Assembly: GCF_000211855.2 (NCBI RefSeq)
Contig: NC_015638.1
Span: 1,426,001 to 1,490,000 of the forward strand
Origin: Lacinutrix sp. 5H-3-7-4
GTDB taxonomy: Bacteria > Bacteroidota > Bacteroidia > Flavobacteriales > Flavobacteriaceae
Direction: 5' to 3'
DNA length: 64,000 bases
Shown here: piece after piece, positions 1 to 64,000 of the stretch
How the letters are laid out: each line of letters opens with the position of its first letter
How positions within the stretch are numbered: position 1 is the first letter of the stretch
Notes under the pieces: model-generated
What the model saw: the letters and a program-made list of their open reading frames with translations, nothing else
What the model was told of the DNA's origin: nothing
Database searches by the model: none
Program-made: the position numbers and the translations under genes

Positions 1-663
1 ACCTATAACAGTAATTTCTTTTCTAACCCAATCTACAGGCATATTAGCAAACTCTAATGCATTTTTTTTACCAGCATTCTCTATTCTAATAGCATGCTTT
101 TTACCGATGCCCCAAATGTCTTTTATTTTGCATTCGTTTAGTAAAAACTGTCTTTTGCTTTCTGTGTCTACAACATATACATTATTGTTTTTAGTTATTT
201 TTTTCGCATATTTATTTGCTATTTTAGATAGTGATTTTGTTTTAGCGATGCCAACACCTACGGGAATTCCGGTGTTTTTATAAACTGTATCTTTTATTTT
301 GTGAGCTATAATTTCTAGTTCTTCAATTTTATAATGCGATAGGTCTACAAAGCTTTCATCAATACTATATTCTTCAACTAATGGAGAAAAGTCTCTAAGT
401 GTATCCATAACTCTTTTTGATAAATCACTATATAGAGTATAATTAGAAGAAAAGCACACAACATTATTTCGGGATAATAAATCTTTTATTTTAAAAACCG
501 GTTGGAACATAGGTATATGTGCTAGTGCTTTAGCTTCTTTGTTGGCTGCTATTATACAGCCATCATTATTACTTAAAACCACTACTGGTTTATTTTGTAA
601 ATCTGGCCTAAATACTTGTTCGCAAGAGGCATAAAAACTATTACAATCTACCAATGCTATCAT
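1..663 (-). CDS. umuC: Y-family DNA polymerase V catalytic subunit UmuC (C-terminus cut by the window edge)
   Basis: About 221 N-terminal residues are visible. The protein opens with [18 protein letters not shown], the Y-family motif carrying the first catalytic Asp and the steric-gate region, followed by a [12 protein letters not shown] palm motif. Further on, [10 protein letters not shown] is the helix-hairpin-helix part of the palm/thumb boundary. Known family role: error-prone translesion synthesis with UmuD'. The ATG shares one base with the TAA of the upstream umuD (TAATG), so the two are translationally coupled. Roughly half of the usual 420 residues lies outside the window. Confidence 0.93.
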
Positions 664-1028
664 TATTTTACAGCTTTTATAATATATGTAATAACACCCC
701 AAACTTGTAGTGTTTCATTTTGCTTGTTTTCTATTTTTAGTATGGAAAACGCATCATCTTTAATTGCTAATATAAGTTGGTTGTTATTAGGTGTTAAGGA
801 TTTGTCTATAATGAGTACGTCATTTTCTTTAATACCATAGTTTACAAATGAATTATCTGCAACTCTAACATAAAAAGTTGCCGAAGGATTACTTACTAAT
901 GCTTCATTTAAATCTATTCTTGGCTCTGTATAATGTGTCGCCGGACTTGAAAATCCTGTTTGTGATGGTCTTGTTACTCTATGGTTTTTAGACGACCTCT
1001 TTATGTAATATGTTTTATTTTCTGTCAT
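663..1028 (-). CDS. umuD: UmuD-like S24-family protein, short, catalytic lysine position not conserved
   Basis: 121 residues against 139 in E. coli UmuD. It aligns without gaps over the first 99 residues: the GFSSPA cleavage-site region (residues 25-30), RIDLNEAL (37-44) and the nucleophile Ser60 in DNSF. At position 97, where the family has the general-base lysine, this protein has Leu (SILKI), with a lysine one step later at 98. About 18 residues between Lys98 and the final strand ([15 protein letters not shown]) are missing. Known role: UmuD self-cleaves on RecA filaments to activate UmuC. Whether this one can cleave is doubtful. A perfect palindrome covers its start codon. It is cotranscribed with umuC. 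Confidence 0.88.
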
Positions 1029-1052
1029 ATTTTGTAAAATTACAAAATATGA
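1025..1052. promoter_or_regulatory. Perfect palindromic operator-like site over the umuD start codon
   Basis: Two 13-base arms, TCATATTTTGTAA and TTACAAAATATGA, are exact reverse complements separated by AA. The site includes the umuD ATG (1026-1028) and extends 24 bases upstream. A dyad of this size at the front of an SOS-type operon is most simply a repressor site (LexA/S24 or XRE family). The binder is not identified here. Confidence 0.6.
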
Positions 1053-1091
1053 ATTTTAAATTTGTCTGTAAGCAAAAAATAATTTGTTTAA

Positions 1092-1127
1092 AAACAAAAA
1101 ATCCTAAACGTTTAAGGTTTAGGATTT
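1092..1127. terminator. Bidirectional terminator between ahcY and umuDC
   Basis: Ten-base stem AATCCTAAAC (1100-1109) pairs with GTTTAGGATT (1117-1126) around a 7-base loop. On the minus strand it is followed by a T-rich run just after the ahcY stop. On the plus strand it is followed by eight Ts. Confidence 0.8.
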
Positions 1128-1150
1128 TTTTTATAATGAGATTTTTAATC

Positions 1151-2467
1151 TTAATATCTGTAGTGCTCAGGCTTATATGGTCCTTCTACGGTTACACCAA
1201 TATAATCTGCTTGGTAATCTTTAAGTTCTGTTAACTCAACACCAATTTTTTCTAAGTGTAATTTTGCTACTTTCTCATCTAAATGTTTTGGTAACATATA
1301 AACGTCATTTTCATAATTATCACTGTTTTTCCAAAGCTCAATTTGTGCTAAAGTTTGATTTGTAAAAGAGTTACTCATTACAAAACTAGGGTGACCAGTT
1401 GCACAACCTAAGTTTACTAAACGACCTTCGGCTAAAATAATAATATCTTTACCATCAATAGTATACTTATCTACTTGAGGCTTGATAGTATTTTTAGTGT
1501 TTCCGTAGTTTTCGTTTAACCAAGCCATTTGTATTTCATTGTCAAAATGTCCAATGTTACATACTATGGTTTTGTCTTTCATTGCTTTAAAGTGCTCTGC
1601 ACGAACAATGTCTTTATTCCCAGTTGTAGTAATTACAATGTCACTATTTCCAACGACAGTTTCTAATTTTTTAACTTCAAAACCATCCATTGCAGCTTGT
1701 AAAGCACAAATTGGATCAATTTCTGTAACGGTAACAATACTTCCTGCTCCTTTAAAAGACGCAGCAGTACCTTTACCAACATCGCCATAACCACATACAG
1801 TTACACGCTTACCAGCAAGCATAACATCTGTTGCACGACGTATAGCATCTACAGCACTTTCTTTACAACCATATTTATTATCGAATTTAGACTTGGTTAC
1901 AGAGTCGTTTACGTTAATTGCTGGCATTGGTAAAGTTCCATTTTTTACACGTTCGTAAAGTCTGTGAACACCTGTTGTCGTTTCTTCACTTAAACCTTTA
2001 ATTCCTTCAGCTAATTCTGGATATTTATCTAATACCATATTTGTTAAATCTCCACCATCATCAAGAATCATGTTTAATGGTTGTCTGTCTTCACCAAAAA
2101 ATAAAGTTTGTTCTATACACCAATCAAACTCTTCTTCTGTCATGTCTTTCCATGCATAAACAGCGGTTCCTGCATCTGCAATTGCAGCAGCAGCTTGATC
2201 TTGTGTAGAGAAAATGTTACAAGAACTCCAAGTAACTTCTGCGCCTAAAGCTTGTAAAGTTTCAATTAAAACAGCAGTTTGAATAGTCATGTGTAAACAT
2301 CCTGCAATTCTAGCGCCTTTTAATGGTTGCTCGTTTTTATACTCTTCGCGTAAACTCATTAAACCAGGCATTTCTGCTTCGGCTAATTCTATTTCTTTTC
2401 TTCCCCAAGCGGCAAGAGACATATCTTTTACCTTATTAGGTACGTAAGGAATTGTTTTAGTGCTCAT
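1151..2467 (-). CDS. ahcY: Adenosylhomocysteinase (SAH hydrolase)
   Basis: 438 residues, full length. It carries the Rossmann NAD-binding motif [10 protein letters not shown], the substrate-domain segment [15 protein letters not shown] and the family C-terminus KPEHYRY. It hydrolyses S-adenosylhomocysteine to adenosine and homocysteine in the cytosol, closing the methylation cycle. It is monocistronic: a terminator follows and a TATCTTTG promoter element lies about 100 bases upstream. The roughly 100-base leader was read for a known SAM/SAH riboswitch and none was recognised. Confidence 0.98.
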
Positions 2468-2565
2468 ATTTTTTTCTTAATTTTTATAAAATGATTAGCC
2501 TTTGGGATTTAGGACTTAAAATGGTTAAATTCGCCATAGAAAGTGATAAAAAGCCTTAGACGCTG

Positions 2566-2573
2566 CAAAGATA
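2566..2573 (-). promoter_or_regulatory. Bacteroidota -7 element for ahcY
   Basis: On the minus strand the octamer reads TATCTTTG, an exact match to the TAnnTTTG -7 consensus of Bacteroidota. It lies 98 bases before the ahcY ATG. I found no TTG at a good -33 distance, so the call rests on one element. Confidence 0.5.
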
Positions 2574-2596
2574 ATCAATAGAATTTAGAATATTAA

Positions 2597-3223
2597 ATGC
2601 CTCTTTATAAAACCATTAGTGTAAACTCACAAACTACTGTTAAAATCTGGAAGATAGAAGAGTCTTTTAGTGAATTAATGGATCCAATTTCTTTAAAAGA
2701 TGACAGCCTTACTCGTGTTGGTAAGATGAAAAGCGAACTACACCAGCGTGGCTTTTTAAGTGTTAGGCATCTACTTGCTGCATTTGGCTATACAGACCAC
2801 GATTTATATTATGATAATAATGGAAAGCCACATTTAAAAGATGGTAAAGAAATTTCTATTACGCACTCGTTTACATTTTCGGGTGTTATAATTAGTGATA
2901 CTAAAATAGGAATTGATATAGAAAAGCAAAGAGAAAAAATTGTAAAAATAGCTGGTAAGTTTGTAGATTATGAGTTTGATTATCTAGACAAAAAATGTGC
3001 AGAATACGTTAAAAAACTTACTGTAATTTGGTGTATAAAAGAATCTTTATACAAATTATATGCAACTCCAGGATTAAGTTTTTTACAAAACACTTTGGTG
3101 ATTCCTTTTGAGTTACAAGATAAAAAAACAATATCTTGGATAGATTATAATAACAAAAAAACGCGTTATAATGTTGAGTTTTTAGAGTTTGAGGGATTCA
3201 CATGTGCTTATGCTTTACTTTAA
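2597..3223 (+). CDS. 4'-phosphopantetheinyl transferase (Sfp-type)
   Basis: 208 residues. The Mg/CoA-binding motif GIDIE (residues 105-109) and WCIKESLYKLY (145-155, the WxxKE signature) are both present, with SITHS (87-91) upstream as in Sfp. The enzyme transfers phosphopantetheine from CoA to a serine of carrier proteins. Its ATG lies 129 bases from the divergent ahcY start, and its stop is immediately followed by the next gene's ATG with no gap. It therefore heads the seven-gene operon 2597-7326. Confidence 0.9.
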   Translation: MPLYKTISVNSQTTVKIWKIEESFSELMDPISLKDDSLTRVGKMKSELHQRGFLSVRHLLAAFGYTDHDLYYDNNGKPHLKDGKEISITHSFTFSGVIISDTKIGIDIEKQREKIVKIAGKFVDYEFDYLDKKCAEYVKKLTVIWCIKESLYKLYATPGLSFLQNTLVIPFELQDKKTISWIDYNNKKTRYNVEFLEFEGFTCAYALL

Positions 3224-3952
3224 ATGAAAGAGATTTTAAATAATATAATACTGTCATCTAAATTAAAGAAACCATTGTTGGCTATTTTAATAGATCCAGA
3301 TAAATTTAATATAAATAATACATCGCAATTTATAGATAAAGCTCATAAATCTAGGGCAACACATATATTTGTTGGAGGCAGTACAGTAAAAAAAAACGAA
3401 ACTCAAGAGTTAGTTTTAGTTTTAAAAAAACACACACAGTTACCAGTAGTTTTATTTCCAGGAGATGTTAGCCAGCTTGCAAAAACTGCCGATGCTCTTT
3501 TGTATTTGGTTTTAGTTTCTGGCAGAAACCCAGAATATTTAATAGAGCAACAAATAAAATCTGTTCCATTTTTAAGGAGCACAGCGTTAGAAGTTATCCC
3601 AACCGGTTATATTTTAATTGATGGAAAAAAGCATACAGCAACACAAAAAGTAACAAACACAAAACCTTTAGATAGTGTTTCAGAAATTGTAGATACAGCA
3701 AAAGCTTCAGAGTATTTAGGCTATAAGTTAATATACTTAGAGGCAGGAAGTGGTGCAAAACAAGAAGTTTCAGCTAATATTATTAAAGCAGTAAAAAAAG
3801 ATGTAAACTTACCATTAATAGTTGGTGGCGGAATAAGAAATAAAAAACAACTTGAAACTGCTTATAATGCAGGAGCAGATGTTGTGGTAATTGGTACTGC
3901 TTTTGAAGAAGACGAATCGTTTTTTAATGATTTAAGTAAAAATTTAGTTTAA
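3224..3952 (+). CDS. Geranylgeranylglyceryl phosphate synthase family protein (group II)
   Basis: 242 residues, a TIM-barrel prenyltransferase of the GGGPS/PcrB family. It has LIDPDK near the N-terminus (22-27), the phosphate-binding GGST (51-54), YLEAGSG, and the C-terminal GGGIR phosphate loop. Family members condense a polyprenyl diphosphate with glycerol-1-phosphate, the first ether-bond step of archaeal lipids. Group II enzymes are known from Bacteroidota. The start abuts the phosphopantetheinyl transferase stop. The biological product in flavobacteria is uncertain. Confidence 0.88.
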   Translation: MKEILNNIILSSKLKKPLLAILIDPDKFNINNTSQFIDKAHKSRATHIFVGGSTVKKNETQELVLVLKKHTQLPVVLFPGDVSQLAKTADALLYLVLVSGRNPEYLIEQQIKSVPFLRSTALEVIPTGYILIDGKKHTATQKVTNTKPLDSVSEIVDTAKASEYLGYKLIYLEAGSGAKQEVSANIIKAVKKDVNLPLIVGGGIRNKKQLETAYNAGADVVVIGTAFEEDESFFNDLSKNLV

Positions 3953-3962
3953 AAATATAAGT

Positions 3963-4223
3963 ATGAAAATTTCGGTAGAGTTAACTTTAACGCCATTACA
4001 AGATGATTTTGAGCCAGTAATAATTAAATTTATAAAAAAACTAAGAGCTTCTAACTTGAAAGTTTTAGAAAACCCTTTAAGTACACAGGTTTATGGTGAT
4101 TATGATGAAGTGATGAGGTTGTTGACAACAGAAATAAAAGAATCGTTTCAGCTTATAGAAAATGGATTGATTTATATAAAAATTGTAAAATCAGATCGTC
4201 ACGACTATGAACCAAATTTCTAA
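3963..4223 (+). CDS. Thiamine-binding-like small protein (YkoF/MTH1187 fold)
   Basis: 86 residues, a single ferredoxin-like domain. The pattern MKISVELTLTPL, a central STQVYGDYDEVM and a final strand YIKIVK resembles the thiamine-binding protein family (PF01910 type). Proteins of this family bind thiamine or hydroxymethylpyrimidine compounds in the cytosol. Its 3' end overlaps the PnuC gene by 17 bases. Together with the TPP-controlled receptor downstream this points to vitamin B1 handling. The family call is by pattern and is moderately sure. Confidence 0.65.
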   Translation: MKISVELTLTPLQDDFEPVIIKFIKKLRASNLKVLENPLSTQVYGDYDEVMRLLTTEIKESFQLIENGLIYIKIVKSDRHDYEPNF

Positions 4224-4839
4224 CTTCTTTTTTGAAACTTACCAAAATAGAGAAACCTATTTAATAATTTTAGAAGCCATAGCTTTTGTTTTTGGTATTG
4301 CCAGTGTAGTTTTTGCAAAAAGAGAGAACATTCTTGTTTATCCAACAGGTTTAGTAGCAACAATTATTACAGTTTACATATTTCTACATGATGAATTAAT
4401 GGGTGATATGATGCTGAATTTCTATTACTCTGTAATGAGCATTTACGGTTGGTGGAATTGGTCCAGGAAAAAAGAAGATAAATACGTTGTTCCAATTTCA
4501 AGAACAAATAATAAGGAAAAAGCGATAGGTTTTTTAATGTTTTTAATCACAATGGTAGTTACTTATTTTGTTTATAAAGCTTATGGTACAACAATAGACT
4601 CGTCTAATTATATAGATATTTTTACATCTGGAGTGTTTTTTACAGCAATGTGGTTTATGGCAAATAAAAAACTAGAAAACTGGACACTTTGGATTTTTGC
4701 CGATTTAATAACAGTCCCATTATATGCTTATAGAGGTTGGGGAATGTTTTCTCTACAGTATTTAATATTTACCATATTAGCAATACAAGGATATTTAACA
4801 TGGAAAAAAAGCTTGAACAAACAAAAAGTGACTGCTTAA
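4207..4839 (+). CDS. pnuC: PnuC-family vitamin transporter (nicotinamide riboside or thiamine, PnuT-like)
   Basis: 210 residues with about seven hydrophobic segments and the family motif YGWWNW near residue 80. PnuC proteins are inner-membrane facilitators whose substrate is trapped by cytosolic phosphorylation. Context is split: a thiamine-binding-like gene overlaps upstream and a TPP riboswitch lies nearby, while the overlapping downstream gene is a NadR-like kinase, which suggests nicotinamide riboside. It overlaps both neighbours (17 and 40 bases). Confidence 0.88.
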   Translation: MNQISNFFFETYQNRETYLIILEAIAFVFGIASVVFAKRENILVYPTGLVATIITVYIFLHDELMGDMMLNFYYSVMSIYGWWNWSRKKEDKYVVPISRTNNKEKAIGFLMFLITMVVTYFVYKAYGTTIDSSNYIDIFTSGVFFTAMWFMANKKLENWTLWIFADLITVPLYAYRGWGMFSLQYLIFTILAIQGYLTWKKSLNKQKVTA

Positions 4840-5369
4840 AAATAGCTTTATTTGGTCCAGAATCTACTGGGAAAACCACTTTAGCGAAAGCATTAGCAGC
4901 ACATTATAAAACCAATTGGGTACCTGAGTTTGCACGTGATTATTTACAAAAAAAATGGAACGAAGAAGCAAAAATATGTGAGTTAGAAGATATTTTACCA
5001 ATTGGTATTGGGCAAATGGAACTTGAAAATAAATTAACAAAAGAAGCAAATAAACTATTGTTTTGTGACACTAATCTTTTAGAGACTCAAGTCTATTCAG
5101 AAGTTTATTACTCAGGAGCTTGCCCAAACGAAATTAAAAAATATGCATTTAAAAACACTTACGATTTATACTTTTTAACGTATATTGATACGCCTTGGGA
5201 AGCAGACGATTTGCGAGATAAACCCAATGAAAGAGAAAAAATGTTTGATGCATTTCAAGATGCCTTAGAAAATAATAATATACCATACATTATTTTAAAA
5301 GGAACAAAACAAAAGCGTCTTGAAACAGCAATACAATATATAGACCAATTAATTAAAAGTAAGCCGTGA
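4800..5369 (+). CDS. NadR-like P-loop kinase (AAA_28 type)
   Basis: 189 residues from the ATG at 4800. A longer upstream reading adds 21 residues inside pnuC and is less likely. The N-terminal Walker A is FGPESTGKTTLAK, followed by WVPEFARDYL, the pattern of the ribosylnicotinamide kinase domain of NadR. There is no NadR helix-turn-helix or adenylyltransferase domain. A kinase translationally coupled to pnuC fits metabolic trapping of the imported vitamin. Whether it phosphorylates nicotinamide riboside or thiamine cannot be told from sequence. Confidence 0.8.
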   Translation: MEKKLEQTKSDCLKIALFGPESTGKTTLAKALAAHYKTNWVPEFARDYLQKKWNEEAKICELEDILPIGIGQMELENKLTKEANKLLFCDTNLLETQVYSEVYYSGACPNEIKKYAFKNTYDLYFLTYIDTPWEADDLRDKPNEREKMFDAFQDALENNNIPYIILKGTKQKRLETAIQYIDQLIKSKP

Positions 5370-6919
5370 AATTTACTCAACAACAAATAGAGCAAATAGA
5401 AAAAAAAGGATTAACTCTAGAGCAAGTTTTTAAACAAATAGATATTTTTAAAACAGGATTGCCTTTCGTTAATTTAGAATCTGCAGCATCACTAGAACAT
5501 GGTATAAATAAGCTAAGTGAAGCTCAGGAAAACTTTTATTTAAGCTATTATCAAGAAGAGAAAGATAATTTAGAAATTGTAAAATTTGTACCAGCTTCTG
5601 GTGCAGCAACACGAATGTTTAAATTTTTATTTGAGTTTTTGTCTAATTACAATAAAAACAAACAAACAATAAACTCTTACATTAATAAAAATAAGGCGAC
5701 AGAGTTATCTCTTTTTGGTGTAGGTTTAGAAAAATTTCCATTTTATAAATATGTTTTAAATGAAGTCGAAAAATATGTTCCAAAATTTAAATCTCTATCT
5801 GTAGACGATAAAGCGCTTGAGTTTATAAAAACAATTTTAAATGAAGATAGATTAAACTTTGGTTTTTCTCCAAAAGGTTTATTACCTTTTCATAAGTATA
5901 AAGATCATATTGCTACAGCATTCGAGGAACATTTATTTGAAGCAGCTTTGTATGTTAAATCCAAAGGTGTTGCTAAAATTCATTTTACTATTTCAGAAAT
6001 ATATAAAAATAGATTTGACAAAGAGTTTGCTCGAATTCAAAAAATTGTTGAGCAAAAAACCAATACAAAATTCGAAATTTCATTTTCTTATCAAAAAAGT
6101 GCTACAGATACTATAGCGGTAAATTTAGAAAACGAACCATTTGTAGAAAGTGATGGAAGCTTATATTTTAGACCATCTGGTCATGGTGCATTATTATCTA
6201 ATTTAAACGATTTTGAAGCTGATATTATTTTTATAAAAAATATAGATAATGTAGTCGTGTATAAATATGAAAAAGAAGTTGCCAAGCATAAAAAAATATT
6301 GGCAGGTATTTTAATTGAAACTCAAAAACAAGCTTTTAAATATTTAAAAACATTAGAAAAAAACACACTTACAGAAGAAAAACTACTTGAAATAGCTAAG
6401 TTTTTAAGAAGTAAAATGAATGTAATTATCTCTTTAGAATTTGAAAAATACTCTCTAAAATATCAAAAAGAATACCTAGTAAATAAATTAAACAGGCCCA
6501 TTCGTGTTTGTGGTATGGTAAAAAATGAAGGAGAACCTGGTGGCGGACCATTTTGGGTAAAAGACCAAGCAAATAACATATCCTTACAAATTGTAGAATC
6601 TGTACAAATAGATAAAAAAAATAAGCACCAAAAAAGCATATTAAAACGCGCAACACACTTTAACCCAGTAGATTTAGTTTGCGGTATAAGAAATTATAAA
6701 GGTGAAGCATTCGATTTGTCTCAATTTGTAGATGAAAAAACCGCATTTATAACCATGAAAACAAAAACAGGAAAAGAAATAAAAGCTTTAGAACTTCCTG
6801 GCTTGTGGAATGGAAGTATGGCAAATTGGAATACTATTTTTGTGGAAGTACCGTTAGTAACATTTAATCCCGTAAAAACAGTAAACGATTTGCTAAAACC
6901 TACACATCAAATTTCATAA
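5366..6919 (+). CDS. DUF4301 family protein
   Basis: 517 residues, matching the length of DUF4301 proteins common in Bacteroidota. The segment FVPASGAATRMFK (about residues 72-84) looks like a nucleotide-sugar or phosphate-binding loop, and RPSGHGALL lies mid-protein. It starts with GTG, and the GTGA overlap with the kinase stop supports that start. No transmembrane segment or signal peptide. The position inside a vitamin-uptake operon suggests a cytosolic enzyme, but the reaction is unknown. Confidence 0.8.
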   Translation: MKFTQQQIEQIEKKGLTLEQVFKQIDIFKTGLPFVNLESAASLEHGINKLSEAQENFYLSYYQEEKDNLEIVKFVPASGAATRMFKFLFEFLSNYNKNKQTINSYINKNKATELSLFGVGLEKFPFYKYVLNEVEKYVPKFKSLSVDDKALEFIKTILNEDRLNFGFSPKGLLPFHKYKDHIATAFEEHLFEAALYVKSKGVAKIHFTISEIYKNRFDKEFARIQKIVEQKTNTKFEISFSYQKSATDTIAVNLENEPFVESDGSLYFRPSGHGALLSNLNDFEADIIFIKNIDNVVVYKYEKEVAKHKKILAGILIETQKQAFKYLKTLEKNTLTEEKLLEIAKFLRSKMNVIISLEFEKYSLKYQKEYLVNKLNRPIRVCGMVKNEGEPGGGPFWVKDQANNISLQIVESVQIDKKNKHQKSILKRATHFNPVDLVCGIRNYKGEAFDLSQFVDEKTAFITMKTKTGKEIKALELPGLWNGSMANWNTIFVEVPLVTFNPVKTVNDLLKPTHQIS

Positions 6920-7326
6920 TGTTTAATGAAGAGTTACTTATAAAAGAGTTTAATTTTAAAGCAATAAGAAGTTCTGGAGCTGGAGGACAGCATGTAAATA
7001 AAGTATCAACAAAAGTTGAGTTGTCTTTTGCTATTTTAGAATCTAACGTACTCAATGAAGAGCAAAAACAAAAAATTTTAAAAAAACTCGCAAACCGAAT
7101 CTCAAAAGATGGTGCTTTTATTTTACAATGCGGAGAAAGTAGAAGTCAATACCGAAACAAAAATATTGCAATTTTTAAAACAATAGAACTACTAAAATCT
7201 GCTTTACGTACTAATAAAAAAAGAATATCTACAAAAGTTCCAAAAGCAGTAAAACTAAAAAGATTAAAAAATAAACGCCTAAACTCTAATAAAAAAACAA
7301 ATAGAAAAAAGCCAGATTTAAATTAA
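6919..7326 (+). CDS. arfB: Peptidyl-tRNA hydrolase ArfB-like, class I release-factor domain
   Basis: 135 residues. RSSGAGGQHVNK carries the catalytic GGQ of class I release factors. There are no codon-recognition domains. The C-terminus is very basic (KKRISTKVPKAVKLKRLKNKR), which in ArfB/YaeJ enters the empty mRNA channel of stalled ribosomes. Role: rescue of non-stop ribosomes by peptidyl-tRNA hydrolysis. It shares one base with the DUF4301 stop (TAATG). Last gene of the operon. Confidence 0.9.
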   Translation: MFNEELLIKEFNFKAIRSSGAGGQHVNKVSTKVELSFAILESNVLNEEQKQKILKKLANRISKDGAFILQCGESRSQYRNKNIAIFKTIELLKSALRTNKKRISTKVPKAVKLKRLKNKRLNSNKKTNRKKPDLN

Positions 7327-7399
7327 AATAATACTTTTTTAAGAATTATAAACTAATAAAAAAGTAAGTGTAATTTATATTATTTAAAAAAATGTAGAT

Positions 7400-7407
7400 T
7401 ACCTTTG
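7400..7407 (+). promoter_or_regulatory. Promoter -7 element upstream of the TPP riboswitch
   Basis: TACCTTTG matches TAnnTTTG exactly and sits just 5' of the riboswitch, so transcription would begin near 7413 and include the whole aptamer. No clear -33 TTG was found. Confidence 0.55.
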
Positions 7408-7417
7408 CAGCGTTCTC

Positions 7418-7490
7418 AAAAAAGGGGTGCCAATAAACGGCTGAGATCATACCCATTGAACCTAGAACAGGTAATGCTGTTTAGGAAATT
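7418..7490 (+). promoter_or_regulatory. TPP (THI-box) riboswitch
   Basis: Contains the invariant blocks in order: GGGGTGCC (7424-7431), GGCTGAGA (7439-7446), an ACCC block, GAACCTAGAACAGGTAATGCTG (7458-7479) and a closing AGGAAA. This is the canonical thiamine-pyrophosphate aptamer. About 100 bases separate it from the receptor ATG. No strong terminator hairpin is seen, so control of translation initiation is likely. Confidence 0.95.
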
Positions 7491-7590
7491 TAAACAAAAC
7501 AACTTTAGCATAAGTGAGAGTTTTTTGTTGTACAATAATTATTAAACAGAATAATTGCCTCTTTTTATTCGTAATTTAAATGAATTTCGA

Positions 7591-9852
7591 ATGAAATCGA
7601 TATTAAAAAATGCCATTTTAAGTTTAGCAGTCTTGCTAGCAACAACACATTTACTTGCACAAGAGATAAAGCAAGACACAACAAAAGTCGAAGCACTTAG
7701 TGAGGTTTTATTATCATCTACTCGGGCAAAAGACAAAACACCATTAGCTTTTACAAATATAAAAAAAGAGGAGTTAGAGTCTTTAAATTTAGGTCAAGAT
7801 TTACCTATACTTTTAGATCAATTACCATCTGTTGTTACCACAAGTGATGCCGGTGCAGGAGTTGGTTACACTGGTATAAGAGTTCGTGGTAGTGACGCTA
7901 CAAGAGTAAATGTTACTATTAATGGAATCCCTTATAACGATGCAGAAAGTCAAGGAACGTTTTGGGTAAATATGCCAGATTTTGTGTCGTCTGTAGAAGA
8001 TATTCAATTACAACGTGGTGTAGGAACATCGGCAAATGGTTCTGGTGCTTTTGGAGCAAGTTTAAATTTAAAAACCTTAAATCCTTCGCAAACAGGATAT
8101 GCTTCTACAACAAACGCTGTAGGATCTTATGGTACAAGAAAACACAATATAAGCTTTGGGTCTGGTTTAAATAACAACTTTTATGCTGAAGGACGATTGT
8201 CTAAAATTAAAAGTGATGGTTATATAGATAGAGCATCATCAGACTTATCTTCTTATTATACCGAAGCTGGATTTTTAAATGAAAACACCTCTATTAAAGC
8301 CATTGTTTTTGGTGGAAAAGAAATTACTTACCAGTCATGGTATGGAACTCCTGAGGCTGTAGTAAATAACGACAGAGAAGGTATTCAAGCATTTATAGAT
8401 AGAAATTTCCCGTCTGATGCAGAAGCAGAAAACCTTTTAAACTCTGGTAGAACTTATAATTTTTATACTTACGACAATCAAGTAGATAATTACGAACAAA
8501 CACATTACCAATTACATGTTTCTCACCGTTTTAATCAAAATTTTTCGGCTAATCTTTCAGGTAATTTTACAAGAGGAAAAGGCTTTTTTGAGCAATTTAA
8601 AGATAATGAAGAGTTAGGTGACTATTTTCCAGAAAATCCTAATGCGGCAGAAGAAGGTGATGTAGTTAGAAGACGTTGGTTAGATAATAAGTTTACTGCA
8701 ATTGTATATTCTTTAAATTATAAAAAGAACAAACTTAACCTTTATTTAGGTGGTGGTTTTAACTCTTATAATGGAGATCACTTTGGAGAGTTAATTTGGG
8801 ATTCTTTTGCTACAGAGGTGCCTATTAGAAGTGAATACTATTTTTCAGTTGGTGAAAAACGTGATTTTAGTACTTACATAAAAGGCGAATATGATATTAA
8901 TAGTAACCTTTTTGCTTTTGTAGATGTGCAGTATAGAAAGGTTAATTATAAGTCTTTTGGTACAAGTTCAGATTTATTAAATATTGATGTTGATAAGGAT
9001 TACGATTTTTTTAATCCTAAATTGGGTTTAACCTACAAGATTAATAATTTTAATAGTGTTTATGGGTCTTTTGCAGTGGCAAATAGAGAGCCAAATCGTG
9101 ATGATTTAACTAAAAACCCTATAACACCAAAAGCAGAGCGTTTAAACGATTTTGAGTTTGGTTACAGACTTAAAAAACCTAATTATTATGCTACTGCTAA
9201 TTTATATTATATGAATTATAAGGATCAATTAGTTTTAACTGGGGATTTAGATGATGTTGGCGATCCAATTAGACAAAATGTTGCAGAAAGTTTTAGAGCA
9301 GGAATTGAGTTACAGGCAGGTTATAAGTTTTCTAATAAATTAAGAATTGATGCTAATGCTACTTTTAGTAAAAATGAGATTAAAGAGTTTAATTATGTTG
9401 TGTTTGATACACAATATGACCCAAATACTTTCGATACTGTTTCTTATGAGCCTATAGTTACCAATTTAACTAATACAGATATTTCGTTTTCACCCAATGT
9501 TATTGCTGGAGGAACTTTAACGTATTCACCTATTAAAAACTTAAATCTTGGTTTTATTTCTAAATATGTTGGTAAACAATTTTTAGATAATACGTCTAGC
9601 GACTCTAAGAGTATTGACTCTTACTTTGTTAATAATTTTAACGCTTCGTTTAAATTACAACCAGAATGGATTAAAGAAATTTCATTTAATTTATTAGTAA
9701 ACAATGTGTTTAATAGCGAGTATGTTTCTAATGGTTATACTTATAGTTATTTTTATAGACCAGAGAATTCTAATGATGATGCTGTGACAGAGAATTTTTA
9801 CTATCCGCAGGCAAAAAGAAACTTTTTACTTGGGATGACATTAAAGTTTTAA
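7591..9852 (+). CDS. TonB-dependent outer-membrane receptor, TPP-regulated (probable thiamine receptor)
   Basis: 753 residues from the ATG at 7591. That start opens directly with the signal peptide MKSILKNAILSLAVLLATTHLLAQ; an upstream in-frame start would add 12 residues. A plug domain follows (INGIPYNDAESQGTFWVNMPDF, QLQRGVGTSANGSGAFG) and then a 22-strand type barrel ending NFLLGMTLKF. There is no CarboxypepD-like N-terminal domain, so it is a classic TBDT, not SusC. The TPP riboswitch in its leader makes thiamine or a precursor the probable substrate. A terminator follows, so it is monocistronic. Confidence 0.93.
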   Translation: MKSILKNAILSLAVLLATTHLLAQEIKQDTTKVEALSEVLLSSTRAKDKTPLAFTNIKKEELESLNLGQDLPILLDQLPSVVTTSDAGAGVGYTGIRVRGSDATRVNVTINGIPYNDAESQGTFWVNMPDFVSSVEDIQLQRGVGTSANGSGAFGASLNLKTLNPSQTGYASTTNAVGSYGTRKHNISFGSGLNNNFYAEGRLSKIKSDGYIDRASSDLSSYYTEAGFLNENTSIKAIVFGGKEITYQSWYGTPEAVVNNDREGIQAFIDRNFPSDAEAENLLNSGRTYNFYTYDNQVDNYEQTHYQLHVSHRFNQNFSANLSGNFTRGKGFFEQFKDNEELGDYFPENPNAAEEGDVVRRRWLDNKFTAIVYSLNYKKNKLNLYLGGGFNSYNGDHFGELIWDSFATEVPIRSEYYFSVGEKRDFSTYIKGEYDINSNLFAFVDVQYRKVNYKSFGTSSDLLNIDVDKDYDFFNPKLGLTYKINNFNSVYGSFAVANREPNRDDLTKNPITPKAERLNDFEFGYRLKKPNYYATANLYYMNYKDQLVLTGDLDDVGDPIRQNVAESFRAGIELQAGYKFSNKLRIDANATFSKNEIKEFNYVVFDTQYDPNTFDTVSYEPIVTNLTNTDISFSPNVIAGGTLTYSPIKNLNLGFISKYVGKQFLDNTSSDSKSIDSYFVNNFNASFKLQPEWIKEISFNLLVNNVFNSEYVSNGYTYSYFYRPENSNDDAVTENFYYPQAKRNFLLGMTLKF

Positions 9853-9870
9853 TTACAAATCTACTTATAT

Positions 9871-9901
9871 AAAAAAAAGCGGCTCGATGCCGCTTTTTTT
9901 T
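9871..9901 (+). terminator. Rho-independent terminator of the TonB receptor
   Basis: Stem AAGCGGC / GCCGCTT with a 5-base loop, flanked by eight As and followed by eight Ts, 19 bases after the stop. Confidence 0.92.
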
Positions 9902-9971
9902 ATTGCGAAAAGGATAGTAGTGACATCCTTTTTATGACTTTAGGAATAAAAAGATATAACGTATAGCCTGG

Positions 9972-9998
9972 TTTTTAATGCTTTTTTTGCATTAAAAA
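9972..9998 (-). terminator. AT-rich hairpin after the Rieske-like lipoprotein gene
   Basis: Ten-base perfect stem TTTTTAATGC / GCATTAAAAA with a T7 loop, beginning six bases past the lipoprotein stop. It lacks a good T-tract on the minus strand, so termination is uncertain. Confidence 0.35.
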
Positions 9999-10004
9999 TT
10001 TGCT

Positions 10005-10460
10005 CTAATTATTATAGACTCTAATTACGTTACCGTTAACTTCTACTTGATATGGTACTAGTGTATATTGTCCTGTAGTACCGCTTTCTGGTAATCCATT
10101 GGCAATAAAATAAGAGTTGTCATCGTCACAACTACAGCTCGCAACTATGCCATTTACTGTTAGTGTTGAGCAATTGCTTATTTGGTGGTTTGGGTCGCTT
10201 AATTCCCAGGCTAAGTATGATGAGCCTGTATAGTAAACAACAATGCCGTTTATACCTATGTTTCCTCCTGTTACAATAACATGTTGCGATGGTATTAAAA
10301 GGTTGTTATATTGTGGTAAACCGGTGTCTATAAGGTTTTGAGTATCGAAAACGGCATTAGGAATATTTGGATTTTGGTTTTGATTATTTATATCGTCATC
10401 TTTTTTACAAGAATTTGTAAATGTGACCAATAGTAATAGTAATGTGGCAATTTTTTTCAT
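10005..10460 (-). CDS. Lipoprotein with a degenerate Rieske-like fold
   Basis: 151 residues. Signal peptide with lipobox TNSC (Cys18) followed by acidic and Asn-rich linker residues. The C-terminal 90 residues follow the order of a Rieske domain (YLAWELSDPNHQ, then CSTLTVNGIVASCSC, then a short hairpin and PYQVEVNGNVIRV). Instead of CxH...CxxH, the candidate ligands are His92, Cys97, Cys109 and Cys111. Similar proteins are widespread in flavobacteria. Cluster binding is doubtful. Periplasmic or outer-membrane lipid-anchored location. Confidence 0.75.
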   Translation of the reverse strand: MKKIATLLLLLVTFTNSCKKDDDINNQNQNPNIPNAVFDTQNLIDTGLPQYNNLLIPSQHVIVTGGNIGINGIVVYYTGSSYLAWELSDPNHQISNCSTLTVNGIVASCSCDDDNSYFIANGLPESGTTGQYTLVPYQVEVNGNVIRVYNN

Positions 10461-10505
10461 TTTATAATTTTCTTTTCAAGCAGTGCAATTTACAATATTT
10501 CGTAA

Positions 10506-10532
10506 TTGCGAATTAAATATTTTGTATATTTG
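10506..10532 (+). promoter_or_regulatory. greA promoter
   Basis: TTG (10506-10508), 16-base spacer, then TATATTTG (10525-10532), an exact TAnnTTTG -7. It leaves a leader of about 95 bases containing alternative hairpins. Confidence 0.55.
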
Positions 10533-10551
10533 TTGTACAATCTCGTGTATG

Positions 10552-10588
10552 CGGGATTTTTTCGTTAAGTCCCGAACTTGTTTCGGGA
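10552..10588 (+). promoter_or_regulatory. Alternative hairpins in the greA leader
   Basis: CGGGA (10552-10556) can pair with TCCCG (10570-10574). The same TCCCGAA (10570-10576) can instead pair with TTCGGGA (10582-10588), a 7-base stem with a 5-base loop. The two folds exclude each other. A short run TATTTT follows the second. Either a leader regulator or a dispersed flavobacterial palindrome. Confidence 0.4.
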
Positions 10589-10636
10589 TATTTTGAATAT
10601 AGAAATTAACGAGTTTAGATTTTAAACGTAAAAATT

Positions 10637-11110
10637 ATGAGTAAAGTATCATATTATACAGCTGAAGGCTTAAAAAAACTTAGGGAAGAGCTTAAGCATT
10701 TAAAAGATGTAGAGCGTGTTAAGGCTAGTAATGCCATTGCAGAGGCACGCGATAAAGGAGATTTAAGTGAAAATGCCGAGTACGATGCCGCTAAAGAGGC
10801 ACAAGGTATGCTTGAAATGCGTATTTCTAAATTAGAAGACCAATTGGCTGGTGCTAGAATTATTGATGAAAGCCAAATGGATACCTCTAAAATTTTAGTG
10901 CTTTCTAAAGTGAAAATTAAAAACCAAACTAACGGTATGGAAATGAACTATACTTTAGTGGCTGATGGTGAAGCAGATTTAGCTTCTGGAAAAATTTCTG
11001 TTAATTCTCCAATAGGAAAAGGTTTATTAGGAAAAAGCGTAGGTGATGTTGCAGAGATTAGTGTACCTAGCGGTATTATGAAATTTGATATTATCGAAAT
11101 TTCTAGATAA
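10637..11110 (+). CDS. greA: Transcription elongation factor GreA
   Basis: 157 residues. The N-terminal coiled coil contains ARDKGDLSENAEYDAAKEAQG, with the acidic tip residues (D, E) that coordinate the catalytic Mg in the RNA polymerase secondary channel. The C-terminal FKBP-like domain ends SVPSGIMKFDIIEISR. Rescues backtracked polymerase by stimulating transcript cleavage. Single gene between its own promoter and terminator. Confidence 0.97.
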   Translation: MSKVSYYTAEGLKKLREELKHLKDVERVKASNAIAEARDKGDLSENAEYDAAKEAQGMLEMRISKLEDQLAGARIIDESQMDTSKILVLSKVKIKNQTNGMEMNYTLVADGEADLASGKISVNSPIGKGLLGKSVGDVAEISVPSGIMKFDIIEISR

Positions 11111-11159
11111 TATTTGTAAAAAAAATAAAAAAACACAGTTTTTGTGTTTATATAATATT

Positions 11160-11208
11160 ATTCCTGTTTTTACTAAAGAAACATTTAGTAAAGCAGGAAT
11201 CTTTTTTT
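11160..11208 (+). terminator. greA terminator
   Basis: Long stem ATTCCTG...TTACTAAA paired with TTTAGTAA...CAGGAAT with a small bulge and 6-base loop, followed by seven Ts. Confidence 0.8.
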
Positions 11209-11238
11209 ATCTTTAATTTTATAATACCAATATATTTT

Positions 11239-11628
11239 ATGGCATCAATATTTACAAAAATAATTAATGGAGAAATACCTAGTTATAAAGTGGCAGAAAC
11301 CGATGAGTTTTTAGCTTTTTTAGACGTAAACCCAAATGCAAAAGGCCATACATTGTGCATACCTAAAAAGGAGACTGATAAAATTTTTGATTTAGATAGA
11401 GTAGAATATGCTGGTTTAATGGAGTTTTCTAGGTTGGTAGCTAAGGCTATTGAAAAAACAATACCTTGTAAACGCGTTGGTATGTCTGTAATTGGTTTAG
11501 AGGTGCCACATGTTCATGTGCATTTAATACCTTTAAACTCTATGGAAGATGCTCGTTTTATAAATAAAGTAAGTTTAGATAAAGAGGCTTTTGAAGCTTT
11601 GGCTAAAGCAATACAAGCTAATTTATAA
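11239..11628 (+). CDS. HIT family nucleotide hydrolase/transferase
   Basis: 129 residues, Hint-like. It opens with SIFTKIINGEIPSYKVAE, and the histidine triad HVHVHLIP lies near residue 92. Acts on adenosine phosphoramidates or related nucleotides in the cytosol; the true substrate is not predictable. Its last 11 bases overlap the convergent zinc-ribbon gene. Confidence 0.94.
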   Translation: MASIFTKIINGEIPSYKVAETDEFLAFLDVNPNAKGHTLCIPKKETDKIFDLDRVEYAGLMEFSRLVAKAIEKTIPCKRVGMSVIGLEVPHVHVHLIPLNSMEDARFINKVSLDKEAFEALAKAIQANL

Positions 11629-11962
11629 GTAATAAAATAGTTGCAGTAATTATTATTGCAAGTACTACACTTACTATAATCCAAAATAAAGGTTTTAACT
11701 TTTTAGATGCTTTTTTTGGATTAAAAGCTTTCATTTGGTAATTAAATACACGCTCTATATCTTCTGTCCATTGTACAGGAAATATTTGTGTATTACATAC
11801 ATTACACTCCATTTCTGTAGTAATATTTTCTGTAATAGATTTAGCAAACTTTGTGTCTACATATTCTTGCTTAAAAGTAAGTTCTAAACCTTCTTTACTA
11901 AAGCACTCTGGGCAATTATTATTAAACGCTACTGTTTTAACAGTAATCCATTTTTGAGCCAT
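11618..11962 (-). CDS. Membrane-anchored zinc-ribbon protein of unknown function
   Basis: 114 residues. CPEC (18-21) and CNVC form a four-cysteine ribbon in the N-terminal half. The C-terminal 23 residues are one hydrophobic helix (PLFWIIVSVVLAIIITATILLLIN), so the protein is tail-anchored with the ribbon in the cytosol. It begins two bases after the histidine kinase stop and is probably cotranscribed with it. I do not recognise a named family. Confidence 0.75.
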   Translation of the reverse strand: MAQKWITVKTVAFNNNCPECFSKEGLELTFKQEYVDTKFAKSITENITTEMECNVCNTQIFPVQWTEDIERVFNYQMKAFNPKKASKKLKPLFWIIVSVVLAIIITATILLLIN

Positions 11963-11964
11963 AA

Positions 11965-13128
11965 TTAAATAGTTTTAAAGGTTATTTGCATTGTAGTACC
12001 TTTTTCAATAATAGATTGTGCAACTTTAATTTTACCACCATGAAAATCTTCAACAATTCTTCTTGCAAGAGATAAGCCTAATCCCCAACCACGTTTTTTT
12101 GTAGTATAACCAGGTTCGAAAATAGAGTTAAATTGTTTTTTTGTTAAACCTTTACCAGTATCTGTAACCATAATAAGTACTTTATTTTCAAGGTTAGATA
12201 TTTTTATAGTTAAACTGCCTTTACCTTTCATGGCATCAATAGCATTTTTAACCAAATTCTCAATTGTCCAACTATATAATTGAGGGTTCAAATTTACAAA
12301 AACAGGTTGGTTAGGCGTTATAATTTTAAAATTTATAAGCTTTGAAGATCGCGTTTTTAAGTATTCGTAAGTTTTTTGGGTTTCTATTACAATATCTGCT
12401 TTTTCTAAGGTTGGTAGTGATCCTATTTTACTAAAACGTTCTGTAATAGTTTGTAATCTATCTATATCTTTTTCAATTTCAACTATGTATTCTGGGTTTA
12501 CTTCTTCGGTTTTTAAAATCTCTGTCCAACCTATTAATGAGGACAAAGGAGTGCCAATTTGGTGAGCTGTTTCTTTTGCCATACCAGACCATAATTTATT
12601 TTGTGTTGCTATTTTAGAACTACGATAAAAAAAGTAAACTACAGCAGCAAACAGTATAATTATTAATAATAAAGCTAGTGGATAGTATTTTAATTTGTTT
12701 AAAGTATTTGAGTTTCCGTAGTAAATTTTGCCATAATAGTTTTCTTTATACTTAACATCTATAGGCTTGTTTTCTTTTTCAAATTGAAGTTTTATTTTCT
12801 TTAAATAAACATTGGTGTTTGAAATATTAGAGGTATCTATATTTTTTATAATGCTAATTTTATTGTCTGCATCAACCATTATCATAGGTGTTACAGATGT
12901 TGTGTCTGTAATAATTTTTTCTACTACAGCATTTACATCACTATCTAGATCATTAAAACTGTTTGAAAAATCACTTTGTGCTGCAGACCAAATTTCCATT
13001 TTAGCGCGTTCTTCGTCTTTAAACTTTTGGAAAAAAACATAGGTGTTCCAAAGTATAAGTGAGATAATAGCAAACGACGCTATAATTATAATCCAACGTA
13101 AAATTTGTCTGTTTTTTGTAAAAAACAT
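11965..13128 (-). CDS. Sensor histidine kinase without adjacent response regulator
   Basis: 387 residues. TM1 (residues 11-31), a periplasmic region of about 110 residues, TM2 (about 148-167), the phospho-acceptor box ETAHQIGTPLSSL, then an HATPase domain with N box ENLVKNAIDAM, G1 TDTGKGL and G2 GWGLGLSLA. The H box has Gln-Ile where most kinases have Glu-Leu, a variant frequent in Bacteroidota. No receiver protein is encoded nearby. The only close partner is the zinc-ribbon gene downstream. Confidence 0.92.
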   Translation of the reverse strand: MFFTKNRQILRWIIIIASFAIISLILWNTYVFFQKFKDEERAKMEIWSAAQSDFSNSFNDLDSDVNAVVEKIITDTTSVTPMIMVDADNKISIIKNIDTSNISNTNVYLKKIKLQFEKENKPIDVKYKENYYGKIYYGNSNTLNKLKYYPLALLLIIILFAAVVYFFYRSSKIATQNKLWSGMAKETAHQIGTPLSSLIGWTEILKTEEVNPEYIVEIEKDIDRLQTITERFSKIGSLPTLEKADIVIETQKTYEYLKTRSSKLINFKIITPNQPVFVNLNPQLYSWTIENLVKNAIDAMKGKGSLTIKISNLENKVLIMVTDTGKGLTKKQFNSIFEPGYTTKKRGWGLGLSLARRIVEDFHGGKIKVAQSIIEKGTTMQITFKTI

Positions 13129-13235
13129 GAGGTCTTTTTTTTATGGTAATATACTTAAAAAGTATATAATGTAGTATTGTTAATAATATTGTACAATCGC
13201 AGGATAATCTTTTTTTAGTTCGTTTACTAATTAAG

Positions 13236-13243
13236 TACCTTTG
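13236..13243 (+). promoter_or_regulatory. -7 element of the flavin reductase gene
   Basis: TACCTTTG, exact match to TAnnTTTG, 17 bases before the ATG at 13261. It implies a leader of only about a dozen bases. Confidence 0.5.
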
Positions 13244-13260
13244 TGCAAACAAAAGTAACT

Positions 13261-14115
13261 ATGACTTCTTTTGAACCTAAAGATTTAACGACAGCAAAGC
13301 TTCATGGGTATTTACTTAGTGCAGTAGCACCAAGGCCAATTGCTTTTGCAAGTACAATAGATGCTAATGGTAATGCAAATTTATCGCCATTTAGTTTTTT
13401 TAATGTGTTTAGCGCAAATCCGCCAATAATGATATTTTCTCCAGCACGACGTGTAAGAGATAATACCACAAAACACACATTAGAAAATGCAGAGGCAACT
13501 AAAGAGGTTGTTATAAATGTTGTGAATTATAATATTGTGCAGCAAATGTCTTTAAGTAGTACAGAGTACGGAAAAGGCATAAACGAGTTTGATAAAGCTG
13601 GATTAACCATGGTTAAAAGCGATATTGTAAAACCTTTTAGAGTTGCAGAGTCACCAGTACAGTTTGAGTGTAAAGTAAACGAGATTGTAAAATTAGGAAC
13701 CGAAGGTGGCGCAGGAAATTTAATTATTTGTGAAGTTGTTAAACTACACATTAATGATGCTGTGTTAAATGAAAAAGGAAGCATAGACCAAGAGAAATTA
13801 GATTTAGTATCTCGTGCTGGCGGAAGCTATTATAGTAGAGCGAAATCTGGTTTTTTTGAAATACCTAAACCTTTAACAACATTAGGAATTGGTGTAGATA
13901 TGTTACCAGTAGCTATAAAAAATAGTAAAATATTAACAGGTAACGATTTAGGTTTGTTAGCAAATGTTGAAGCATTGCCAACTCAAGAAAGTATTGAGGC
14001 TTTTGTAAAAGAACATGACATAACTTCACTTACCGAAGTAGAAAAGCATAAAAAGGCACAAAATTTGCTTAGTTATGGTGATGTTGAAAAGGCATGGAAA
14101 GTATTATTATCGTAG
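13261..14115 (+). CDS. Flavin reductase-like FMN-binding split-barrel protein
   Basis: 284 residues from the ATG at 13261 (a GTG six codons upstream lies in the promoter). The N-terminal domain matches the DIM6/NTAB flavin reductase family: AVAPRPIAFASTIDANGNANLSPFSFFNVFSANPPI, the FMN phosphate and isoalloxazine-binding stretch. Members reduce or bind FMN, often serving as a partner of monooxygenases. The C-terminal 80 residues are helical. No partner oxygenase is nearby. Confidence 0.88.
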   Translation: MTSFEPKDLTTAKLHGYLLSAVAPRPIAFASTIDANGNANLSPFSFFNVFSANPPIMIFSPARRVRDNTTKHTLENAEATKEVVINVVNYNIVQQMSLSSTEYGKGINEFDKAGLTMVKSDIVKPFRVAESPVQFECKVNEIVKLGTEGGAGNLIICEVVKLHINDAVLNEKGSIDQEKLDLVSRAGGSYYSRAKSGFFEIPKPLTTLGIGVDMLPVAIKNSKILTGNDLGLLANVEALPTQESIEAFVKEHDITSLTEVEKHKKAQNLLSYGDVEKAWKVLLS

Positions 14116-14159
14116 TAATACGATTTAAATTAGACGAATATTTAATAATTATATAGACA

Positions 14160-14534
14160 ATGGAAGTACAAGGAAAAGTAAAATTAATTGGAGAGACGCA
14201 ATCTTTTGGAAGCAACGGATTTAGAAAAAGAGAATTAGTTGTAACAACAGAAGAGCAGTATCCACAACACATAATGATAGAGTTTGTTCAAGATAAAGTA
14301 GATTTATTAAACAACTATCAAGTAGGTCAAGATGTGAAAGTAAACATTAATTTACGTGGTAGAGAATGGACTAATCCTCAAGGAGAAGTAAAGTATTTTA
14401 ACTCTATTCAAGGATGGAGAATAGAAGGTGTTCAAGCAAATGCACCAGCAGGAGCTCCAGAAGTACCGCCAGCGGCTGCTTTTGAGCCAGCAACTAATTT
14501 AAAAGAAGAAGATCACGACGATTTACCATTTTAA
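14160..14534 (+). CDS. DUF3127 OB-fold-like protein with an SSB-type acidic tail
   Basis: 124 residues. The N-terminal 85 residues (MEVQGKVKLIGETQSFGSNGFRKRELVV...) form the DUF3127 domain. An Ala/Pro-rich linker follows, then the end EEDHDDLPF. In single-stranded DNA-binding proteins a DDIPF tail recruits repair and replication partners, and this end is nearly identical. Function unproven. A role in nucleic-acid binding is inferred. Terminator follows. Confidence 0.85.
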   Translation: MEVQGKVKLIGETQSFGSNGFRKRELVVTTEEQYPQHIMIEFVQDKVDLLNNYQVGQDVKVNINLRGREWTNPQGEVKYFNSIQGWRIEGVQANAPAGAPEVPPAAAFEPATNLKEEDHDDLPF

Positions 14535-14550
14535 GGTAAGCTTCTATCTA

Positions 14551-14612
14551 TTCGCACATAATGCGAAACTTATAAAAAACGGTAATAGCATTAATTGTTA
14601 TTACCGTTTTTA
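14551..14612 (+). terminator. Terminator of the DUF3127 gene with a preceding small hairpin
   Basis: Main stem AAAAACGGTAATA (14575-14587) pairs with TATTACCGTTTTT (14599-14611). A separate six-base hairpin TTCGCA / TGCGAA lies at 14551-14567. Confidence 0.85.
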
Positions 14613-14633
14613 TATTTTTAATAAAATTTACAA

Positions 14634-15278
14634 ATGCATATATTAAATCAACATATAAATTTTCCTCAAATTACAGAAGCAGACCATGAAGGTTTATTAG
14701 CTATTGGTGGTGATTTATCTGTAGAGCGTTTGGTTTTAGCTTACAAAAGCGGCATTTTTCCATGGTTTAATGAAGACGAAGTCATTTTATGGTGGTCGCC
14801 AGACCCAAGATTTGTTTTATATCCAGAGGATTTAAAAGTGTCTAAAAGCATGAGGCAGTTTTTAAGAAATTGCAATTTTGAAGTTACTATAAATAAAGAC
14901 TTTAAAGCTGTGATTACTAATTGTGCTAAGGTAAAACGTGTTGGGCAAAGTGGCACTTGGATTACCAACAGTATGATTAATGCTTATTGTAAATTACACA
15001 AATTAGGTTATGCAAAATCTGTTGAGGTTTGGGATAATAATGAGCTTGTTGGCGGTTTTTATGGTGTAGATTTAAATAATGGTGTGTTTTGTGGAGAAAG
15101 TATGTTTGCAAATAAAAGTAATGCTAGTAAAGCAGCATTTATAACTTTTATTCAAAATACCAATTATAGTCTTATAGATTGTCAAGTTTATACAGCACAT
15201 TTAGAGCGTTTAGGTGCAAAAGAAATATCTAGAACTAAATTTTTAAGCTATTTAAATTTTAATAACTCCAGAGGTTAA
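14634..15278 (+). CDS. aat: Leucyl/phenylalanyl-tRNA--protein transferase
   Basis: 214 residues. Family motifs LLAIGGDLSVERL, YKSGIFPWF, WWSPDPRFVL and GESMF(A)NKSNASKAA are all present. It transfers Leu or Phe from tRNA to N-terminal Arg or Lys, marking proteins for ClpS/ClpAP degradation (N-degron pathway). The 3' end overlaps the convergent DUF2490 gene by 27 bases. Confidence 0.96.
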   Translation: MHILNQHINFPQITEADHEGLLAIGGDLSVERLVLAYKSGIFPWFNEDEVILWWSPDPRFVLYPEDLKVSKSMRQFLRNCNFEVTINKDFKAVITNCAKVKRVGQSGTWITNSMINAYCKLHKLGYAKSVEVWDNNELVGGFYGVDLNNGVFCGESMFANKSNASKAAFITFIQNTNYSLIDCQVYTAHLERLGAKEISRTKFLSYLNFNNSRG

Positions 15279-15941
15279 TACATGTAGTTTCTGGTTTTTT
15301 TCAATATTAAAACCTTCAAATCTATATTCTAATCCAAATTGTAACTTTAAGTTTTTAGAGTATAGCCAACCTAGTTGTGTAGTAATTCTATAATCCAGCT
15401 CTGGTTTTGTTGCTCTTGCAACACTATATAAAGCTTCGTTGGTAGCAACAATATAAGCTTCTCCAATATTTAATTGTTCACCATTTAATGGAAAATCTAC
15501 AGCAAATCTATATCTAAATCTATGCGTTGTTTTTGGGTTTGTTATTCTTTGTTCGGCTCTAAATCTATGCCCAAACCTTAAAGCGCGTAGTCTTGTTATT
15601 GTATTAAATTGCTGCGTGATTCTTATTTCATTATTAGGGTGTTCAAACCAATCTCTATTTCTATACTGTAAACCAAGGCTAATACTATTATCTAAACTTA
15701 AACTATAAGTTGAAAAATGTTTAAAATCTAATTGTCTTATATGTGCATTAGTTGCTTCGTTATTATAAATATAATGGCGTGTAGAAACACTAAAGTTGTA
15801 TTTGTAAATACCAGAAACTTTATGATTAATACTTAAATTATGCTCGCCTAATGCCGAAAAATAATTTTGAGCCATAAGACTAGAACTATAAAACATAGCA
15901 ATAAACAGCACTATTTTTAGCTTAGTATAAAACGTGACCAT
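15252..15941 (-). CDS. DUF2490 family outer-membrane beta-barrel protein
   Basis: 229 residues from the ATG at 15941, which gives the signal peptide MVTFYTKLKIVLFIAMFYSSSLMAQ. A start 15 codons upstream would bury it. The rest alternates aromatic and polar residues in amphipathic strands (FGHRFRAEQRI, HRFRYRFAVDF, LQFGLEYRFEGF), as in DUF2490 barrels. It overlaps the upstream gene by 20 bases and ends the tag operon. Substrate or role unknown. Confidence 0.8.
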   Translation of the reverse strand: MVTFYTKLKIVLFIAMFYSSSLMAQNYFSALGEHNLSINHKVSGIYKYNFSVSTRHYIYNNEATNAHIRQLDFKHFSTYSLSLDNSISLGLQYRNRDWFEHPNNEIRITQQFNTITRLRALRFGHRFRAEQRITNPKTTHRFRYRFAVDFPLNGEQLNIGEAYIVATNEALYSVARATKPELDYRITTQLGWLYSKNLKLQFGLEYRFEGFNIEKNQKLHVLTSGVIKI

Positions 15942-16506
15942 AAGAAGTTGTAGATACTGTTTTTGTTGAAATATGTATGCCTTCACTATTAAATAAAAAC
16001 TCTTTTAAAAGGTAGTTGTTGCCTGTTTTTATTTCTGCAATTATTTCTAAGTTTGGATTTTGTTTAAAATCACCATTTAAAGTGGCTTTTATAAATTCTT
16101 CTTGGCTTTGTTTGTGTTTAAAAACATACTGCTTTTGTGTTTTTTTTAGTTTATGCTTTGAGTAATTTTTCTCTAAAAACCTATTAATTTTATTAAGTAT
16201 TCGCCTATCAATTTTTTTGTTTTTAACCGTAATTTCTATGTCTTCTAATGTACCTTCTTTAGAAAACTCTATGCTGTATTTTTGTTTTTTATATTTAAAT
16301 TTTGCTTCATAGCTTACTTTATTACTATCTGTTTCTTTGTAAAGTTTTATTTTTTTTTCAAACTGTTTTATTATGTTTAAAGATGGTGTTGCTGTTTTAG
16401 GAAACTGTTGTTGTTCTATTTTTTCTTCTTTTTCATTTTTAGTTTGAGCATAACAACAAGAAAAAAAACAGATAAAAAGGATTATTAAAATTTTATACTT
16501 CTTCAT
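15922..16506 (-). CDS. Secreted protein of unknown function
   Basis: 194 residues. Signal peptide MKKYKILIILFICFFSCCYAQ, ending in either a type I site (YAQ) or a lipobox-like SCC. The mature part is Lys-rich and mixed alpha/beta (SYEAKFKYKKQKYSIEFSKEGTLEDIEITV), somewhat like PepSY/BLIP-type periplasmic domains, but I cannot name a family. It overlaps tag by 14 bases upstream and the DUF2490 gene by 20 downstream. The pairing with an outer-membrane barrel suggests a joint envelope role. Confidence 0.75.
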   Translation of the reverse strand: MKKYKILIILFICFFSCCYAQTKNEKEEKIEQQQFPKTATPSLNIIKQFEKKIKLYKETDSNKVSYEAKFKYKKQKYSIEFSKEGTLEDIEITVKNKKIDRRILNKINRFLEKNYSKHKLKKTQKQYVFKHKQSQEEFIKATLNGDFKQNPNLEIIAEIKTGNNYLLKEFLFNSEGIHISTKTVSTTSYGHVLY

Positions 16507-17056
16507 ATCTAAAACAATTTACTTCGTGGTCATTTACTAAACCTGTGGCTTGTAAAAAAGCATACACAACTGTTGAGCCAACAAATTTATAACCTCTTTT
16601 TTTTAAAGCTTTACTAATAGTGTCGCTTAGCTTGGTGTTTGCTGGTGCATTTTTATAATTTTTAACATTGTTTTTAATTGGTGTATGGTTTACAAAACTC
16701 CATATATAATTGCTAAAACTACCAAATTCCTCTTGAGTTTTAATAAATGCCTGAGCATTTGTAACGGCTGCATTTACTTTTAATTTATTTCTAATTATAC
16801 CTTCGTTATTTAATAACTCTTCAATTTTATCTTGTTTATAATTTGCGATTTTTAAGTAGTTAAAACTATCGAAAGCTTGTTTAAAATTCTCACGTTTTCG
16901 CAAAATTGTAATCCAACTTAATCCAGCTTGAAACGTTTCTAAAATTAAAAATTCAAAAAAAACATTGTCATCATGAACAGGTACAGCCCATTCTGTGTCG
17001 TGGTACTTTTCATAAAGTTCATCACCAGTACACCAGCCACATTTGTGTTTTTTCAT
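16493..17056 (-). CDS. tag: DNA-3-methyladenine glycosylase I
   Basis: 187 residues. KCGWCTGDELYEKYHDTEWAVP at the N-terminus and NDHEVNCFRY at the C-terminus carry the Cys/His zinc site of Tag. GLSWITILRKRENFKQAF is the conserved helix lining the base pocket. It excises 3-methyladenine from alkylated DNA. First gene of a three-gene overlapping minus-strand operon. Confidence 0.96.
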   Translation of the reverse strand: MKKHKCGWCTGDELYEKYHDTEWAVPVHDDNVFFEFLILETFQAGLSWITILRKRENFKQAFDSFNYLKIANYKQDKIEELLNNEGIIRNKLKVNAAVTNAQAFIKTQEEFGSFSNYIWSFVNHTPIKNNVKNYKNAPANTKLSDTISKALKKRGYKFVGSTVVYAFLQATGLVNDHEVNCFRYEEV

Positions 17057-17136
17057 ATTTGTAAGGAATTTTAAAAATTACTACTAATGTAAGAACTGTA
17101 ATTTAGAAAACTTAGAAATTACAGTATTTTTACACT

Positions 17137-17760
17137 ATGGAAACACTACAAAATACAGATTTAAAACGCATTATAGATCAAAGTTTAAATAAAGCAATTT
17201 CTTACCAAGCTTATAGAGATTTGGTTGAAGAATTAGTGGAAACAAAATTGAATACAGGAAACGATATCACCGAAGCTTTAGTAAATTACACTATGCTTAA
17301 CGATAGAAGAATGAAACGCTGGGATAAAACGGTAAAAGTATCTGAAGTTGTAAAACAAGAAGTTTCAAACTTAAAGATTAATCAAACTTGGTTAGTAATT
17401 ACAGAGAGTTGGTGTGGTGATGCAGCTCATGTTATGCCCGTGATGAATAAGGTTGCAGAATTAAATAGTGGGATAGACTTTAAAGTTGTACTTCGTGATG
17501 AAAACGACGACTTGATGAATAGGTTTTTAACCAATGGAGGAAAATCTATACCTAAATTAATAATTATAGATAACGATAGTAATGAGGTTTTAGATTCTTA
17601 CGGTCCAAGACCAAGTACAGCAACAAAATTAGTTACAGATTATAAGGCTAAACATGGTAGTTTAACACCGGAATTTAAAGAAGATTTACAACGTTGGTAT
17701 AATAAAGATAAAGGTCAAACAGCAATTAAGGATTTGGTTAATATTTTAAAAGCCAGTTAA
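17137..17760 (+). CDS. Thioredoxin-like protein with a single active-site cysteine
   Basis: 207 residues. After a helical N-terminal region, WLVITESWCGDAAHVMPVMNKV holds the thioredoxin active-site helix with Cys-Gly-Asp-Ala in place of CxxC, so only one catalytic cysteine remains. The cis-Pro loop is KSIPKLIIID. No signal peptide, hence cytosolic. Similar WCGDA proteins occur widely in Bacteroidota. Reductase activity through a mixed disulfide is possible but unproven. Confidence 0.85.
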   Translation: METLQNTDLKRIIDQSLNKAISYQAYRDLVEELVETKLNTGNDITEALVNYTMLNDRRMKRWDKTVKVSEVVKQEVSNLKINQTWLVITESWCGDAAHVMPVMNKVAELNSGIDFKVVLRDENDDLMNRFLTNGGKSIPKLIIIDNDSNEVLDSYGPRPSTATKLVTDYKAKHGSLTPEFKEDLQRWYNKDKGQTAIKDLVNILKAS

Positions 17761-17767
17761 TTAAAGC

Positions 17768-18493
17768 TTATTTGCCTTTAAAATAAAATGTAATAGTTCC
17801 TATTTGAGATTTTTTAGACGAAGGATTAAAATGCGCATTTTTAGCATAATCTAAGGCATAGTCTTGCAGGCAAGAATTAGTTGAGTTTGAAGCGTTATTA
17901 ATAGCTGTTTTAATAACTTTTCCTGTATTAGAAACTGTTATGTTTACTACTATTTTTCCGCTAGATTCACATAAATAAACAGGTACAGGTAAAAAAGTAT
18001 CTGTTCTACCTTTTAAAGAATATAGTATAGAACTGTTTTTATTAGCAGAGGCTTCAGTACTACTATTTGCAGAGGCATTAGCACGTTTTTTTAAAATAGA
18101 ATTTACACCATTAAAAGAGGTTAATTCTTGTTTGTTTACCGTGTTTTTAGCTTTGGTTTTAGTAGCTTTATTTATTTTAAAATCATTATGTTCTCTATTT
18201 TCTAATCGAGGATCTATAAAGTCTTCAGGTGGAGCTATAGGTTTATAAGCTTGAGCAAAATGCTTATATTTTTTTGTCTCATTATAAGCTTTATTTGTGC
18301 TTTTGCTATTTTGTAACTCGTTTTGTTTTTGCTTTTCTGTTGTTTCAACAACTTCTACAGGTGTTATGTCTATTAGAGTTTCAGAAACCTGTACATTGTA
18401 TTTAAACATATCTAAACTCAATATACCAAGTACTAAAGTTCCTGCAATTAAAAAAGTTATGGCTAATGCCTTATGTGAGTTTTTAAATTTCAA
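17768..18493 (-). CDS. TonB-like energy transducer
   Basis: 241 residues. An N-terminal anchor (about 9-30), a Lys/Asn-rich periplasmic linker, and a TonB C-terminal domain: GKIVVNITVSNTGKVIKTAINNA, then LQDYALDYAKNAHFNPSSKKSQIGTITFYFKG. The linker lacks the usual Pro-Glu/Pro-Lys repeats. TonB proteins pass proton-motive energy from ExbBD to outer-membrane receptors. It lies 77 bases past truB on the same strand and may be read from the same transcript. Confidence 0.82.
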   Translation of the reverse strand: MKFKNSHKALAITFLIAGTLVLGILSLDMFKYNVQVSETLIDITPVEVVETTEKQKQNELQNSKSTNKAYNETKKYKHFAQAYKPIAPPEDFIDPRLENREHNDFKINKATKTKAKNTVNKQELTSFNGVNSILKKRANASANSSTEASANKNSSILYSLKGRTDTFLPVPVYLCESSGKIVVNITVSNTGKVIKTAINNASNSTNSCLQDYALDYAKNAHFNPSSKKSQIGTITFYFKGK

Positions 18494-18570
18494 AATTAAA
18501 TTTATAATAGATTGGGTTTCTTATGTTATATATACGTATAAACCGCTTTTTGAAGATGTTATTGCAAAAG

Positions 18571-19269
18571 TTATTCCGTTTTTTTAGGTAATGCAGTAAT
18601 AAAACTTTCAATAGAAAGTGCATTTTCAACATTAAAATCTCCAATTTTCGTTCGGCGTAAAACAGAAAGGTGTCCACCAGAATTTAGTGCTTTTCCAAAA
18701 TCGTTTGCTAAAGAACGTATGTAGGTACCTTTGCTGCAAACTACTCTAAAATCTACAGTGTTTTCTTTAATATTTGTGATCTCGAAAGCGTTTATAGTAA
18801 TTTTTCTAGATTTTATTTCAACATCTTCACCAGCACGTGCAAATTCATACAGTCTTTTTCCATCTTTTTTTAATGCTGAAAAAACAGGTGGAAATTGGTC
18901 TATTTCACCAATAAACTGTTTGGTTGTTTGGTGTATTAAATAGTTAGTGATATGGCTTGTAGAAAATGTTTTGTTTATTTCGGTTTCTAAATCAAAAGAT
19001 GGAGTTGTACTACCTAAAACAATTGTACCTGTGTATTCTTTTATTTGACCTTGAAATGTATTTATTTGCTTGGTCATTTTTCCTGTGCAAATAACTAGTA
19101 ATCCTGTGGCTAAAGGATCTAGAGTACCAGCATGACCAACTTTAATTTTTTTTATTTTAAAGGCTTGTTTAATCTCCCAACGTAATTTATTTACAACTTG
19201 AAATGACGTCCAATTTAACGGCTTGTCTATTAGCAAAACTTGTCCTGCTTGGTAATCTTCAAGAGTCAT
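18571..19269 (-). CDS. truB: tRNA pseudouridine(55) synthase TruB
   Basis: 232 residues. GHAGTLDPLATGLLVICTGKMTK contains the catalytic Asp. KEYTGTIVLG and FPPVFSALKKDGKRLYEFARAG are further TruB motifs. It is shorter than the 300-residue E. coli enzyme because the C-terminal PUA domain is essentially absent, common in Bacteroidota. Makes psi55 in the T loop of tRNAs. Eight bases from uppP, same operon. Confidence 0.96.
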   Translation of the reverse strand: MTLEDYQAGQVLLIDKPLNWTSFQVVNKLRWEIKQAFKIKKIKVGHAGTLDPLATGLLVICTGKMTKQINTFQGQIKEYTGTIVLGSTTPSFDLETEINKTFSTSHITNYLIHQTTKQFIGEIDQFPPVFSALKKDGKRLYEFARAGEDVEIKSRKITINAFEITNIKENTVDFRVVCSKGTYIRSLANDFGKALNSGGHLSVLRRTKIGDFNVENALSIESFITALPKKTE

Positions 19270-19276
19270 AAATTAA

Positions 19277-20071
19277 TTAGTTTAAAATTGAAAAAATTAT
19301 GGCAATTATACCTACAATTACACAGTATAAAGCAAAGTAAGAAAGTTTGCTTTTTTTAACTAAAGCAATCATCCAGGTACAGGCTACTAATCCAGATATA
19401 AAAGCTGCAATAAAACCAGCAATAATGGCAACAGAATTTTGACTGTTAAAATTTAGGTCGCCACTTAAAACATCTTTAGCAATTTTACCAAATATTAAAG
19501 GAACAACCATTAAAAAAGAAAATCTTGCGGCTTTGGTTTTATCGTTACCTAATAGTACAGAGGTAGAAATTGTTGCGCCGCTTCTTGAAATACCAGGAAG
19601 CATAGCTATTGCTTGAGAAACACCAATAATTAAAGCATCTTTAAAGCCTACTTTTTTGTGTGTGTTTTTAGCTTTATCTGCTAAAAATAGTAGTGCCGCG
19701 GTAACTAATAACATACAACCTACTAACATAATATTACTACCAAATAGTTGCTCTAATTGTTCTTCAAAAAAAACACCTACAATAACTGCAGGTATCATAG
19801 AAATTATAATTTTTATAGCAAAACGATGATCACTATTAACGGCAGGTTTAAATAAACCTTTAATAATTTCAAAAATATCTTTTCTAAAAACTACAATAGT
19901 ACTTAATGCTGTAGCAAAATGCAGTACTACTGTAAATAAGAGGCTTTCTTCTGGTATGGAGTTGTCGCCAAGAATGGCTTTGCCAAGTTCTAGATGGCCA
20001 CTAGAGGATACAGGTAAAAATTCTGTTAAACCTTGTATAATTCCTAAAATAATTGAGTCTATAATGTCCAT
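19277..20071 (-). CDS. uppP: Undecaprenyl-diphosphatase
   Basis: 264 residues, about eight transmembrane helices. GIIQGLTEFLPVSSSGHLEL and LPGISRSGATIS are the two signature motifs holding the active-site Glu, His and Arg. It recycles undecaprenyl diphosphate for peptidoglycan and O-antigen synthesis in the inner membrane. Conserved position between DUF3098 and truB. Confidence 0.97.
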   Translation of the reverse strand: MDIIDSIILGIIQGLTEFLPVSSSGHLELGKAILGDNSIPEESLLFTVVLHFATALSTIVVFRKDIFEIIKGLFKPAVNSDHRFAIKIIISMIPAVIVGVFFEEQLEQLFGSNIMLVGCMLLVTAALLFLADKAKNTHKKVGFKDALIIGVSQAIAMLPGISRSGATISTSVLLGNDKTKAARFSFLMVVPLIFGKIAKDVLSGDLNFNSQNSVAIIAGFIAAFISGLVACTWMIALVKKSKLSYFALYCVIVGIIAIIFSILN

Positions 20072-20088
20072 AGCGTAAGTAATGGAAA

Positions 20089-20709
20089 TTAAATTTTATC
20101 GGTTAAAACTTTTGGTAAAAGTCTTTCTAAAAATGCTTTTTGATTTTTTTCTACAACTATAAAATTCCAGTTGTCTTTGCCGTTTGGCGATATAGCATAT
20201 GCTTGTTTTTCGGCATAAATTTCAAAAAACTGTGTCTTTTCATCATACTTTACATTGTTTTCGCCAAAGGTTTGTTGTAAAGCCATTTTAGTTAAACTTA
20301 GTTGTAATTCTTGAGATTCTGCTTTTTCTTCTTCAGTTTCATCTTCGTTTTCATCATCTTGAGCATTTATTTTCATAAACATGACATTAGAATATTGAAG
20401 CATAGCATAAAACTTGCCTTCAATTTTTTCAGCATCGTTAACCTCGTGTATTTTAGCGTCTTCTAATTTAAATTCAATTCCTGGAGTATTAAAAGTTTGT
20501 TCCATAACCCTAACCATTTGGTCTCTTGGTATAATTTTAAACAAGTCTTCGCTTACATAATCCATAGATTTATTAAAATCCATACTTGTAATGGCATCTA
20601 AATAATCGTTGAATTGAGTTTTTATTTCGCTTTTATAATCTTGAGAATAACTTACTACACTAATACAAAGAAGACATAGTGTAACGAGTTGTTTTTTTAA
20701 TAGCGTCAT
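20089..20709 (-). CDS. Secreted protein of unknown function
   Basis: 206 residues. Signal peptide MTLLKKQLVTLCLLCISVVSYSQ. The mature region is acidic with a DDENEDETEEEKAES stretch in the middle and an NTF2/DUF3828-like feel (N-terminal helices FNDYLDAITSMDFNKSMDYV, then strands GKFYAMLQYSNVMFMKI). No firm family. It lies between DUF3098 and uppP, gaps 2 and 17 bases, so cotranscribed. Confidence 0.75.
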   Translation of the reverse strand: MTLLKKQLVTLCLLCISVVSYSQDYKSEIKTQFNDYLDAITSMDFNKSMDYVSEDLFKIIPRDQMVRVMEQTFNTPGIEFKLEDAKIHEVNDAEKIEGKFYAMLQYSNVMFMKINAQDDENEDETEEEKAESQELQLSLTKMALQQTFGENNVKYDEKTQFFEIYAEKQAYAISPNGKDNWNFIVVEKNQKAFLERLLPKVLTDKI

Positions 20710-20711
20710 GT

Positions 20712-20975
20712 TTAGTTAGTGTCTTTAGATCGTGTAAGAATAGCATAAATTTGAACTCCAAATCCTGCCAGAATTAATGTTGGCGCTAAGTGAATGCGTC
20801 TCCAGTTAAATATGTCTTCATTAAAAACATTTGGGTCGTCGCTGCCTCCACCAGACATTAAAATAAATCCTATGACAATAAGTGCTAAACCAATAAACAT
20901 AAATTTATAGTTGCGTTTTCCAAATATAAATTCGCTTTTATGCTCTTCGGTATCTTTACGTTTTTGTTCTCCCAC
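20712..20975 (-). CDS. DUF3098 inner-membrane protein
   Basis: 87 residues. A charged N-terminus, the DUF3098 signature EFIFGKRNYKFMFIGLALIVIGFILMSGGG with the first helix, then RRIHLAPTLILAGFGVQIYAIL as the second. Small two-helix protein repeatedly found beside ftsX and uppP in Bacteroidota, suggesting an envelope or division-linked role. Function unknown. Confidence 0.9.
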   Translation of the reverse strand: MGEQKRKDTEEHKSEFIFGKRNYKFMFIGLALIVIGFILMSGGGSDDPNVFNEDIFNWRRIHLAPTLILAGFGVQIYAILTRSKDTN

Positions 20976-20981
20976 GGTATA

Positions 20982-21347
20982 TTACTTAAGTTCTGAAAAA
21001 ATAATTTCGTCACCAACAGTTATTTGTACGATGTGCCCAGATGTTGCTAAACCGCCAAGAACTTTTGGTAAGTGCAAAGTAACGGTTTTATTTAAAACTT
21101 TTACACGTAATGAATCTAAATTTAGTCCGCGTTCTAATCCTCTACTTATATAGTATAGATCTCCATTTCTGTTTTCTAAAACAATATTATTTGTAACGTC
21201 TCTTTGAATGTCTGTAATTTTTCCAGTTTCAACGCTACAAAATTTTGCTTTTGTTCTTGGTTGTTTAATGCTTGTAAATAACTGGTAACTTAAAAAAACA
21301 AGCCAACCAATAGCAATTATAATTATTACTATTAAAGTGTTTTTCAT
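20982..21347 (-). CDS. Single-span membrane protein of unknown function
   Basis: 121 residues. Hydrophobic N-terminal anchor (residues 3-23), then a soluble domain rich in strands (GKITDIQRDVTNNIVLENRNGDLYYIS, TVTLHLPKVLGG, HIVQITVGDEIIF) that could be a small beta barrel. Most likely periplasmic. Sits between ftsX and DUF3098, six bases before DUF3098. No family recognised. Confidence 0.7.
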   Translation of the reverse strand: MKNTLIVIIIIAIGWLVFLSYQLFTSIKQPRTKAKFCSVETGKITDIQRDVTNNIVLENRNGDLYYISRGLERGLNLDSLRVKVLNKTVTLHLPKVLGGLATSGHIVQITVGDEIIFSELK

Positions 21348-21366
21348 ATTTAAAAAGAATTTAGTT

Positions 21367-21519
21367 TTAATCGTAAATTCCTCTTAAATGATTGTTATTA
21401 GTGTCTACCTTATCTATTTTAACATATTTGGTAGAAAATTCGTTTGTTTCTTTATGTGATAAAAGTACTATTGAAGTAATCGCAACGATACCTATAAATA
21501 CAAATGTTACTCGTTTCAT
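21367..21519 (-). CDS. Small membrane-anchored protein, 50 residues
   Basis: Read by hand in the gap between ftsX and the 121-residue gene: ATG at 21519 to TAA at 21367. The first 21 residues (MKRVTFVFIGIVAITSIVLLS) are a hydrophobic anchor. The tail is hydrophilic, with KYVKIDKVDTNNNHLRG. Same strand as the block, 19 bases before the next start. The size makes it uncertain, but signal-like start and composition support a real gene. Confidence 0.55.
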   Translation of the reverse strand: MKRVTFVFIGIVAITSIVLLSHKETNEFSTKYVKIDKVDTNNNHLRGIYD

Positions 21520-21645
21520 AATTTGAAATTTTAATGATGAATAAAAAGTATTGGTATAGTCAGATATATAAATTTTGGTTAAGTAAAGATAACCGGATAT
21601 GTGTTTAAATATTGTTAATAGGTAAGTTAAACATTGTTAAACTTA

Positions 21646-22521
21646 TTAATATAACTTATCTGTATTTAAGTTTAAAAAACGCTGTGTAGCGAAAAAAGTA
21701 GAAATCCATGTAATAAAAATACCTAATAGAAAAACGACTGCAAATAAAGCTATTATAAATACAGGTTTGCTTAATAATGTTAATTCAGGAAACATTTTAT
21801 CTACATAATAAAGTACAATGGCCATACCAATTAAAGCTAAAACAGCACCAACAATACCAAGTTTTACACTTCTCCATATAAAAGGTTTTCTAATAAAACG
21901 CTTAGTAGCACCAACCATTTGCATGGTTTTAATTGTAAAACGTTTAGAGTATACTGCTAACCTTATAGAGCTATTAATTAATAAAACAGCAATTAGTGTA
22001 AATAAAGCGCTTAAAAGTAATACCCAAAAACTAATTTTTTTAACGTTGTCGTTCATTAAATTAACTAAGTCATTATCATAACTAACTTCGTCTACAAAGT
22101 TTTTTGTTAAAGCTTCGTCTGCAATTGTTTGTAATTTTGCCGAGGTTACAAAATCTGCTTTCAAATTTACATCTATAGAGTTTTTTAACGGGTTACTACC
22201 TAAAAAATCCATAAAATCTTCACCGCTTTCTTCTTTCATAAACTCTGCCGCTTGATCTTTAGAAACAAAAGCAGTAGACTTAACATAATCTGCCATTGCT
22301 AAACTTTTTTCAAGCTGTTTAATTTCAACCTCTTTTGCTGTATCCTTTAAAAATATAGTAACGGTAACTTGCTCTTTAAAATGATCTGCCACTTTTTTTG
22401 CATTTAATACCAAAAGACCTAATAAACCCAGTAAAAATAAAACTAAGCCAATACTTAACACAACAGAGAAGTATGATGAAATTAAACGACGTTTTTGGAA
22501 TTTATCAAAAGATGAGCTCAT
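21646..22521 (-). CDS. ftsX: Cell division protein FtsX
   Basis: 291 residues. TM1 (about 20-40), a periplasmic extracellular-loop domain (residues 45-165, VTIFLKDTAKEVEIKQLEKSL), then three helices including the FtsX core FTIKTMQMVGATKRFIRKPF. With FtsE it couples ATP hydrolysis to peptidoglycan hydrolase activation at the septum. ftsE is not adjacent. First gene of the block running to truB. Confidence 0.95.
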   Translation of the reverse strand: MSSSFDKFQKRRLISSYFSVVLSIGLVLFLLGLLGLLVLNAKKVADHFKEQVTVTIFLKDTAKEVEIKQLEKSLAMADYVKSTAFVSKDQAAEFMKEESGEDFMDFLGSNPLKNSIDVNLKADFVTSAKLQTIADEALTKNFVDEVSYDNDLVNLMNDNVKKISFWVLLLSALFTLIAVLLINSSIRLAVYSKRFTIKTMQMVGATKRFIRKPFIWRSVKLGIVGAVLALIGMAIVLYYVDKMFPELTLLSKPVFIIALFAVVFLLGIFITWISTFFATQRFLNLNTDKLY

Positions 22522-22633
22522 AAATAGAGTTTAGATTTAACGGTAAAAATAATAAAGAAAAAGAAAACTATCTTGAAAAGATAAAAGTCTTTTATTTTCA
22601 AAAAAAATTAATTTATAATTACAATAACAACGC

Positions 22634-22670
22634 TTAAACTTTCAACACTATTATAGAAAGTTTAAATTTG
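22634..22670 (+). promoter_or_regulatory. leuS promoter -7 with an overlapping inverted repeat
   Basis: TAAATTTG (22663-22670) fits TAnnTTTG. A ten-base inverted repeat, TTAAACTTTC (22634-22643) and GAAAGTTTAA (22656-22665), with a 12-base spacer covers the promoter core and runs into the -7 element. Confidence 0.45.
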
Positions 22671-22697
22671 CCGTTTTATAAGCAGAAAATCAAGACA

Positions 22698-25600
22698 ATG
22701 CAATACGATTTTAATAGAATAGAACAAGACTGGCAAAAATACTGGGCAGAAAATCAAACTTTTAAAGCCTCAAACAATAGCGATAAACCAAAATATTACG
22801 TACTAGATATGTTTCCTTATCCATCTGGAGCAGGATTACACGTTGGGCATCCTTTAGGATATATTGCTAGTGATATTTATGCACGTTACAAACGCCATAA
22901 AGGTTTTAATGTATTACATCCTCAAGGTTATGATAGCTTTGGTTTACCTGCAGAGCAATACGCTATTCAAACTGGGCAGCATCCAGCAGTAACTACAGAA
23001 ACAAATATAAAAACCTACCGTAGGCAATTAGACCAAATTGGTTTTAGTTTCGATTGGAGTAGAGAAGTGCGTACAAGTAATCCAGAATATTATAAATGGA
23101 CACAATGGATATTTATTCAATTATTCGAATCGTATTATTGCAATAATGATAATAAAGCCAAGGATATAAAGGAGTTGGTGTCTATTTTTTCTTCAGAAGG
23201 AAATAGTAATGTAAATGTTGCTTGTGATGATGATGTAGAAGAATTTACAGCCGAAGAATGGAATAGCTTTTCAGCAGAAAAACAACAAGAAATACTATTA
23301 AAATACAGACTAACGTATTTGGCTGAAACCGAAGTAAACTGGTGTCCTGTTTTAGGAACCGTTTTAGCTAACGATGAAATTGTAAACGGCGTTTCAGAAC
23401 GTGGCGGACATCCAGTTGTTCGTAAAAAAATGACGCAATGGAGTATGCGTATTTCTGCCTATGCCGAAAGACTTTTACAAGGCTTAGAAGATATAGATTG
23501 GACAGATTCATTAAAAGAAACACAACGTAACTGGATAGGAAAATCTGTTGGAGCAAGTGTAACATTTAATGTAAAAGAGCACCAAGAAACAATTGAGGTT
23601 TTCACCACAAGACCAGATACTATTTTTGGAGTTAGTTTCATGACATTAGCGCCAGAGCACGAACTGGTATCACAAATTACAACGCCAGAACAAAAAGCAG
23701 AAGTAGAAGCCTACATAGAAAAAACAGCCAAACGCAGTGAACGTGATCGTATGGCAGATGTAAAAACAATTTCTGGAGTGTTTACAGGAGCTTATGCTCA
23801 GCATCCATTTACAAAAGAACCAATTCCAATCTGGATTGGCGATTACGTATTAGCAAGTTACGGTACAGGAGCAGTAATGGCAGTACCATGTGGAGACCAA
23901 AGAGATTACGATTTTGCTAAACATTTTAATATAAATATTCCTAATATTTTTGATGGAGTAGATATTAGCCAAGAAGCTTTTGCAGGAAAAGATGGTGTTA
24001 AAATTGCAAACAGCGATTTTTTAAATGGCATGAATTATAAAAAAGCAAGCAAGCGTGCTATTTATGAGTTAGAACAATTAGGACAAGGCGAAGGCAAAAC
24101 TAACTATAGATTACGTGATGCTGTATTCTCAAGACAACGTTATTGGGGAGAACCATTTCCAGTATATTATGTAAATGGTATGCCACAAATGATTGATAAA
24201 GCACATTTGCCAGTAACACTTCCAGAGGTAGAAAAATATTTACCAACCGAAGAAGGCGAGCCACCATTAGGTCGTGCAGATGTTTGGGCTTGGGATACAA
24301 GTGCAAACCAAGTAGTTTCTAACGATAAAATAGATAATAAAACCGTTTTCCCACTAGAACTCAATACGATGCCAGGTTGGGCAGGAAGCTCGTGGTACTT
24401 TTTCCGTTATATGGAAGAAGCCGCAAATAGAGGCGATGTTTTTGCAAGTGAAAACGCACTAAAATATTGGGAAAATGTAGATTTATACATTGGCGGAGCA
24501 GAACACGCAACAGGCCATTTATTATACTCTCGTTTTTGGGTAAAATTACTTAAAGATCGTGGCTTTGTAAATGTTGAAGAACCTTTTAAAAAGCTAATAA
24601 ACCAAGGTATGATTCTTGGTACTAGTGCTTTTGTTTATAAAATTGGAGCAGTCTCTTTAAGGAATCTCAAAGGGAAAACTGAAAAAAGTTATAAAATTTC
24701 TGGTTCTCCAGAGTTTTATCAAAAAACAAATTTATTAATTTCTAAGAATTTATTTTTTGAAAGTTTAGGGTATAATCAAAAAGCACCTAGCTCTAATGTT
24801 AAAGGAGATGGTTTTCATGATATTTCAATAAAAAATAAATTATTTGATTTTATCTGTAAAGAATTTAAATTTACTACAGAGCAAATTGATAAAATTGAGA
24901 GTGAAGAGCTTATAATAACTTATCATTTTTCTTTTACTAGATCTTTTGTTGGTTATGTAGATTCGTCTGATAATTTGATGATTGATGATTTTTTAAATGA
25001 TAATATGAACAACGATCTTCTAGACGCAAAAATCATAAAAGAAGAAGATAGCACATTTAAAGTTGGTCGTGAAGTAGAAAAAATGTCCAAATCTAAATAC
25101 AATGTTGTAAATCCAGACGATATTGTAAGAGATTATGGAGCAGACAGTTTACGTCTATACGAAATGTTTCTTGGACCTTTAGAGCAATACAAGCCTTGGA
25201 ACACAGCAGGAATTACAGGAGTTCATGGGTTCTTAAAAAAACTATGGAAACTTTATGTCGATGAAAATGGTTTAAAAGTAAACAATGCAGAACCAACAAA
25301 AGACAACTTAAAAACCTTACATAAAACCATTAAAAAAGTAGAAGAAGATATAGAGAATTTTTCTTTCAATACATCGGTTTCTACGTTTATGATAGCTGTA
25401 AACGAGCTTGGAGCTCAAAAATGTACAAGTAAAGAAATATTAGAACCATTATTAGTTTTAGTATCACCTTACGCACCACACATAGCTGAAGAATTGTATA
25501 AAATGCTTGGTAATAGCGGCTCTATTTCTACTGTTACGTTTCCTAAATTTGAAGCTAGCCATTTAGTAGAAAGTAGTAAAAATTATCCAATTTCTTTTAA

Positions 25601-25760
25601 CGGTAAAATGCGTTTTACTTTAGAGTTGCCAATGGATATGAGTAAAGATGATATTGAAAAAACAGTAATGGCTCACGAAAAAACAATTGCACAATTAGAT
25701 GGTCGTACACCTAAAAAAGTAATTGTAGTTCCTGGAAAAATTGTAAATATAGTTGGATAA
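22698..25760 (+). CDS. leuS: Leucyl-tRNA synthetase with an expanded pre-KMSKS region
   Basis: 1020 residues from the ATG at 22698 (an upstream start ten codons earlier overlaps the leader). HIGH motif HVGH at 48-51, editing domain with TTRPDTIFGVSFM, and KMSKS at 795-799. The stretch 649-787, between FVYK and VGREVEKMSKS, is about 80 residues longer than I expect for flavobacterial LeuRS and is rich in Phe, Ser, Asn and Lys. All catalytic motifs stay in frame. Charges tRNA-Leu in the cytosol. The next gene starts three bases on. Confidence 0.97.
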   Translation: MQYDFNRIEQDWQKYWAENQTFKASNNSDKPKYYVLDMFPYPSGAGLHVGHPLGYIASDIYARYKRHKGFNVLHPQGYDSFGLPAEQYAIQTGQHPAVTTETNIKTYRRQLDQIGFSFDWSREVRTSNPEYYKWTQWIFIQLFESYYCNNDNKAKDIKELVSIFSSEGNSNVNVACDDDVEEFTAEEWNSFSAEKQQEILLKYRLTYLAETEVNWCPVLGTVLANDEIVNGVSERGGHPVVRKKMTQWSMRISAYAERLLQGLEDIDWTDSLKETQRNWIGKSVGASVTFNVKEHQETIEVFTTRPDTIFGVSFMTLAPEHELVSQITTPEQKAEVEAYIEKTAKRSERDRMADVKTISGVFTGAYAQHPFTKEPIPIWIGDYVLASYGTGAVMAVPCGDQRDYDFAKHFNINIPNIFDGVDISQEAFAGKDGVKIANSDFLNGMNYKKASKRAIYELEQLGQGEGKTNYRLRDAVFSRQRYWGEPFPVYYVNGMPQMIDKAHLPVTLPEVEKYLPTEEGEPPLGRADVWAWDTSANQVVSNDKIDNKTVFPLELNTMPGWAGSSWYFFRYMEEAANRGDVFASENALKYWENVDLYIGGAEHATGHLLYSRFWVKLLKDRGFVNVEEPFKKLINQGMILGTSAFVYKIGAVSLRNLKGKTEKSYKISGSPEFYQKTNLLISKNLFFESLGYNQKAPSSNVKGDGFHDISIKNKLFDFICKEFKFTTEQIDKIESEELIITYHFSFTRSFVGYVDSSDNLMIDDFLNDNMNNDLLDAKIIKEEDSTFKVGREVEKMSKSKYNVVNPDDIVRDYGADSLRLYEMFLGPLEQYKPWNTAGITGVHGFLKKLWKLYVDENGLKVNNAEPTKDNLKTLHKTIKKVEEDIENFSFNTSVSTFMIAVNELGAQKCTSKEILEPLLVLVSPYAPHIAEELYKMLGNSGSISTVTFPKFEASHLVESSKNYPISFNGKMRFTLELPMDMSKDDIEKTVMAHEKTIAQLDGRTPKKVIVVPGKIVNIVG

Positions 25761-25763
25761 TGA

Positions 25764-26123
25764 ATGAGGTTTAAGTTTGGTAAAACAGATAGAATTGGGC
25801 TTATGTTGTTTACCGCTGTGGTACTAACAACAACATTAATATATCAATTTGAAGAACGTTTTACCAAAGAAAATTGGGAGCGAAATAGATCTACCCGATA
25901 TAAAATGGCCGATGATATTATTGAGCGCCAAGTACTCTTAGGAAAAACCAAACAAGAAATTATTAACTTATTAGGTTATGCTGTTTTTACAACCAAAAAC
26001 GGAAAAGAAATTTTACAGTATAAACTTGGCAAATCACCAAATTTTGAAACCGTAAAAAGAGAGACGCTTATTATTTATTTTGAAAATGAAAAAGTAACGC
26101 TTGTAGTTAGAGGTCAAGAATAA
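25764..26123 (+). CDS. Membrane-anchored protein with a BamE/SmpA-like pattern
   Basis: 119 residues. One N-terminal helix (GLMLFTAVVLTTTLIYQF), then RQVLLGKTKQEIINLLGYAVFTTKNGKEILQYKLG, which recalls the helix-hairpin of BamE/SmpA domains (GxTKxEVxxLLG). It has no lipobox, unlike BamE. Coupled to leuS by a three-base gap. Role unknown. The family assignment is tentative. Confidence 0.7.
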   Translation: MRFKFGKTDRIGLMLFTAVVLTTTLIYQFEERFTKENWERNRSTRYKMADDIIERQVLLGKTKQEIINLLGYAVFTTKNGKEILQYKLGKSPNFETVKRETLIIYFENEKVTLVVRGQE

Positions 26124-26202
26124 CTGACACATTTTCTTTTAACAACATTGGCTCACTTTTTGTTATATTTATAATCAAGAAACTTAAAATTTAAAAATCA
26201 AT

Positions 26203-26916
26203 ATGATAGGAACAGGATATATGGGTTACTACATACTAATTGGGGCCATCTCAATAGTAAGCTGGTTAGTAAGTAATCAATTAAAGAGAAAATTTGAGAA
26301 ATACTCAAAAGTACACTTAAGAAATGGCATGAGTGGAGCAGAAATAGCTCAAAAAATGTTAGCAGATAATGGTATTAGAGATGTTGAGGTAATATCAACT
26401 CCAGGTCGTTTAACAGACCATTATAACCCAGCAAATAAAACAGTAAACTTAAGTGAAGCTGTGTATAACCAACGTAACGCAGCAGCAGCAGCAGTTGCCG
26501 CGCATGAGGTTGGTCATGCAGTGCAGCATGCAACTGCATACCAGTGGTTAACTATGCGTTCTAAATTAGTACCTGTTGTACAAGTAACATCAAGCTTGTC
26601 TCAATGGGTTGTTTTTGGTGGTATTGCATTAATGGCATCAAATGCAATTGGTGTTGCTGGACAATATATTGCTATAGCAGGATTAGTAATGATGGCGTTT
26701 GCAACATTATTTAGTGTTATTACATTACCTGTAGAGTACGATGCTAGTAACCGTGCTTTGGCTTGGTTAAAAAATAAAAATATGGTTACTCCAGACGAAT
26801 ATAAAGGTTCTGAAGATGCTTTAAAATGGGCAGCAAGAACCTATTTAGTTGCCGCAATTGGTGCTATTGCATCATTATTATATTGGGCGCTTCAGGTTTT
26901 TGGTGGTAGAGATTAA
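26203..26916 (+). CDS. Membrane zinc metallopeptidase (YugP-type)
   Basis: 237 residues. N-terminal helix, then SGAEIAQKMLADNGIRDVEV, and the metzincin-like HEVGHAVQHA (HExxH with the catalytic Glu). Two to three helices follow, and LPVEYDASNRAL carries the likely third metal ligand Glu. Matches the neutral zinc metallopeptidase family (DUF/PF04298) in length. Inner membrane. Substrate unknown. Terminator follows. Confidence 0.93.
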   Translation: MIGTGYMGYYILIGAISIVSWLVSNQLKRKFEKYSKVHLRNGMSGAEIAQKMLADNGIRDVEVISTPGRLTDHYNPANKTVNLSEAVYNQRNAAAAAVAAHEVGHAVQHATAYQWLTMRSKLVPVVQVTSSLSQWVVFGGIALMASNAIGVAGQYIAIAGLVMMAFATLFSVITLPVEYDASNRALAWLKNKNMVTPDEYKGSEDALKWAARTYLVAAIGAIASLLYWALQVFGGRD

Positions 26917-26935
26917 ACTCTTTTATAATTTATAG

Positions 26936-26972
26936 AAAAAAAGCTCCTAAAGTAATTTAGGAGCTTTTTTTT
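26936..26972 (+). terminator. Terminator of the metallopeptidase gene
   Basis: Nine-base stem GCTCCTAAA / TTTAGGAGC with a 4-base loop, As before and eight Ts after. Confidence 0.92.
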
Positions 26973-27104
26973 CTATAAAAGTATGTTCCTTTTTAAGGAT
27001 TACGAATAAATACCTGTTTTATAATTCTAGTAAATTCACGCTCAAAAAGGACAGTTTATATGTGAAACTTTGTTTACGTATTAATTCATTAAAACATTAA
27101 AATT

Positions 27105-27539
27105 ATGAAAACCACACAAGAACAAAGAAACACGATTATTGCTCACGATTTTATTACTAAAAACACTGGTGTTTTAGATCAAAATAAAATTGATAATGCA
27201 GTAAAAACAATTACAGCTAAAACACAGTCTTACCCAGCTAAAGGAAGTGTTGCAAGTTTTATTTTTTACTTGAAATTTCAAGTTAATATTACTGGTGGAA
27301 AATCTTTTAACGGTAATGCTGGAGGAGCTTCTACTCCTGGAGGAGGCGCTTTAATTGGAGATGTGTATACTAGTGATATAAATCGCTTATATAGTGACAC
27401 TGTAAGTTTTCAATTTACTGCGACACCAGTTTATACAAGTATTATATTTTTTGATAAATCAAGTAATGCTTTAGGCACTTTTCAATGTGGAGCTGTTAGT
27501 ACGGTTGCTGGTGTTGGTGGTGGTTCAGGTAAGTGGTAA
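27105..27539 (+). CDS. VapA-like (Rhodococcus virulence-associated protein family) homologue
   Basis: 144 residues. After a polar N-terminal 45 residues, the segment SVASFIFYLKF, the glycine-rich GGASTPGGG (73-81), YTSDINRLYSDTVSFQF, VYTSIIFFDKSSNALGTF and the end GAVSTVAGVGGGSGKW follow the order and spacing I recall for the eight-stranded barrel of VapA-family proteins. No signal peptide is present, unlike VapA. It is a lone gene flanked by terminators, next to a two-component operon transcribed toward it. Family call is from memory of VapA and needs a profile search. Confidence 0.7.
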   Translation: MKTTQEQRNTIIAHDFITKNTGVLDQNKIDNAVKTITAKTQSYPAKGSVASFIFYLKFQVNITGGKSFNGNAGGASTPGGGALIGDVYTSDINRLYSDTVSFQFTATPVYTSIIFFDKSSNALGTFQCGAVSTVAGVGGGSGKW

Positions 27540-27561
27540 AATTCTTATTAATTTAATTACT

Positions 27562-27603
27562 AAAACAAAAGTTTCTAAATAATTTTAGGAGCTTTTGTTT
27601 TTT
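27562..27603. terminator. Bidirectional terminator between the VapA-like gene and the regulator
   Basis: AAAACAAAAG (27562-27571) pairs with CTTTTGTTTT (27592-27601), with an inner partial stem TTTCTAAA / TTTAGGAG. Runs of A and T on both flanks serve both convergent genes. Confidence 0.8.
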
Positions 27604-28286
27604 TAATCAAACGAATCCTTTTCTAAAGAAACTAGTTTGTTTTTTAATCCATAAATAACCAAACCAGCAACATTTTTAGATTCTGTTTTTAATAAAAGAT
27701 TATTACGGTGACCTTCTACGGTTCTTGGACTTATAAAAAGTTTTTCTGCTATGTCATTAGTTGTAGATTGTTGACAAATAAGTTCTAAAACTTCAATTTC
27801 TCGCTTGGTAAAATAAGAGGTATCAAAATTTGACTTTACTTTTTTATCATTAGGATTTGTAAGATTTTCGTGTATAAATTGTATTACTTCTTGACCATAA
27901 TAAAAGCCTTTATTGGCAACTTCTTCTATAGTTTTAATCATTAAATTTGGAGTGCTATTTTTTGCCAAATAAGCAACAGCTCCAATAGATATCATGTTTA
28001 GTATAAAAGGTTTGCTAAAATAACTTGTTAAGGCAATGACTTTTATATCTGGAAATTCTTTTCTAATTAATTTTGTGACTTCAACACCATTTAGTTTTGG
28101 CATTTTTAGATCTGTAATTACAATTTCAGGTAATTCATTAGCTTGCCGTAAAAGCATAATTAGCTCTTCTCCATTTTCGGCATCAAAAACAACTTCTATA
28201 TTTTTATTGTTTTCTAAAATGGCTTTCAATCCTTGTCTAAACAATTGCTCGTCATCTGCTAACACAATTTTTATATTATTTTTCAT
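27603..28286 (-). CDS. NarL/LuxR-type response regulator
   Basis: 227 residues from the ATG at 28286. Receiver domain KIVLADDEQLFRQGL (phospho-acceptor Asp in VITDLKMPKLNG), Thr/Lys switch residues in ALTSYF and YLAKNS, then a LuxR helix-turn-helix (TKREIEVLELICQQSTTNDIAEKLFISPRTVEGHRNN). The start overlaps the histidine kinase 3' end by 11 bases. Last gene of the four-gene minus-strand operon. Targets unknown; the flanking VapA-like and tail-collar genes are candidates. Confidence 0.93.
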   Translation of the reverse strand: MKNNIKIVLADDEQLFRQGLKAILENNKNIEVVFDAENGEELIMLLRQANELPEIVITDLKMPKLNGVEVTKLIRKEFPDIKVIALTSYFSKPFILNMISIGAVAYLAKNSTPNLMIKTIEEVANKGFYYGQEVIQFIHENLTNPNDKKVKSNFDTSYFTKREIEVLELICQQSTTNDIAEKLFISPRTVEGHRNNLLLKTESKNVAGLVIYGLKNKLVSLEKDSFD

Positions 28287-29064
28287 AATTACAACGTATA
28301 ATAAATTGACTTCCACTATTAATTGTGCTATCGATTAATAATGTCCCGTTTAAAATTTTAACTCTACTTTTAATATTTTGTAATCCAATTCCTGATTTTC
28401 CTTTAATATCATTCACTGTAAAGCCTTTGCCATTATCTTGATATCTTAAAACAAAACCTATATTACTCTTTTCCATATAGACCGCTAATTCATTGGCTTT
28501 GCCATGCCTAATAGAGTTGTTTATAAGTTCTTGTACAATTCTAAAGACATGTAATTGGTTGGTTTTAGATAGTTTAGGTAATTCTTCTATGTTGCTCTCT
28601 ATATCTAAATTTGTACTTGTAGAGCATTCTTCAAACAACTCTTCTAAAGCAGCTTTTAGCCCAAATTCATTTAGAATAGGAGGTAATAAATCATGAGCAA
28701 TTTTACGTGAACTTTCTAATGTTGTAGAAGTTATTTCTAGTATTTGTTGTAGCGATGCTTTTTGATTTGTTGAAAGACTTATATCTGTTAATAAAACATT
28801 TGTAGATAGGCTTACAATATTAAGTTTCGAGCTAATGGCATCATGTAAATCTTGTGCAATTCTTTTGCGTTCAGCTTCTTGAATTGAGATAGAAGTTTGT
28901 AATATTTTTTGTTGGTTTTCAAGTTTAAGGGCGGCTTTTTCAAGTTCTTTTTGTATAAGTTTTTGTCTTGAATAGTGAAAAAACAAAATTATTCCAGTAG
29001 TAATTAATACTAAAAATATAATACTATAAACTAAGGCTTGTATAATTAATCTTTCGTTTTCCAT
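28276..29064 (-). CDS. HisKA_3-type sensor histidine kinase
   Basis: 262 residues from the ATG at 29064 (a GTG five codons earlier is possible). One N-terminal helix (LIIQALVYSIIFLVLITTGIILFF), a coiled coil, the HisKA_3 box RKRIAQDLHDAISSKLNIVSL with the phospho-His, and HATPase motifs ELINNSIRHGKA and GKGF...GIGLQNIKSRV. It has no sensing domain of its own, so the signal probably comes from the overlapping multi-span gene upstream (19-base overlap). Cognate regulator directly downstream. Confidence 0.92.
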   Translation of the reverse strand: MENERLIIQALVYSIIFLVLITTGIILFFHYSRQKLIQKELEKAALKLENQQKILQTSISIQEAERKRIAQDLHDAISSKLNIVSLSTNVLLTDISLSTNQKASLQQILEITSTTLESSRKIAHDLLPPILNEFGLKAALEELFEECSTSTNLDIESNIEELPKLSKTNQLHVFRIVQELINNSIRHGKANELAVYMEKSNIGFVLRYQDNGKGFTVNDIKGKSGIGLQNIKSRVKILNGTLLIDSTINSGSQFIIRCNYEK

Positions 29065-29693
29065 AAGCTCATTTTCCACTCAAATAATATTAATAAAAGA
29101 TAACCTACATAAAATACTTTATTTAAAAACCAGACATTATTTGCTAAAGATTTATCTATAGAATTAATTACGTTTCCTAGTATAAAAATAAGTGTACTAA
29201 CAGATAAATAAATTAATATTGCTGAATTTATATACATGTATTTTCCAGGTTTTCCTAAAGAATTATACAAATGGGTAATTGAATAAATAACTAAAGGTAG
29301 TGAGGTAATAAGAATTTCTAATAAATTAAACTTAGTAAATAACGATGTGTCTTGATAATATTGAATAGCTAATATTACGGCTACAATACCAAAAAGAAAA
29401 TTAACCCACTTTTTTTGTGTTTTGGTAAAATGTACTTTATAAAAAAGAGATAAAAAGACAAATTGAAAAATAAAGTAAAAGTGGGATAAAAATAAATTAT
29501 TAGTTTTATTAAAGTATTTAATAATAACTATACTTAAGCTCAAAACTAGAAATGTAAGGACTAGGTAAATTGAAAAAGGTACAAGTGCTTTCTCCTTATT
29601 CTTTTTAAAACTGCTATAAGAATATAATATAACATTTATAAATAATAGAATTAGGCCCAAATTTTCAAATACTTCATCAAATATTTTCTTCAA
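29046..29693 (-). CDS. Multi-span membrane protein, probable sensor partner of the kinase
   Basis: 215 residues with about seven hydrophobic helices and short charged loops (for example FKKNKEKALV, HFTKTQKKWVN, KPGKYMY). This resembles 7TM sensory modules of the 7TMR-DISM type without the periplasmic domain, here as a separate protein. It starts three bases after the PCPxxC gene and overlaps the kinase by 19 bases, so all are one operon. No enzymatic motif seen. Sensor role is inference from coupling to a kinase that lacks an input domain. Confidence 0.75.
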   Translation of the reverse strand: MKKIFDEVFENLGLILLFINVILYSYSSFKKNKEKALVPFSIYLVLTFLVLSLSIVIIKYFNKTNNLFLSHFYFIFQFVFLSLFYKVHFTKTQKKWVNFLFGIVAVILAIQYYQDTSLFTKFNLLEILITSLPLVIYSITHLYNSLGKPGKYMYINSAILIYLSVSTLIFILGNVINSIDKSLANNVWFLNKVFYVGYLLLILFEWKMSLWKTKD

Positions 29694-29696
29694 AGT

Positions 29697-30140
29697 TTAT
29701 GGGTTGTATAAAGGGCTGTTTTCATCACACTCACTTGGACATGGTGCTGTAAAATCGTAAACACCACTTCCTTTTAACTTAGAAAATGCAGTTTCTATAT
29801 TTTCATCATTAAATCTTGAAGGTGCTTCTCCTTCAATAATATCTCTATGCTTACCTTCACGATCTACTTTCGTACCAACAATTAATAGTTTTTCTGTTTC
29901 TGGACTTGCAGGCGTTTCCTCAGGTCTTTTAATTGCCATATAAGCACGTACTCCAGAATTTGCTACATTCTTAAGAGAATAGTTTCCGTCACCATCATTA
30001 ATCAATACTTCCATTTCTTCTAAACAAGCAATAAGATCGTTTGCAGGAATTAAAAATGCTTTGGCATGTGTGCTATTTTCGTGTTGCCATTTCCTAGCAT
30101 ACGTTTTTGCTTTATTAATATCAATTGATCTTGAATTCAT
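29697..30140 (-). CDS. Small protein with a conserved-looking PCPxxCDxxSPL tail
   Basis: 147 residues, no signal peptide. The N-terminal half is helical (SIDINKAKTYARKWQHEN, KAFLIPANDLIACLEEMEVL), a middle strand region has SGVRAYMAIKRP and EKLLIVGTKVDREGKHRDII, and the end is VYDFTAPCPSECDENSPLYNP. I recall similar Bacteroidota proteins of unknown function ending in a CPxxC and a SPL-like tail. First gene of the operon with a membrane protein, kinase and regulator. A redox or metal-responsive role is conceivable but not shown. Confidence 0.75.
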   Translation of the reverse strand: MNSRSIDINKAKTYARKWQHENSTHAKAFLIPANDLIACLEEMEVLINDGDGNYSLKNVANSGVRAYMAIKRPEETPASPETEKLLIVGTKVDREGKHRDIIEGEAPSRFNDENIETAFSKLKGSGVYDFTAPCPSECDENSPLYNP

Positions 30141-30320
30141 AATATTAAGTTTTTTGTTGATTAATAGAATTTAAAGTTACTGAATTATACCTTATAAAAG
30201 TGCTGGATATAAAAATAGGGTGTTTCTACGTGCTTTTTATTTTGAGTAATTCTCCTCTGTTTTAAAGTTTTGATTATCAATACATTTGAGTTTGTTATAA
30301 ATCAATAAAACTTAAAAATT

Positions 30321-30848
30321 ATGGAACAGTACATTGGACAAATCATAATGTTTGCTGGAAATTTTGCACCTAGAGATTGGGCGCTTTGCGATGGGCAAAT
30401 ATTACCAATTTCTCAATATCAAGCACTATTTTCTATTCTAGGAACCAATTATGGAGGAGATGGTAGAACAACATTTGGATTACCAGATCTTAGAGGTAGA
30501 ATTCCTGTCCATGCTGGAGTAGGTCCAGGTTTACCTACTTTTTCTTTAGGACAAAAAGGAGGTGCTACGACAAATAAATTGTCTGTAAATCAACTTCCAG
30601 AGCATGATCATACGGGAGCAATACAAGCTGTTAGTCCAATTCCAAGAGGAGGTACAACAGTAAAAAGTCCTATAAACACCTATATTGCCGAAGGCGGTAC
30701 TTTTGCTATGGGTAAAAATGCTTCAATGGCTGTAGATAGTGTATCTATTGGAAAAACTGGAGGAAATCAAGCAGTAAATAATATGCAACCTTATCAATGC
30801 GTAAATTACATAATTGCTTTACAAGGTATGTTTCCTTCAAGATCTTAA
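30321..30848 (+). CDS. Phage tail-collar domain protein (microcystin-dependent-protein type)
   Basis: 175 residues. The tail-collar domain fills the N-terminal half: IGQIIMFAGNFAPRDWALCDGQ, YQALFSILGTNYGGDGRTTFGLPDLRGR. The C-terminal half has NQLPEHDHTG and MQPYQCVNYIIALQGMFPSR, as in Mdp proteins. These occur as stand-alone bacterial genes, often in sets of two or three; here there is one. No other phage gene is near. Function in bacteria is unknown; extracellular fibre-like or tail-derived particles are proposed for the family. Confidence 0.92.
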   Translation: MEQYIGQIIMFAGNFAPRDWALCDGQILPISQYQALFSILGTNYGGDGRTTFGLPDLRGRIPVHAGVGPGLPTFSLGQKGGATTNKLSVNQLPEHDHTGAIQAVSPIPRGGTTVKSPINTYIAEGGTFAMGKNASMAVDSVSIGKTGGNQAVNNMQPYQCVNYIIALQGMFPSRS

Positions 30849-30924
30849 ATAATAATTATAGGCATGAGATGTTGTTTTTCTTGCCTTTAATAGTTTATAA
30901 GTGTTTAACTTTTAATAAATATAT

Positions 30925-31743
30925 ATGATGAAAAATTACTTTTTTAAAACAAAAATGTTGCTCAAATCAACATTTAGCTTTTTTTTAATAATCTCCTATA
31001 TAAATAGCAATGCTCAAATTTTAAATTTTACAATTGATACTGCTATAGATAATGGTACGTCTATTACCGAAACATTAGTTGATGGTTCTGATACGTATAT
31101 ATTAACAGCTGATATAGCTGGTTCTGGTGCTGAAACTTTGGATGATTTAGGTGGAGGCGATTTAATTTTTTATTTTGGAAGTGGAGGTTCTAGTAATACG
31201 TTTATTATAACGCTAACTAAAAATAGTAACCCAGTAGTTTTTACATTAAACGGCATAGATTACGATACATTAGAAGATGGATTTATATCTGTTGTTAATC
31301 AAGATGATGCAGAAATTTCAGCAAATCAAGAATATTTATTTGGTGGAGGAGCAATTAATATTACCAACACAACAAATGCTACAAATATTTCTGAGTTTAA
31401 AATTTTACAACCTGATATTGGTGATAATACCGATTTTGGTTTTCATAATATTAATGTAACCGTTGAAGAAACATTGAGTGTGGATACATCTACAATGTTA
31501 GAAGATGAAATTGCTGTTTTTCCAAATCCATCTAACGGAAATATTACAATTAAAAACTCTGGAATATCTTTAGAAAAAGTAACAGTTATAGATCTTAACG
31601 GTCGTATAATTACGTCTCAAAATTTAAATGGAATAACCACTAATCTAAACTTAGATTTAAGTTCAAAATTATCTGCTGGCTTATATTTTATTGACATTTC
31701 TACGGAAAATGCCTCGACAATTAAGAAGCTAATTATTGAATAA
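30925..31743 (+). CDS. Small T9SS cargo protein
   Basis: 272 residues. Signal peptide up to YINSNAQ (two ATGs in tandem at 30925 and 30928; the first is used here). The middle is Asp/Gly/Thr-rich beta sandwich-like sequence (ADIAGSGAETLDDLGGGDLIFYFGSGGSSN). The last 75 residues are a type A T9SS sorting domain (IAVFPNPSNGNITIKN ... LSAGLYFIDISTENASTIKKLIIE). Secreted through the type IX system and probably surface-attached. 76 bases after the tail-collar gene; likely the same transcript. Confidence 0.88.
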   Translation: MMKNYFFKTKMLLKSTFSFFLIISYINSNAQILNFTIDTAIDNGTSITETLVDGSDTYILTADIAGSGAETLDDLGGGDLIFYFGSGGSSNTFIITLTKNSNPVVFTLNGIDYDTLEDGFISVVNQDDAEISANQEYLFGGGAINITNTTNATNISEFKILQPDIGDNTDFGFHNINVTVEETLSVDTSTMLEDEIAVFPNPSNGNITIKNSGISLEKVTVIDLNGRIITSQNLNGITTNLNLDLSSKLSAGLYFIDISTENASTIKKLIIE

Positions 31744-31765
31744 AATTAAGATAAAAATAATTTTA

Positions 31766-31796
31766 AAAGAGCTTCAAAATTTTTTTGAAGCTCTTA
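31766..31796. terminator. Bidirectional terminator
   Basis: AAGAGCTTCAAA (31767-31778) pairs with TTTGAAGCTCTT (31784-31795), serving the T9SS gene and the convergent Lrp gene. Confidence 0.85.
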
Positions 31797-31797
31797 T

Positions 31798-32268
31798 TTA
31801 TATTTTAATTTGTCTTTCAATCTGTTGGTCTAAAGAGATAAAAGTCTCTGTTCTAGAAACACCAGGTATAGATTGAATATCACTATTTAATAAATGCATT
31901 AAATGCTCATTATCTTTACAGAGTATTTTAATAAATATACTCCAGTTACCTGTAGTGTAATGGCACTCTAAAACTTCGGGTATTTTTTTTAATTGTTTAA
32001 CAGCGTCTGGATTGCTAACGGCTTTATCTAAATACACACCTACAAAAGCCATTGTAGTATAACCTAAAACTTTAGGATTAATTATAAATTTTGAACCAGC
32101 AATTAAACCAGATTTTTCTAATTTTCTTAAACGTTGATGAATTGCAGCACCAGAAATACCAACTTGTCTAGCAATTTCTAAAACCGATGTTCTGGCATCT
32201 GCCATTAAAGCACGAAGTATCTTTTTATCGATACCATCAATATGTATATTTTGATTTTTAATTTTCAT
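31798..32268 (-). CDS. Lrp/AsnC-family transcriptional regulator
   Basis: 156 residues. Helix-turn-helix DKKILRALMADARTSVLEIARQVGISGAAIHQRLRKLEKSGLI, then a RAM effector domain (VGVYLDKAVSNPDAVKQL, GNWSIFIKILCKD). Amino-acid-responsive regulator. It lies 87 bases downstream of, and on the same strand as, the saccharopine dehydrogenase gene, so it may respond to lysine or a related amino acid. Confidence 0.94.
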   Translation of the reverse strand: MKIKNQNIHIDGIDKKILRALMADARTSVLEIARQVGISGAAIHQRLRKLEKSGLIAGSKFIINPKVLGYTTMAFVGVYLDKAVSNPDAVKQLKKIPEVLECHYTTGNWSIFIKILCKDNEHLMHLLNSDIQSIPGVSRTETFISLDQQIERQIKI

Positions 32269-32355
32269 GTTTAAACGTGTAGCAGAAATAAATGTTTGAG
32301 ATTAAAACATAAAAATACAAAATGATATTAAATTGAAAGCTTTTAGGTTCGTTTT

Positions 32356-33720
32356 CTAAATATTTAATGGGTTGTAACCTAAATAATCTACATCCTTTTC
32401 TTTAAATACAACTCCAAACGCTTCTAATTCTTTTAAAATAGGGTCATAAACCTCTTTGCTAATTGGTCTTAAAATTCCTGGAGTAGTAATTTTTTTATTT
32501 AGTATAGCCAATGCAGCTATTGCAACAGGAAGACCAACTGTTTTAGACATAGCTGTATAGGTTTGGTCCTCTCCAAGAGCTACCATTGTAGAGTCTATTT
32601 GGTGTTTCTTTCCGTTTAGTTCGTAGCCAAATTTATGATACATAACAATCATATCTTTATCTTGAGGATCAAGAGTCCAGCTATCCAATAGTATTTTTTG
32701 TAAAATTTGAGCAGGAGTTGCTCTATCTAGCTCAACCATTTTTGTTGCGCTAAAAATATCTAATTCAACAAATTTATCCCAGATAATATCATCTTGATCA
32801 ATTTTTAAAGCATGTCTAAACTTTAATTCTACAGAGTCTGTTGGGCTATACGGTAAAAATGAGTTTACAAAATCACGATAACTCATGTTTTTACTATCAT
32901 CAATAGTATAACTATCATCAGTCATGCCAAGAGCAACAAACACATTCCAGGCACGACTAAAACCAACCCGACGTATAGTGCCTCGATATAAAGTTTTAAC
33001 TTCTTCTAAGCCATAAATGTTTTGATATTTTAAAGAGTCTCTATTAGCATAAGCTTCAAAACGACCAAAACCATCAACATCTAAAAACTCAGTTCTTCTA
33101 AACAGTCTGTTATAAGGTATGTATTTATAAGTGCCTTCTTGTAAAAACTTAGCAGCACTACCTTGACCAGCAACAACTACGTTTCTTGGGTTCCAAGTAA
33201 ATTTATAGTTCCATAAATTAGTATCACTTTCTGGAGCGACTAATCCACCTGTAAAAGACTCAAATAAAAGCATTTTACCACCTTTATCTTCAATACGGTC
33301 TATAACTTGCATAGCACTCATGTGGTCAATACCAGGATCTACACCAATTTCATTCATAAAAATGAGGCCTTTTTCTTTAGCTTCATTATCTAAAGCTTGC
33401 ATTTCATCACTAACATAAGATGCCGTAACCATATTTTTATTATAAGTAATACAATCTTTAGCCACTTCAATATGAAATCTGGCAGGCAACATAGAAATTA
33501 CAATATCTGCTGCCTTTACAGCTTCAACTCTGGATTTTTCATTAAAAACATCTAACTGTATTGCTGTTGCATTATTATGGTTGTTAGTAAGTTTAGAAGC
33601 GTTTTCAATTTGTAAATCTCCAACGGTTATGTGAAGGTTTTCGGTTGTAGATTTTTCTAACAAGTATTTTATTAAGTACGATGTAGATTTTCCAGAACCA
33701 ATAACTAAAATGTTTCTCAT
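32356..33720 (-). CDS. Saccharopine dehydrogenase-like protein
   Basis: 454 residues from the ATG at 33720, which places the Rossmann motif NILVIGSGKSTSYLIKYLL at the very N-terminus; an upstream start would add 17 residues. DVFNEKSRVEAV, ADIVISMLPARFHIEVAKDCI and GVDPGIDHMSAMQVIDRI are LYS9-type motifs. Links saccharopine to glutamate and aminoadipate semialdehyde in lysine metabolism. The glutaryl-CoA dehydrogenase-like gene at 56948 would fit lysine breakdown in the same genome. Confidence 0.92.
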   Translation of the reverse strand: MRNILVIGSGKSTSYLIKYLLEKSTTENLHITVGDLQIENASKLTNNHNNATAIQLDVFNEKSRVEAVKAADIVISMLPARFHIEVAKDCITYNKNMVTASYVSDEMQALDNEAKEKGLIFMNEIGVDPGIDHMSAMQVIDRIEDKGGKMLLFESFTGGLVAPESDTNLWNYKFTWNPRNVVVAGQGSAAKFLQEGTYKYIPYNRLFRRTEFLDVDGFGRFEAYANRDSLKYQNIYGLEEVKTLYRGTIRRVGFSRAWNVFVALGMTDDSYTIDDSKNMSYRDFVNSFLPYSPTDSVELKFRHALKIDQDDIIWDKFVELDIFSATKMVELDRATPAQILQKILLDSWTLDPQDKDMIVMYHKFGYELNGKKHQIDSTMVALGEDQTYTAMSKTVGLPVAIAALAILNKKITTPGILRPISKEVYDPILKELEAFGVVFKEKDVDYLGYNPLNI

Positions 33721-33800
33721 ATTTAAATAGATATTACCTAATTTTGTTTCAACGAATGTACTAAAATGCAAACGTTATAAAAATTATAAGCTCTATTTAT

Positions 33801-34190
33801 ATGAATAAAAAAATGTTAATTTTAGGAGCCGTTTATGGGCTTTTAGCTGTAATAATTGGTGCCTTTGCCGCTCATGGTTTAAAACCAAAAATTTCTGCCG
33901 AAGCGATACAATCTTTCGAAACAGGAGTGCGTTATCAAATGTATCATGCACTGTTGCTGTTATTTGTTGGGAATTTAGAGATTATTTCGGCAAAGTCAAA
34001 AAAAATAATATTCTACTTAGTATTAATAGGAGTAATTTTTTTCTCAGGTTCAATATTTCTTTTAGCAACTAACACATTAACCGCTTTTAACTTTAAAGTT
34101 ATTGGTTTTATTACACCTATAGGAGGTTTATTACTAATTATATCTTGGGTTGTAATGTTAATAAACTTTTTAAAAATTGGTAAGAATTAA
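33801..34190 (+). CDS. DUF423 membrane protein
   Basis: 129 residues, four transmembrane helices. Family signature GAFAAHGLKPKISAEAIQSFETGVRYQMYHALLLL near the N-terminus, and TPIGGLLLIISWVVML at the end. Small conserved inner-membrane protein of unknown function. Divergent from the saccharopine dehydrogenase gene. Confidence 0.93.
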   Translation: MNKKMLILGAVYGLLAVIIGAFAAHGLKPKISAEAIQSFETGVRYQMYHALLLLFVGNLEIISAKSKKIIFYLVLIGVIFFSGSIFLLATNTLTAFNFKVIGFITPIGGLLLIISWVVMLINFLKIGKN

Positions 34191-34223
34191 CGCATAAATA
34201 TTTATAGATGTTATAATAATGTG

Positions 34224-34231
34224 TAGTTTTG
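34224..34231 (+). promoter_or_regulatory. -7 element of pckA
   Basis: TAGTTTTG matches TAnnTTTG, 24 bases before the ATG. No obvious -33 TTG. Confidence 0.45.
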
Positions 34232-34254
34232 TAGCTTAAACAACATACTAAATT

Positions 34255-35871
34255 ATGGTAAACCATACACAATCTACGAAAACGATTTCGTTAGAAAAAT
34301 ACGGTATTAAAAACGCTAATGTTAGATACCAACTAGCTCCTGAAGCTTTACACGATATTACAATTGAGAAAAATCAAGGTGTAGAAACATCATCTGGAGC
34401 ACTCGCTGTTAATACAGGTGAGTTTACAGGCCGTTCTCCAATGGATCGTTTTATTGTTAAAGACGATATTACAAAGGATCGCGTTTGGTGGGGAAATATA
34501 AACATCCCGTTTGAGGCCGATAAGTTTGACAAATTATACGATAAAGTAGTTGATTATTTATCTGAAAAAGAAGTGTTTGTTAGAGATAGCTATGCTTGTG
34601 CAGATGAAGATTATAAACTTAATATTCGTGTAATAAACGAATATCCTTGGAGTAACATGTTTGCTTCTAATATGTTTTTGCGTCCAACAGAAGAAGAGTT
34701 AAAAGACTTTTCTCCAGAGTGGACCATTGTTAATGCACCTGGCTTTATGGCTAATGCAGAAGAAGATGGAACACGCCAACATAATTTTGCAATCTTAAAT
34801 TTTGAAAAGAAAATTGCACTTATTGGAGGAACTGGTTATACAGGTGAAATTAAAAAAGGTATTTTTTCTGCCTTAAACTTTATACTTCCAGTATTTAAAA
34901 ACACATTACCAATGCACTGTAGTGCTAATGTTGGTAAAGAAGGTGATACAGCTATTTTCTTTGGATTATCTGGTACAGGAAAAACAACATTGTCTACAGA
35001 CCCAGACAGAAGTTTAATTGGTGACGATGAGCACGGTTGGACTGCAGAAAACACTGTTTTTAATTTTGAAGGTGGTTGTTACGCTAAAGTAATTAACTTA
35101 TCTCAAGAGCAGGAACCAGAAATTTACAATGCCATTAAAAAAGGCGCCATTCTTGAAAATGTAAAATTAAATGATAAAGGAGAAGTAAATTTTGAAGATA
35201 CTTCTATTACTCAAAACACAAGAGTAAGTTACCCAATTCATCATATTGAAAATATAAAAACACCATCTATTGGTAAAAACCCAAAAAACATATTCTTTTT
35301 AACCGCAGATGCTTTTGGTGTATTACCTCCAATCTCTAAATTAACACCTGCACAAGCAGCTTACCATTTTATTTCTGGATATACTGCAAAAGTAGCAGGA
35401 ACAGAAGCAGGAGTAAAAGAACCACAACCTTCTTTTTCTGCTTGTTTTGGAGCACCATTTATGCCATTACACCCAACAGAATATGCAGAGATGTTAAGCA
35501 AAAAAATGCTTGATGCTAATGTAAATGTTTGGTTAATAAACACGGGTTGGTCTGGTGGATCTTATGGTGTTGGAACTAGAATGAAATTAAAGTACACTCG
35601 TGCTATGATTAATGCAGTTTTAAACGGTGATTTAGGATTGTATAATTACGACGATTACCATATTCACTCTGTATTTGGTGTGGCACAACCAAGGTCTTGT
35701 CCTGGTGTTCCAACCGAAGTATTGAGCCCAAGAGCAACTTGGAATGATGATAAAGCATATTACGATACGGCATTTAAATTAGCCAATGCTTTTAGAAAAA
35801 ACTTTGAACAATTTGAAGAACACGCTAGCGAAGAAGTTAGACGTGGTGGACCGCAACGCTACGGTTACTAA
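34255..35871 (+). CDS. pckA: Phosphoenolpyruvate carboxykinase (ATP)
   Basis: 538 residues, standard length. GEFTGRSPMDRFIV, the kinase-1a P-loop FFGLSGTGKTTLSTD, and the metal-binding Asp in LIGDDEHGW are intact. FGAPFMPLHP and INTGWSGGSYGVG complete the signature. Converts oxaloacetate to PEP with ATP, the first committed step of gluconeogenesis. Monocistronic with its own terminator. Confidence 0.98.
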   Translation: MVNHTQSTKTISLEKYGIKNANVRYQLAPEALHDITIEKNQGVETSSGALAVNTGEFTGRSPMDRFIVKDDITKDRVWWGNINIPFEADKFDKLYDKVVDYLSEKEVFVRDSYACADEDYKLNIRVINEYPWSNMFASNMFLRPTEEELKDFSPEWTIVNAPGFMANAEEDGTRQHNFAILNFEKKIALIGGTGYTGEIKKGIFSALNFILPVFKNTLPMHCSANVGKEGDTAIFFGLSGTGKTTLSTDPDRSLIGDDEHGWTAENTVFNFEGGCYAKVINLSQEQEPEIYNAIKKGAILENVKLNDKGEVNFEDTSITQNTRVSYPIHHIENIKTPSIGKNPKNIFFLTADAFGVLPPISKLTPAQAAYHFISGYTAKVAGTEAGVKEPQPSFSACFGAPFMPLHPTEYAEMLSKKMLDANVNVWLINTGWSGGSYGVGTRMKLKYTRAMINAVLNGDLGLYNYDDYHIHSVFGVAQPRSCPGVPTEVLSPRATWNDDKAYYDTAFKLANAFRKNFEQFEEHASEEVRRGGPQRYGY

Positions 35872-35892
35872 AATATAATTATCTGCTAAACT

Positions 35893-35930
35893 AAAAAAGG
35901 CTTCTCAAATTAATTGAGAAGCCTTTTTTT
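35893..35930. terminator. Terminator between pckA and hemD
   Basis: Sixteen-base stem AAAAAAGGCTTCTCAA / TTGAGAAGCCTTTTTT with a 5-base loop; usable from both sides. Confidence 0.92.
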
Positions 35931-35952
35931 AATCTATATGTTTTCTAGATTA

Positions 35953-36699
35953 TTACTTTTTGTTAGCCGCAGCAATATACTTTTTTAAAGCCATAGTCAT
36001 AGAAGGTGTTTCTGGTGTTGGAGCAGCAATATCTACTCTTAAACCTTTAGCTTCTACAGCTTTTATTGTCGTGTTTCCAAATACAGCTATACGTGTGTCG
36101 TTTTGTTTAAAATCTGGAAAATTATGAAATAAAGATTCTATACCACTTGGGCTAAAGAATACTAAAATATCATAAGTTACATTTTCTAAATCAGATAAAT
36201 CACTAATTACTGTTTTGTAAAACACAGCTTCTTTCCATTTTACGCCTAAACCATTTAATACTTCTGGTACTTCAGGCTTCAGTTTATCGGCAGCCGGAAG
36301 CAAGAAGTTTTCATCTTTATATTTTTTAATTAAAGGAGAAAGTTCTGTAAAGGTTCTTTTACCAACATAAATTTTACGCTTTCTATAGACTACATATTTT
36401 TGCAGATAATAGGCAACAGCTTCAGACTGGCAAAAATATTTCATAGCGTCTGGCACTTTAAATCGCATTTCTTCAGCAACTCGAAAAAAATGATCAACAG
36501 CATTTCTACTTGTTAAAATAATAGCAGAGAACTTACTTAAATCAATTTTTTGTTGTCTTATTTCTTTTGAAGGAACGCCTTCAACGTGAATAAATGGTCT
36601 GAAGTCGATTTTAACTTTCTGTTTTTCAGATAGATCGAAATACGGCGAATTTTCTATTTTAGGTTCTGGTTGCGAGACTAAAATTGTTTTCACTTTCAT
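35953..36699 (-). CDS. hemD: Uroporphyrinogen-III synthase
   Basis: 248 residues. Two-domain HemD pattern: ILTSRNAVDHFFRVAEEM, YVGKRTFTELSPLIKKY, FLLPAADKLKPEVPEVLNGLGVKW, VFFSPSGIESLF and FGNTTIKAVEAKGLRVDIAAPTPETPSM. Closes and inverts ring D of the tetrapyrrole. Sequence is diverse in this family but the TP.P.TPS ending is diagnostic. Cotranscribed with the DUF4271 gene upstream. Confidence 0.9.
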   Translation of the reverse strand: MKVKTILVSQPEPKIENSPYFDLSEKQKVKIDFRPFIHVEGVPSKEIRQQKIDLSKFSAIILTSRNAVDHFFRVAEEMRFKVPDAMKYFCQSEAVAYYLQKYVVYRKRKIYVGKRTFTELSPLIKKYKDENFLLPAADKLKPEVPEVLNGLGVKWKEAVFYKTVISDLSDLENVTYDILVFFSPSGIESLFHNFPDFKQNDTRIAVFGNTTIKAVEAKGLRVDIAAPTPETPSMTMALKKYIAAANKK

Positions 36700-36722
36700 A
36701 TTTAATAGCTTTGTTAATTACC

Positions 36723-37373
36723 TTACAATGTTGTAAATGACTTGTACAAAATCACATAAGGTGAAATTTCAAGTGTGCAAAGATACAAAATAAAATAAAA
36801 CATATGTTTCTTTATTAAACTAAGATTCTTTTTAAAAAAGAAAATAATGCCTATAAACTGTATTAAAACCAATGCTAAACCTAGTATAATTAGTATTGTT
36901 TTGGTAGGAGAAATGCTATATAACAGCACTGCATTTATTGGTATAAGTAGTAAGCCTAAAAAGTTTTTATAACTTATTTTCTCGAACAGATAATTTTTTA
37001 AAATAAAATCTAAGTTAAAAATACTGCTAATTAAACGTTCAATTAAAACTTTGATTAACATAAATATACTAATGCCAAGTGCTATTTTTAATAGTAATAG
37101 CGAAACATTTTGCGTGTTTAAAATAAAAAAGGTCTTATAGCTTAATAAGCTAAATATTGATAAACCAATAATAAGATTTGCAAAAAGTAAACCTTCAAAA
37201 ACATCTAAAAATTTTTGGTCTCTACCATAAACTTTTAAATATCTAAAATTAAATACTATAGCCGTAAAATCATGAAACCTTTTAGGGAAAATAAGTTTAG
37301 CAACGGCAAGTATTACCAAGCAAGCTACTAATAAAATGGTGTAAATTTCTAAAAAATTTGTAGTTCTTAACAT
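36723..37373 (-). CDS. DUF4271 membrane protein
   Basis: 216 residues, about six transmembrane helices, with the conserved hydrophilic turn RYLKVYGRDQK after the first helix. The family is restricted to Bacteroidota and typically sits beside hemD, as here (23-base gap). Function unknown; inner membrane. Confidence 0.88.
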   Translation of the reverse strand: MLRTTNFLEIYTILLVACLVILAVAKLIFPKRFHDFTAIVFNFRYLKVYGRDQKFLDVFEGLLFANLIIGLSIFSLLSYKTFFILNTQNVSLLLLKIALGISIFMLIKVLIERLISSIFNLDFILKNYLFEKISYKNFLGLLLIPINAVLLYSISPTKTILIILGLALVLIQFIGIIFFFKKNLSLIKKHMFYFILYLCTLEISPYVILYKSFTTL

Positions 37374-37455
37374 AGTTGTAAAATTATTATAAAAATTTAT
37401 AGCTATAGAGCAATTTATTAATAAATATTTACAAAAGAGTAAGTTTCAAAATATG

Positions 37456-37463
37456 TACATTTG
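37456..37463 (+). promoter_or_regulatory. -7 element of the glycosyltransferase-dihydroorotase operon
   Basis: TACATTTG, exact TAnnTTTG match, 21 bases before the ATG. Confidence 0.5.
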
Positions 37464-37483
37464 TCTCAAAATTAAGAGACGTA

Positions 37484-38209
37484 ATGAGGGACGCTATTGT
37501 CATTATCCCAACATATAATGAGATAGAAAATATTGAAACGATAATTAGAGCTGTTTTTGCTCAACAAAAAGCGTTCGATATTTTAGTAGTAGATGATAAT
37601 TCACCAGATTTAACTGCCGATTGTGTAAAGGAACTTCAGCAAGAATTTCCAGACCGCTTATTTTTAAGTGTAAGAAAAGAAAAATCTGGTTTAGGTACAG
37701 CTTACATTCATGGTTTTAAATGGTGTTTAAATAAACACTACGATTATATTTTTGAAATGGATGCCGATTTCTCTCATAACCCTAAAGATCTTGAACGTTT
37801 ATACCATGCCTGTGCTAATAAAGGTGCAGATTTAGCCATTGGTTCACGTTATAAAAAAGGAGTTAATGTGGTAAATTGGCCACTAGGCAGAATTATTTTA
37901 TCTTATGGAGCATCATTATATGTTAAACTTATAACAGGAATGCGTATTCAAGATGCAACCGCAGGTTTTATTTGTTATAAAAGAAAAGTTTTAGAAACTA
38001 TTAATTTAAACGATATTAAATTTATTGGTTACGCTTTTCAAATTGAAATGAAGTTTAAGGCCTATTTAAAGCAATTTAAAATTGTTGAAATACCTGTGAT
38101 TTTTACAGACAGAACAAAAGGAAAATCTAAATTAAGTACAAGTATAATTTCCGAAGCTATATTTGGAGTAATAGCTATGAAATTTAAAAGTCTATTTAAT
38201 ACAAAATAA
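37484..38209 (+). CDS. Polyprenol phosphate glycosyltransferase (DPM1-like, GT2)
   Basis: 241 residues. GT2 core: VIIPTYNEIENIETII, VVDDNSPDLTAD, GLGTAYIHGFKW, the DxD-type FEMDADFSHNP, then QDATAGFICYKRK and RTKGKSKLS. No C-terminal membrane anchor, like the soluble DPM1 class. Transfers a sugar from NDP-sugar to a polyprenyl phosphate at the inner face of the membrane, for envelope glycans. One base from the dihydroorotase gene. Confidence 0.92.
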   Translation: MRDAIVIIPTYNEIENIETIIRAVFAQQKAFDILVVDDNSPDLTADCVKELQQEFPDRLFLSVRKEKSGLGTAYIHGFKWCLNKHYDYIFEMDADFSHNPKDLERLYHACANKGADLAIGSRYKKGVNVVNWPLGRIILSYGASLYVKLITGMRIQDATAGFICYKRKVLETINLNDIKFIGYAFQIEMKFKAYLKQFKIVEIPVIFTDRTKGKSKLSTSIISEAIFGVIAMKFKSLFNTK

Positions 38210-38210
38210 T

Positions 38211-39557
38211 ATGAACGAGAGAATTACATTAATTAAAAATGCCAAAATTGTAAATGAAGGCAAAATTTTTGAAGGTGATATTTTAATAGAAGGCGCGTTT
38301 ATTACTAAAATAGCTAGCTCAATTAGTCCAAAATCTGCCGATGTAAATATCTTTGATGCCGAAGGAAAATATGTTATTCCTGGAGCAATAGACGATCAAG
38401 TGCATTTTCGCGAACCTGGTTTAACGCACAAAGCAAATATAGAAACCGAATCTCGTGCAGCTGTAGCTGGTGGTATTACCTCTTTTATAGAAATGCCAAA
38501 TACAAACCCACAAACCACCACAATAGAAAAATTAAACGATAAATTTAATATAGCAAAAGAAAGCTCTTATGCTAATTACTCGTTTATGTTTGGTGGTACT
38601 AATGATAATTTAGAAGAAATTTTAAAAGTAGACCCAAAACAAGTTGCTGGTTTAAAATTATTTTTAGGTTCATCTACAGGAAATATGCTAGTAGATAACC
38701 CAGAAGTAATAGAAAAAATATTTTCAAGCACAGATTTGTTAATCTCTGTACATTGTGAAGACGAAGCTACAATTAGAAAAAACACAGAAATATACAAAGA
38801 ACGATATGGCGATGATATTCCTGTAAACCTACATCCTATTATTAGAAGTGAAGAAGCTTGTTATCTATCATCATCTAAAGCAATAGAATTAGCTAAAAAA
38901 ACAGGAGCACGATTACACGTTTTTCACCTATCTACAGCTAAAGAAACAGCGCTTTTTGATAATAAGACACCATTAAAAGATAAAAAAATTACAGCAGAAG
39001 TTTGTATACATCACCTTTGGTTTAGCGATAAAGATTATGATGAAAAAGGAACATTAATTAAATGGAATCCAGCAGTAAAAACCGAAAATGATAAAGAGCA
39101 ACTGCTAAAAGCATTATTAGATGATAAAATAGATGTAATTGCAACAGATCATGCACCACATACTATAGAAGAAAAAAATAACGTTTATACAAAAGCACCA
39201 AGTGGTGGACCATTGGTGCAACATGCATTGCCAGCGTTATTAGAGATGCATCATCGTGGACAAATTTCTATTGAAAAAATAGTAGAAAAAATGTGCCATA
39301 ATCCAGCAATTCTATTTCAGGTAGAAAAAAGAGGATACATTAAAGAAGGCTATTATGCAGATCTAGTAATTGTAGATTTAAATAATCCTTGGACAGTAAA
39401 AAAAGATAATATTTTATATAAATGTGGTTGGTCTCCTTTTGAAGGGACAACCTTTAAATCACGTATTTCTCACACTTTTATAAATGGAGGTTTAGCGTAT
39501 AAAAACTTTAAGTTTTATGAAACTAAATATGGGAAACAATTAACTTTCGATAGATAA
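38211..39557 (+). CDS. pyrC: Dihydroorotase (amidohydrolase superfamily)
   Basis: 448 residues. GAIDDQVHFREPGLTHKANIETESRAAVAGG is the metal-site strand; the first histidine of the usual HxH is Gln here (QVH). Later LHVFHLSTA and ATDHAPHT provide further metal ligands and the catalytic Asp. I recall the same DDQVHFREPG variant in other Bacteroidota dihydroorotases, so activity is likely. Cyclises carbamoyl aspartate in pyrimidine synthesis. Middle gene of a three-gene operon. Confidence 0.9.
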   Translation: MNERITLIKNAKIVNEGKIFEGDILIEGAFITKIASSISPKSADVNIFDAEGKYVIPGAIDDQVHFREPGLTHKANIETESRAAVAGGITSFIEMPNTNPQTTTIEKLNDKFNIAKESSYANYSFMFGGTNDNLEEILKVDPKQVAGLKLFLGSSTGNMLVDNPEVIEKIFSSTDLLISVHCEDEATIRKNTEIYKERYGDDIPVNLHPIIRSEEACYLSSSKAIELAKKTGARLHVFHLSTAKETALFDNKTPLKDKKITAEVCIHHLWFSDKDYDEKGTLIKWNPAVKTENDKEQLLKALLDDKIDVIATDHAPHTIEEKNNVYTKAPSGGPLVQHALPALLEMHHRGQISIEKIVEKMCHNPAILFQVEKRGYIKEGYYADLVIVDLNNPWTVKKDNILYKCGWSPFEGTTFKSRISHTFINGGLAYKNFKFYETKYGKQLTFDR

Positions 39558-39559
39558 TT

Positions 39560-40015
39560 ATGAAATGTAAATTAGTCGCAATAGCACTAGGGTTTTTAAT
39601 TTTCACTTCTTGTTATAATGTAGATAAGCCAGAGAAACCAGAAAATTTACTAACAGAAAGTGAAATGGTAGCTGTATTAACAGATATGGCAATCATGTCT
39701 TCGGCTAAAGGTATCAATAAAAAGAAAATTGAAGAAAATGGTATCACTCCAAATGCATTTATTTTTAAAAAACATAAAATAGACAGTACCATTTTTAGCC
39801 AAAGTAATAACTACTATGCTTTTAATATTAAAACATATAATGAAATATATGATAAAGTAAAAGATAGTTTAAAAGAGCTAAGAGAGATATACAAAAAAAT
39901 AGAAGTAGAAGAAAAAAAAGAAAAAGCTAAGAAAGATTCTCTAAGAAAAACTCAAAAGGTAAAAATAGATACTGTAGTTAAATTGAAGAAAAGTGTAAAG
40001 TCACTTTCAAAATAA
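39560..40015 (+). CDS. DUF4296 lipoprotein
   Basis: 151 residues. Signal peptide with lipobox FTSC (Cys19). The DUF4296 core is LLTESEMVAVLTDMAIMSSAKG ... IFKKHKIDSTIFSQSNNYYAFN, followed by a Lys/Glu-rich coiled coil. Conserved in Bacteroidota after the dihydroorotase gene. Envelope protein of unknown function. Its stop lies one base from the convergent epimerase stop. Confidence 0.9.
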   Translation: MKCKLVAIALGFLIFTSCYNVDKPEKPENLLTESEMVAVLTDMAIMSSAKGINKKKIEENGITPNAFIFKKHKIDSTIFSQSNNYYAFNIKTYNEIYDKVKDSLKELREIYKKIEVEEKKEKAKKDSLRKTQKVKIDTVVKLKKSVKSLSK

Positions 40016-40016
40016 A

Positions 40017-41024
40017 CTATTTATTTTTTAAAAAATATTTAGAAATATTTTTAATTGTTTTTTCAATGCTCTCAAATTCAAAATTGAGAGCATTTTTAAT
40101 TTTAGCATGACTATAAAAATCTTGAGATAATGCAGAGTCTGCATTATGTTTACTTATAAGTCTTCTTTTTCCCGTAAGTTTATGCTTAAGCCAGTCTAAC
40201 CTCCAGAATAATTGCAACTGCCATTTCTTAACTTCTTTTTTAGGAGGTTTTACATTTAAGTATTTAGCCACAGTTTTAGTAAATGCTTCAAAAGATAAAT
40301 TTTCTGCAACTAAAATAAAACGTTCATTTTTTATGTTAGACTGCATAAGTGAAACCATAGCACTAACAACATCGTTTACACCAACATAGCCAGTAATTCC
40401 CTTTGAGTAAAAAGGAAGTCCACGATATACTTTTGTAATTAAGCTACCACTACCATACTTCCATATTCCAGGACCAATAATAATTCCAGGATTTACAATT
40501 ACAGCATCTAAACCTTCTTGAGTGCCACGCCAAACTTCCATTTCTGCACCATATTTAGTAATGGCGTAAACACTATTGTCTTTTTCAGTTTGCCACTCTG
40601 TCTCTTCTGTAATTGGCTTATTGTTAATAGTAGAGCCAATAGCAGCAATAGAGCTTACATAACAAAGCTTTTTAATAGTATGTGATAAACATAAATTAAC
40701 AATGTTTGCGGTACCTTCGATATTTGTTTTTTTTAATAACTTAAATTTGTCTGGCTCAAAAGAAACAAAAGCAGCACAATGGTAAACCTCGGTTATACCC
40801 TTAAAAGCATCATTAAGGGCAGGAATGTTATTTAAATTCGCTTCATGCCATTCAATACTATTAAATAAGGCTTCGGTGTTAGTTGTGTAATAAGAAAAAA
40901 TACGTTTAACAGTGTCAAATTTTTTCTTGTTTCGGTAAATAGCGCGCACCTTTTTGTTTTCATTTACTAATTTATAAAGTAAATGAGCGCCAACTAAGCC
41001 TGTTCCTCCTGTAACTAAAATCAT
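40017..41024 (-). CDS. NAD-dependent epimerase/dehydratase (extended SDR)
   Basis: 335 residues. Rossmann motif ILVTGGTGLVGAHLLYKL at the N-terminus, catalytic tyrosine and lysine in VYAITKYGAE, and NPGIIIGPG. The C-terminal domain resembles dihydroflavonol-reductase/hopanoid-associated SDRs. The substrate (sugar nucleotide, sterol-like or other) cannot be assigned. Confidence 0.88.
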   Translation of the reverse strand: MILVTGGTGLVGAHLLYKLVNENKKVRAIYRNKKKFDTVKRIFSYYTTNTEALFNSIEWHEANLNNIPALNDAFKGITEVYHCAAFVSFEPDKFKLLKKTNIEGTANIVNLCLSHTIKKLCYVSSIAAIGSTINNKPITEETEWQTEKDNSVYAITKYGAEMEVWRGTQEGLDAVIVNPGIIIGPGIWKYGSGSLITKVYRGLPFYSKGITGYVGVNDVVSAMVSLMQSNIKNERFILVAENLSFEAFTKTVAKYLNVKPPKKEVKKWQLQLFWRLDWLKHKLTGKRRLISKHNADSALSQDFYSHAKIKNALNFEFESIEKTIKNISKYFLKNK

Positions 41025-41077
41025 AAATTCGAAGGTAATAAATATTCATTATTGTATAGTATTTCTGCATTGATTTA

Positions 41078-41085
41078 TATCTTTG
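41078..41085 (+). promoter_or_regulatory. -7 element of tyrS
   Basis: TATCTTTG, exact consensus, with a TTG at 41052-41054 (23-base spacer), 27 bases before the ATG. Confidence 0.55.
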
Positions 41086-41112
41086 CTACTGTAAATTAAC
41101 AAAGCAATAAAA

Positions 41113-42423
41113 ATGGCAAATAAATTTGTAGAAGAATTACGTTGGAGAGGAATGGTACATGATATCATGCCTGGAACCGAAGAGCAATTAAGTAAAGAAA
41201 TGACCACAGCTTATATTGGTTTCGACCCTACTAGTGACTCTTTACACATAGGAAGTTTAGTACCTATAATTTTATTAGTGCATTTAGAAAAAGCAGGACA
41301 CAAACCAGTAGCTTTAGTTGGTGGAGCAACAGGAATGATTGGTGATCCATCTGGAAAAAGCGACGAGCGTAATTTACTTGATGAAAAAGCATTAGCACAC
41401 AATGTTCAAGGTATAAAAAATGTTTTGTCTCGTTTTTTAGACTTTAACTCTACCAAAAAAAATGCTCCAGTATTAGTAAATAACTACGACTGGATGAAAA
41501 ACTTTAGCTTTATAGACTTTGCTCGTGATGTTGGAAAACGTTTAACCGTAAATTACATGATGGCTAAAGACTCTGTTAAAAAACGTTTGTCTGGCGAAGA
41601 AGGAAGCGTTGGTATGAGTTTTACAGAGTTTACTTACCAGTTAATTCAAGGTTACGATTTTTACTACTTGCATAAAGAAATGGACTGCAAACTCCAAATG
41701 GGAGGAAGCGACCAATGGGGAAACATTACTACAGGAACAGAGCTAGTAAGACGTATGAATGTTGGTGATGAGACTGCTAAGGCCTACGCCATGACGTGTC
41801 CATTAATAACAAAAGCAGATGGTTCTAAATTTGGAAAAAGCGAAGGTGGTAATGTTTGGTTAGATACAGATAAAACTTCGGTTTATAAATTTTACCAGTT
41901 TTGGTTAAATACTACAGATGAAGATGCCGAAAAGTATATTAAAATATTTACTTTTTTAGATAAAGAAACTATTGAAAATCTTGTAGCAGAACATAAAGAA
42001 ACACCACACTTACGTTTACTACAAAAACAATTAGCTAAAGAAGTAACAACATTTGTACATAGCGAAGCAGATTTTTTAAACGCAGAAAAAGCATCGGGTA
42101 TATTATTTAGCAAGACTTTTAATGAAGATATAAGAACATTAGACGAAAAATTATTTTTAGATGTTTTTGAAGGTGTACCACAAGCCGAACTGCCTAAAGC
42201 AGATTTAGATAACGGTATAGATATGATTGCTGCTCTTGCTGCTAAAACCAATTTTTTAAACAGTAATGGTGAAGCTAGACGTGCACTAAAAGAAAACGCG
42301 GTTTCTGTAAATAAAGAAAAAGTAAAAGAAGACTATTTAATTACCAATAAAGATTTAATTAATGGTAAGTATGTAGTATTAAATAAAGGAAAGAAAAACA
42401 CGTATATAATTAAAGTAGTATAA
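41113..42423 (+). CDS. tyrS: Tyrosyl-tRNA synthetase
   Basis: 436 residues. [15 protein letters not shown] (HIGH), the tyrosine pocket [26 protein letters not shown] as the KMSKS loop, and a C-terminal S4 RNA-binding domain ([19 protein letters not shown]). Charges tRNA-Tyr. Monocistronic, with promoter and terminator. Confidence 0.98.
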
Positions 42424-42449
42424 TTATTAAAAGCTACGTTTTATAAAAT

Positions 42450-42489
42450 AAAAAACCGCATTACTTATTTTTAGTAATGCGGTTTTTTT
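42450..42489 (+). terminator. tyrS terminator
   Basis: Sixteen-base stem AAAAAACCGCATTACT / AGTAATGCGGTTTTTT with a 7-base loop. Confidence 0.93.
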
Positions 42490-42505
42490 ATACTTTAAAA
42501 TGCTT

Positions 42506-42546
42506 AAAAAGAAGAAGCCCGAAAGCAAAACTGCAATCGGACTTCT
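42506..42546 (-). terminator. Terminator of the YHS-domain gene
   Basis: AGAAGCCCGA (42513-42522) pairs with TCGGACTTCT (42537-42546) with one G-T type mismatch; on the minus strand the stem is followed by TTCTTTTTAAG. Confidence 0.65.
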
Positions 42547-42578
42547 AAAAATTAGTTAACCAACTAAAACTAATTTTT
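42547..42578. repeat. Perfect 11-base inverted repeat
   Basis: AAAAATTAGTT and AACTAATTTTT around a ten-base loop, between the YHS gene and its terminator hairpin. May be a second terminator or an mRNA 3'-end stabiliser. Confidence 0.5.
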
Positions 42579-42596
42579 CTTTCACATAACACTTAA

Positions 42597-43040
42597 TTAA
42601 TCTTTTTGACTAATTAATCTCCAACTTTGGTCGGCTTTTTTTATCAAACCTTTCACATCGTTTTCTAACCAAGAATCTAATGTGTTATTTCCCCAAGAAT
42701 TGTAGAATAAATAGAGTTTTCCATTACGTATTTCAAACGTTTCAGGATTTATAGATACTTTCTTTCCTTTTTCTGCTATAGCATAAGCACAATAACCGCC
42801 ATATTGTGGAATATATTGTTTAGGGTTAGTGTTAAATTTTTCTAAATGTGCTTTAGTGCTAAATTTATACTTAGCACCATCAAAAGTTGCAGTGTAATTT
42901 TTATTTCCTTTTTCAGCCTTATTATTAAAATAAGAAACCACATCATAGCCTTCAGCTATAAAACCTTTTTTGGTATTATAATCTGTTTGCGCTTGTGCTG
43001 CAATAATGCCAAATAAAAAAATATATACTATAACTTTCAT
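42597..43040 (-). CDS. Secreted YHS-domain protein
   Basis: 147 residues. Signal peptide MKVIVYIFLFGIIAAQAQ. The YHS domain runs GFIAEGYDVVSYFNNKAEKGNKNYTATFDGAKYKFSTKAHLEKFNTNPKQYIPQYGGYCAYAIA, with Cys in GGYCAYA as candidate metal ligand. YHS domains often accompany metal handling. Periplasmic. Function not established. Confidence 0.9.
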   Translation of the reverse strand: MKVIVYIFLFGIIAAQAQTDYNTKKGFIAEGYDVVSYFNNKAEKGNKNYTATFDGAKYKFSTKAHLEKFNTNPKQYIPQYGGYCAYAIAEKGKKVSINPETFEIRNGKLYLFYNSWGNNTLDSWLENDVKGLIKKADQSWRLISQKD

Positions 43041-43097
43041 ATCTTCTTTGTCGCAATAGATACGTAAAATTTACAGTAAAGGTTTTAAAACTCTAAT

Positions 43098-44078
43098 TTA
43101 TAATACCATAAGGTTGCAACCTCTAATATCGCTGGTATCAAAACGGCCAATAATTTCAAAAGAACCATCGTGTTTTACTTTACCTAAATCTTGAGTTGCA
43201 ATAAAAGAGCAGGAGTTAATATTTGCTAAGTCTATTATATTAATGCCACCAGTTTTACCTGTTTTTAATATGGTAAGTGCATCTTCTGTATCGCGTGTGT
43301 AAATTTGCATCCATGGCGGACAGTTAAATACGCCATGACCTTTAGAGTATGCTTGGCTTAAAAGCTCTGTCATACCATATTCGCTATGTATTTGCTTAAC
43401 TCCAAAACCAGCTTTTAAAATATTATGTAAATCTTGACGAATAAGCTCTTTACGTCTGCCTTTCATACCACCGGTTTCCATTATAATGGTGTTTTTTAAA
43501 TTGAAAGTTTCAAACTCTACAAGATCTAGTAGCGCGAAGGATACACCTAATAATAATACCTTTTTACCATTGGAATCTAGTTTTTTTAAAATAGTACTTA
43601 ATGCTGAAAGATTATCTAAATAAAAACCGCTTTCGTTAAATTTAGAATCTTTTATTAAACTATCTGCCATATAAATTAGCGATGAGCCTTCACGCTCTAA
43701 ATAACTAGGGAGTAAAGCTAACACCACATAATCTTCTATATTACCATAAAAGTGCTTAAAAGCTGTTTTAAAACTGTTTTCGTATACCGTTAAATCTGTA
43801 ACCAAATGCTTACTAGTTAAGCTACCAGTTGTGCCGCTGCTTGTAAATGTTTTTACAACAGGATTTGTATTGCTTAATACTTGGTGCGATTTAAAAAACT
43901 GAATGGGTAAAAAAGGAATGTCTTCTACTTTTTTTACATCACTTGGGTGTTTGTAAAGTAAATCGCAAAACGAACGATAAACCAAATTATTTTCAAACTG
44001 AAATTTAAAAACAGACAAAGCCAATGCATTAAATTGGTCTTTGGTTTTAATATTAAAAAATTGGTTTTGGTCTATCAT
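43098..44078 (-). CDS. LuxE-type acyl-protein synthetase homologue
   Basis: 326 residues from the ATG at 44078; an upstream start would add a spurious hydrophobic stretch. The adenylating core has TFTSSGTTGSLTSKH, METGGMKGRRKEL, HSEYGMTELLSQAYS and a C-terminal GRFDTSDIRGCN. LuxE activates fatty acids as acyl-AMP and transfers them to its own cysteine. No luciferase or LuxC gene is nearby. Homologues in Bacteroidota often occur alone or near surface-glycan genes, so an acyl-activating role in envelope chemistry is possible. Confidence 0.88.
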   Translation of the reverse strand: MIDQNQFFNIKTKDQFNALALSVFKFQFENNLVYRSFCDLLYKHPSDVKKVEDIPFLPIQFFKSHQVLSNTNPVVKTFTSSGTTGSLTSKHLVTDLTVYENSFKTAFKHFYGNIEDYVVLALLPSYLEREGSSLIYMADSLIKDSKFNESGFYLDNLSALSTILKKLDSNGKKVLLLGVSFALLDLVEFETFNLKNTIIMETGGMKGRRKELIRQDLHNILKAGFGVKQIHSEYGMTELLSQAYSKGHGVFNCPPWMQIYTRDTEDALTILKTGKTGGINIIDLANINSCSFIATQDLGKVKHDGSFEIIGRFDTSDIRGCNLMVL

Positions 44079-44113
44079 TTTACAAAGGCAAAAATAAACA
44101 GCAAAAATAAACA

Positions 44114-44144
44114 AAAAGAGCGTTACCATTGGCAACGCTCTTTT
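44114..44144 (-). terminator. Terminator of the T9SS carbohydrate-binding-like gene
   Basis: Perfect 11-base stem AAAAGAGCGTT / AACGCTCTTTT with a 9-base loop; T-rich flank on the minus strand. Confidence 0.9.
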
Positions 44145-44165
44145 AAAAATGTATAAGTATAGAGA

Positions 44166-44915
44166 TTACTTAATTACTAATTTTTTAGTAGTAGTCGCTC
44201 CATTTTGGTTTAAGTTTAAAATATAAACACCACTTTTAAGTGTAGATACATTTAAACGGTTGTTTATTGTTTGAGATAACACTTTTTTACCTAAAACATC
44301 AAAAACACTTACGTTAATAGCTTCGTTAGATGCTGTTGTAATGTTTACAAAACCGTTAGATGCTGGATTTGGATACACAGAAAATTCTGTAGTCTCAAAG
44401 TTTTCAGTTGAAAGTGTTGGATCTGTAACTAGTAAGTTGTCTACGTATATTACTGAAGAACCATCAAAGCCTGAAACATCGTAAAAACGAAGACCAACTT
44501 CTATAGTACCGCTTGTAGTAGGTGTAAATGTTGTAGTTAAAGTTTGCCAAGAATCTGTTGTTGTTGGGTCAGAGTAATTTTCGTAACCGTCAATGTATAA
44601 TCTTGCTCTAGCATCGTTATCACCAGCTGGGTGGTAAATATCTACTGAATAAGTGTATTCTACACCTGCGACTACATCTATATCTTGTCTAAAATCAGTA
44701 CTTCCTTGAGTTGCAGTGTTTACTGTTATTTTTAAAGACTTTGTACCTTCATTTATTATAGTTGTTTCTTCTTCTGTTGAAATTCCAGAATCAATTAGAG
44801 TCCAACCATCAGGAGTGTTTCCTGTAAAAGATTCAAATCCTCCGTTTACAGCAATACTTTGGCTAATGCCAAAGAAAGGGATTAATGTTAAAGCTAAAAA
44901 GTAAAATTTTTTCAT
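44166..44915 (-). CDS. T9SS cargo with a CBM4/9-like domain
   Basis: 249 residues from the ATG at 44915, giving signal peptide MKKFYFLALTLIPFFGISQ. The central 140 residues are a galactose-binding-type sandwich (VNGGFESFTGNTPDGWTLIDSG ... VEYTYSVDIYHPAG, ARLYIDGYENY, VIYVDNLLV), like carbohydrate-binding family 4/9. The end is a type A sorting domain (FSVYPNPASNGFVNI ... GVYILNLNQNGATTTKKLVIK). Secreted. No catalytic domain; may bind a polysaccharide. It has the same C-terminus type as the neighbour at 45010. Confidence 0.88.
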   Translation of the reverse strand: MKKFYFLALTLIPFFGISQSIAVNGGFESFTGNTPDGWTLIDSGISTEEETTIINEGTKSLKITVNTATQGSTDFRQDIDVVAGVEYTYSVDIYHPAGDNDARARLYIDGYENYSDPTTTDSWQTLTTTFTPTTSGTIEVGLRFYDVSGFDGSSVIYVDNLLVTDPTLSTENFETTEFSVYPNPASNGFVNITTASNEAINVSVFDVLGKKVLSQTINNRLNVSTLKSGVYILNLNQNGATTTKKLVIK

Positions 44916-44953
44916 ATTGTGTTGTTTTAAATTTGAGGGATAAAAGTAAATAA

Positions 44954-44988
44954 AAAAAAATAGGCTAGTAAAAAATACCAGCCTATTT
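44954..44988 (-). terminator. Terminator of the large T9SS cargo gene
   Basis: AAATAGGCTAGTA / TACCAGCCTATTT stem with one mismatch and a 5-base loop; on the minus strand followed by a run of Ts. Confidence 0.85.
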
Positions 44989-45009
44989 AACAATAACTTA
45001 ATATTGGTT

Positions 45010-46782
45010 TTATTCTATAACTAACTTTTTAGTAGTAGTTGCTCCGTTTTGAGAGATTTTTACTAAGTAAACACCTGTGTTTAAGCTAGAAACATTTAAC
45101 GTGTTGTTTGTTAATGTTTGTGTAATAACTTGTTTTCCTAAAATATCGAAAACAGCAACATTGGCTTCACCATTTGTAGTGGTTTTAATAGTTACATTAC
45201 CTGTGTTTGTTGGGTTTGGATATATTGAGAAATTTGCTTCTTGCTCAAAAGTTTCTGTACTTAAAGTAACATCATCTAAATCACGAGCAGTAACTTGTGG
45301 AGCACCACCAAATTCTGCGACTAAAACAACTATGTCGCCTTCCGTTGTAGGAATTGGTTGCCCAATATAATTAGCTTCAGCAAAACTAGTTCTAAAAACC
45401 ATAGACGATGGCATTACGTTAGACGCATCATTTATAGTGTAATTTGTTGAGGCTGCAAAAGTACCTGTTTCAGTAAACGTTACATCGTTTATTTGTACTA
45501 ATTCAGACTGGTAATCTGCAAAGTTTGTTAATAAAGTAGCAATGGTTACAACCTCTGGTGTTACTGGAGTACTTGGTGCAACAGCAGCATCTGCATTTGG
45601 GTTAAATTGTAAAACACCATTAAAAAACGAAACACCACCAGTTAATCCACTCATACCATCACCAATAGCAAAAGTAGTTGCTATATTTCCAGGAACATCA
45701 TCAATTAATATTCCGGCAGATGCATCTTGAATGTATTTTTGGTTTCTTGAAGTTCTTGTATAAGTTACCGTTGGTACACTTTGTAATTGGTATACACCAT
45801 CTGTTCCGTTAGCGTCAACATCTGCACGAAGAGCTGCAATATCTGCAACAACTGTTAATGCATTTACACTAAAAGAAGTCATTTGAGTATCTATAGTTCC
45901 GCCTTGATTAACTAAATCTACAGTTACATCGTACATGCCACCATCTACAGTAGCAATAGAAAATGGACTAGTTACATTTTGAGTAGTAGTACCATTAACA
46001 GTAATGTTTACAATTTCATCAGTAGTATTTGCAGTTGTAAAAACAACATCAACATTAGTTGTTCCAGGATCAAAAACAGAAGCATTTGAAGGTGATATAA
46101 TAGATACAGATGGGTTTGTAGGCGCAGCAAAAACAACAACATCGTCAAAAGATTGACCAATCATTAAATTATCTACTCTTACTGTTTCATTTTCTGATGA
46201 GTCCGACTGGCGTAAATCAAAAGAAGTAATAGTTACAGGTCCGCCATCGGCATTACCTGAAATTGAAGTATCTGCTGCAGTTGTTGGGTTTATCCAAAGT
46301 GTTGGTGTAGCTGTATCTAGGTTGTAACCAACAACAACTCTATAGGTTTGACCATAAGTTAAATCTGTAGCCCAAGTTGCATCAGCCGTACCAGCAGAAG
46401 TTGCAATACCAACTGTAAAGTCACCACCTGCAGAAGGTTCTACAATATCAACACGAGCATCAAAACCTAAGTGTGCAAAATATTCAGAGTCCGTTCCAGA
46501 AAAAGGAGCGCCTAAATCATCTACAGAAAAATCTAATGCAAAAAATAAATCTCCTGTTACTGCGTTAAAACTTATTTTAACATCTTCACTTGGCATACCG
46601 TGTTCTACAATAGCTTGTCCAGATGCAACAACAAAGTCTCCAGCTGTACCACCATTGTTAGTCCAGGCAGAGTTGCTAACCAAACTTCCATCAGGATACG
46701 AAAAATCTTCAGCAAGTATAACTTGACCGTAAGAAGCGGTAGTTAATAAAATCGTTAAAAATAAAAAGTAAATTTTCTTCAT
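45010..46782 (-). CDS. Large T9SS cargo protein of unknown function
   Basis: 590 residues. Signal peptide MKKIYFLFLTILLTTASYGQ. Region 20-215 looks like a lectin-type sandwich (FSYPDGSLVSNSAWTNNGGTAGDFVVASG), 220-310 like an Ig-fold, and 315-500 like the OB-fold seen in Bacteroidota exonuclease/endonuclease-associated secreted proteins (YTRTSRNQKYIQDASAGILIDDV). Final 75 residues are a type A sorting domain (FSIYPNPTNTGNVTIK ... VYLVKISQNGATTTKKLVIE). No catalytic residues identified. Confidence 0.87.
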   Translation of the reverse strand: MKKIYFLFLTILLTTASYGQVILAEDFSYPDGSLVSNSAWTNNGGTAGDFVVASGQAIVEHGMPSEDVKISFNAVTGDLFFALDFSVDDLGAPFSGTDSEYFAHLGFDARVDIVEPSAGGDFTVGIATSAGTADATWATDLTYGQTYRVVVGYNLDTATPTLWINPTTAADTSISGNADGGPVTITSFDLRQSDSSENETVRVDNLMIGQSFDDVVVFAAPTNPSVSIISPSNASVFDPGTTNVDVVFTTANTTDEIVNITVNGTTTQNVTSPFSIATVDGGMYDVTVDLVNQGGTIDTQMTSFSVNALTVVADIAALRADVDANGTDGVYQLQSVPTVTYTRTSRNQKYIQDASAGILIDDVPGNIATTFAIGDGMSGLTGGVSFFNGVLQFNPNADAAVAPSTPVTPEVVTIATLLTNFADYQSELVQINDVTFTETGTFAASTNYTINDASNVMPSSMVFRTSFAEANYIGQPIPTTEGDIVVLVAEFGGAPQVTARDLDDVTLSTETFEQEANFSIYPNPTNTGNVTIKTTTNGEANVAVFDILGKQVITQTLTNNTLNVSSLNTGVYLVKISQNGATTTKKLVIE

Positions 46783-46806
46783 AATATTTTATATAAAATT
46801 AGAAAC

Positions 46807-46814
46807 CAAATATA
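46807..46814 (-). promoter_or_regulatory. -7 element of the large T9SS cargo gene
   Basis: Minus-strand TATATTTG, exact TAnnTTTG, 24 bases before the ATG. No clear -33. Confidence 0.4.
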
Positions 46815-47044
46815 CAAAGATTTAAAAATTATTTTGTGCGGTATAACTGTTGTATATTGTTTTTTAACGATATAATAACATTGAAACCCTTAAGTAATAG
46901 AGGTTTTATATAATATTTTGATTGTTAATAAGTTGTAGTGCTTAAAGACGAAATTGTGTTACTATAATGTTATTAATTATTTAAATATAGAAAATTGAGG
47001 TAATAATTTTATCTTTACGCTAACTATTAAGGAATTATATTATA

Positions 47045-47728
47045 ATGAACAACCAAGACATTAAAATTTTACTGGTAGATGACGAACCAGATATTTTAGA
47101 AATTGTAGGCTATAATTTATCAAAAGAAGGATACCAAGTTAGTACAGCATCAAATGGCGTTGAAGGTGTTAAAAAAGCCAAAAAAGAAAAACCTCATTTA
47201 ATTATTTTAGATGTAATGATGCCAGAAATGGACGGTATTGAAGCTTGCGAACAAATTAGAAAAGTCCCAGAATTAAAAAATACAATCATTACCTTTTTAA
47301 CTGCTAGAGGAGAAGATTATTCTCAAGTTGCAGGATTTGATGCAGGAGCAGATGATTATATTACAAAACCTATTAAACCAAAATTACTATTAAGCAAGGT
47401 AAAAGCTTTATTGCGCCGCTTAAAAGCCGAAGAAGGAAATGCTACTATAGTTAAAGTTGGAAATCTAACCATTAATAAAGAAGAGTATAAAATTATTTTA
47501 GATGGTAAAGAAATACTTTTACCTAAAAAAGAATTTGAATTATTATCTTTATTAGCATCAAAACCAGGAAAAGTTTTTAAAAGAGAAAATATTTTAGAAC
47601 GCATTTGGGGTAACGAAGTTGTTGTTGGTGGTAGAACAATAGATGTTCACATTAGAAAAATTAGAGACAAAATTGGAGATAAATCTATAAAAACAATAAA
47701 AGGTGTTGGTTATAAGTTTATAGAATAA
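47045..47728 (+). CDS. OmpR/PhoB-type response regulator
   Basis: 227 residues. Receiver with acidic pair DDEPD, phospho-acceptor in LIILDVMMPEMDG, FLTARGE and TKP switch residues. C-terminal winged helix FELLSLLASKPGKVFKRENILERIWGNEVVVGGRTIDVHIRKIRDKIG. Its TAA overlaps the kinase ATG by one base (TAATG). PhoB-like by sequence; phosphate control is plausible but no Pho box was identified. Confidence 0.95.
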   Translation: MNNQDIKILLVDDEPDILEIVGYNLSKEGYQVSTASNGVEGVKKAKKEKPHLIILDVMMPEMDGIEACEQIRKVPELKNTIITFLTARGEDYSQVAGFDAGADDYITKPIKPKLLLSKVKALLRRLKAEEGNATIVKVGNLTINKEEYKIILDGKEILLPKKEFELLSLLASKPGKVFKRENILERIWGNEVVVGGRTIDVHIRKIRDKIGDKSIKTIKGVGYKFIE

Positions 47729-48774
47729 TGCAATTACGAAAAACATATAAATTTGCCTTTAAAACATCATTGTTACTAACAATAGTTTTAACACTCGTAG
47801 TGAGTGTTTTTTTATTTATATTTTATTCTATAAAGCCCTTAGCACTATTAGTATTTATAATTTTATGTTTCTCAACAGCTTTTGCTGTAATACAATACAG
47901 AGCTCAAAATTTTATTTACAAACGCGTTAAGCAAATCTATGACGACTTAACCTTACTAGAGTCTGCAACCTTTAGAAAAAAAGGAATAACCACAGATATG
48001 TCTACTTTAAAAGAAGAGATTGATAGGTATGCAAAAGACAAAAAAGTAGAAATAGAAACACTTAATATTAGAGAAGAATATAGAAAAGAGTTTTTAGGTA
48101 ATGTATCTCACGAGTTAAAAACACCACTATTTACTGTGCAAGGTTATCTAGAAACCTTAATTGATGGTGCAGCAAAAGATAAAAAAATTAGAGATAAATA
48201 TTTAGATCGTGCTAACAAAGGAGTAGAACGTTTAATTTACATTGTTAGAGATTTAGATATGATTACTAAATTAGAAGTTGGTGATATTAGGCTAGATTAT
48301 GAAACTTTTGATATAGTAGCTCTAATAGAAAGTGTATTTGAGTTGTTTGAAATGAAAGCGGCAAAAAAAAATATTACTTTAATGTTCGATAGAACGTATG
48401 ATAGTGAAATATATGTACATGCAGATAGAGAAAAAATCCAACAAGTACTTACAAACTTAGTAGTAAATTCTATTAAATATGGAAGAAAAAAAGGAACAAC
48501 AGAAGTAAGTATAGAAAACTTAATAAAAAACAAAGTTATAGTTCGTGTAACAGATAATGGAGAAGGTATTAGTGAAGACCATATACCAAGATTATTTGAG
48601 CGTTTTTATAGAGTAGATAAAAGTGGTTCTAGAAAAGAAGGAGGTTCTGGTTTAGGACTATCTATTGTAAAACACATAATAGAAGGTCATGACGAAAAAA
48701 TCTATATAGAAAGTGAACTTGATGTAGGTAGTGAATTTTCTTTTACTTTAGAAAAGGCCAAACAAAGCCTCTAA
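47728..48774 (+). CDS. Sensor histidine kinase paired with the upstream regulator (PhoR-like)
   Basis: 348 residues. Two adjacent N-terminal helices (about 13-55) with hardly any periplasmic part, then a linker, H box LGNVSHELKTPLFTVQGY, N box TNLVVNSIKYG, and DNGEGI, FERFYRVDKSG, GSGLGLSIVKHI. The lack of a sensory loop fits PhoR-type kinases that sense via a partner. The 3' end overlaps the convergent glycosyltransferase gene by 27 bases. Confidence 0.95.
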   Translation: MQLRKTYKFAFKTSLLLTIVLTLVVSVFLFIFYSIKPLALLVFIILCFSTAFAVIQYRAQNFIYKRVKQIYDDLTLLESATFRKKGITTDMSTLKEEIDRYAKDKKVEIETLNIREEYRKEFLGNVSHELKTPLFTVQGYLETLIDGAAKDKKIRDKYLDRANKGVERLIYIVRDLDMITKLEVGDIRLDYETFDIVALIESVFELFEMKAAKKNITLMFDRTYDSEIYVHADREKIQQVLTNLVVNSIKYGRKKGTTEVSIENLIKNKVIVRVTDNGEGISEDHIPRLFERFYRVDKSGSRKEGGSGLGLSIVKHIIEGHDEKIYIESELDVGSEFSFTLEKAKQSL

Positions 48775-49797
48775 ATCTGGATTAGTATATTCCATGTTTA
48801 ATCCGCTATAAGTAGTAATAGTTTCAAGTTTGTTTAATGTAAATTGATCTTGAGAACATGTGGGAGCAAGTTTTAAAGTATTAAAATAATCTGCCAAATA
48901 CTCTTGCTCAAATTGTCCAGGAGTAGGAATAAAAAAGGCCTTTTTACCTAATTTTGTTAAATCCATAACAGTAGTATAACCAGATCTGCAAATTATTACT
49001 TTACTACTATTTATAGCGTGTTCTAAAGCTTTAGATGTCATAAAATTATAAACAGTAAAGTTGCCATTAACTTCACAAGTTTGTTTTGGTTCTATTACAC
49101 CTTTTATAAAAATAATTTTTCCGTTATAGTTTTTTAATTCTGTAAATAATTTTTTAATTAAAAGCGAGCGTTGAGGTTCTGGTCCAGAAATTAAAACCAT
49201 AATATCATAAATTTCCTTAGTTGTAGTTTTGTTTAATCTACTTAAAGGACCTAAATAAAATAGTTTAGAATTATTAGTTTCATTAGTATGTCCAAGTTTA
49301 CCACTTAAACTGGGTTCGTTTTTAAAATCTGGAACCCAAATAGCATCAAACTTTGTCATTAAACCTTGATGCAGTTTAGAGCTAAGTTGCGAAGTATTGC
49401 CACTAAGTACATTTAATTGGTGCGTAATAAATACCGAAGGTACTTTTTTGTGCCTAACACCAAATCTATTGTCAGAAATTATACCCGAAAGATTATATTT
49501 TTCTACTAAAGTAGCAGTAATCTTTTTTTCGGCTTTTTTTGCTTTTAAAACTTTGGGTGTTTGTGCAATTAATTTCCATTTAAGGTTGTTTCCTTTTTTA
49601 GTATACTCTATATCGTAACTAGGTAATGTTTCGTATTTAAGTTTGGGAAATTCTTTTTTTAATAAGTTTAAAGCATCACCATCACTGGCAATAATAGGTT
49701 CAAAATTATAATCAATTAACCAATTAATTATTGGTATGCATCTAGTAGCATGGCCAATTCCCCAATTTAAAGGAGCAACTAAAATTTTTTTCTTCAT
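48748..49797 (-). CDS. GT28-like glycosyltransferase family protein
   Basis: 349 residues from the ATG at 49797. The N-terminal motif VAPLNWGIGHATRCIPII resembles the MurG/UDP-glycosyltransferase loop GxGHxxR. The C-terminal half has ICRSGYTTVMDLTKLGKKAFFIPTPGQFEQEYLADYF, the donor-binding signature. Predicted cytosolic or membrane-peripheral sugar transferase for a lipid or glycan. Acceptor unknown. Confidence 0.87.
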   Translation of the reverse strand: MKKKILVAPLNWGIGHATRCIPIINWLIDYNFEPIIASDGDALNLLKKEFPKLKYETLPSYDIEYTKKGNNLKWKLIAQTPKVLKAKKAEKKITATLVEKYNLSGIISDNRFGVRHKKVPSVFITHQLNVLSGNTSQLSSKLHQGLMTKFDAIWVPDFKNEPSLSGKLGHTNETNNSKLFYLGPLSRLNKTTTKEIYDIMVLISGPEPQRSLLIKKLFTELKNYNGKIIFIKGVIEPKQTCEVNGNFTVYNFMTSKALEHAINSSKVIICRSGYTTVMDLTKLGKKAFFIPTPGQFEQEYLADYFNTLKLAPTCSQDQFTLNKLETITTYSGLNMEYTNPDLEALFGLF

Positions 49798-49870
49798 ATA
49801 AATATCAAAGGTAAACATATTACTGCTCTCGTATATTTCCGTAATTTTACCAAAAATTTAAATTTACAAA

Positions 49871-50545
49871 GTGGGAAGTAAAAATAAACTTAAGCGATTT
49901 AACGAAAACGAAACCTTTGCTAATGTATTTCAGCCTAAGCGAGAAGACTTGGTTGATGCAGTTTATAAAATGAAAGGTAACTGGAATAAAGATTATTTTA
50001 AAAACTCTAATCCTTTAATTTTAGAATTGGGTTGTGGTAAAGGCGAATACTCTGTTAACCTTGCTAAAAAATATCCAAACAAAAATTTTATAGGTATCGA
50101 TATTAAGGGTGCCCGTTTTTGGCGTGGAGCTAAAACCGCTATAGAAGAGCATTTGCCAAATGTTGCTTTTTTAAGAACGCAAATAGAATTAATAGATAAA
50201 GCTTTTGCAGAGCATGAAGTAGATGAGATTTGGATTACTTTCCCAGACCCACAAATTAAATACAAACGTACAAAACACAGAATGACAAATTCTGAATTTT
50301 TAAAGCGCTATAAAAAAGTATTAAAACCAGATGGTGTAATGAATTTAAAAACCGATAGTGAATTTATGCATGGCTATACATTAGGTTTGTTACACGGTGA
50401 AGGTCATGAAGTTTTATATGCAAACCATAATGTATATAAACAAGAAGGAAGTCCAGAAGAAGTAACAAGTATACAAACGCATTACGAAAGTATATATTTA
50501 GAACAAGACAAAGCAATTACTTATATTAGGTTCAAAATTAAGTAG
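49871..50545 (+). CDS. trmB: tRNA (guanine-N7-)-methyltransferase
   Basis: 224 residues starting at a GTG (no ATG is available in frame before the conserved N-terminus). SAM motif LELGCGKGEYSVNLAKKYP, IGIDIKGARFWRGAK, and the TrmB motif WITFPDPQIKYKRTKHRM. Ends TSIQTHYESIYLEQDKAITYIRF. Methylates G46 in the variable loop. Two bases before the LysE-family gene. Confidence 0.95.
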   Translation: MGSKNKLKRFNENETFANVFQPKREDLVDAVYKMKGNWNKDYFKNSNPLILELGCGKGEYSVNLAKKYPNKNFIGIDIKGARFWRGAKTAIEEHLPNVAFLRTQIELIDKAFAEHEVDEIWITFPDPQIKYKRTKHRMTNSEFLKRYKKVLKPDGVMNLKTDSEFMHGYTLGLLHGEGHEVLYANHNVYKQEGSPEEVTSIQTHYESIYLEQDKAITYIRFKIK

Positions 50546-50547
50546 TA

Positions 50548-51177
50548 TTGGAAATTACAATCACATTTGCATTAGGTTTAATTATTGCTTTGGTAGGTGT
50601 CATTCCTCCAGGTTTGTTGAATATGACAGCTGCAAAAATTAGCATAAAAGATGGCTACACAAGAGGCTTAATGTTCTCTATTGGTGTTTGTATAGTGGTT
50701 GTAATACAAACACTTATAGCTTTGCTTTTTGCAAGTTATTTAAGCAGTCATCCAAATATTACTAATATATTACAACGTGTAGCTTTTGTAATATTTGTAT
50801 TACTAACTATTTATTTTTTGGTATTAGCAAATAAAGAAGAAAAGCCTAAAATTAAACCTATAATTAAAAGTAAAAAAGGGCGCTTTTTTGAGGGTATGCT
50901 ACTTTCAGCTTTAAATGTTTTTCCAATACCATATCAAGCCTATATGGGTACTACGCTGGCAACAGCAGGATTAATGACCTTAAATAAAACAAGTATAGCA
51001 TCTTATGTCTCTGGTGCAGCAACAGGAACATTTGTAATGCTCTACGTTTATATATTCTTTTTTAAAAGAATAAAAAGCAAAAAAGTTAAATCGCAAAAAA
51101 CAATAAACTACACAATTGGTATAATAACAGGAATAATTTCTATTGTTACTTTTATTAATATAATTAGAGAATGGTAG
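50548..51177 (+). CDS. LysE-family exporter
   Basis: 209 residues starting at TTG, which places the first helix and the LysE motif VGVIPPGLLNMTAAKISIKDGYTRG in the expected position. Six transmembrane helices with a charged loop ANKEEKPKIKPIIKSKKGR after helix 3. Predicted to export amino acids or small metabolites. Coupled to trmB. Confidence 0.88.
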   Translation: MEITITFALGLIIALVGVIPPGLLNMTAAKISIKDGYTRGLMFSIGVCIVVVIQTLIALLFASYLSSHPNITNILQRVAFVIFVLLTIYFLVLANKEEKPKIKPIIKSKKGRFFEGMLLSALNVFPIPYQAYMGTTLATAGLMTLNKTSIASYVSGAATGTFVMLYVYIFFFKRIKSKKVKSQKTINYTIGIITGIISIVTFINIIREW

Positions 51178-51195
51178 TGTTTTAAAACTTTGAAA

Positions 51196-51525
51196 ATGAA
51201 ACAAGAAACACTAAATTTTTTCGAAAAAGTTTACAAGGTTGCAAAACAAATCCCTTACGGTAGAGTAACCAGTTATGGTGCAATAGGTAATTATCTTGGC
51301 GCACCAAGAAGCGCAAGAATGGTTGGCTACGCCATGAATGGGTCTGTAGAAAAAGAGGTGCCAGCACATCGTGTAGTTAATAAAAAAGGCCTGTTAACAG
51401 GAAAACATCATTTTAATGGTACAAACCTCATGCAACAACTTTTAGAAAGTGAAGGTGTAGAAGTTAAAAACAATCAAATTCAAAACCTAGAAAGTGTTTA
51501 TTGGGATCCATCAAAAGAACTATAA
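51196..51525 (+). CDS. Alkyltransferase-like protein (MGMT family, catalytic Cys replaced by Ala)
   Basis: 109 residues from the ATG at 51196 (a TTG two codons earlier is less likely). Helix-turn-helix QIPYGRVTSYGAIGNYLG and SARMVGYAMNG with the Arg finger. The active-site motif that is PCHRV in O6-alkylguanine transferases is PAHRV here, so alkyl transfer is impossible. ATL proteins bind alkylated bases and hand them to nucleotide excision repair. Confidence 0.93.
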   Translation: MKQETLNFFEKVYKVAKQIPYGRVTSYGAIGNYLGAPRSARMVGYAMNGSVEKEVPAHRVVNKKGLLTGKHHFNGTNLMQQLLESEGVEVKNNQIQNLESVYWDPSKEL

Positions 51526-51589
51526 GGTTTATTAATTGTCCAATAGAAAATCTTCAAACTAACCACTTTATACTTCAATCTTTATATAG

Positions 51590-51597
51590 TATCTTTG
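51590..51597 (+). promoter_or_regulatory. -7 element of the mrp operon
   Basis: TATCTTTG, exact consensus, about 95 bases before the mrp ATG. The leader holds no recognised structure. Confidence 0.5.
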
Positions 51598-51692
51598 CGT
51601 TTAGAAGCAATCTAGATAAGATTAAGAATTTTAATTAAGATTTAAGAAACTGTATTTCATTCTTTATTCTTTTTTATTATTAAAAATAAAAT

Positions 51693-52826
51693 ATGAAAAT
51701 CACAAAACAAGATATATTAAAAGTACTGGAAACCATTACAGTACCTGGCGAAGGACAAAACATGGTAGAAAGTGGAGCTGTAAAAAATGTAGTTACTTTT
51801 GCAGATGAAGTTATTGTAGATATTACAATTACAAATCCAGCTTTACAAGCACGTAAAAAAACCGAAGTAGAAATACTAAAAGCTATTCATGAAAAAGTAT
51901 ATGAAAAAGCACAAGTAAAAGTAAACTTAAAAGTAGAAGCGCCAGTAAAGCCTGCAGCAAACGAGATTAAAGGCAAAAGTATACCTGGAATAAAAAATAT
52001 AGTTGCAGTAGCATCAGGAAAAGGTGGTGTTGGTAAATCTACAGTTACAGCAAATTTAGCAGTAACATTAGCAAAAATGGGCTTTAAAGTAGGTGTTTTA
52101 GATGCCGATATTTATGGGCCATCAATGCCAATAATGCTAGATGTAGAAATGGAAAGACCACTATCTGTAACCGTAGATGGAAAATCTAAAATGAAGCCCG
52201 TAGAAAATTACGGCGTAAAAATACTATCAATAGGCTTTTTTACAAAGCCAGATCAAGCAGTAGTATGGCGTGGACCAATGGCAGCAAAAGCCTTAAATCA
52301 AATGATTTTTGACGCTGCTTGGGGAGAACTTGATTTCTTATTATTAGACCTGCCGCCAGGAACAGGAGACATACATTTAAGTATCATGCAATCCTTACCA
52401 ATAACAGGCGCAGTAGTAGTAAGTACACCGCAAAACGTAGCATTAGCAGACGCTAAAAAAGGAGTAGCAATGTTCCAGCAAGACAGTATAAATGTACCCG
52501 TTTTAGGTATTATAGAAAACATGGCATACTTTACACCAGAAGAGTTGCCAGATAATAAATACTATATCTTTGGAAAAGAAGGCGCAAAAAATTTAGCTCA
52601 AGATTTAAGTGTACCACTTTTAGGCGAAATTCCTTTAGTACAAAGTATTCGTGAAGCAGGAGATGTTGGTAGGCCAGCAGCATTGCAAACAGCAACACCA
52701 CTAGAAAAAGCATTCGAGAAATTAACGCAAAACGTAGTACAAGAAGTCGTTAATAGAAACGAGAATTTGCCAGAAACCGAAGCAATAAAAATTACAACAA
52801 TGGCTGGATGTTCGGCCGTTAAATAA
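51693..52826 (+). CDS. Mrp/NBP35-type Fe-S cluster carrier ATPase
   Basis: 377 residues. N-terminal MIP18/DUF59 domain (residues 1-85), then a deviant Walker A in ASGKGGVGKSTVTANLA, Walker B LLLDLPPGTGD, and the C-terminal NVALADAKKGVAMF. The cluster-binding CxxC seen in many Mrp proteins is not apparent in NMAYFTPEELPDNKYYIF, where Bacteroidota members often diverge. A single Cys lies near the C-terminus (AGCSAVK). Carries or transfers Fe-S clusters. Followed six bases later by the NifU-type gene. Confidence 0.94.
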   Translation: MKITKQDILKVLETITVPGEGQNMVESGAVKNVVTFADEVIVDITITNPALQARKKTEVEILKAIHEKVYEKAQVKVNLKVEAPVKPAANEIKGKSIPGIKNIVAVASGKGGVGKSTVTANLAVTLAKMGFKVGVLDADIYGPSMPIMLDVEMERPLSVTVDGKSKMKPVENYGVKILSIGFFTKPDQAVVWRGPMAAKALNQMIFDAAWGELDFLLLDLPPGTGDIHLSIMQSLPITGAVVVSTPQNVALADAKKGVAMFQQDSINVPVLGIIENMAYFTPEELPDNKYYIFGKEGAKNLAQDLSVPLLGEIPLVQSIREAGDVGRPAALQTATPLEKAFEKLTQNVVQEVVNRNENLPETEAIKITTMAGCSAVK

Positions 52827-52832
52827 TAGCAA

Positions 52833-53075
52833 ATGACAACAGAAGAACTAAGACTAAATGTAGAAAAAGCACTAGAAGAAATTCGTCCTTTTTTACAAAG
52901 TGATGGTGGTGATATAACGTTACTATCAATAGAAGATGATAAGCTGGTTAAAGTCCAGTTACAAGGCGCTTGTGTTGGCTGTAGTGTAAACCAGATGACG
53001 CTAAAATCTGGAGTCGAAATGACAATAAAAAAGTATGCTCCACAAATAGAAAAAGTAATAAATATAGAGAGTTAA
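52833..53075 (+). CDS. NifU C-terminal domain Fe-S scaffold (Nfu)
   Basis: 80 residues. RPFLQSDGGDITLLSIE and VQLQGACVGCSVNQMTLKSGVEMTI with the CxxC that holds a [4Fe-4S] cluster between two subunits. Cluster carrier in the cytosol, coupled to mrp. Confidence 0.96.
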   Translation: MTTEELRLNVEKALEEIRPFLQSDGGDITLLSIEDDKLVKVQLQGACVGCSVNQMTLKSGVEMTIKKYAPQIEKVINIES

Positions 53076-53077
53076 TT

Positions 53078-53164
53078 TTGGGCGTGACCTAAAGGTCAGG
53101 CTTGCGGCAGTCGCTATTAAAAATGAGCTCCAACAAAGCCTTAATCCTTCACGCACATACCCAA
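53078..53164. repeat. REP-like dispersed palindromic element
   Basis: Begins GGGCGTGACC and ends ATCCTTCACGCAC. GCGTGA (53082-53087) is complementary to TCACGC near 53149-53154, and TGACC-TAAA-GGTCA (about 53085-53098) forms an inner hairpin. It is visibly more GC-rich than the flanks. The frame GGGCGTGACC...GGTC.GGC...TCACGC is one I recall between genes of many flavobacteria. Confidence 0.55.
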
Positions 53165-53270
53165 GAGTATTTACATAAATCATATAACAGTAAGGCTTTT
53201 ATAACCTTGCCAGTTTTATAATAAAAAAAGAATAGTAGAAATGTAAAATTCCTACTATCGCAAGAATAAA

Positions 53271-54332
53271 ATGATTAAAACAGATATCCTAATAATTGGA
53301 GCAGGTCCAACAGGACTATTTGCCGTTTTCGAAGCAGGTTTATTAAAACTAAAATGCCATTTAATAGATGCATTACCACAACCTGGTGGGCAATGTTCAG
53401 AAATATACCCAAAAAAACCTATTTACGATATACCAGCCTATCCCGAAATTCTTGCGGGCGATTTAACGCACAAATTAATGGAGCAATGTAAGCAATTCGA
53501 GCCAGGTTTTACCTTAGGAGAACGTGCAGACACCATAGAAAAACAAGAAGATGGAAGTTTTATAGTAACAACAAATAAAGGCACAAAACACCAAGCACCA
53601 GTTGTTGCAATTGCAGGAGGTTTAGGAAGTTTTGAGCCTAGAAAACCATTAATTCATAACATTGCAAGTTTTGAAGATAAAGGCGTAGAATATATTATTA
53701 AAGACCCAGAAGTCTATAGAGATAAAAAGGTAGTAATTGCTGGTGGAGGAGACTCTGCTTTAGACTGGAGTATATTTTTAAGCGATGTCGCAAAAGAAGT
53801 AACTTTAATTCACAGACGTAACGAATTTCGTGGTCATTTAGATTCTGTAGAAAAAGTTCAGGAACTTAAAAACGCAGGTAAAATAAACCTAGTAACTCCA
53901 GCCGAGGTTGTAGGTATACTTGGAGCTAAAGAAGTTTCAGGAGTTGTTGTAAAACAAGCCGAACATATAGAAAAAGAATTCGAAATAGAATGCGATCATT
54001 TTATACCACTATTTGGTTTATCTCCCAAATTAGGTCCAATAGCTAATTGGGGATTAGAAATAGAGAAAAACGCAATTAAGGTAGATAACAGTTTAGATTA
54101 TCAAACCAATATTCCTGGTGTGTTTGCTATAGGAGATGTAAATACATATCCAGGTAAACTAAAGTTAATACTTTGTGGTTTTCATGAAGCAACACTAATG
54201 TGCCAGTCTGCATACAAAATTATAAACCCAGGAAAACGCTATGTTATGAAGTATACAACAGTAGCAGGAGTAGATGGTTTTGATGGTACACGAAAAGAAG
54301 CACCAAAGGCTGTTGTAAAAAAAATAGAATAA
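53271..54332 (+). CDS. Ferredoxin--NADP+ reductase, thioredoxin-reductase-like type
   Basis: 353 residues. FAD-binding ILIIGAGPTGLFAVFEAG, NADPH-binding VIAGGGDSALDWSIFL with HRRNEFRGH, and FAIGDVNTYPGKLKLI. There is no CxxC redox pair, which separates it from thioredoxin reductase and fits the YumC-type ferredoxin reductase. Directly followed by a ferredoxin gene, its likely partner. Confidence 0.93.
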   Translation: MIKTDILIIGAGPTGLFAVFEAGLLKLKCHLIDALPQPGGQCSEIYPKKPIYDIPAYPEILAGDLTHKLMEQCKQFEPGFTLGERADTIEKQEDGSFIVTTNKGTKHQAPVVAIAGGLGSFEPRKPLIHNIASFEDKGVEYIIKDPEVYRDKKVVIAGGGDSALDWSIFLSDVAKEVTLIHRRNEFRGHLDSVEKVQELKNAGKINLVTPAEVVGILGAKEVSGVVVKQAEHIEKEFEIECDHFIPLFGLSPKLGPIANWGLEIEKNAIKVDNSLDYQTNIPGVFAIGDVNTYPGKLKLILCGFHEATLMCQSAYKIINPGKRYVMKYTTVAGVDGFDGTRKEAPKAVVKKIE

Positions 54333-54365
54333 TACTATATTAATTAGTAGATAATATATAAAGCA

Positions 54366-54698
54366 TTGGAACAGGATATAAACATAAAAATTACAGACCG
54401 AGAAGGAAAAACTCATAAGGTTCAAGCACCAACAGATATGGCTATGAATTTAATGGAAGTAGTACGTTCTTTCGAGCTTGCCGAAGAAGGTACAATTGGT
54501 GTTTGTGGAGGTATGGCTATGTGTGCATCATGCCAATGCTATGTGTTAAGTGATACCCAATTGCCTGAAATGCAAGATGACGAAGAAGCAATGTTATCTG
54601 AGGCATTTTATGTTAAAGATAATTCTAGACTAGGCTGTCAAATTCATATTACTCCAGAATTAGAAGGATTAGAAGTAGAATTAGCTCCAGAAAGTTAA
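54366..54698 (+). CDS. [2Fe-2S] ferredoxin (adrenodoxin-like)
   Basis: 110 residues starting at TTG 33 bases after the reductase. Cluster ligands in VCGGMAMCASCQCYV, with a further Cys in LGCQIHITPEL, give the C-x5-C-x2-C...C pattern of ISC-type ferredoxins. Electron carrier for Fe-S assembly or oxygenases, reduced by the upstream reductase. Confidence 0.93.
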   Translation: MEQDINIKITDREGKTHKVQAPTDMAMNLMEVVRSFELAEEGTIGVCGGMAMCASCQCYVLSDTQLPEMQDDEEAMLSEAFYVKDNSRLGCQIHITPELEGLEVELAPES

Positions 54699-54759
54699 AA
54701 ATAAAAAACCAAAACACTTTTTTGTACGTAAATACCTATTGTAAGAGATTTAGTTATTT

Positions 54760-55101
54760 ATGGCGGTTTATGAAATCTATATACCTAAACGTGGAGAGTT
54801 TAGAGTATTACTAAAAATTAATAGTGAAATTACATTTGTAAGTCAGGCATATGCTTCTAAAGTAGAAAGTTTGGAGGCAATAAGACAACTTAGAAATTAT
54901 AGTGATGATGTTGCTGCTTACAAGAAGAAAAAACTAAAATGTGGTAGTTGGTGTTTTGAGGTTTTAAAACCATTTAATAAAGCTTTTTTAGGTAGAAGTT
55001 CTACTTACATAGATGAAGCTAGTGTTTCTAAAAAAATTATAGAAATGAAAACTTTAGCACCTAAAGCAAAATTAAAAAGCGAAGCATTAGTTCTTAGTTA
55101 G
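54760..55101 (+). CDS. DUF1508-like small protein
   Basis: 113 residues. The N-terminal 45 residues (MAVYEIYIPKRGEFRVLLKINSEITFVSQAYASKVESLEAIRQL) follow the YegP/DUF1508 pattern of a short strand pair ending in a helix. The C-terminal half is basic (KKKKLKCGSWCFEVLKP, SKKIIEMKTLAPKAKLKSE) and has no clear family. Cytosolic. 3' end overlaps the convergent phosphatase by 8 bases. Confidence 0.65.
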   Translation: MAVYEIYIPKRGEFRVLLKINSEITFVSQAYASKVESLEAIRQLRNYSDDVAAYKKKKLKCGSWCFEVLKPFNKAFLGRSSTYIDEASVSKKIIEMKTLAPKAKLKSEALVLS

Positions 55102-55993
55102 TTTTATATTTCTCTAGAGCAATAGGTCCTTCTAGCAATACTCTCACAATTTGTAACGTTCCATTATCTGTAGTAGAAATTTGCCATTTAATTAAAGAAA
55201 TAGCTCCATTTTCAATTTCTAAACCAGTAATACTTCTTGGATGTACACAACTACCATCATTAAAAAAAGCAATATCACCAGGTTCTGGAAAACGTGGCCT
55301 GTGCGTATGGCCAACAACAGTAATTAAATTATTGTTTTCTATAATCCATTTTTTAGTACGGCGTTCTACTTTAATAAGTTCCTTGTAGTTTTTAGCAGGA
55401 CTTGTTGGATCTGCAATACCCATAACGTTTAAAGGTTTCCAAAGCACTCTAACCATAAAACGGCTCCATTTCCAAAACAGAAAATTCCACCAATCGGCTT
55501 GATGACCATGCGTTAAAAAGAGTTCTTGTCCTGTTTGGCAATGCTTTAAAACAATAGCTTCTTCATATTTAATGTCGCCAAATAACTCAACATCTTGTCC
55601 TATTACCTTATCAAAATATGTAGCTAAATTTTTCTTTACATAATCAGGATTTCTATAAACCATATCGTGGTTTCCCCAAATCATATGTAAACGATTACGT
55701 TTATGAAATTCTTTTAGTAAAAGAAAAACGTTTTTATGCGCATGTAATATAGAATCGAAAGATAGGTTTTCCCAAAGTTCATCGCCATCGCCTAGCTCAC
55801 AATAGGTAAAACCTTCAGCGTAATAATGCTTTAAGGCATGAAAGTAAATGTTTCTGTTGTTTGCAAAATCGTCTGCAAAACTATTATCACCACGGTGGCA
55901 ATCGCTAAATAGTACTATTTTACTATCGTTGTCAAAATCAACAATTTTAGCTTTTTTATAAGCACGATCTAATCTCTTTTTAGCTGAGAACAT
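55094..55993 (-). CDS. Calcineurin-like metallophosphoesterase
   Basis: 299 residues. Five metallophosphoesterase motifs in order: LFSDCHRGDN, YCELGDGDELW, MIWGNHDMVYR, FLTHGHQADWW, VVGHTHRPRF. Overall similar to LpxH-type or ser/thr phosphatase-like proteins, but larger and with a Trp-rich membrane-facing stretch (WWNFLFWKWSRFMVRVLW). Substrate unassigned; a lipid-linked phosphate is plausible. Confidence 0.88.
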   Translation of the reverse strand: MFSAKKRLDRAYKKAKIVDFDNDSKIVLFSDCHRGDNSFADDFANNRNIYFHALKHYYAEGFTYCELGDGDELWENLSFDSILHAHKNVFLLLKEFHKRNRLHMIWGNHDMVYRNPDYVKKNLATYFDKVIGQDVELFGDIKYEEAIVLKHCQTGQELFLTHGHQADWWNFLFWKWSRFMVRVLWKPLNVMGIADPTSPAKNYKELIKVERRTKKWIIENNNLITVVGHTHRPRFPEPGDIAFFNDGSCVHPRSITGLEIENGAISLIKWQISTTDNGTLQIVRVLLEGPIALEKYKTN

Positions 55994-56041
55994 AAAATAG
56001 ACATTTAAACGAAATTAAATAAAATTCTTTACTTACACTAT

Positions 56042-56824
56042 TTAAGCCTCAATGTTTGTTGAAGCTATTTCAGCTTCAATACTATTCCATAAATTAATTC
56101 GTACAGTTAAAGCTTCTTTAGAAATAGCAATAACTTCTTCCCATTTTTTAGAGTCTTCACCACACAGTTCTTCTATCATTTTCATAGCCATTGGTCCGTG
56201 TTCATCTTCATCTAATTCAATGTGTCTTTTAAAATAATAGATAAGTTCTTCTAAATTTGTTTCAGGAAAATTAAGTTGCAATTTGCCTAAAATTTCGGTA
56301 AACATATTTGGTATTAATTCTTCTCTCCCAAAGGTGAAAGCTGCTGCGATTTCATGAGCTTCTTTTTGGTTAATAGTTTTAAAAGTAAAACTTAAAAAGG
56401 CTTTTAATGCAGGATTTAAATTACTGTTTTTAATTGCGATATTTACGTTTTTAGATTCAATTACATCTAATAAAAAGGTGTCTATTTCTGTTGTAGCCGT
56501 GTTGCTTTCTTGCATGGCATCTAAGTACATTTCAAAATGACTTTTACGTTCGCCTTTTAAAGTAATATCGGTTTCTTCGGCTAAAACAATTTCATTTATT
56601 AAATAACGAGTTTCTGGATTACCAGTTGGCATCCACGGCGTCGTAGTACATGTTAATTTTTGCTGTAAAGCTTTTAATAATGACATAAAATCCCAAACTG
56701 CAAAAACATGAGATTTTAAAAAAAACGATAAATCTTCAGTCGTTTCAATTTTTTTATACAAACTATGGTTAATTAGCTGTTGTCTTAGTGTAGAGAGTTC
56801 TTTATTTACTTGATCTATGTTCAT
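56042..56824 (-). CDS. DUF3050 heme-oxygenase-like-fold protein
   Basis: 260 residues, all helical. HVFAVWDFMSLLKALQ, PWMPTGNPETRYLINEIVLAEETD and FKRHIELDEDEHGPMAMKMI carry the His/Glu pattern of a possible di-metal centre in the heme-oxygenase-like superfamily. DUF3050 has no settled function. Cytosolic. Preceded by the acyl-CoA dehydrogenase terminator. Confidence 0.88.
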   Translation of the reverse strand: MNIDQVNKELSTLRQQLINHSLYKKIETTEDLSFFLKSHVFAVWDFMSLLKALQQKLTCTTTPWMPTGNPETRYLINEIVLAEETDITLKGERKSHFEMYLDAMQESNTATTEIDTFLLDVIESKNVNIAIKNSNLNPALKAFLSFTFKTINQKEAHEIAAAFTFGREELIPNMFTEILGKLQLNFPETNLEELIYYFKRHIELDEDEHGPMAMKMIEELCGEDSKKWEEVIAISKEALTVRINLWNSIEAEIASTNIEA

Positions 56825-56840
56825 TAATTTCTTTTTTACA

Positions 56841-56876
56841 AAAATAAAAAATGCGCTTCTATATAGAAACGCACTT
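56841..56876 (-). terminator. Terminator of the acyl-CoA dehydrogenase gene
   Basis: Minus-strand stem formed by TGCG-C-TTCTATATAGAA-A-CGCA (56852-56873) with one internal mismatch pair, followed by a T-rich run. Confidence 0.7.
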
Positions 56877-56947
56877 TAATACTTTTTGGTTTTTTAACTA
56901 TTACAAATATCTATTTCGTAAAAGTAAAATAATTAAATAACCTTATT

Positions 56948-58126
56948 TTATTTGAAGGCATTAAGGCCTGTAACATCTAAGCCTGTGATTAGTAAATGAA
57001 TATCGTGTGTGCCTTCGTAAGTAATAACACTTTCAAGATTCATAGAATGACGCATGATTGAGTACTCGCCGCTAATTCCCATACCACCAAGCATTTGCCT
57101 AGCTTCTCTAGCAATATTTATAGCCATCTCTACATTATTACGTTTGGCCATAGAAATTTGAGCAGATGTTGCAGTACCATTTTCACGCATAACGCCAAGA
57201 CGCCATGCTAATAATTGTGCTTTGGTGATTTCGGTAATCATCTCGGCTAATTTTTTTTGTTGTAATTGAAACTGGCCAATAGGTTTACCAAACTGCATGC
57301 GTTCTTTGCTATAGCGTAAAGCAGTATCATAACAATCCATTGCAGCACCTATTGCTCCCCAAGCAATACCAAAACGAGCAGAATCTAAGCAGCCTAATGG
57401 CGCGCCTAAACCAGATTTGTTTGGCAATAAGTTTTCTTTAGGGACTTTTACATTATCAAAAATAAGTTCACCAGTAGCACTTGCTCTTAGTGACCATTTG
57501 TTATGTGTTTCTGGCGTTGTAAAACCTTCCATACCACGTTCTACAATAAGACCGTGAATTCTACCTTCTTCATTTTTAGCCCAAACAACGGCTACATTAC
57601 AAAACGGTGCATTACTAATCCACATTTTTGCACCATTTAAAAGATAATGATCTCCCATATCTTTAAAATTAGTAACCATTCCTCCAGGATTACTTCCATG
57701 ATCTGGTTCTGTTAAACCAAAACTACCAATCCATTCGCCACTAGCTAATTTTGGTAAGTACTTATTGCGTTGCTCCTCGTTACCATATTTCCAAATAGGA
57801 TACATTACTAGTGAGCTTTGTACAGAGGCTGTACTTCGTACACCAGAGTCTCCACGCTCAATTTCCTGCATAATTAAACCATAAGAAATCTGGTCTAAAC
57901 CAGCACCACCATATTCTTCTGGAATGTAAGGTCCAAAAGCACCAATTTCTGCCAATCCATTAATTATAGATTTTGGGAATTCTGCTTTTTGTGCAGCTTC
58001 TTCAATAATAGGAGAGACATCGCGTTTAACCCATTCTCTGGCAGCATCGCGAACTAGTTTATGTTCATCTGTTAAAAGTTCATCAAGATTGTAATAATCT
58101 GGAGCTTCAAATAAATCTGGTTTCAT
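56948..58126 (-). CDS. Acyl-CoA dehydrogenase, glutaryl-CoA dehydrogenase type
   Basis: 392 residues. YIPEEYGGAGLDQISYGLIMQEIERGDSGVRSTASVQSSLVMYPI and FGLTEPDHGSNPGGM match the GcdH branch. The catalytic Glu lies in TYEGTHDIH near the C-terminus, and the Arg-rich AARE segment is conserved. Oxidises glutaryl-CoA to crotonyl-CoA with FAD in lysine and tryptophan breakdown. Its promoter contains a perfect 12-base palindrome, suggesting repression. Confidence 0.93.
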   Translation of the reverse strand: MKPDLFEAPDYYNLDELLTDEHKLVRDAAREWVKRDVSPIIEEAAQKAEFPKSIINGLAEIGAFGPYIPEEYGGAGLDQISYGLIMQEIERGDSGVRSTASVQSSLVMYPIWKYGNEEQRNKYLPKLASGEWIGSFGLTEPDHGSNPGGMVTNFKDMGDHYLLNGAKMWISNAPFCNVAVVWAKNEEGRIHGLIVERGMEGFTTPETHNKWSLRASATGELIFDNVKVPKENLLPNKSGLGAPLGCLDSARFGIAWGAIGAAMDCYDTALRYSKERMQFGKPIGQFQLQQKKLAEMITEITKAQLLAWRLGVMRENGTATSAQISMAKRNNVEMAINIAREARQMLGGMGISGEYSIMRHSMNLESVITYEGTHDIHLLITGLDVTGLNAFK

Positions 58127-58151
58127 AAAATGAAATTTTAAATTTGGTTTA

Positions 58152-58182
58152 CAAAAATAACGAAAACGTTTTCATGTCACAA
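58152..58182 (-). promoter_or_regulatory. Acyl-CoA dehydrogenase promoter with embedded operator-like palindrome
   Basis: On the minus strand TTG (58182-58180), a 20-base spacer and TATTTTTG (58159-58152). The spacer contains GAAAACGTTTTC (58162-58173), an exact 12-base palindrome with a central CG as in LacI-type operators. Confidence 0.65.
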
Positions 58183-58227
58183 TTTAAAACTAATAAAGAA
58201 AGGTTTTTAAAATTAATTTAGAAATCT

Positions 58228-59259
58228 TTACTCGGATTTTTTAAATAAATAAGCATAAGGCTCCATGTTTTTGGTGTGGTCAAAAATAACTTTTAAAACT
58301 CCAATTATTGGTAAGGATATAATTGCACCTACAACTCCCCAAAGTGCTGAAAATAATATAATACCAAAAATTGTTATAAAAGGATTTAAGTTAATTTCGT
58401 CTCCTATTATCCAAGGTGTAAGCACATAGTTTTCTACAAGCTGGGTAGCAGACACAACACTAATTACAATTAATGCTGGTGTAGAACCTGCATATAAGTA
58501 GGATAAAATTACCGCTACACCACCTCCAATTACATTTCCAACATAAGGAATTATGGAAAACAATGCGGCAAATAAGGCTAAAAATAAAGCATAAGGTACA
58601 GAGCCAATAAGAAACCCAATATAATATATAACAAACAAAAACAGCATAATCTTACCTTTACCCACGAAATAGTTTCTAGTAATCTTTGCCGAATTTTTTA
58701 AAAGTGAATGTATGGCGGTTTGATTTGTAAATAGTTTTTTGAAAAAATTAATAAATTGGAGTTTTTGCATTAAAAAGAGAATAATGTAAACGAAAATAAT
58801 AAGTGATTGAGAAAGCAAACTCATTAATGAAGATAAAAATGAACTGGCTAAACTTTCCGCTTTTTGGACTAATTTCTTATTATTTTCTATGTAATCTTTG
58901 TAGTCCCAATTTAAACTGTTATTTGCCCATTGTGAAAAAGCATTTAATTTTTCTGTCGCTTTTTCTTTAATAACAGACCAATCTTGAGCCATATTATTAA
59001 TTTGAGAACTCAAAAGCCAAAAAAGCAGCGAGAATATCAAAACCATTAGTAAAACCGATAGTGTTATGGAAAGCCAAGAAGGTAACCCTAAATTTTTAAG
59101 TTTTTGTACCGGAATATCGAGCAATATGGCTATTATGGCAGCAACAAGCAAAGGCATGATGAGATTTTTACCAAAATATAATAAGGTAAAAACACTTCCT
59201 GTAAGTAAAAGGATTTTTGTTAAATTAAGTGCTGAAATGTCAATTTTTTCTGATGACAA
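58228..59259 (-). CDS. AI-2E family transporter (PerM-like)
   Basis: 343 residues, about eight helices in the AI-2E layout: two pairs at the N-terminus, a soluble mid-region (KATEKLNAFSQWANNSLNWDYK), and the C-terminal signature LFAALFSIIPYVGNVIGGGVAVILSYLYAG with TPWIIGDEINLNPFITIFGIIL. Inner-membrane exporter of uncertain substrate; the autoinducer name is historical. Confidence 0.93.
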   Translation of the reverse strand: MSSEKIDISALNLTKILLLTGSVFTLLYFGKNLIMPLLVAAIIAILLDIPVQKLKNLGLPSWLSITLSVLLMVLIFSLLFWLLSSQINNMAQDWSVIKEKATEKLNAFSQWANNSLNWDYKDYIENNKKLVQKAESLASSFLSSLMSLLSQSLIIFVYIILFLMQKLQFINFFKKLFTNQTAIHSLLKNSAKITRNYFVGKGKIMLFLFVIYYIGFLIGSVPYALFLALFAALFSIIPYVGNVIGGGVAVILSYLYAGSTPALIVISVVSATQLVENYVLTPWIIGDEINLNPFITIFGIILFSALWGVVGAIISLPIIGVLKVIFDHTKNMEPYAYLFKKSE

Positions 59260-59395
59260 GAGATTTGTTTTTAAAAATTAATCCTTATAAAAGTAAACAA
59301 AAAATGACATACTAAAGCTATTTTAAGATATAAGCTTAAAATGTAAATGGTACGAACAAAAAAATGCTTTTGGCAAGTAAAAAAATTAAAATGGG

Positions 59396-60109
59396 TTACA
59401 TTTTTAAATAAAAACTTTTGGTTAAGTTTTTATAATCTTCTGTATAATCGTGTCGAGCATTTTCTATAATAAGTTCATTAATTTCAATAGCGCTTTCGCG
59501 GAAAGACATCTCAATTAAAGAACGTTTAATTTCAGAATTTAGTGTACCTCGAACACGAGTAATTTTGTTAGGCATTAAGTTTACGGCTGAAGCTAAGTCA
59601 ATAAATTTATCTTCTTCCTTAAAAGGAATAACAGTACAAAAAGTACCGTCTTCCATTAATAATTTAGAAACACTATCTACCAAATGCTCAAAAGGCATAG
59701 CATCTTGAAAACGTGCTAAATCGCGTTGTGTGTTTTCTGTTTTATAATCTTCACTATAAAATGGAGGATTACAGATAATTAAATCGTATTTATCTTCAAT
59801 CTCCTCGGTAAATTCAGCTAAATCTGCATGATAGCAAAATAATCTATCGCTCCAAGGTGAGGCTTCAAAATTTTCAACACATTGTTCGTAGGCACTTTCA
59901 TCTATTTCTAATGCATCTATAACTTCTGCATGACTACGTTGTGCTAACATTAAAGATAAAACTCCTGTTCCGGCACCAATATCTAGTGTTGCAAGAGGTT
60001 GTTTGGTAAGGGTTGCCCAAGCACCAAGTAAAACACCATCGGTGCCAATTTTCATGGCGCATTGGTCTTGTTTTACTGTAAACTGTTTAAAATCAAAAGG
60101 TTTACTCAT
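59396..60109 (-). CDS. tRNA1(Val) adenine-37 N6-methyltransferase (TrmN6/YfiC)
   Basis: 237 residues. KPFDFKQFTVKQDQCAMKIGTDGVLLGAWA, the SAM motif LDIGAGTGVLSLMLAQ, and the N6-methylase motif IICNPPFYSEDY. Start shares a base with the rimM stop (TAATG overlap). tRNA modification enzyme. Confidence 0.94.
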   Translation of the reverse strand: MSKPFDFKQFTVKQDQCAMKIGTDGVLLGAWATLTKQPLATLDIGAGTGVLSLMLAQRSHAEVIDALEIDESAYEQCVENFEASPWSDRLFCYHADLAEFTEEIEDKYDLIICNPPFYSEDYKTENTQRDLARFQDAMPFEHLVDSVSKLLMEDGTFCTVIPFKEEDKFIDLASAVNLMPNKITRVRGTLNSEIKRSLIEMSFRESAIEINELIIENARHDYTEDYKNLTKSFYLKM

Positions 60110-60639
60110 TATTCTTCAAGGTACAAATCAATTAATCCTTCGGGAGTATTAACAAAAATGGTTTTGTTTTGTTTATCTACTTTAGAAATAAATTCATCAT
60201 TCATAGGTATTAGTATTTCAATACCATTTCTGTCTATTTCAAATAAAGATTGAGCAGTACTATCATTAACACCTTTAATGGTGCCTACAGTTCCAAAGTT
60301 TTTGTCTTCTACGGTAAAGCCAATAATTTCATGAAAGTAAAACTTGTCGTCGTCTAGTTCTGGTAATGTAGAAAGCGGCAAATAGCATTCACTTTTTATT
60401 AAAGCATCAGCATCTGCTTCTGTATCTACGTCTTCAAATTTTACACGAAGTAATTCGCTTTTATGCAATTGAGAACTTTCAGTAAAAAAAGGTATTAAAT
60501 TACCTCTAACATCTACAAATACGGCATCTAAGTTTTCGTATAAATCAGGTTCATCTGTATCCAGTTTTATTAATAACTCACCTTTAAAACTGTATTTTTT
60601 TACAATTTTACCAAGAAAAAAACATTCGTCTTTAGTCAT
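60109..60639 (-). CDS. rimM: Ribosome maturation factor RimM
   Basis: 176 residues. FFLGKIVKKYSFKGELLIKLDTDEP begins the N-terminal RimM barrel. The C-terminal PRC-barrel holds FYFHEIIGFTVEDKNFGTVGTIKGV and ILIPMNDEFISKVDKQNKTIFVNTPEGLIDLY. Assists 30S head assembly around S19. Follows rpsP after a terminator hairpin. Confidence 0.96.
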   Translation of the reverse strand: MTKDECFFLGKIVKKYSFKGELLIKLDTDEPDLYENLDAVFVDVRGNLIPFFTESSQLHKSELLRVKFEDVDTEADADALIKSECYLPLSTLPELDDDKFYFHEIIGFTVEDKNFGTVGTIKGVNDSTAQSLFEIDRNGIEILIPMNDEFISKVDKQNKTIFVNTPEGLIDLYLEE

Positions 60640-60744
60640 CGAAAAATTTTTGTTTCGTTTCCACTATTGCGGAAATATATTAATAATTACTTAGGTATTG
60701 TTTGTGTTTAACCTAATAATAAATTTTAGTTTTTTTGTAATAAA

Positions 60745-60777
60745 AAACTCCGATAAAAAAAAATTATCGGAGTTTAA
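60745..60777 (-). terminator. Terminator or attenuator between rpsP and rimM
   Basis: Perfect 12-base stem AAACTCCGATAA / TTATCGGAGTTT with an A7 loop; minus-strand T-run follows. It lies between two genes that are commonly cotranscribed, so read-through may set their ratio. Confidence 0.85.
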
Positions 60778-60797
60778 AAGTATAAAAAATTAATTTT

Positions 60798-61301
60798 CTA
60801 TTCTTCTTCGTTTGTTGCTTCTGCTTCTTCAGCTGGAGCTTCTTCTTCAACAACTGGAGCGTTAGCTGCAATTCTTGCTTCGTTAGCTGCTTTTTCAGCT
60901 TCAAATGCTTTGGCTTTAGCTTCAGCTTCCGCTTTAGATAAACCTTCTTTTTTAGCATCTACCTTTCCAGTTTTTTCTTCTAACCAAGCAGCGAATTTCT
61001 TCTCAGCTTGCTCTTCAGTTAAAGCACCTTTACGAACTCCACCAGCAAGGTGATTTTTCAATAAAGCACCTTTGTAAGATAATAATGCTTTGGCAGTATC
61101 AGTTGGTTGTGCACCATTCTGTAGCCATTTTACTGCTCCATCAACGTCTAATTCAATAGTTGCTGGATTAGTGTTTGGATTGTAAGCACCTATTTTTTCT
61201 AGGTATTTACCATCTCTTTTCGCGCGAGCATCTGCTGCTACGATCCAGTAATAAGGTTTTCCTTTTTTACCGTGTCTTTGTAATCTGATTTTTACAGGCA
61301 T
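60798..61301 (-). CDS. rpsP: 30S ribosomal protein S16 with an acidic Ala/Glu tail
   Basis: 167 residues from the ATG at 61301. The S16 core is MPVKIRLQRHGKKGKPYYWIVAAD to GALTEEQAEKKFAAWLEEKT (about 115 residues). The last 50 residues are a low-complexity coil of Lys, Glu and Ala, ending in glutamates. The start is chosen because the conserved N-terminus begins there; an in-frame upstream ATG lies in the promoter. Confidence 0.97.
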   Translation of the reverse strand: MPVKIRLQRHGKKGKPYYWIVAADARAKRDGKYLEKIGAYNPNTNPATIELDVDGAVKWLQNGAQPTDTAKALLSYKGALLKNHLAGGVRKGALTEEQAEKKFAAWLEEKTGKVDAKKEGLSKAEAEAKAKAFEAEKAANEARIAANAPVVEEEAPAEEAEATNEEE

Positions 61302-61347
61302 AAAAATTAATTTGTGAGGTACGCGACCTCGATTATTAATAAGTGTG

Positions 61348-61376
61348 CAAAGATACAATATTTATTTATATATCAA
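61348..61376 (-). promoter_or_regulatory. rpsP promoter
   Basis: Minus-strand TTG (61376-61374), 18-base spacer, TATCTTTG (61355-61348). The leader then includes GAGGT-ACGCG-ACCTC (61316-61330), a five-base-stem hairpin. Confidence 0.6.
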
Positions 61377-61445
61377 GTTTTTATATTAAAACTATTACAT
61401 TGTGATTTTTTATTTTATTTTTGGTTTCTTGAAATACTAAATACT

Positions 61446-62537
61446 ATGAAAAAAATTATCGTTTTATTCCTTATAACTTTTGCTTTTTTTAGATGTGGCG
61501 AAGAAGTTGAATTTAATACTCCTTCTTTTAGTGCGAAAAAAGATGGTAATATATGGGAAGCAGTTTCATATACTGCAAATTTAGACAACAGTGGTGTTTT
61601 AACTATTGTTGCGTTTAATAATTTTGAAACGATAACTTTAGTAGCTTTTCCTTCAGATGCTAGTTTGTGTACGGGAGTTTTTCAAGATAATGTAGGTAGT
61701 TGTTATGAAGTTGTAGAAAATGCATCTTTTGCTACTTTATTAGATGTTGATGAGGTATTCTACTCTACAAGTAATGAGCCAGACGAAACAGTGCAAGTTT
61801 ACCCTCCAGCAGGAGTAATAAATCTTAGAGATATTAACTTAGAAGAAGGTGTTGTATCTGGAGAGTTTTATTTCAATGCTTTTTCTAATTCAGGTTTATC
61901 TGCTGTTAATTTTAATGAAGGTTTTTTTCATAACGTACCATTAATTGGAGCAGTTGCAGTTGGAGGAAGTACAAACATATCTTGCGACAGTGCAGAAAAC
62001 TCTGTTAACGCTACATCTATTACTTATAATGCAACTCCAACAAATGATCCTCAATATGAAGACATTTGTAATGCTTATAGAACAGCTTTATTAAATAAAA
62101 TCTCATCTTGTGGCGATCCAGGAGGTACTATTCAAGATATGGTTGATGCTTTAGATTGTACAGCAACAACTACTTTAACTACAAGTATAGAAGTAGAGGT
62201 AGATGGCACAGACAGAGTTTTTAATGCTAATGAGAGTGTAACATTAATTGGTACAACAAAAACGGTTATAGTTGAAGATGCAGCAAATACAGACTACGTT
62301 CAGTTTGATATAGAAGAAGGACAAACAGGAACAGACATTGTAAGTAATTTTGTAATAAATATAAACGGTGTCAACCATGAGCCTATACCGGGAAATATGA
62401 CTTTAGGTGAATTTACTACCACAATTACAACAAATTCAAACACGGCTATTCAAGGTACATTTTCAGGCGCTGTTAACGATTATAATGGAGGACAAGATGT
62501 AGGATTATCTATGGGAGTTATAGATATTAACTATTAA
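61446..62537 (+). CDS. DUF6252-like lipoprotein
   Basis: 363 residues from the ATG at 61446. Signal peptide with candidate lipid-modified Cys17 (FFRCGEE). The N-terminal half (SFSAKKDGNIWEAVSYTANLDNSGVLTIVAF ... GVINLRDINLEEGVVSGEFYFNAFS) resembles DUF6252 lipoproteins, which often occur alone in Bacteroidota. The C-terminal half is another beta-rich region (EVEVDGTDRVFNANESVTLIGTTKTVIVEDA). Surface or periplasmic. Function unknown. Confidence 0.8.
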   Translation: MKKIIVLFLITFAFFRCGEEVEFNTPSFSAKKDGNIWEAVSYTANLDNSGVLTIVAFNNFETITLVAFPSDASLCTGVFQDNVGSCYEVVENASFATLLDVDEVFYSTSNEPDETVQVYPPAGVINLRDINLEEGVVSGEFYFNAFSNSGLSAVNFNEGFFHNVPLIGAVAVGGSTNISCDSAENSVNATSITYNATPTNDPQYEDICNAYRTALLNKISSCGDPGGTIQDMVDALDCTATTTLTTSIEVEVDGTDRVFNANESVTLIGTTKTVIVEDAANTDYVQFDIEEGQTGTDIVSNFVININGVNHEPIPGNMTLGEFTTTITTNSNTAIQGTFSGAVNDYNGGQDVGLSMGVIDINY

Positions 62538-62563
62538 AATAAGATTTAATACGCAATAATTAG

Positions 62564-62592
62564 AGCGCAGTCGTAAGGTTGCGCTTTTTTTT
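62564..62592 (+). terminator. Terminator of the DUF6252-like lipoprotein gene
   Basis: Stem AGCGCA / TGCGCT with a 10-base loop followed by eight Ts. Confidence 0.85.
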
Positions 62593-62650
62593 GGTTTTTG
62601 TTAAAGACTCTTAAAAAGGTTGAAATCACTCATAAAGTGTGTTAAACAAC

Positions 62651-62681
62651 TTGACATCGCATCTAATATCTACTATCTTTA
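62651..62681 (+). promoter_or_regulatory. Promoter of the DUF2383 gene
   Basis: TTG (62651-62653), 20-base spacer, TATCTTTA (62674-62681), one mismatch from TAnnTTTG. Confidence 0.5.
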
Positions 62682-62733
62682 AATTGTTGATGTGAAACAA
62701 TACGCATCATAAAAAAAAGTATTGGAATTTAAA

Positions 62734-63198
62734 ATGATAAAAGATATTATGAAGTATACTGAAGAAATTTCAAACAAATTAAACGAACTACTTGTAAAAA
62801 ACTATGATGCCGAAAAAGGATACATAGATGCCTACCAAAATGTAGAAAGTAACGATTTAAAAATGTTCTTTAAACGAAGAGCATCAGAAAGAAGTGAATT
62901 TGCAAAAGAATTAAGAACCGAAATCTTACAATACGGACAAATTCCTGAAGATTCTGGAACGTTTAAAGGCACAATGCATAGAAATTGGATGAATTTAAAA
63001 AATACGTTTTCATCTAACAATGAAGAAGCAATTTTAGAAGAAGCAATTAGAGGTGAGGAATCAAGTCTTGAAGAATACAATACTATGATTACAGAAAAAA
63101 ACTTGCCGCCAACAATTGATAACTTGATTGCAAAACATAGAGACGCAATACAGTCTGCAATTAATACAGAAAAAGCCAAATTAGAATTGGTAAGCTAA
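62734..63198 (+). CDS. DUF2383/PA2169-type four-helix protein
   Basis: 154 residues from the ATG at 62734; ATG at 62749 (MKYTEEI) is equally plausible and a TTG at 62722 less so. Ferritin-like helical bundle: SNKLNELLVKNYDAEKGYIDAYQNV, LKMFFKRRASERSEFAKELRTEI, and RGEESSLEEYNTMI. Glu-x6-Tyr and Glu-x-x-Arg patterns are family-typical. Members are often stress-induced in Bacteroidota. Function not established. Confidence 0.9.
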   Translation: MIKDIMKYTEEISNKLNELLVKNYDAEKGYIDAYQNVESNDLKMFFKRRASERSEFAKELRTEILQYGQIPEDSGTFKGTMHRNWMNLKNTFSSNNEEAILEEAIRGEESSLEEYNTMITEKNLPPTIDNLIAKHRDAIQSAINTEKAKLELVS

Positions 63199-63225
63199 AA
63201 TTTTTTATGAAAAAGAAATTTGCTG

Positions 63226-63256
63226 AAAAAGTCAACTCGAAAGAGTTGACTTTTTG
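63226..63256 (+). terminator. Terminator of the DUF2383 gene
   Basis: Perfect 13-base stem AAAAAGTCAACTC / GAGTTGACTTTTT closed by a GAAA tetraloop. Confidence 0.95.
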
Positions 63257-63401
63257 CTGTTTAAAAGCTTTTATTCTCGTAAAAATAGGGTCTTTATAAC
63301 TCTTGATAACTTTAACTTTTTAAACTCTCATTTTTATGTATTTTTATAGGCCAATAATTTCTCACAGCTTTTTTAGCAAAACACCTTAATAACAGCTATT
63401 T

Positions 63402-64000
63402 ATGTATTTAATATTTGATACAGAAACAACCGGTTTACCAAAACGTTGGGATGCACCAATTACAGATACAGATAATTGGCCAAGATGTATCCAGATTGCA
63501 TGGCAGTTACATGATGCTATGGGAAACTGTATTGAGAGTGAAGATTATTTAGTAAAACCAGAAGGTTTTAATATACCTTATGATGCCGAAAAAATTCATG
63601 GTATTTCTACAGAGTTAGCCCAAGAACAAGGAGTTGAGCTAATAGAGGTTTTAGAGAAGTTTAATATAGCTTTAAATAAAACAAAATTTGTTGTAGGTCA
63701 AAATGTAAAGTTCGATCTCAATATAATGGGAGCAGAGTTTGTACGCGAAGACATTGCAAATCAATTACAAGAACTACCGGTTTTAGACACTTGTACAGAG
63801 CACACAGCAAGTTTGTGCCAAATTCCTGGTGGTCGTGGCGGTAGATTTAAGCTACCAACTTTAACAGAGTTACATCAATATTTGTTTAATCAACCATTTG
63901 CTGAAGCGCACAACGCAACTGCCGATGTTGAAGCAACAACACGTTGTTTTTTAGAATTAATAAGAAGGCAACAATACACCAAAGAACAACTTGATGTACA
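63402..64000 (+). CDS. dnaE: DNA polymerase III alpha subunit with fused exonuclease (5' end only)
   Basis: About 200 residues are present; the gene continues beyond the window. MYLIFDTETTGLPKRWD is Exo I of a DEDDh 3'-5' exonuclease, IHGIST and VGQNVKFDLNIMGAE are Exo II, and AEAHNATADVEATTRCFLELIRR is Exo III with the catalytic His and Asp. In flavobacteria this domain opens the roughly 1450-residue DnaE. The polymerase part itself is not visible, so a stand-alone DnaQ-like protein cannot be excluded. Confidence 0.8.
   Translation, partial: MYLIFDTETTGLPKRWDAPITDTDNWPRCIQIAWQLHDAMGNCIESEDYLVKPEGFNIPYDAEKIHGISTELAQEQGVELIEVLEKFNIALNKTKFVVGQNVKFDLNIMGAEFVREDIANQLQELPVLDTCTEHTASLCQIPGGRGGRFKLPTLTELHQYLFNQPFAEAHNATADVEATTRCFLELIRRQQYTKEQLDV

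Follow-up and report, generated by a model that had tools for sequence, protein, structure and literature searches.

The operon described here lies in a 64,000-nucleotide stretch of the 3.3 Mb genome of Lacinutrix sp. 5H-3-7-4 (contig NC_015638.1), referred to below as the window. On the minus strand, the list of open reading frames gives four genes in the order already noted in a preliminary description of this DNA: a lead gene, a multi-span membrane protein gene, a histidine kinase gene and a response regulator gene. The lead gene (29697..30140) starts with ATG and encodes a protein of 147 aa that ends in PCPSECDENSPLYNP, with the tail YDFTAPCPSECDENSPLYNP, and in which no signal peptide was seen. 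Three bases separate its stop from the TTG start of the second gene (29046..29693), which encodes the 215-aa membrane protein that we propose to be a receptor, and this gene in turn overlaps the kinase gene (28276..29079) by 34 bases. These coordinates confirm that the four genes overlap or nearly touch. The regulator gene closes the set (27603..28286), its ATG at 28286 being a likelier start than the GTG at 28316.

The kinase and the regulator form an ordinary HisKA_3/NarL-type two-component pair with the key residues present. Over the Pfam cut-offs, the kinase carries HisKA_3 (2.9e-9) and HATPase_c (4e-11), with the expected histidine at aa 79 within DLHD, and the NarL/LuxR-type regulator carries Response_reg (3.7e-23) and GerE (9.9e-14), with the expected aspartate within VITD at aa 69 counted from the GTG or 59 from the ATG. 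The kinase had been called bare, and it does lack a sensor domain; a single N-terminal membrane helix nevertheless anchors it in the membrane, which corrects that description.

Neither of the two remaining proteins matched a Pfam or NCBIfam family over cut-off. For the lead protein, the best match in PHROGs reached only E 0.14, and a model built from 61 sequences (pLDDT 90.6) has an alpha/beta make-up for which no fold match was found in the PDB. The model of the multi-span protein, of high confidence (pLDDT 94.9), shows seven long helices in what appears to be a GPCR-like arrangement; the protein consists of helices throughout its 215 aa with no other domain, in agreement with the earlier claim that it has no enzyme domain. 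A plain hydropathy count gives five helices; the positive-inside rule places the N-end outside and the C-end inside. The conserved residues N66, N123 and N191 of this seven-helix (7TM) protein map to, or close to, the helix ends predicted to face outside. Among 64 7TM proteins, no histidine or cysteine stands in a column conserved above 80%, and H71 is nearly invariant only in a narrower set (n=13).

Two further genes flank the operon on the plus strand, and no signal peptide was seen in the product of either. Divergent from the lead gene is a phage tail collar gene (30321..30848; PF07484, 5.4e-31), our predicted target of the regulator, and 3′ of the operon is a gene for a VapA-like protein (27105..27539; R_equi_Vir, 1.8e-37), a tentative second target whose relatives are 87.5% identical in locus L023 and 84.7% identical in L024. 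Between the lead and collar genes lies an operator-like site (30207..30235, minus strand), the imperfect inverted repeat CACGTAgaaaCACCCT; it stands 66 bases from the lead ATG and 85 from the collar ATG, upstream of both, and we predict that the regulator binds it. A possible second site (26998..27026, plus strand; matrix score 20.2) lies 78 bases before the VapA-like ATG.

The four-gene operon is real and widely conserved across many Bacteroidota. By pairwise search the lead protein was found in 14 of 99 relatives, own genome included; with a lead profile, 52 of 397 genomes from the family and 14 of 395 from a phylum sample gave a match, and a wider profile gave matches at E up to 0.001, weaker ones included, in 61 of the 395 genomes sampled from the class. 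In Lacinutrix venerupis all four genes are present and the lead protein is 82% identical. We assembled a sample of 112 stretches, of which L017-L088 were chosen around lead-protein matches and L089-L128 around a second copy in the window's own genome, around nine 7TM matches and around 30 of the 86 rows matched in the class search (mostly the best; 7 more came in by other routes). The sampled loci hold 112 lead-profile frames, those in L090 and L095 sitting in loci picked by a 7TM match.

A 7TM gene directly follows the lead gene in 100 of the 112 frames (gap -97 to 180 bases, median 7.5), a linkage that cannot reasonably be put down to chance. The exact downstream order 7TM-kinase-regulator occurs in 87 frames, 7TM-7TM-kinase-regulator in 5 and an order that includes a second lead gene in 4. 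The outcome named beforehand as contrary to a split sensor, a small protein unlinked to kinases or membrane proteins elsewhere, was looked for and did not occur; in other genomes, too, the small protein goes with the kinase, the membrane protein and the regulator, which supports the split-sensor layout first suggested for this locus.

Five lead frames have no recognised downstream gene: three lie at contig ends (L035, L086, L117), and two are satellite lead genes that share their locus with a full operon (L024, L031). Other exceptions to the linkage lie at contig ends (L051, L118, L119). The profile missed or underscored the 7TM-like proteins of L089, L124, L127 and L128; the 7TM gene of L101 is followed by a second lead gene; the only 7TM sequence in L123 is a fragment, and in L105 no regulator was recognised, both of which we count against a split-receptor reading. 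In L097 and L098 the profile missed what looks by eye like a doubled lead protein, encoded before the 7TM gene and ending in YDWAKPCPPIC. Duplications are mixed, with two 7TM genes beside one lead gene (L039, L063, L065, L074), two lead genes beside one 7TM gene (L101, L126) and repeated lead-7TM pairs (L075, L124, L089), and thus favour a partner role for the lead protein only weakly; the linkage is the stronger argument. Homologues of the 7TM protein that stand without the rest of the operon (L091-L094) also count against a split receptor. Those of L091, L092 and L093 each adjoin a protein of 418-419 aa, a relative of which was recognised by eye behind an operator-like site in L083, L085 and L088. 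The window's own genome has one close 7TM copy. At 2.56 Mb (L089, 4926-9025) it also carries a diverged second cluster, partly recognised by eye, that reads lead-like, 7TM-like, membrane-anchored lead-like, two 7TM-like and kinase, the tails lacking PCPxxC.

The operator-like site belongs to a conserved promoter block found by aligning promoters of Lacinutrix relatives. A matrix was made from 23 sites, with the imperfect inverted repeat AAACACGTAGAAATACCTGTTTTT as consensus and with part of the sites coming from kin of the window, which were down-weighted; the window's lead site scores 25.5 and is a weak member of the motif, itself among the 23. In the 1,066,628 bases of L017-L128 there are 47 sites above 18, compared with a mean of 0.4 in five Markov sequence sets, and 36 of them have a lead gene within the next 300 bases, at a distance of 63-98 bases in 25 cases. 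Matrix sites account for 21 of the 47; the other 26 comprise 15 before lead genes (12 loci), including distant loci with signal-bearing lead proteins (L107, L118, L120), and 11 elsewhere. The nearest gene is divergent in 33 of 35 operons with a site of at least 16 versus 18 of 62 operons without one. This predicted inverted repeat, placed before many lead genes in a promoter common to divergent genes, appears to be new. A strict form of the pattern had zero matches in three genomes with lead operons (G317, G136, G395), and two large sets of operons lack the site, one lying behind an isomerase-type gene and the other, part of g151, behind a 514-aa gene. The operons of L027, L028, L037, L039 and others of their group stand behind a gene set that we take to be of glycolysis type (isomerase, sugar kinase and GAPDH), often after what by eye is a terminator-like hairpin. 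Scanning the window with a plain pattern gave 3 matches versus 1.23 expected, not a significant excess and with none at the lead promoter, so the VapA-like gene can be named as a target only tentatively. Before its relatives, a similarly placed site scores 21.7 in L023, and none exceeds 18 in L024.

The genes that diverge from the operon in these loci belong to surface or secreted-type families, and by eye their products lack signal peptides. A divergent collar gene accompanies 20 operons with a site, and 6 of 26 operons that adjoin a collar gene have none. Among 13 other divergent genes with a site, six were scanned for families, yielding DUF1842 (L114), PI-PLC-X (L118), BNR (L104) and aegerolysin (L120) in distant families, a CBM-like domain in L107 and, in L023, nothing; those of L029, L041, L043 and L090 have no family assignment, and by eye the gene of L115 resembles that of L114 and the gene of L111 resembles a housekeeping gene. 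As a control, 20 collar loci away from lead operons yielded one site above 18, in L182 of a genome with lead operons (G852), where it is the sole match to the strict pattern; collar loci in the control from the lead-positive genomes G075, G051, G001 and G087 had no site above 18. The putative operator thus goes with the operon and not with collar genes generally. Collar genes occur in 13 of 14 lead-positive relatives versus 15 of 85 others, a comparison confounded by kinship since 10 of the 14 are of one genus; two of the 85, lead-negative by pairwise search, do match the lead profile (G087, G097). Behind a response-regulator-like gene in L163 lies a gene (901-1485) for a phage-tail-collar protein that seems to carry a signal peptide.

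The reading that we regard as best, and to which we lean with some reserve, is that of a two-component system with a split 7TM receptor, in which the lead protein is the partner or the ligand of that receptor. Computation gives the operon, its conservation, the 7TM model, the catalytic residues in place and the common site; contact between lead and 7TM proteins, control of the kinase by the 7TM protein, binding of the site by the regulator, the direction of regulation and the signal are inferred. The sensor would be split over three proteins, with the 7TM protein acting as receptor in the inner membrane and the one-helix HisKA_3 kinase, which would have no sensing part of its own, docking beside it. 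The lead protein would bind the 7TM protein and serve as its regulator or its ligand, with the folded domain and the conserved C-terminal tail as the parts probably involved. A change in this complex would alter kinase activity and hence phosphorylation of the NarL-type regulator. In lineages like that of the window, the regulator may then bind the inverted repeat in the common promoter and control both its own operon and the divergent genes, phage-tail-collar here and other surface or secreted-type families elsewhere. Several further observations count against a split receptor: the partial correlation between lead and 7TM proteins (0.17) is not above that between lead protein and kinase (0.18), 11 of the 47 sites lie elsewhere than in front of a lead gene, and the window's lead protein has no visible signal, yet a 7TM pocket would face outside. 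The operons and collar loci that lack the site, the strict pattern's failures, the weakness of the window's own site and its place among the 23, the window scan and the housekeeping-like gene of L111 also weigh against this reading. A bolder version, which we put forward as speculation with an appreciable though minor chance of being right, is a widespread GPCR-like relay in which the separate 7TM receptor would sense the lead protein as its dedicated ligand, by way of the conserved C-terminal tail and outside the inner membrane, and signal to the sensorless kinase, with surface and secreted-type proteins as its regulon. Such a regulon would contain phage-tail-collar, DUF1842, PI-PLC-X, aegerolysin and perhaps VapA-like proteins, and the relay would govern how Bacteroidota deploy them.

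Where the lead protein resides bears on a first alternative, an export-coupled or quorum-type loop in which the lead protein is exported, in some families as a lipoprotein and in others by a different route, and is itself the 7TM ligand. The cell would thereby sense that its own collar-type proteins are being released, or how dense its kin are. On a kinase tree of 90 single-lead operons (a quick tree, with long branches joined), a signal-bearing lead protein occupies the same place in the operon in 10 loci, by three changes and with 8 in one supported group; nine of the ten look by eye like lipoproteins. These calls come from a hydropathy rule and not from SignalP: 12 of the 112 frames passed, three of them satellite or second lead genes, the L115 protein passed only a looser version, and a lipobox rule flagged 2 of the 12. 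Longer signal-bearing lead-like proteins also occur within or near the operons of L024, L031, L095 and L101. The description of the lead protein as cytosolic therefore fits the window, where no signal was seen, and does not extend to the whole family. Alongside the signal-bearing orthologues, such a loop can draw on the conserved asparagines toward the outer face of the 7TM protein, on the surface or secreted-type character of the divergent genes (signal peptides being absent by eye) and on the apparent signal peptide of the L163 collar protein. Against it, a signal is missing from 80 of the 90 lead proteins of the tree, and we consider this loop unlikely.

A second alternative places the lead protein outside sensing altogether, as the first output of an autoregulated operon and an effector or chaperone for collar-type proteins that shares its transcript with an ordinary 7TM-kinase-regulator set. 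Its position as the first gene behind the site would suit this role, as would the satellite lead-like lipoproteins of L024 and L031, which have no kinase of their own, and a distance comparison in which the lead protein against the other three gives r of 0.72-0.74, weaker than 0.87-0.91. The near-complete linkage, which holds even in operons without collar gene or site, and the repeated lead-7TM pairs of L075 and L124 argue against it, and we think it rather improbable.

In an alignment of 112 lead proteins, P135, which follows the first tail cysteine, is invariant (111 of 111), and D129, the aspartate before the tail, is present in 107 of 110; the corresponding counts are 105 of 111 for the first cysteine and 97 of 109 for the second. 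On the kinase tree, 13 of the 90 operons lack one or both cysteines, by three changes and with the operon intact (both are absent in L063, L065, L069, L070 and L103, one in eight further rows). Judged by sequence, neither two cysteines nor a cytosolic location defines the lead family, because of these losses and the ten signal-bearing members. The least probable alternative casts the lead protein as a redox or metal sensor in the cytosol, with a CPxxC tail that would switch state and relay this to the kinase by way of the 7TM protein. In its favour, most members keep both cysteines and most, like the window's, show no signal peptide; against it, the cysteines were lost at three places in the tree while the operon persisted and P135 and D129 were kept, and signal-bearing versions retain both. 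As a general role, the earlier suggestion that the tail reports redox or metal status is not supported.

Several known systems resemble the split receptor in part. Receptors of the 7TMR-DISM type (PF07695) have seven helices with the N-end outside and are linked to histidine kinases, the enzyme domain being in the same chain together with an outer ligand-binding domain. The window protein would share the seven-helix domain, by model and N-out topology, but it stands alone without a fused enzyme domain. It has no PF07695 match at E up to 1; weak matches occur in 4 of 64 7TM relatives (E up to 0.05, best E 0.00045) and in 0 of 10 distant 7TM proteins at E up to 0.1. LiaFSR and VraTSR combine a HisKA_3 kinase having little or no sensor with a NarL-type regulator and a separate gene for a membrane regulator. 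To our knowledge LiaF is not a 7TM protein and LiaFSR has no counterpart of the lead protein, and the window kinase scores 106.6 bits as LiaS, far below the NCBIfam cut-off of 450. In UhpABC a membrane receptor with its own gene controls a HisKA_3 kinase and a NarL-type regulator, this receptor, UhpC, being a 12-helix transporter homologue, and the system is not known to include a lead protein; the window kinase scores 91.9 bits as UhpB, below the cut-off of 408. The Agr operon also has four genes, for a small protein, a multi-span protein, a kinase and a regulator; its multi-span protein, AgrB, is a peptidase that uses a His and a Cys in catalysis. The window-type 7TM family, unlike AgrB, has no such column above 80% among its 64 sequences, and the lead protein is a folded domain and not a short peptide. 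BtsS/BtsR, in which a LytS-type 7TM pyruvate receptor feeds a two-component system (PMC10653868), differs in having the 7TM part and the kinase in one protein and a LytTR-type regulator. The nearest systems in working would then be, by analogy, the 7TM sensor kinases (7TMR-DISM, BtsS) together with the three-gene systems that have a separate membrane regulator (LiaFSR, UhpABC). Among literature titles and the openings of abstracts, we found no description of the four-gene system.

The operon amounts to a conserved signalling unit of four parts, two of which belong to protein families without a Pfam or NCBIfam name. It provides a setting for studying the control of a histidine kinase by a separate 7TM protein. 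It may also be a first handle on how Bacteroidota control proteins of the tail-collar, DUF1842, PI-PLC-X and aegerolysin types.

Two minor observations concern other parts of the same genome. Elsewhere in the window, a plus-strand frame of 1030 aa (22668-25760), which we take to be leucyl-tRNA synthetase-like, may by eye hold an insert. At position 816,668 (L156, ~1497), the near-perfect palindrome TACGTATTTATACGTA lies behind another NarL-type regulator gene and could represent a paralogous operator.
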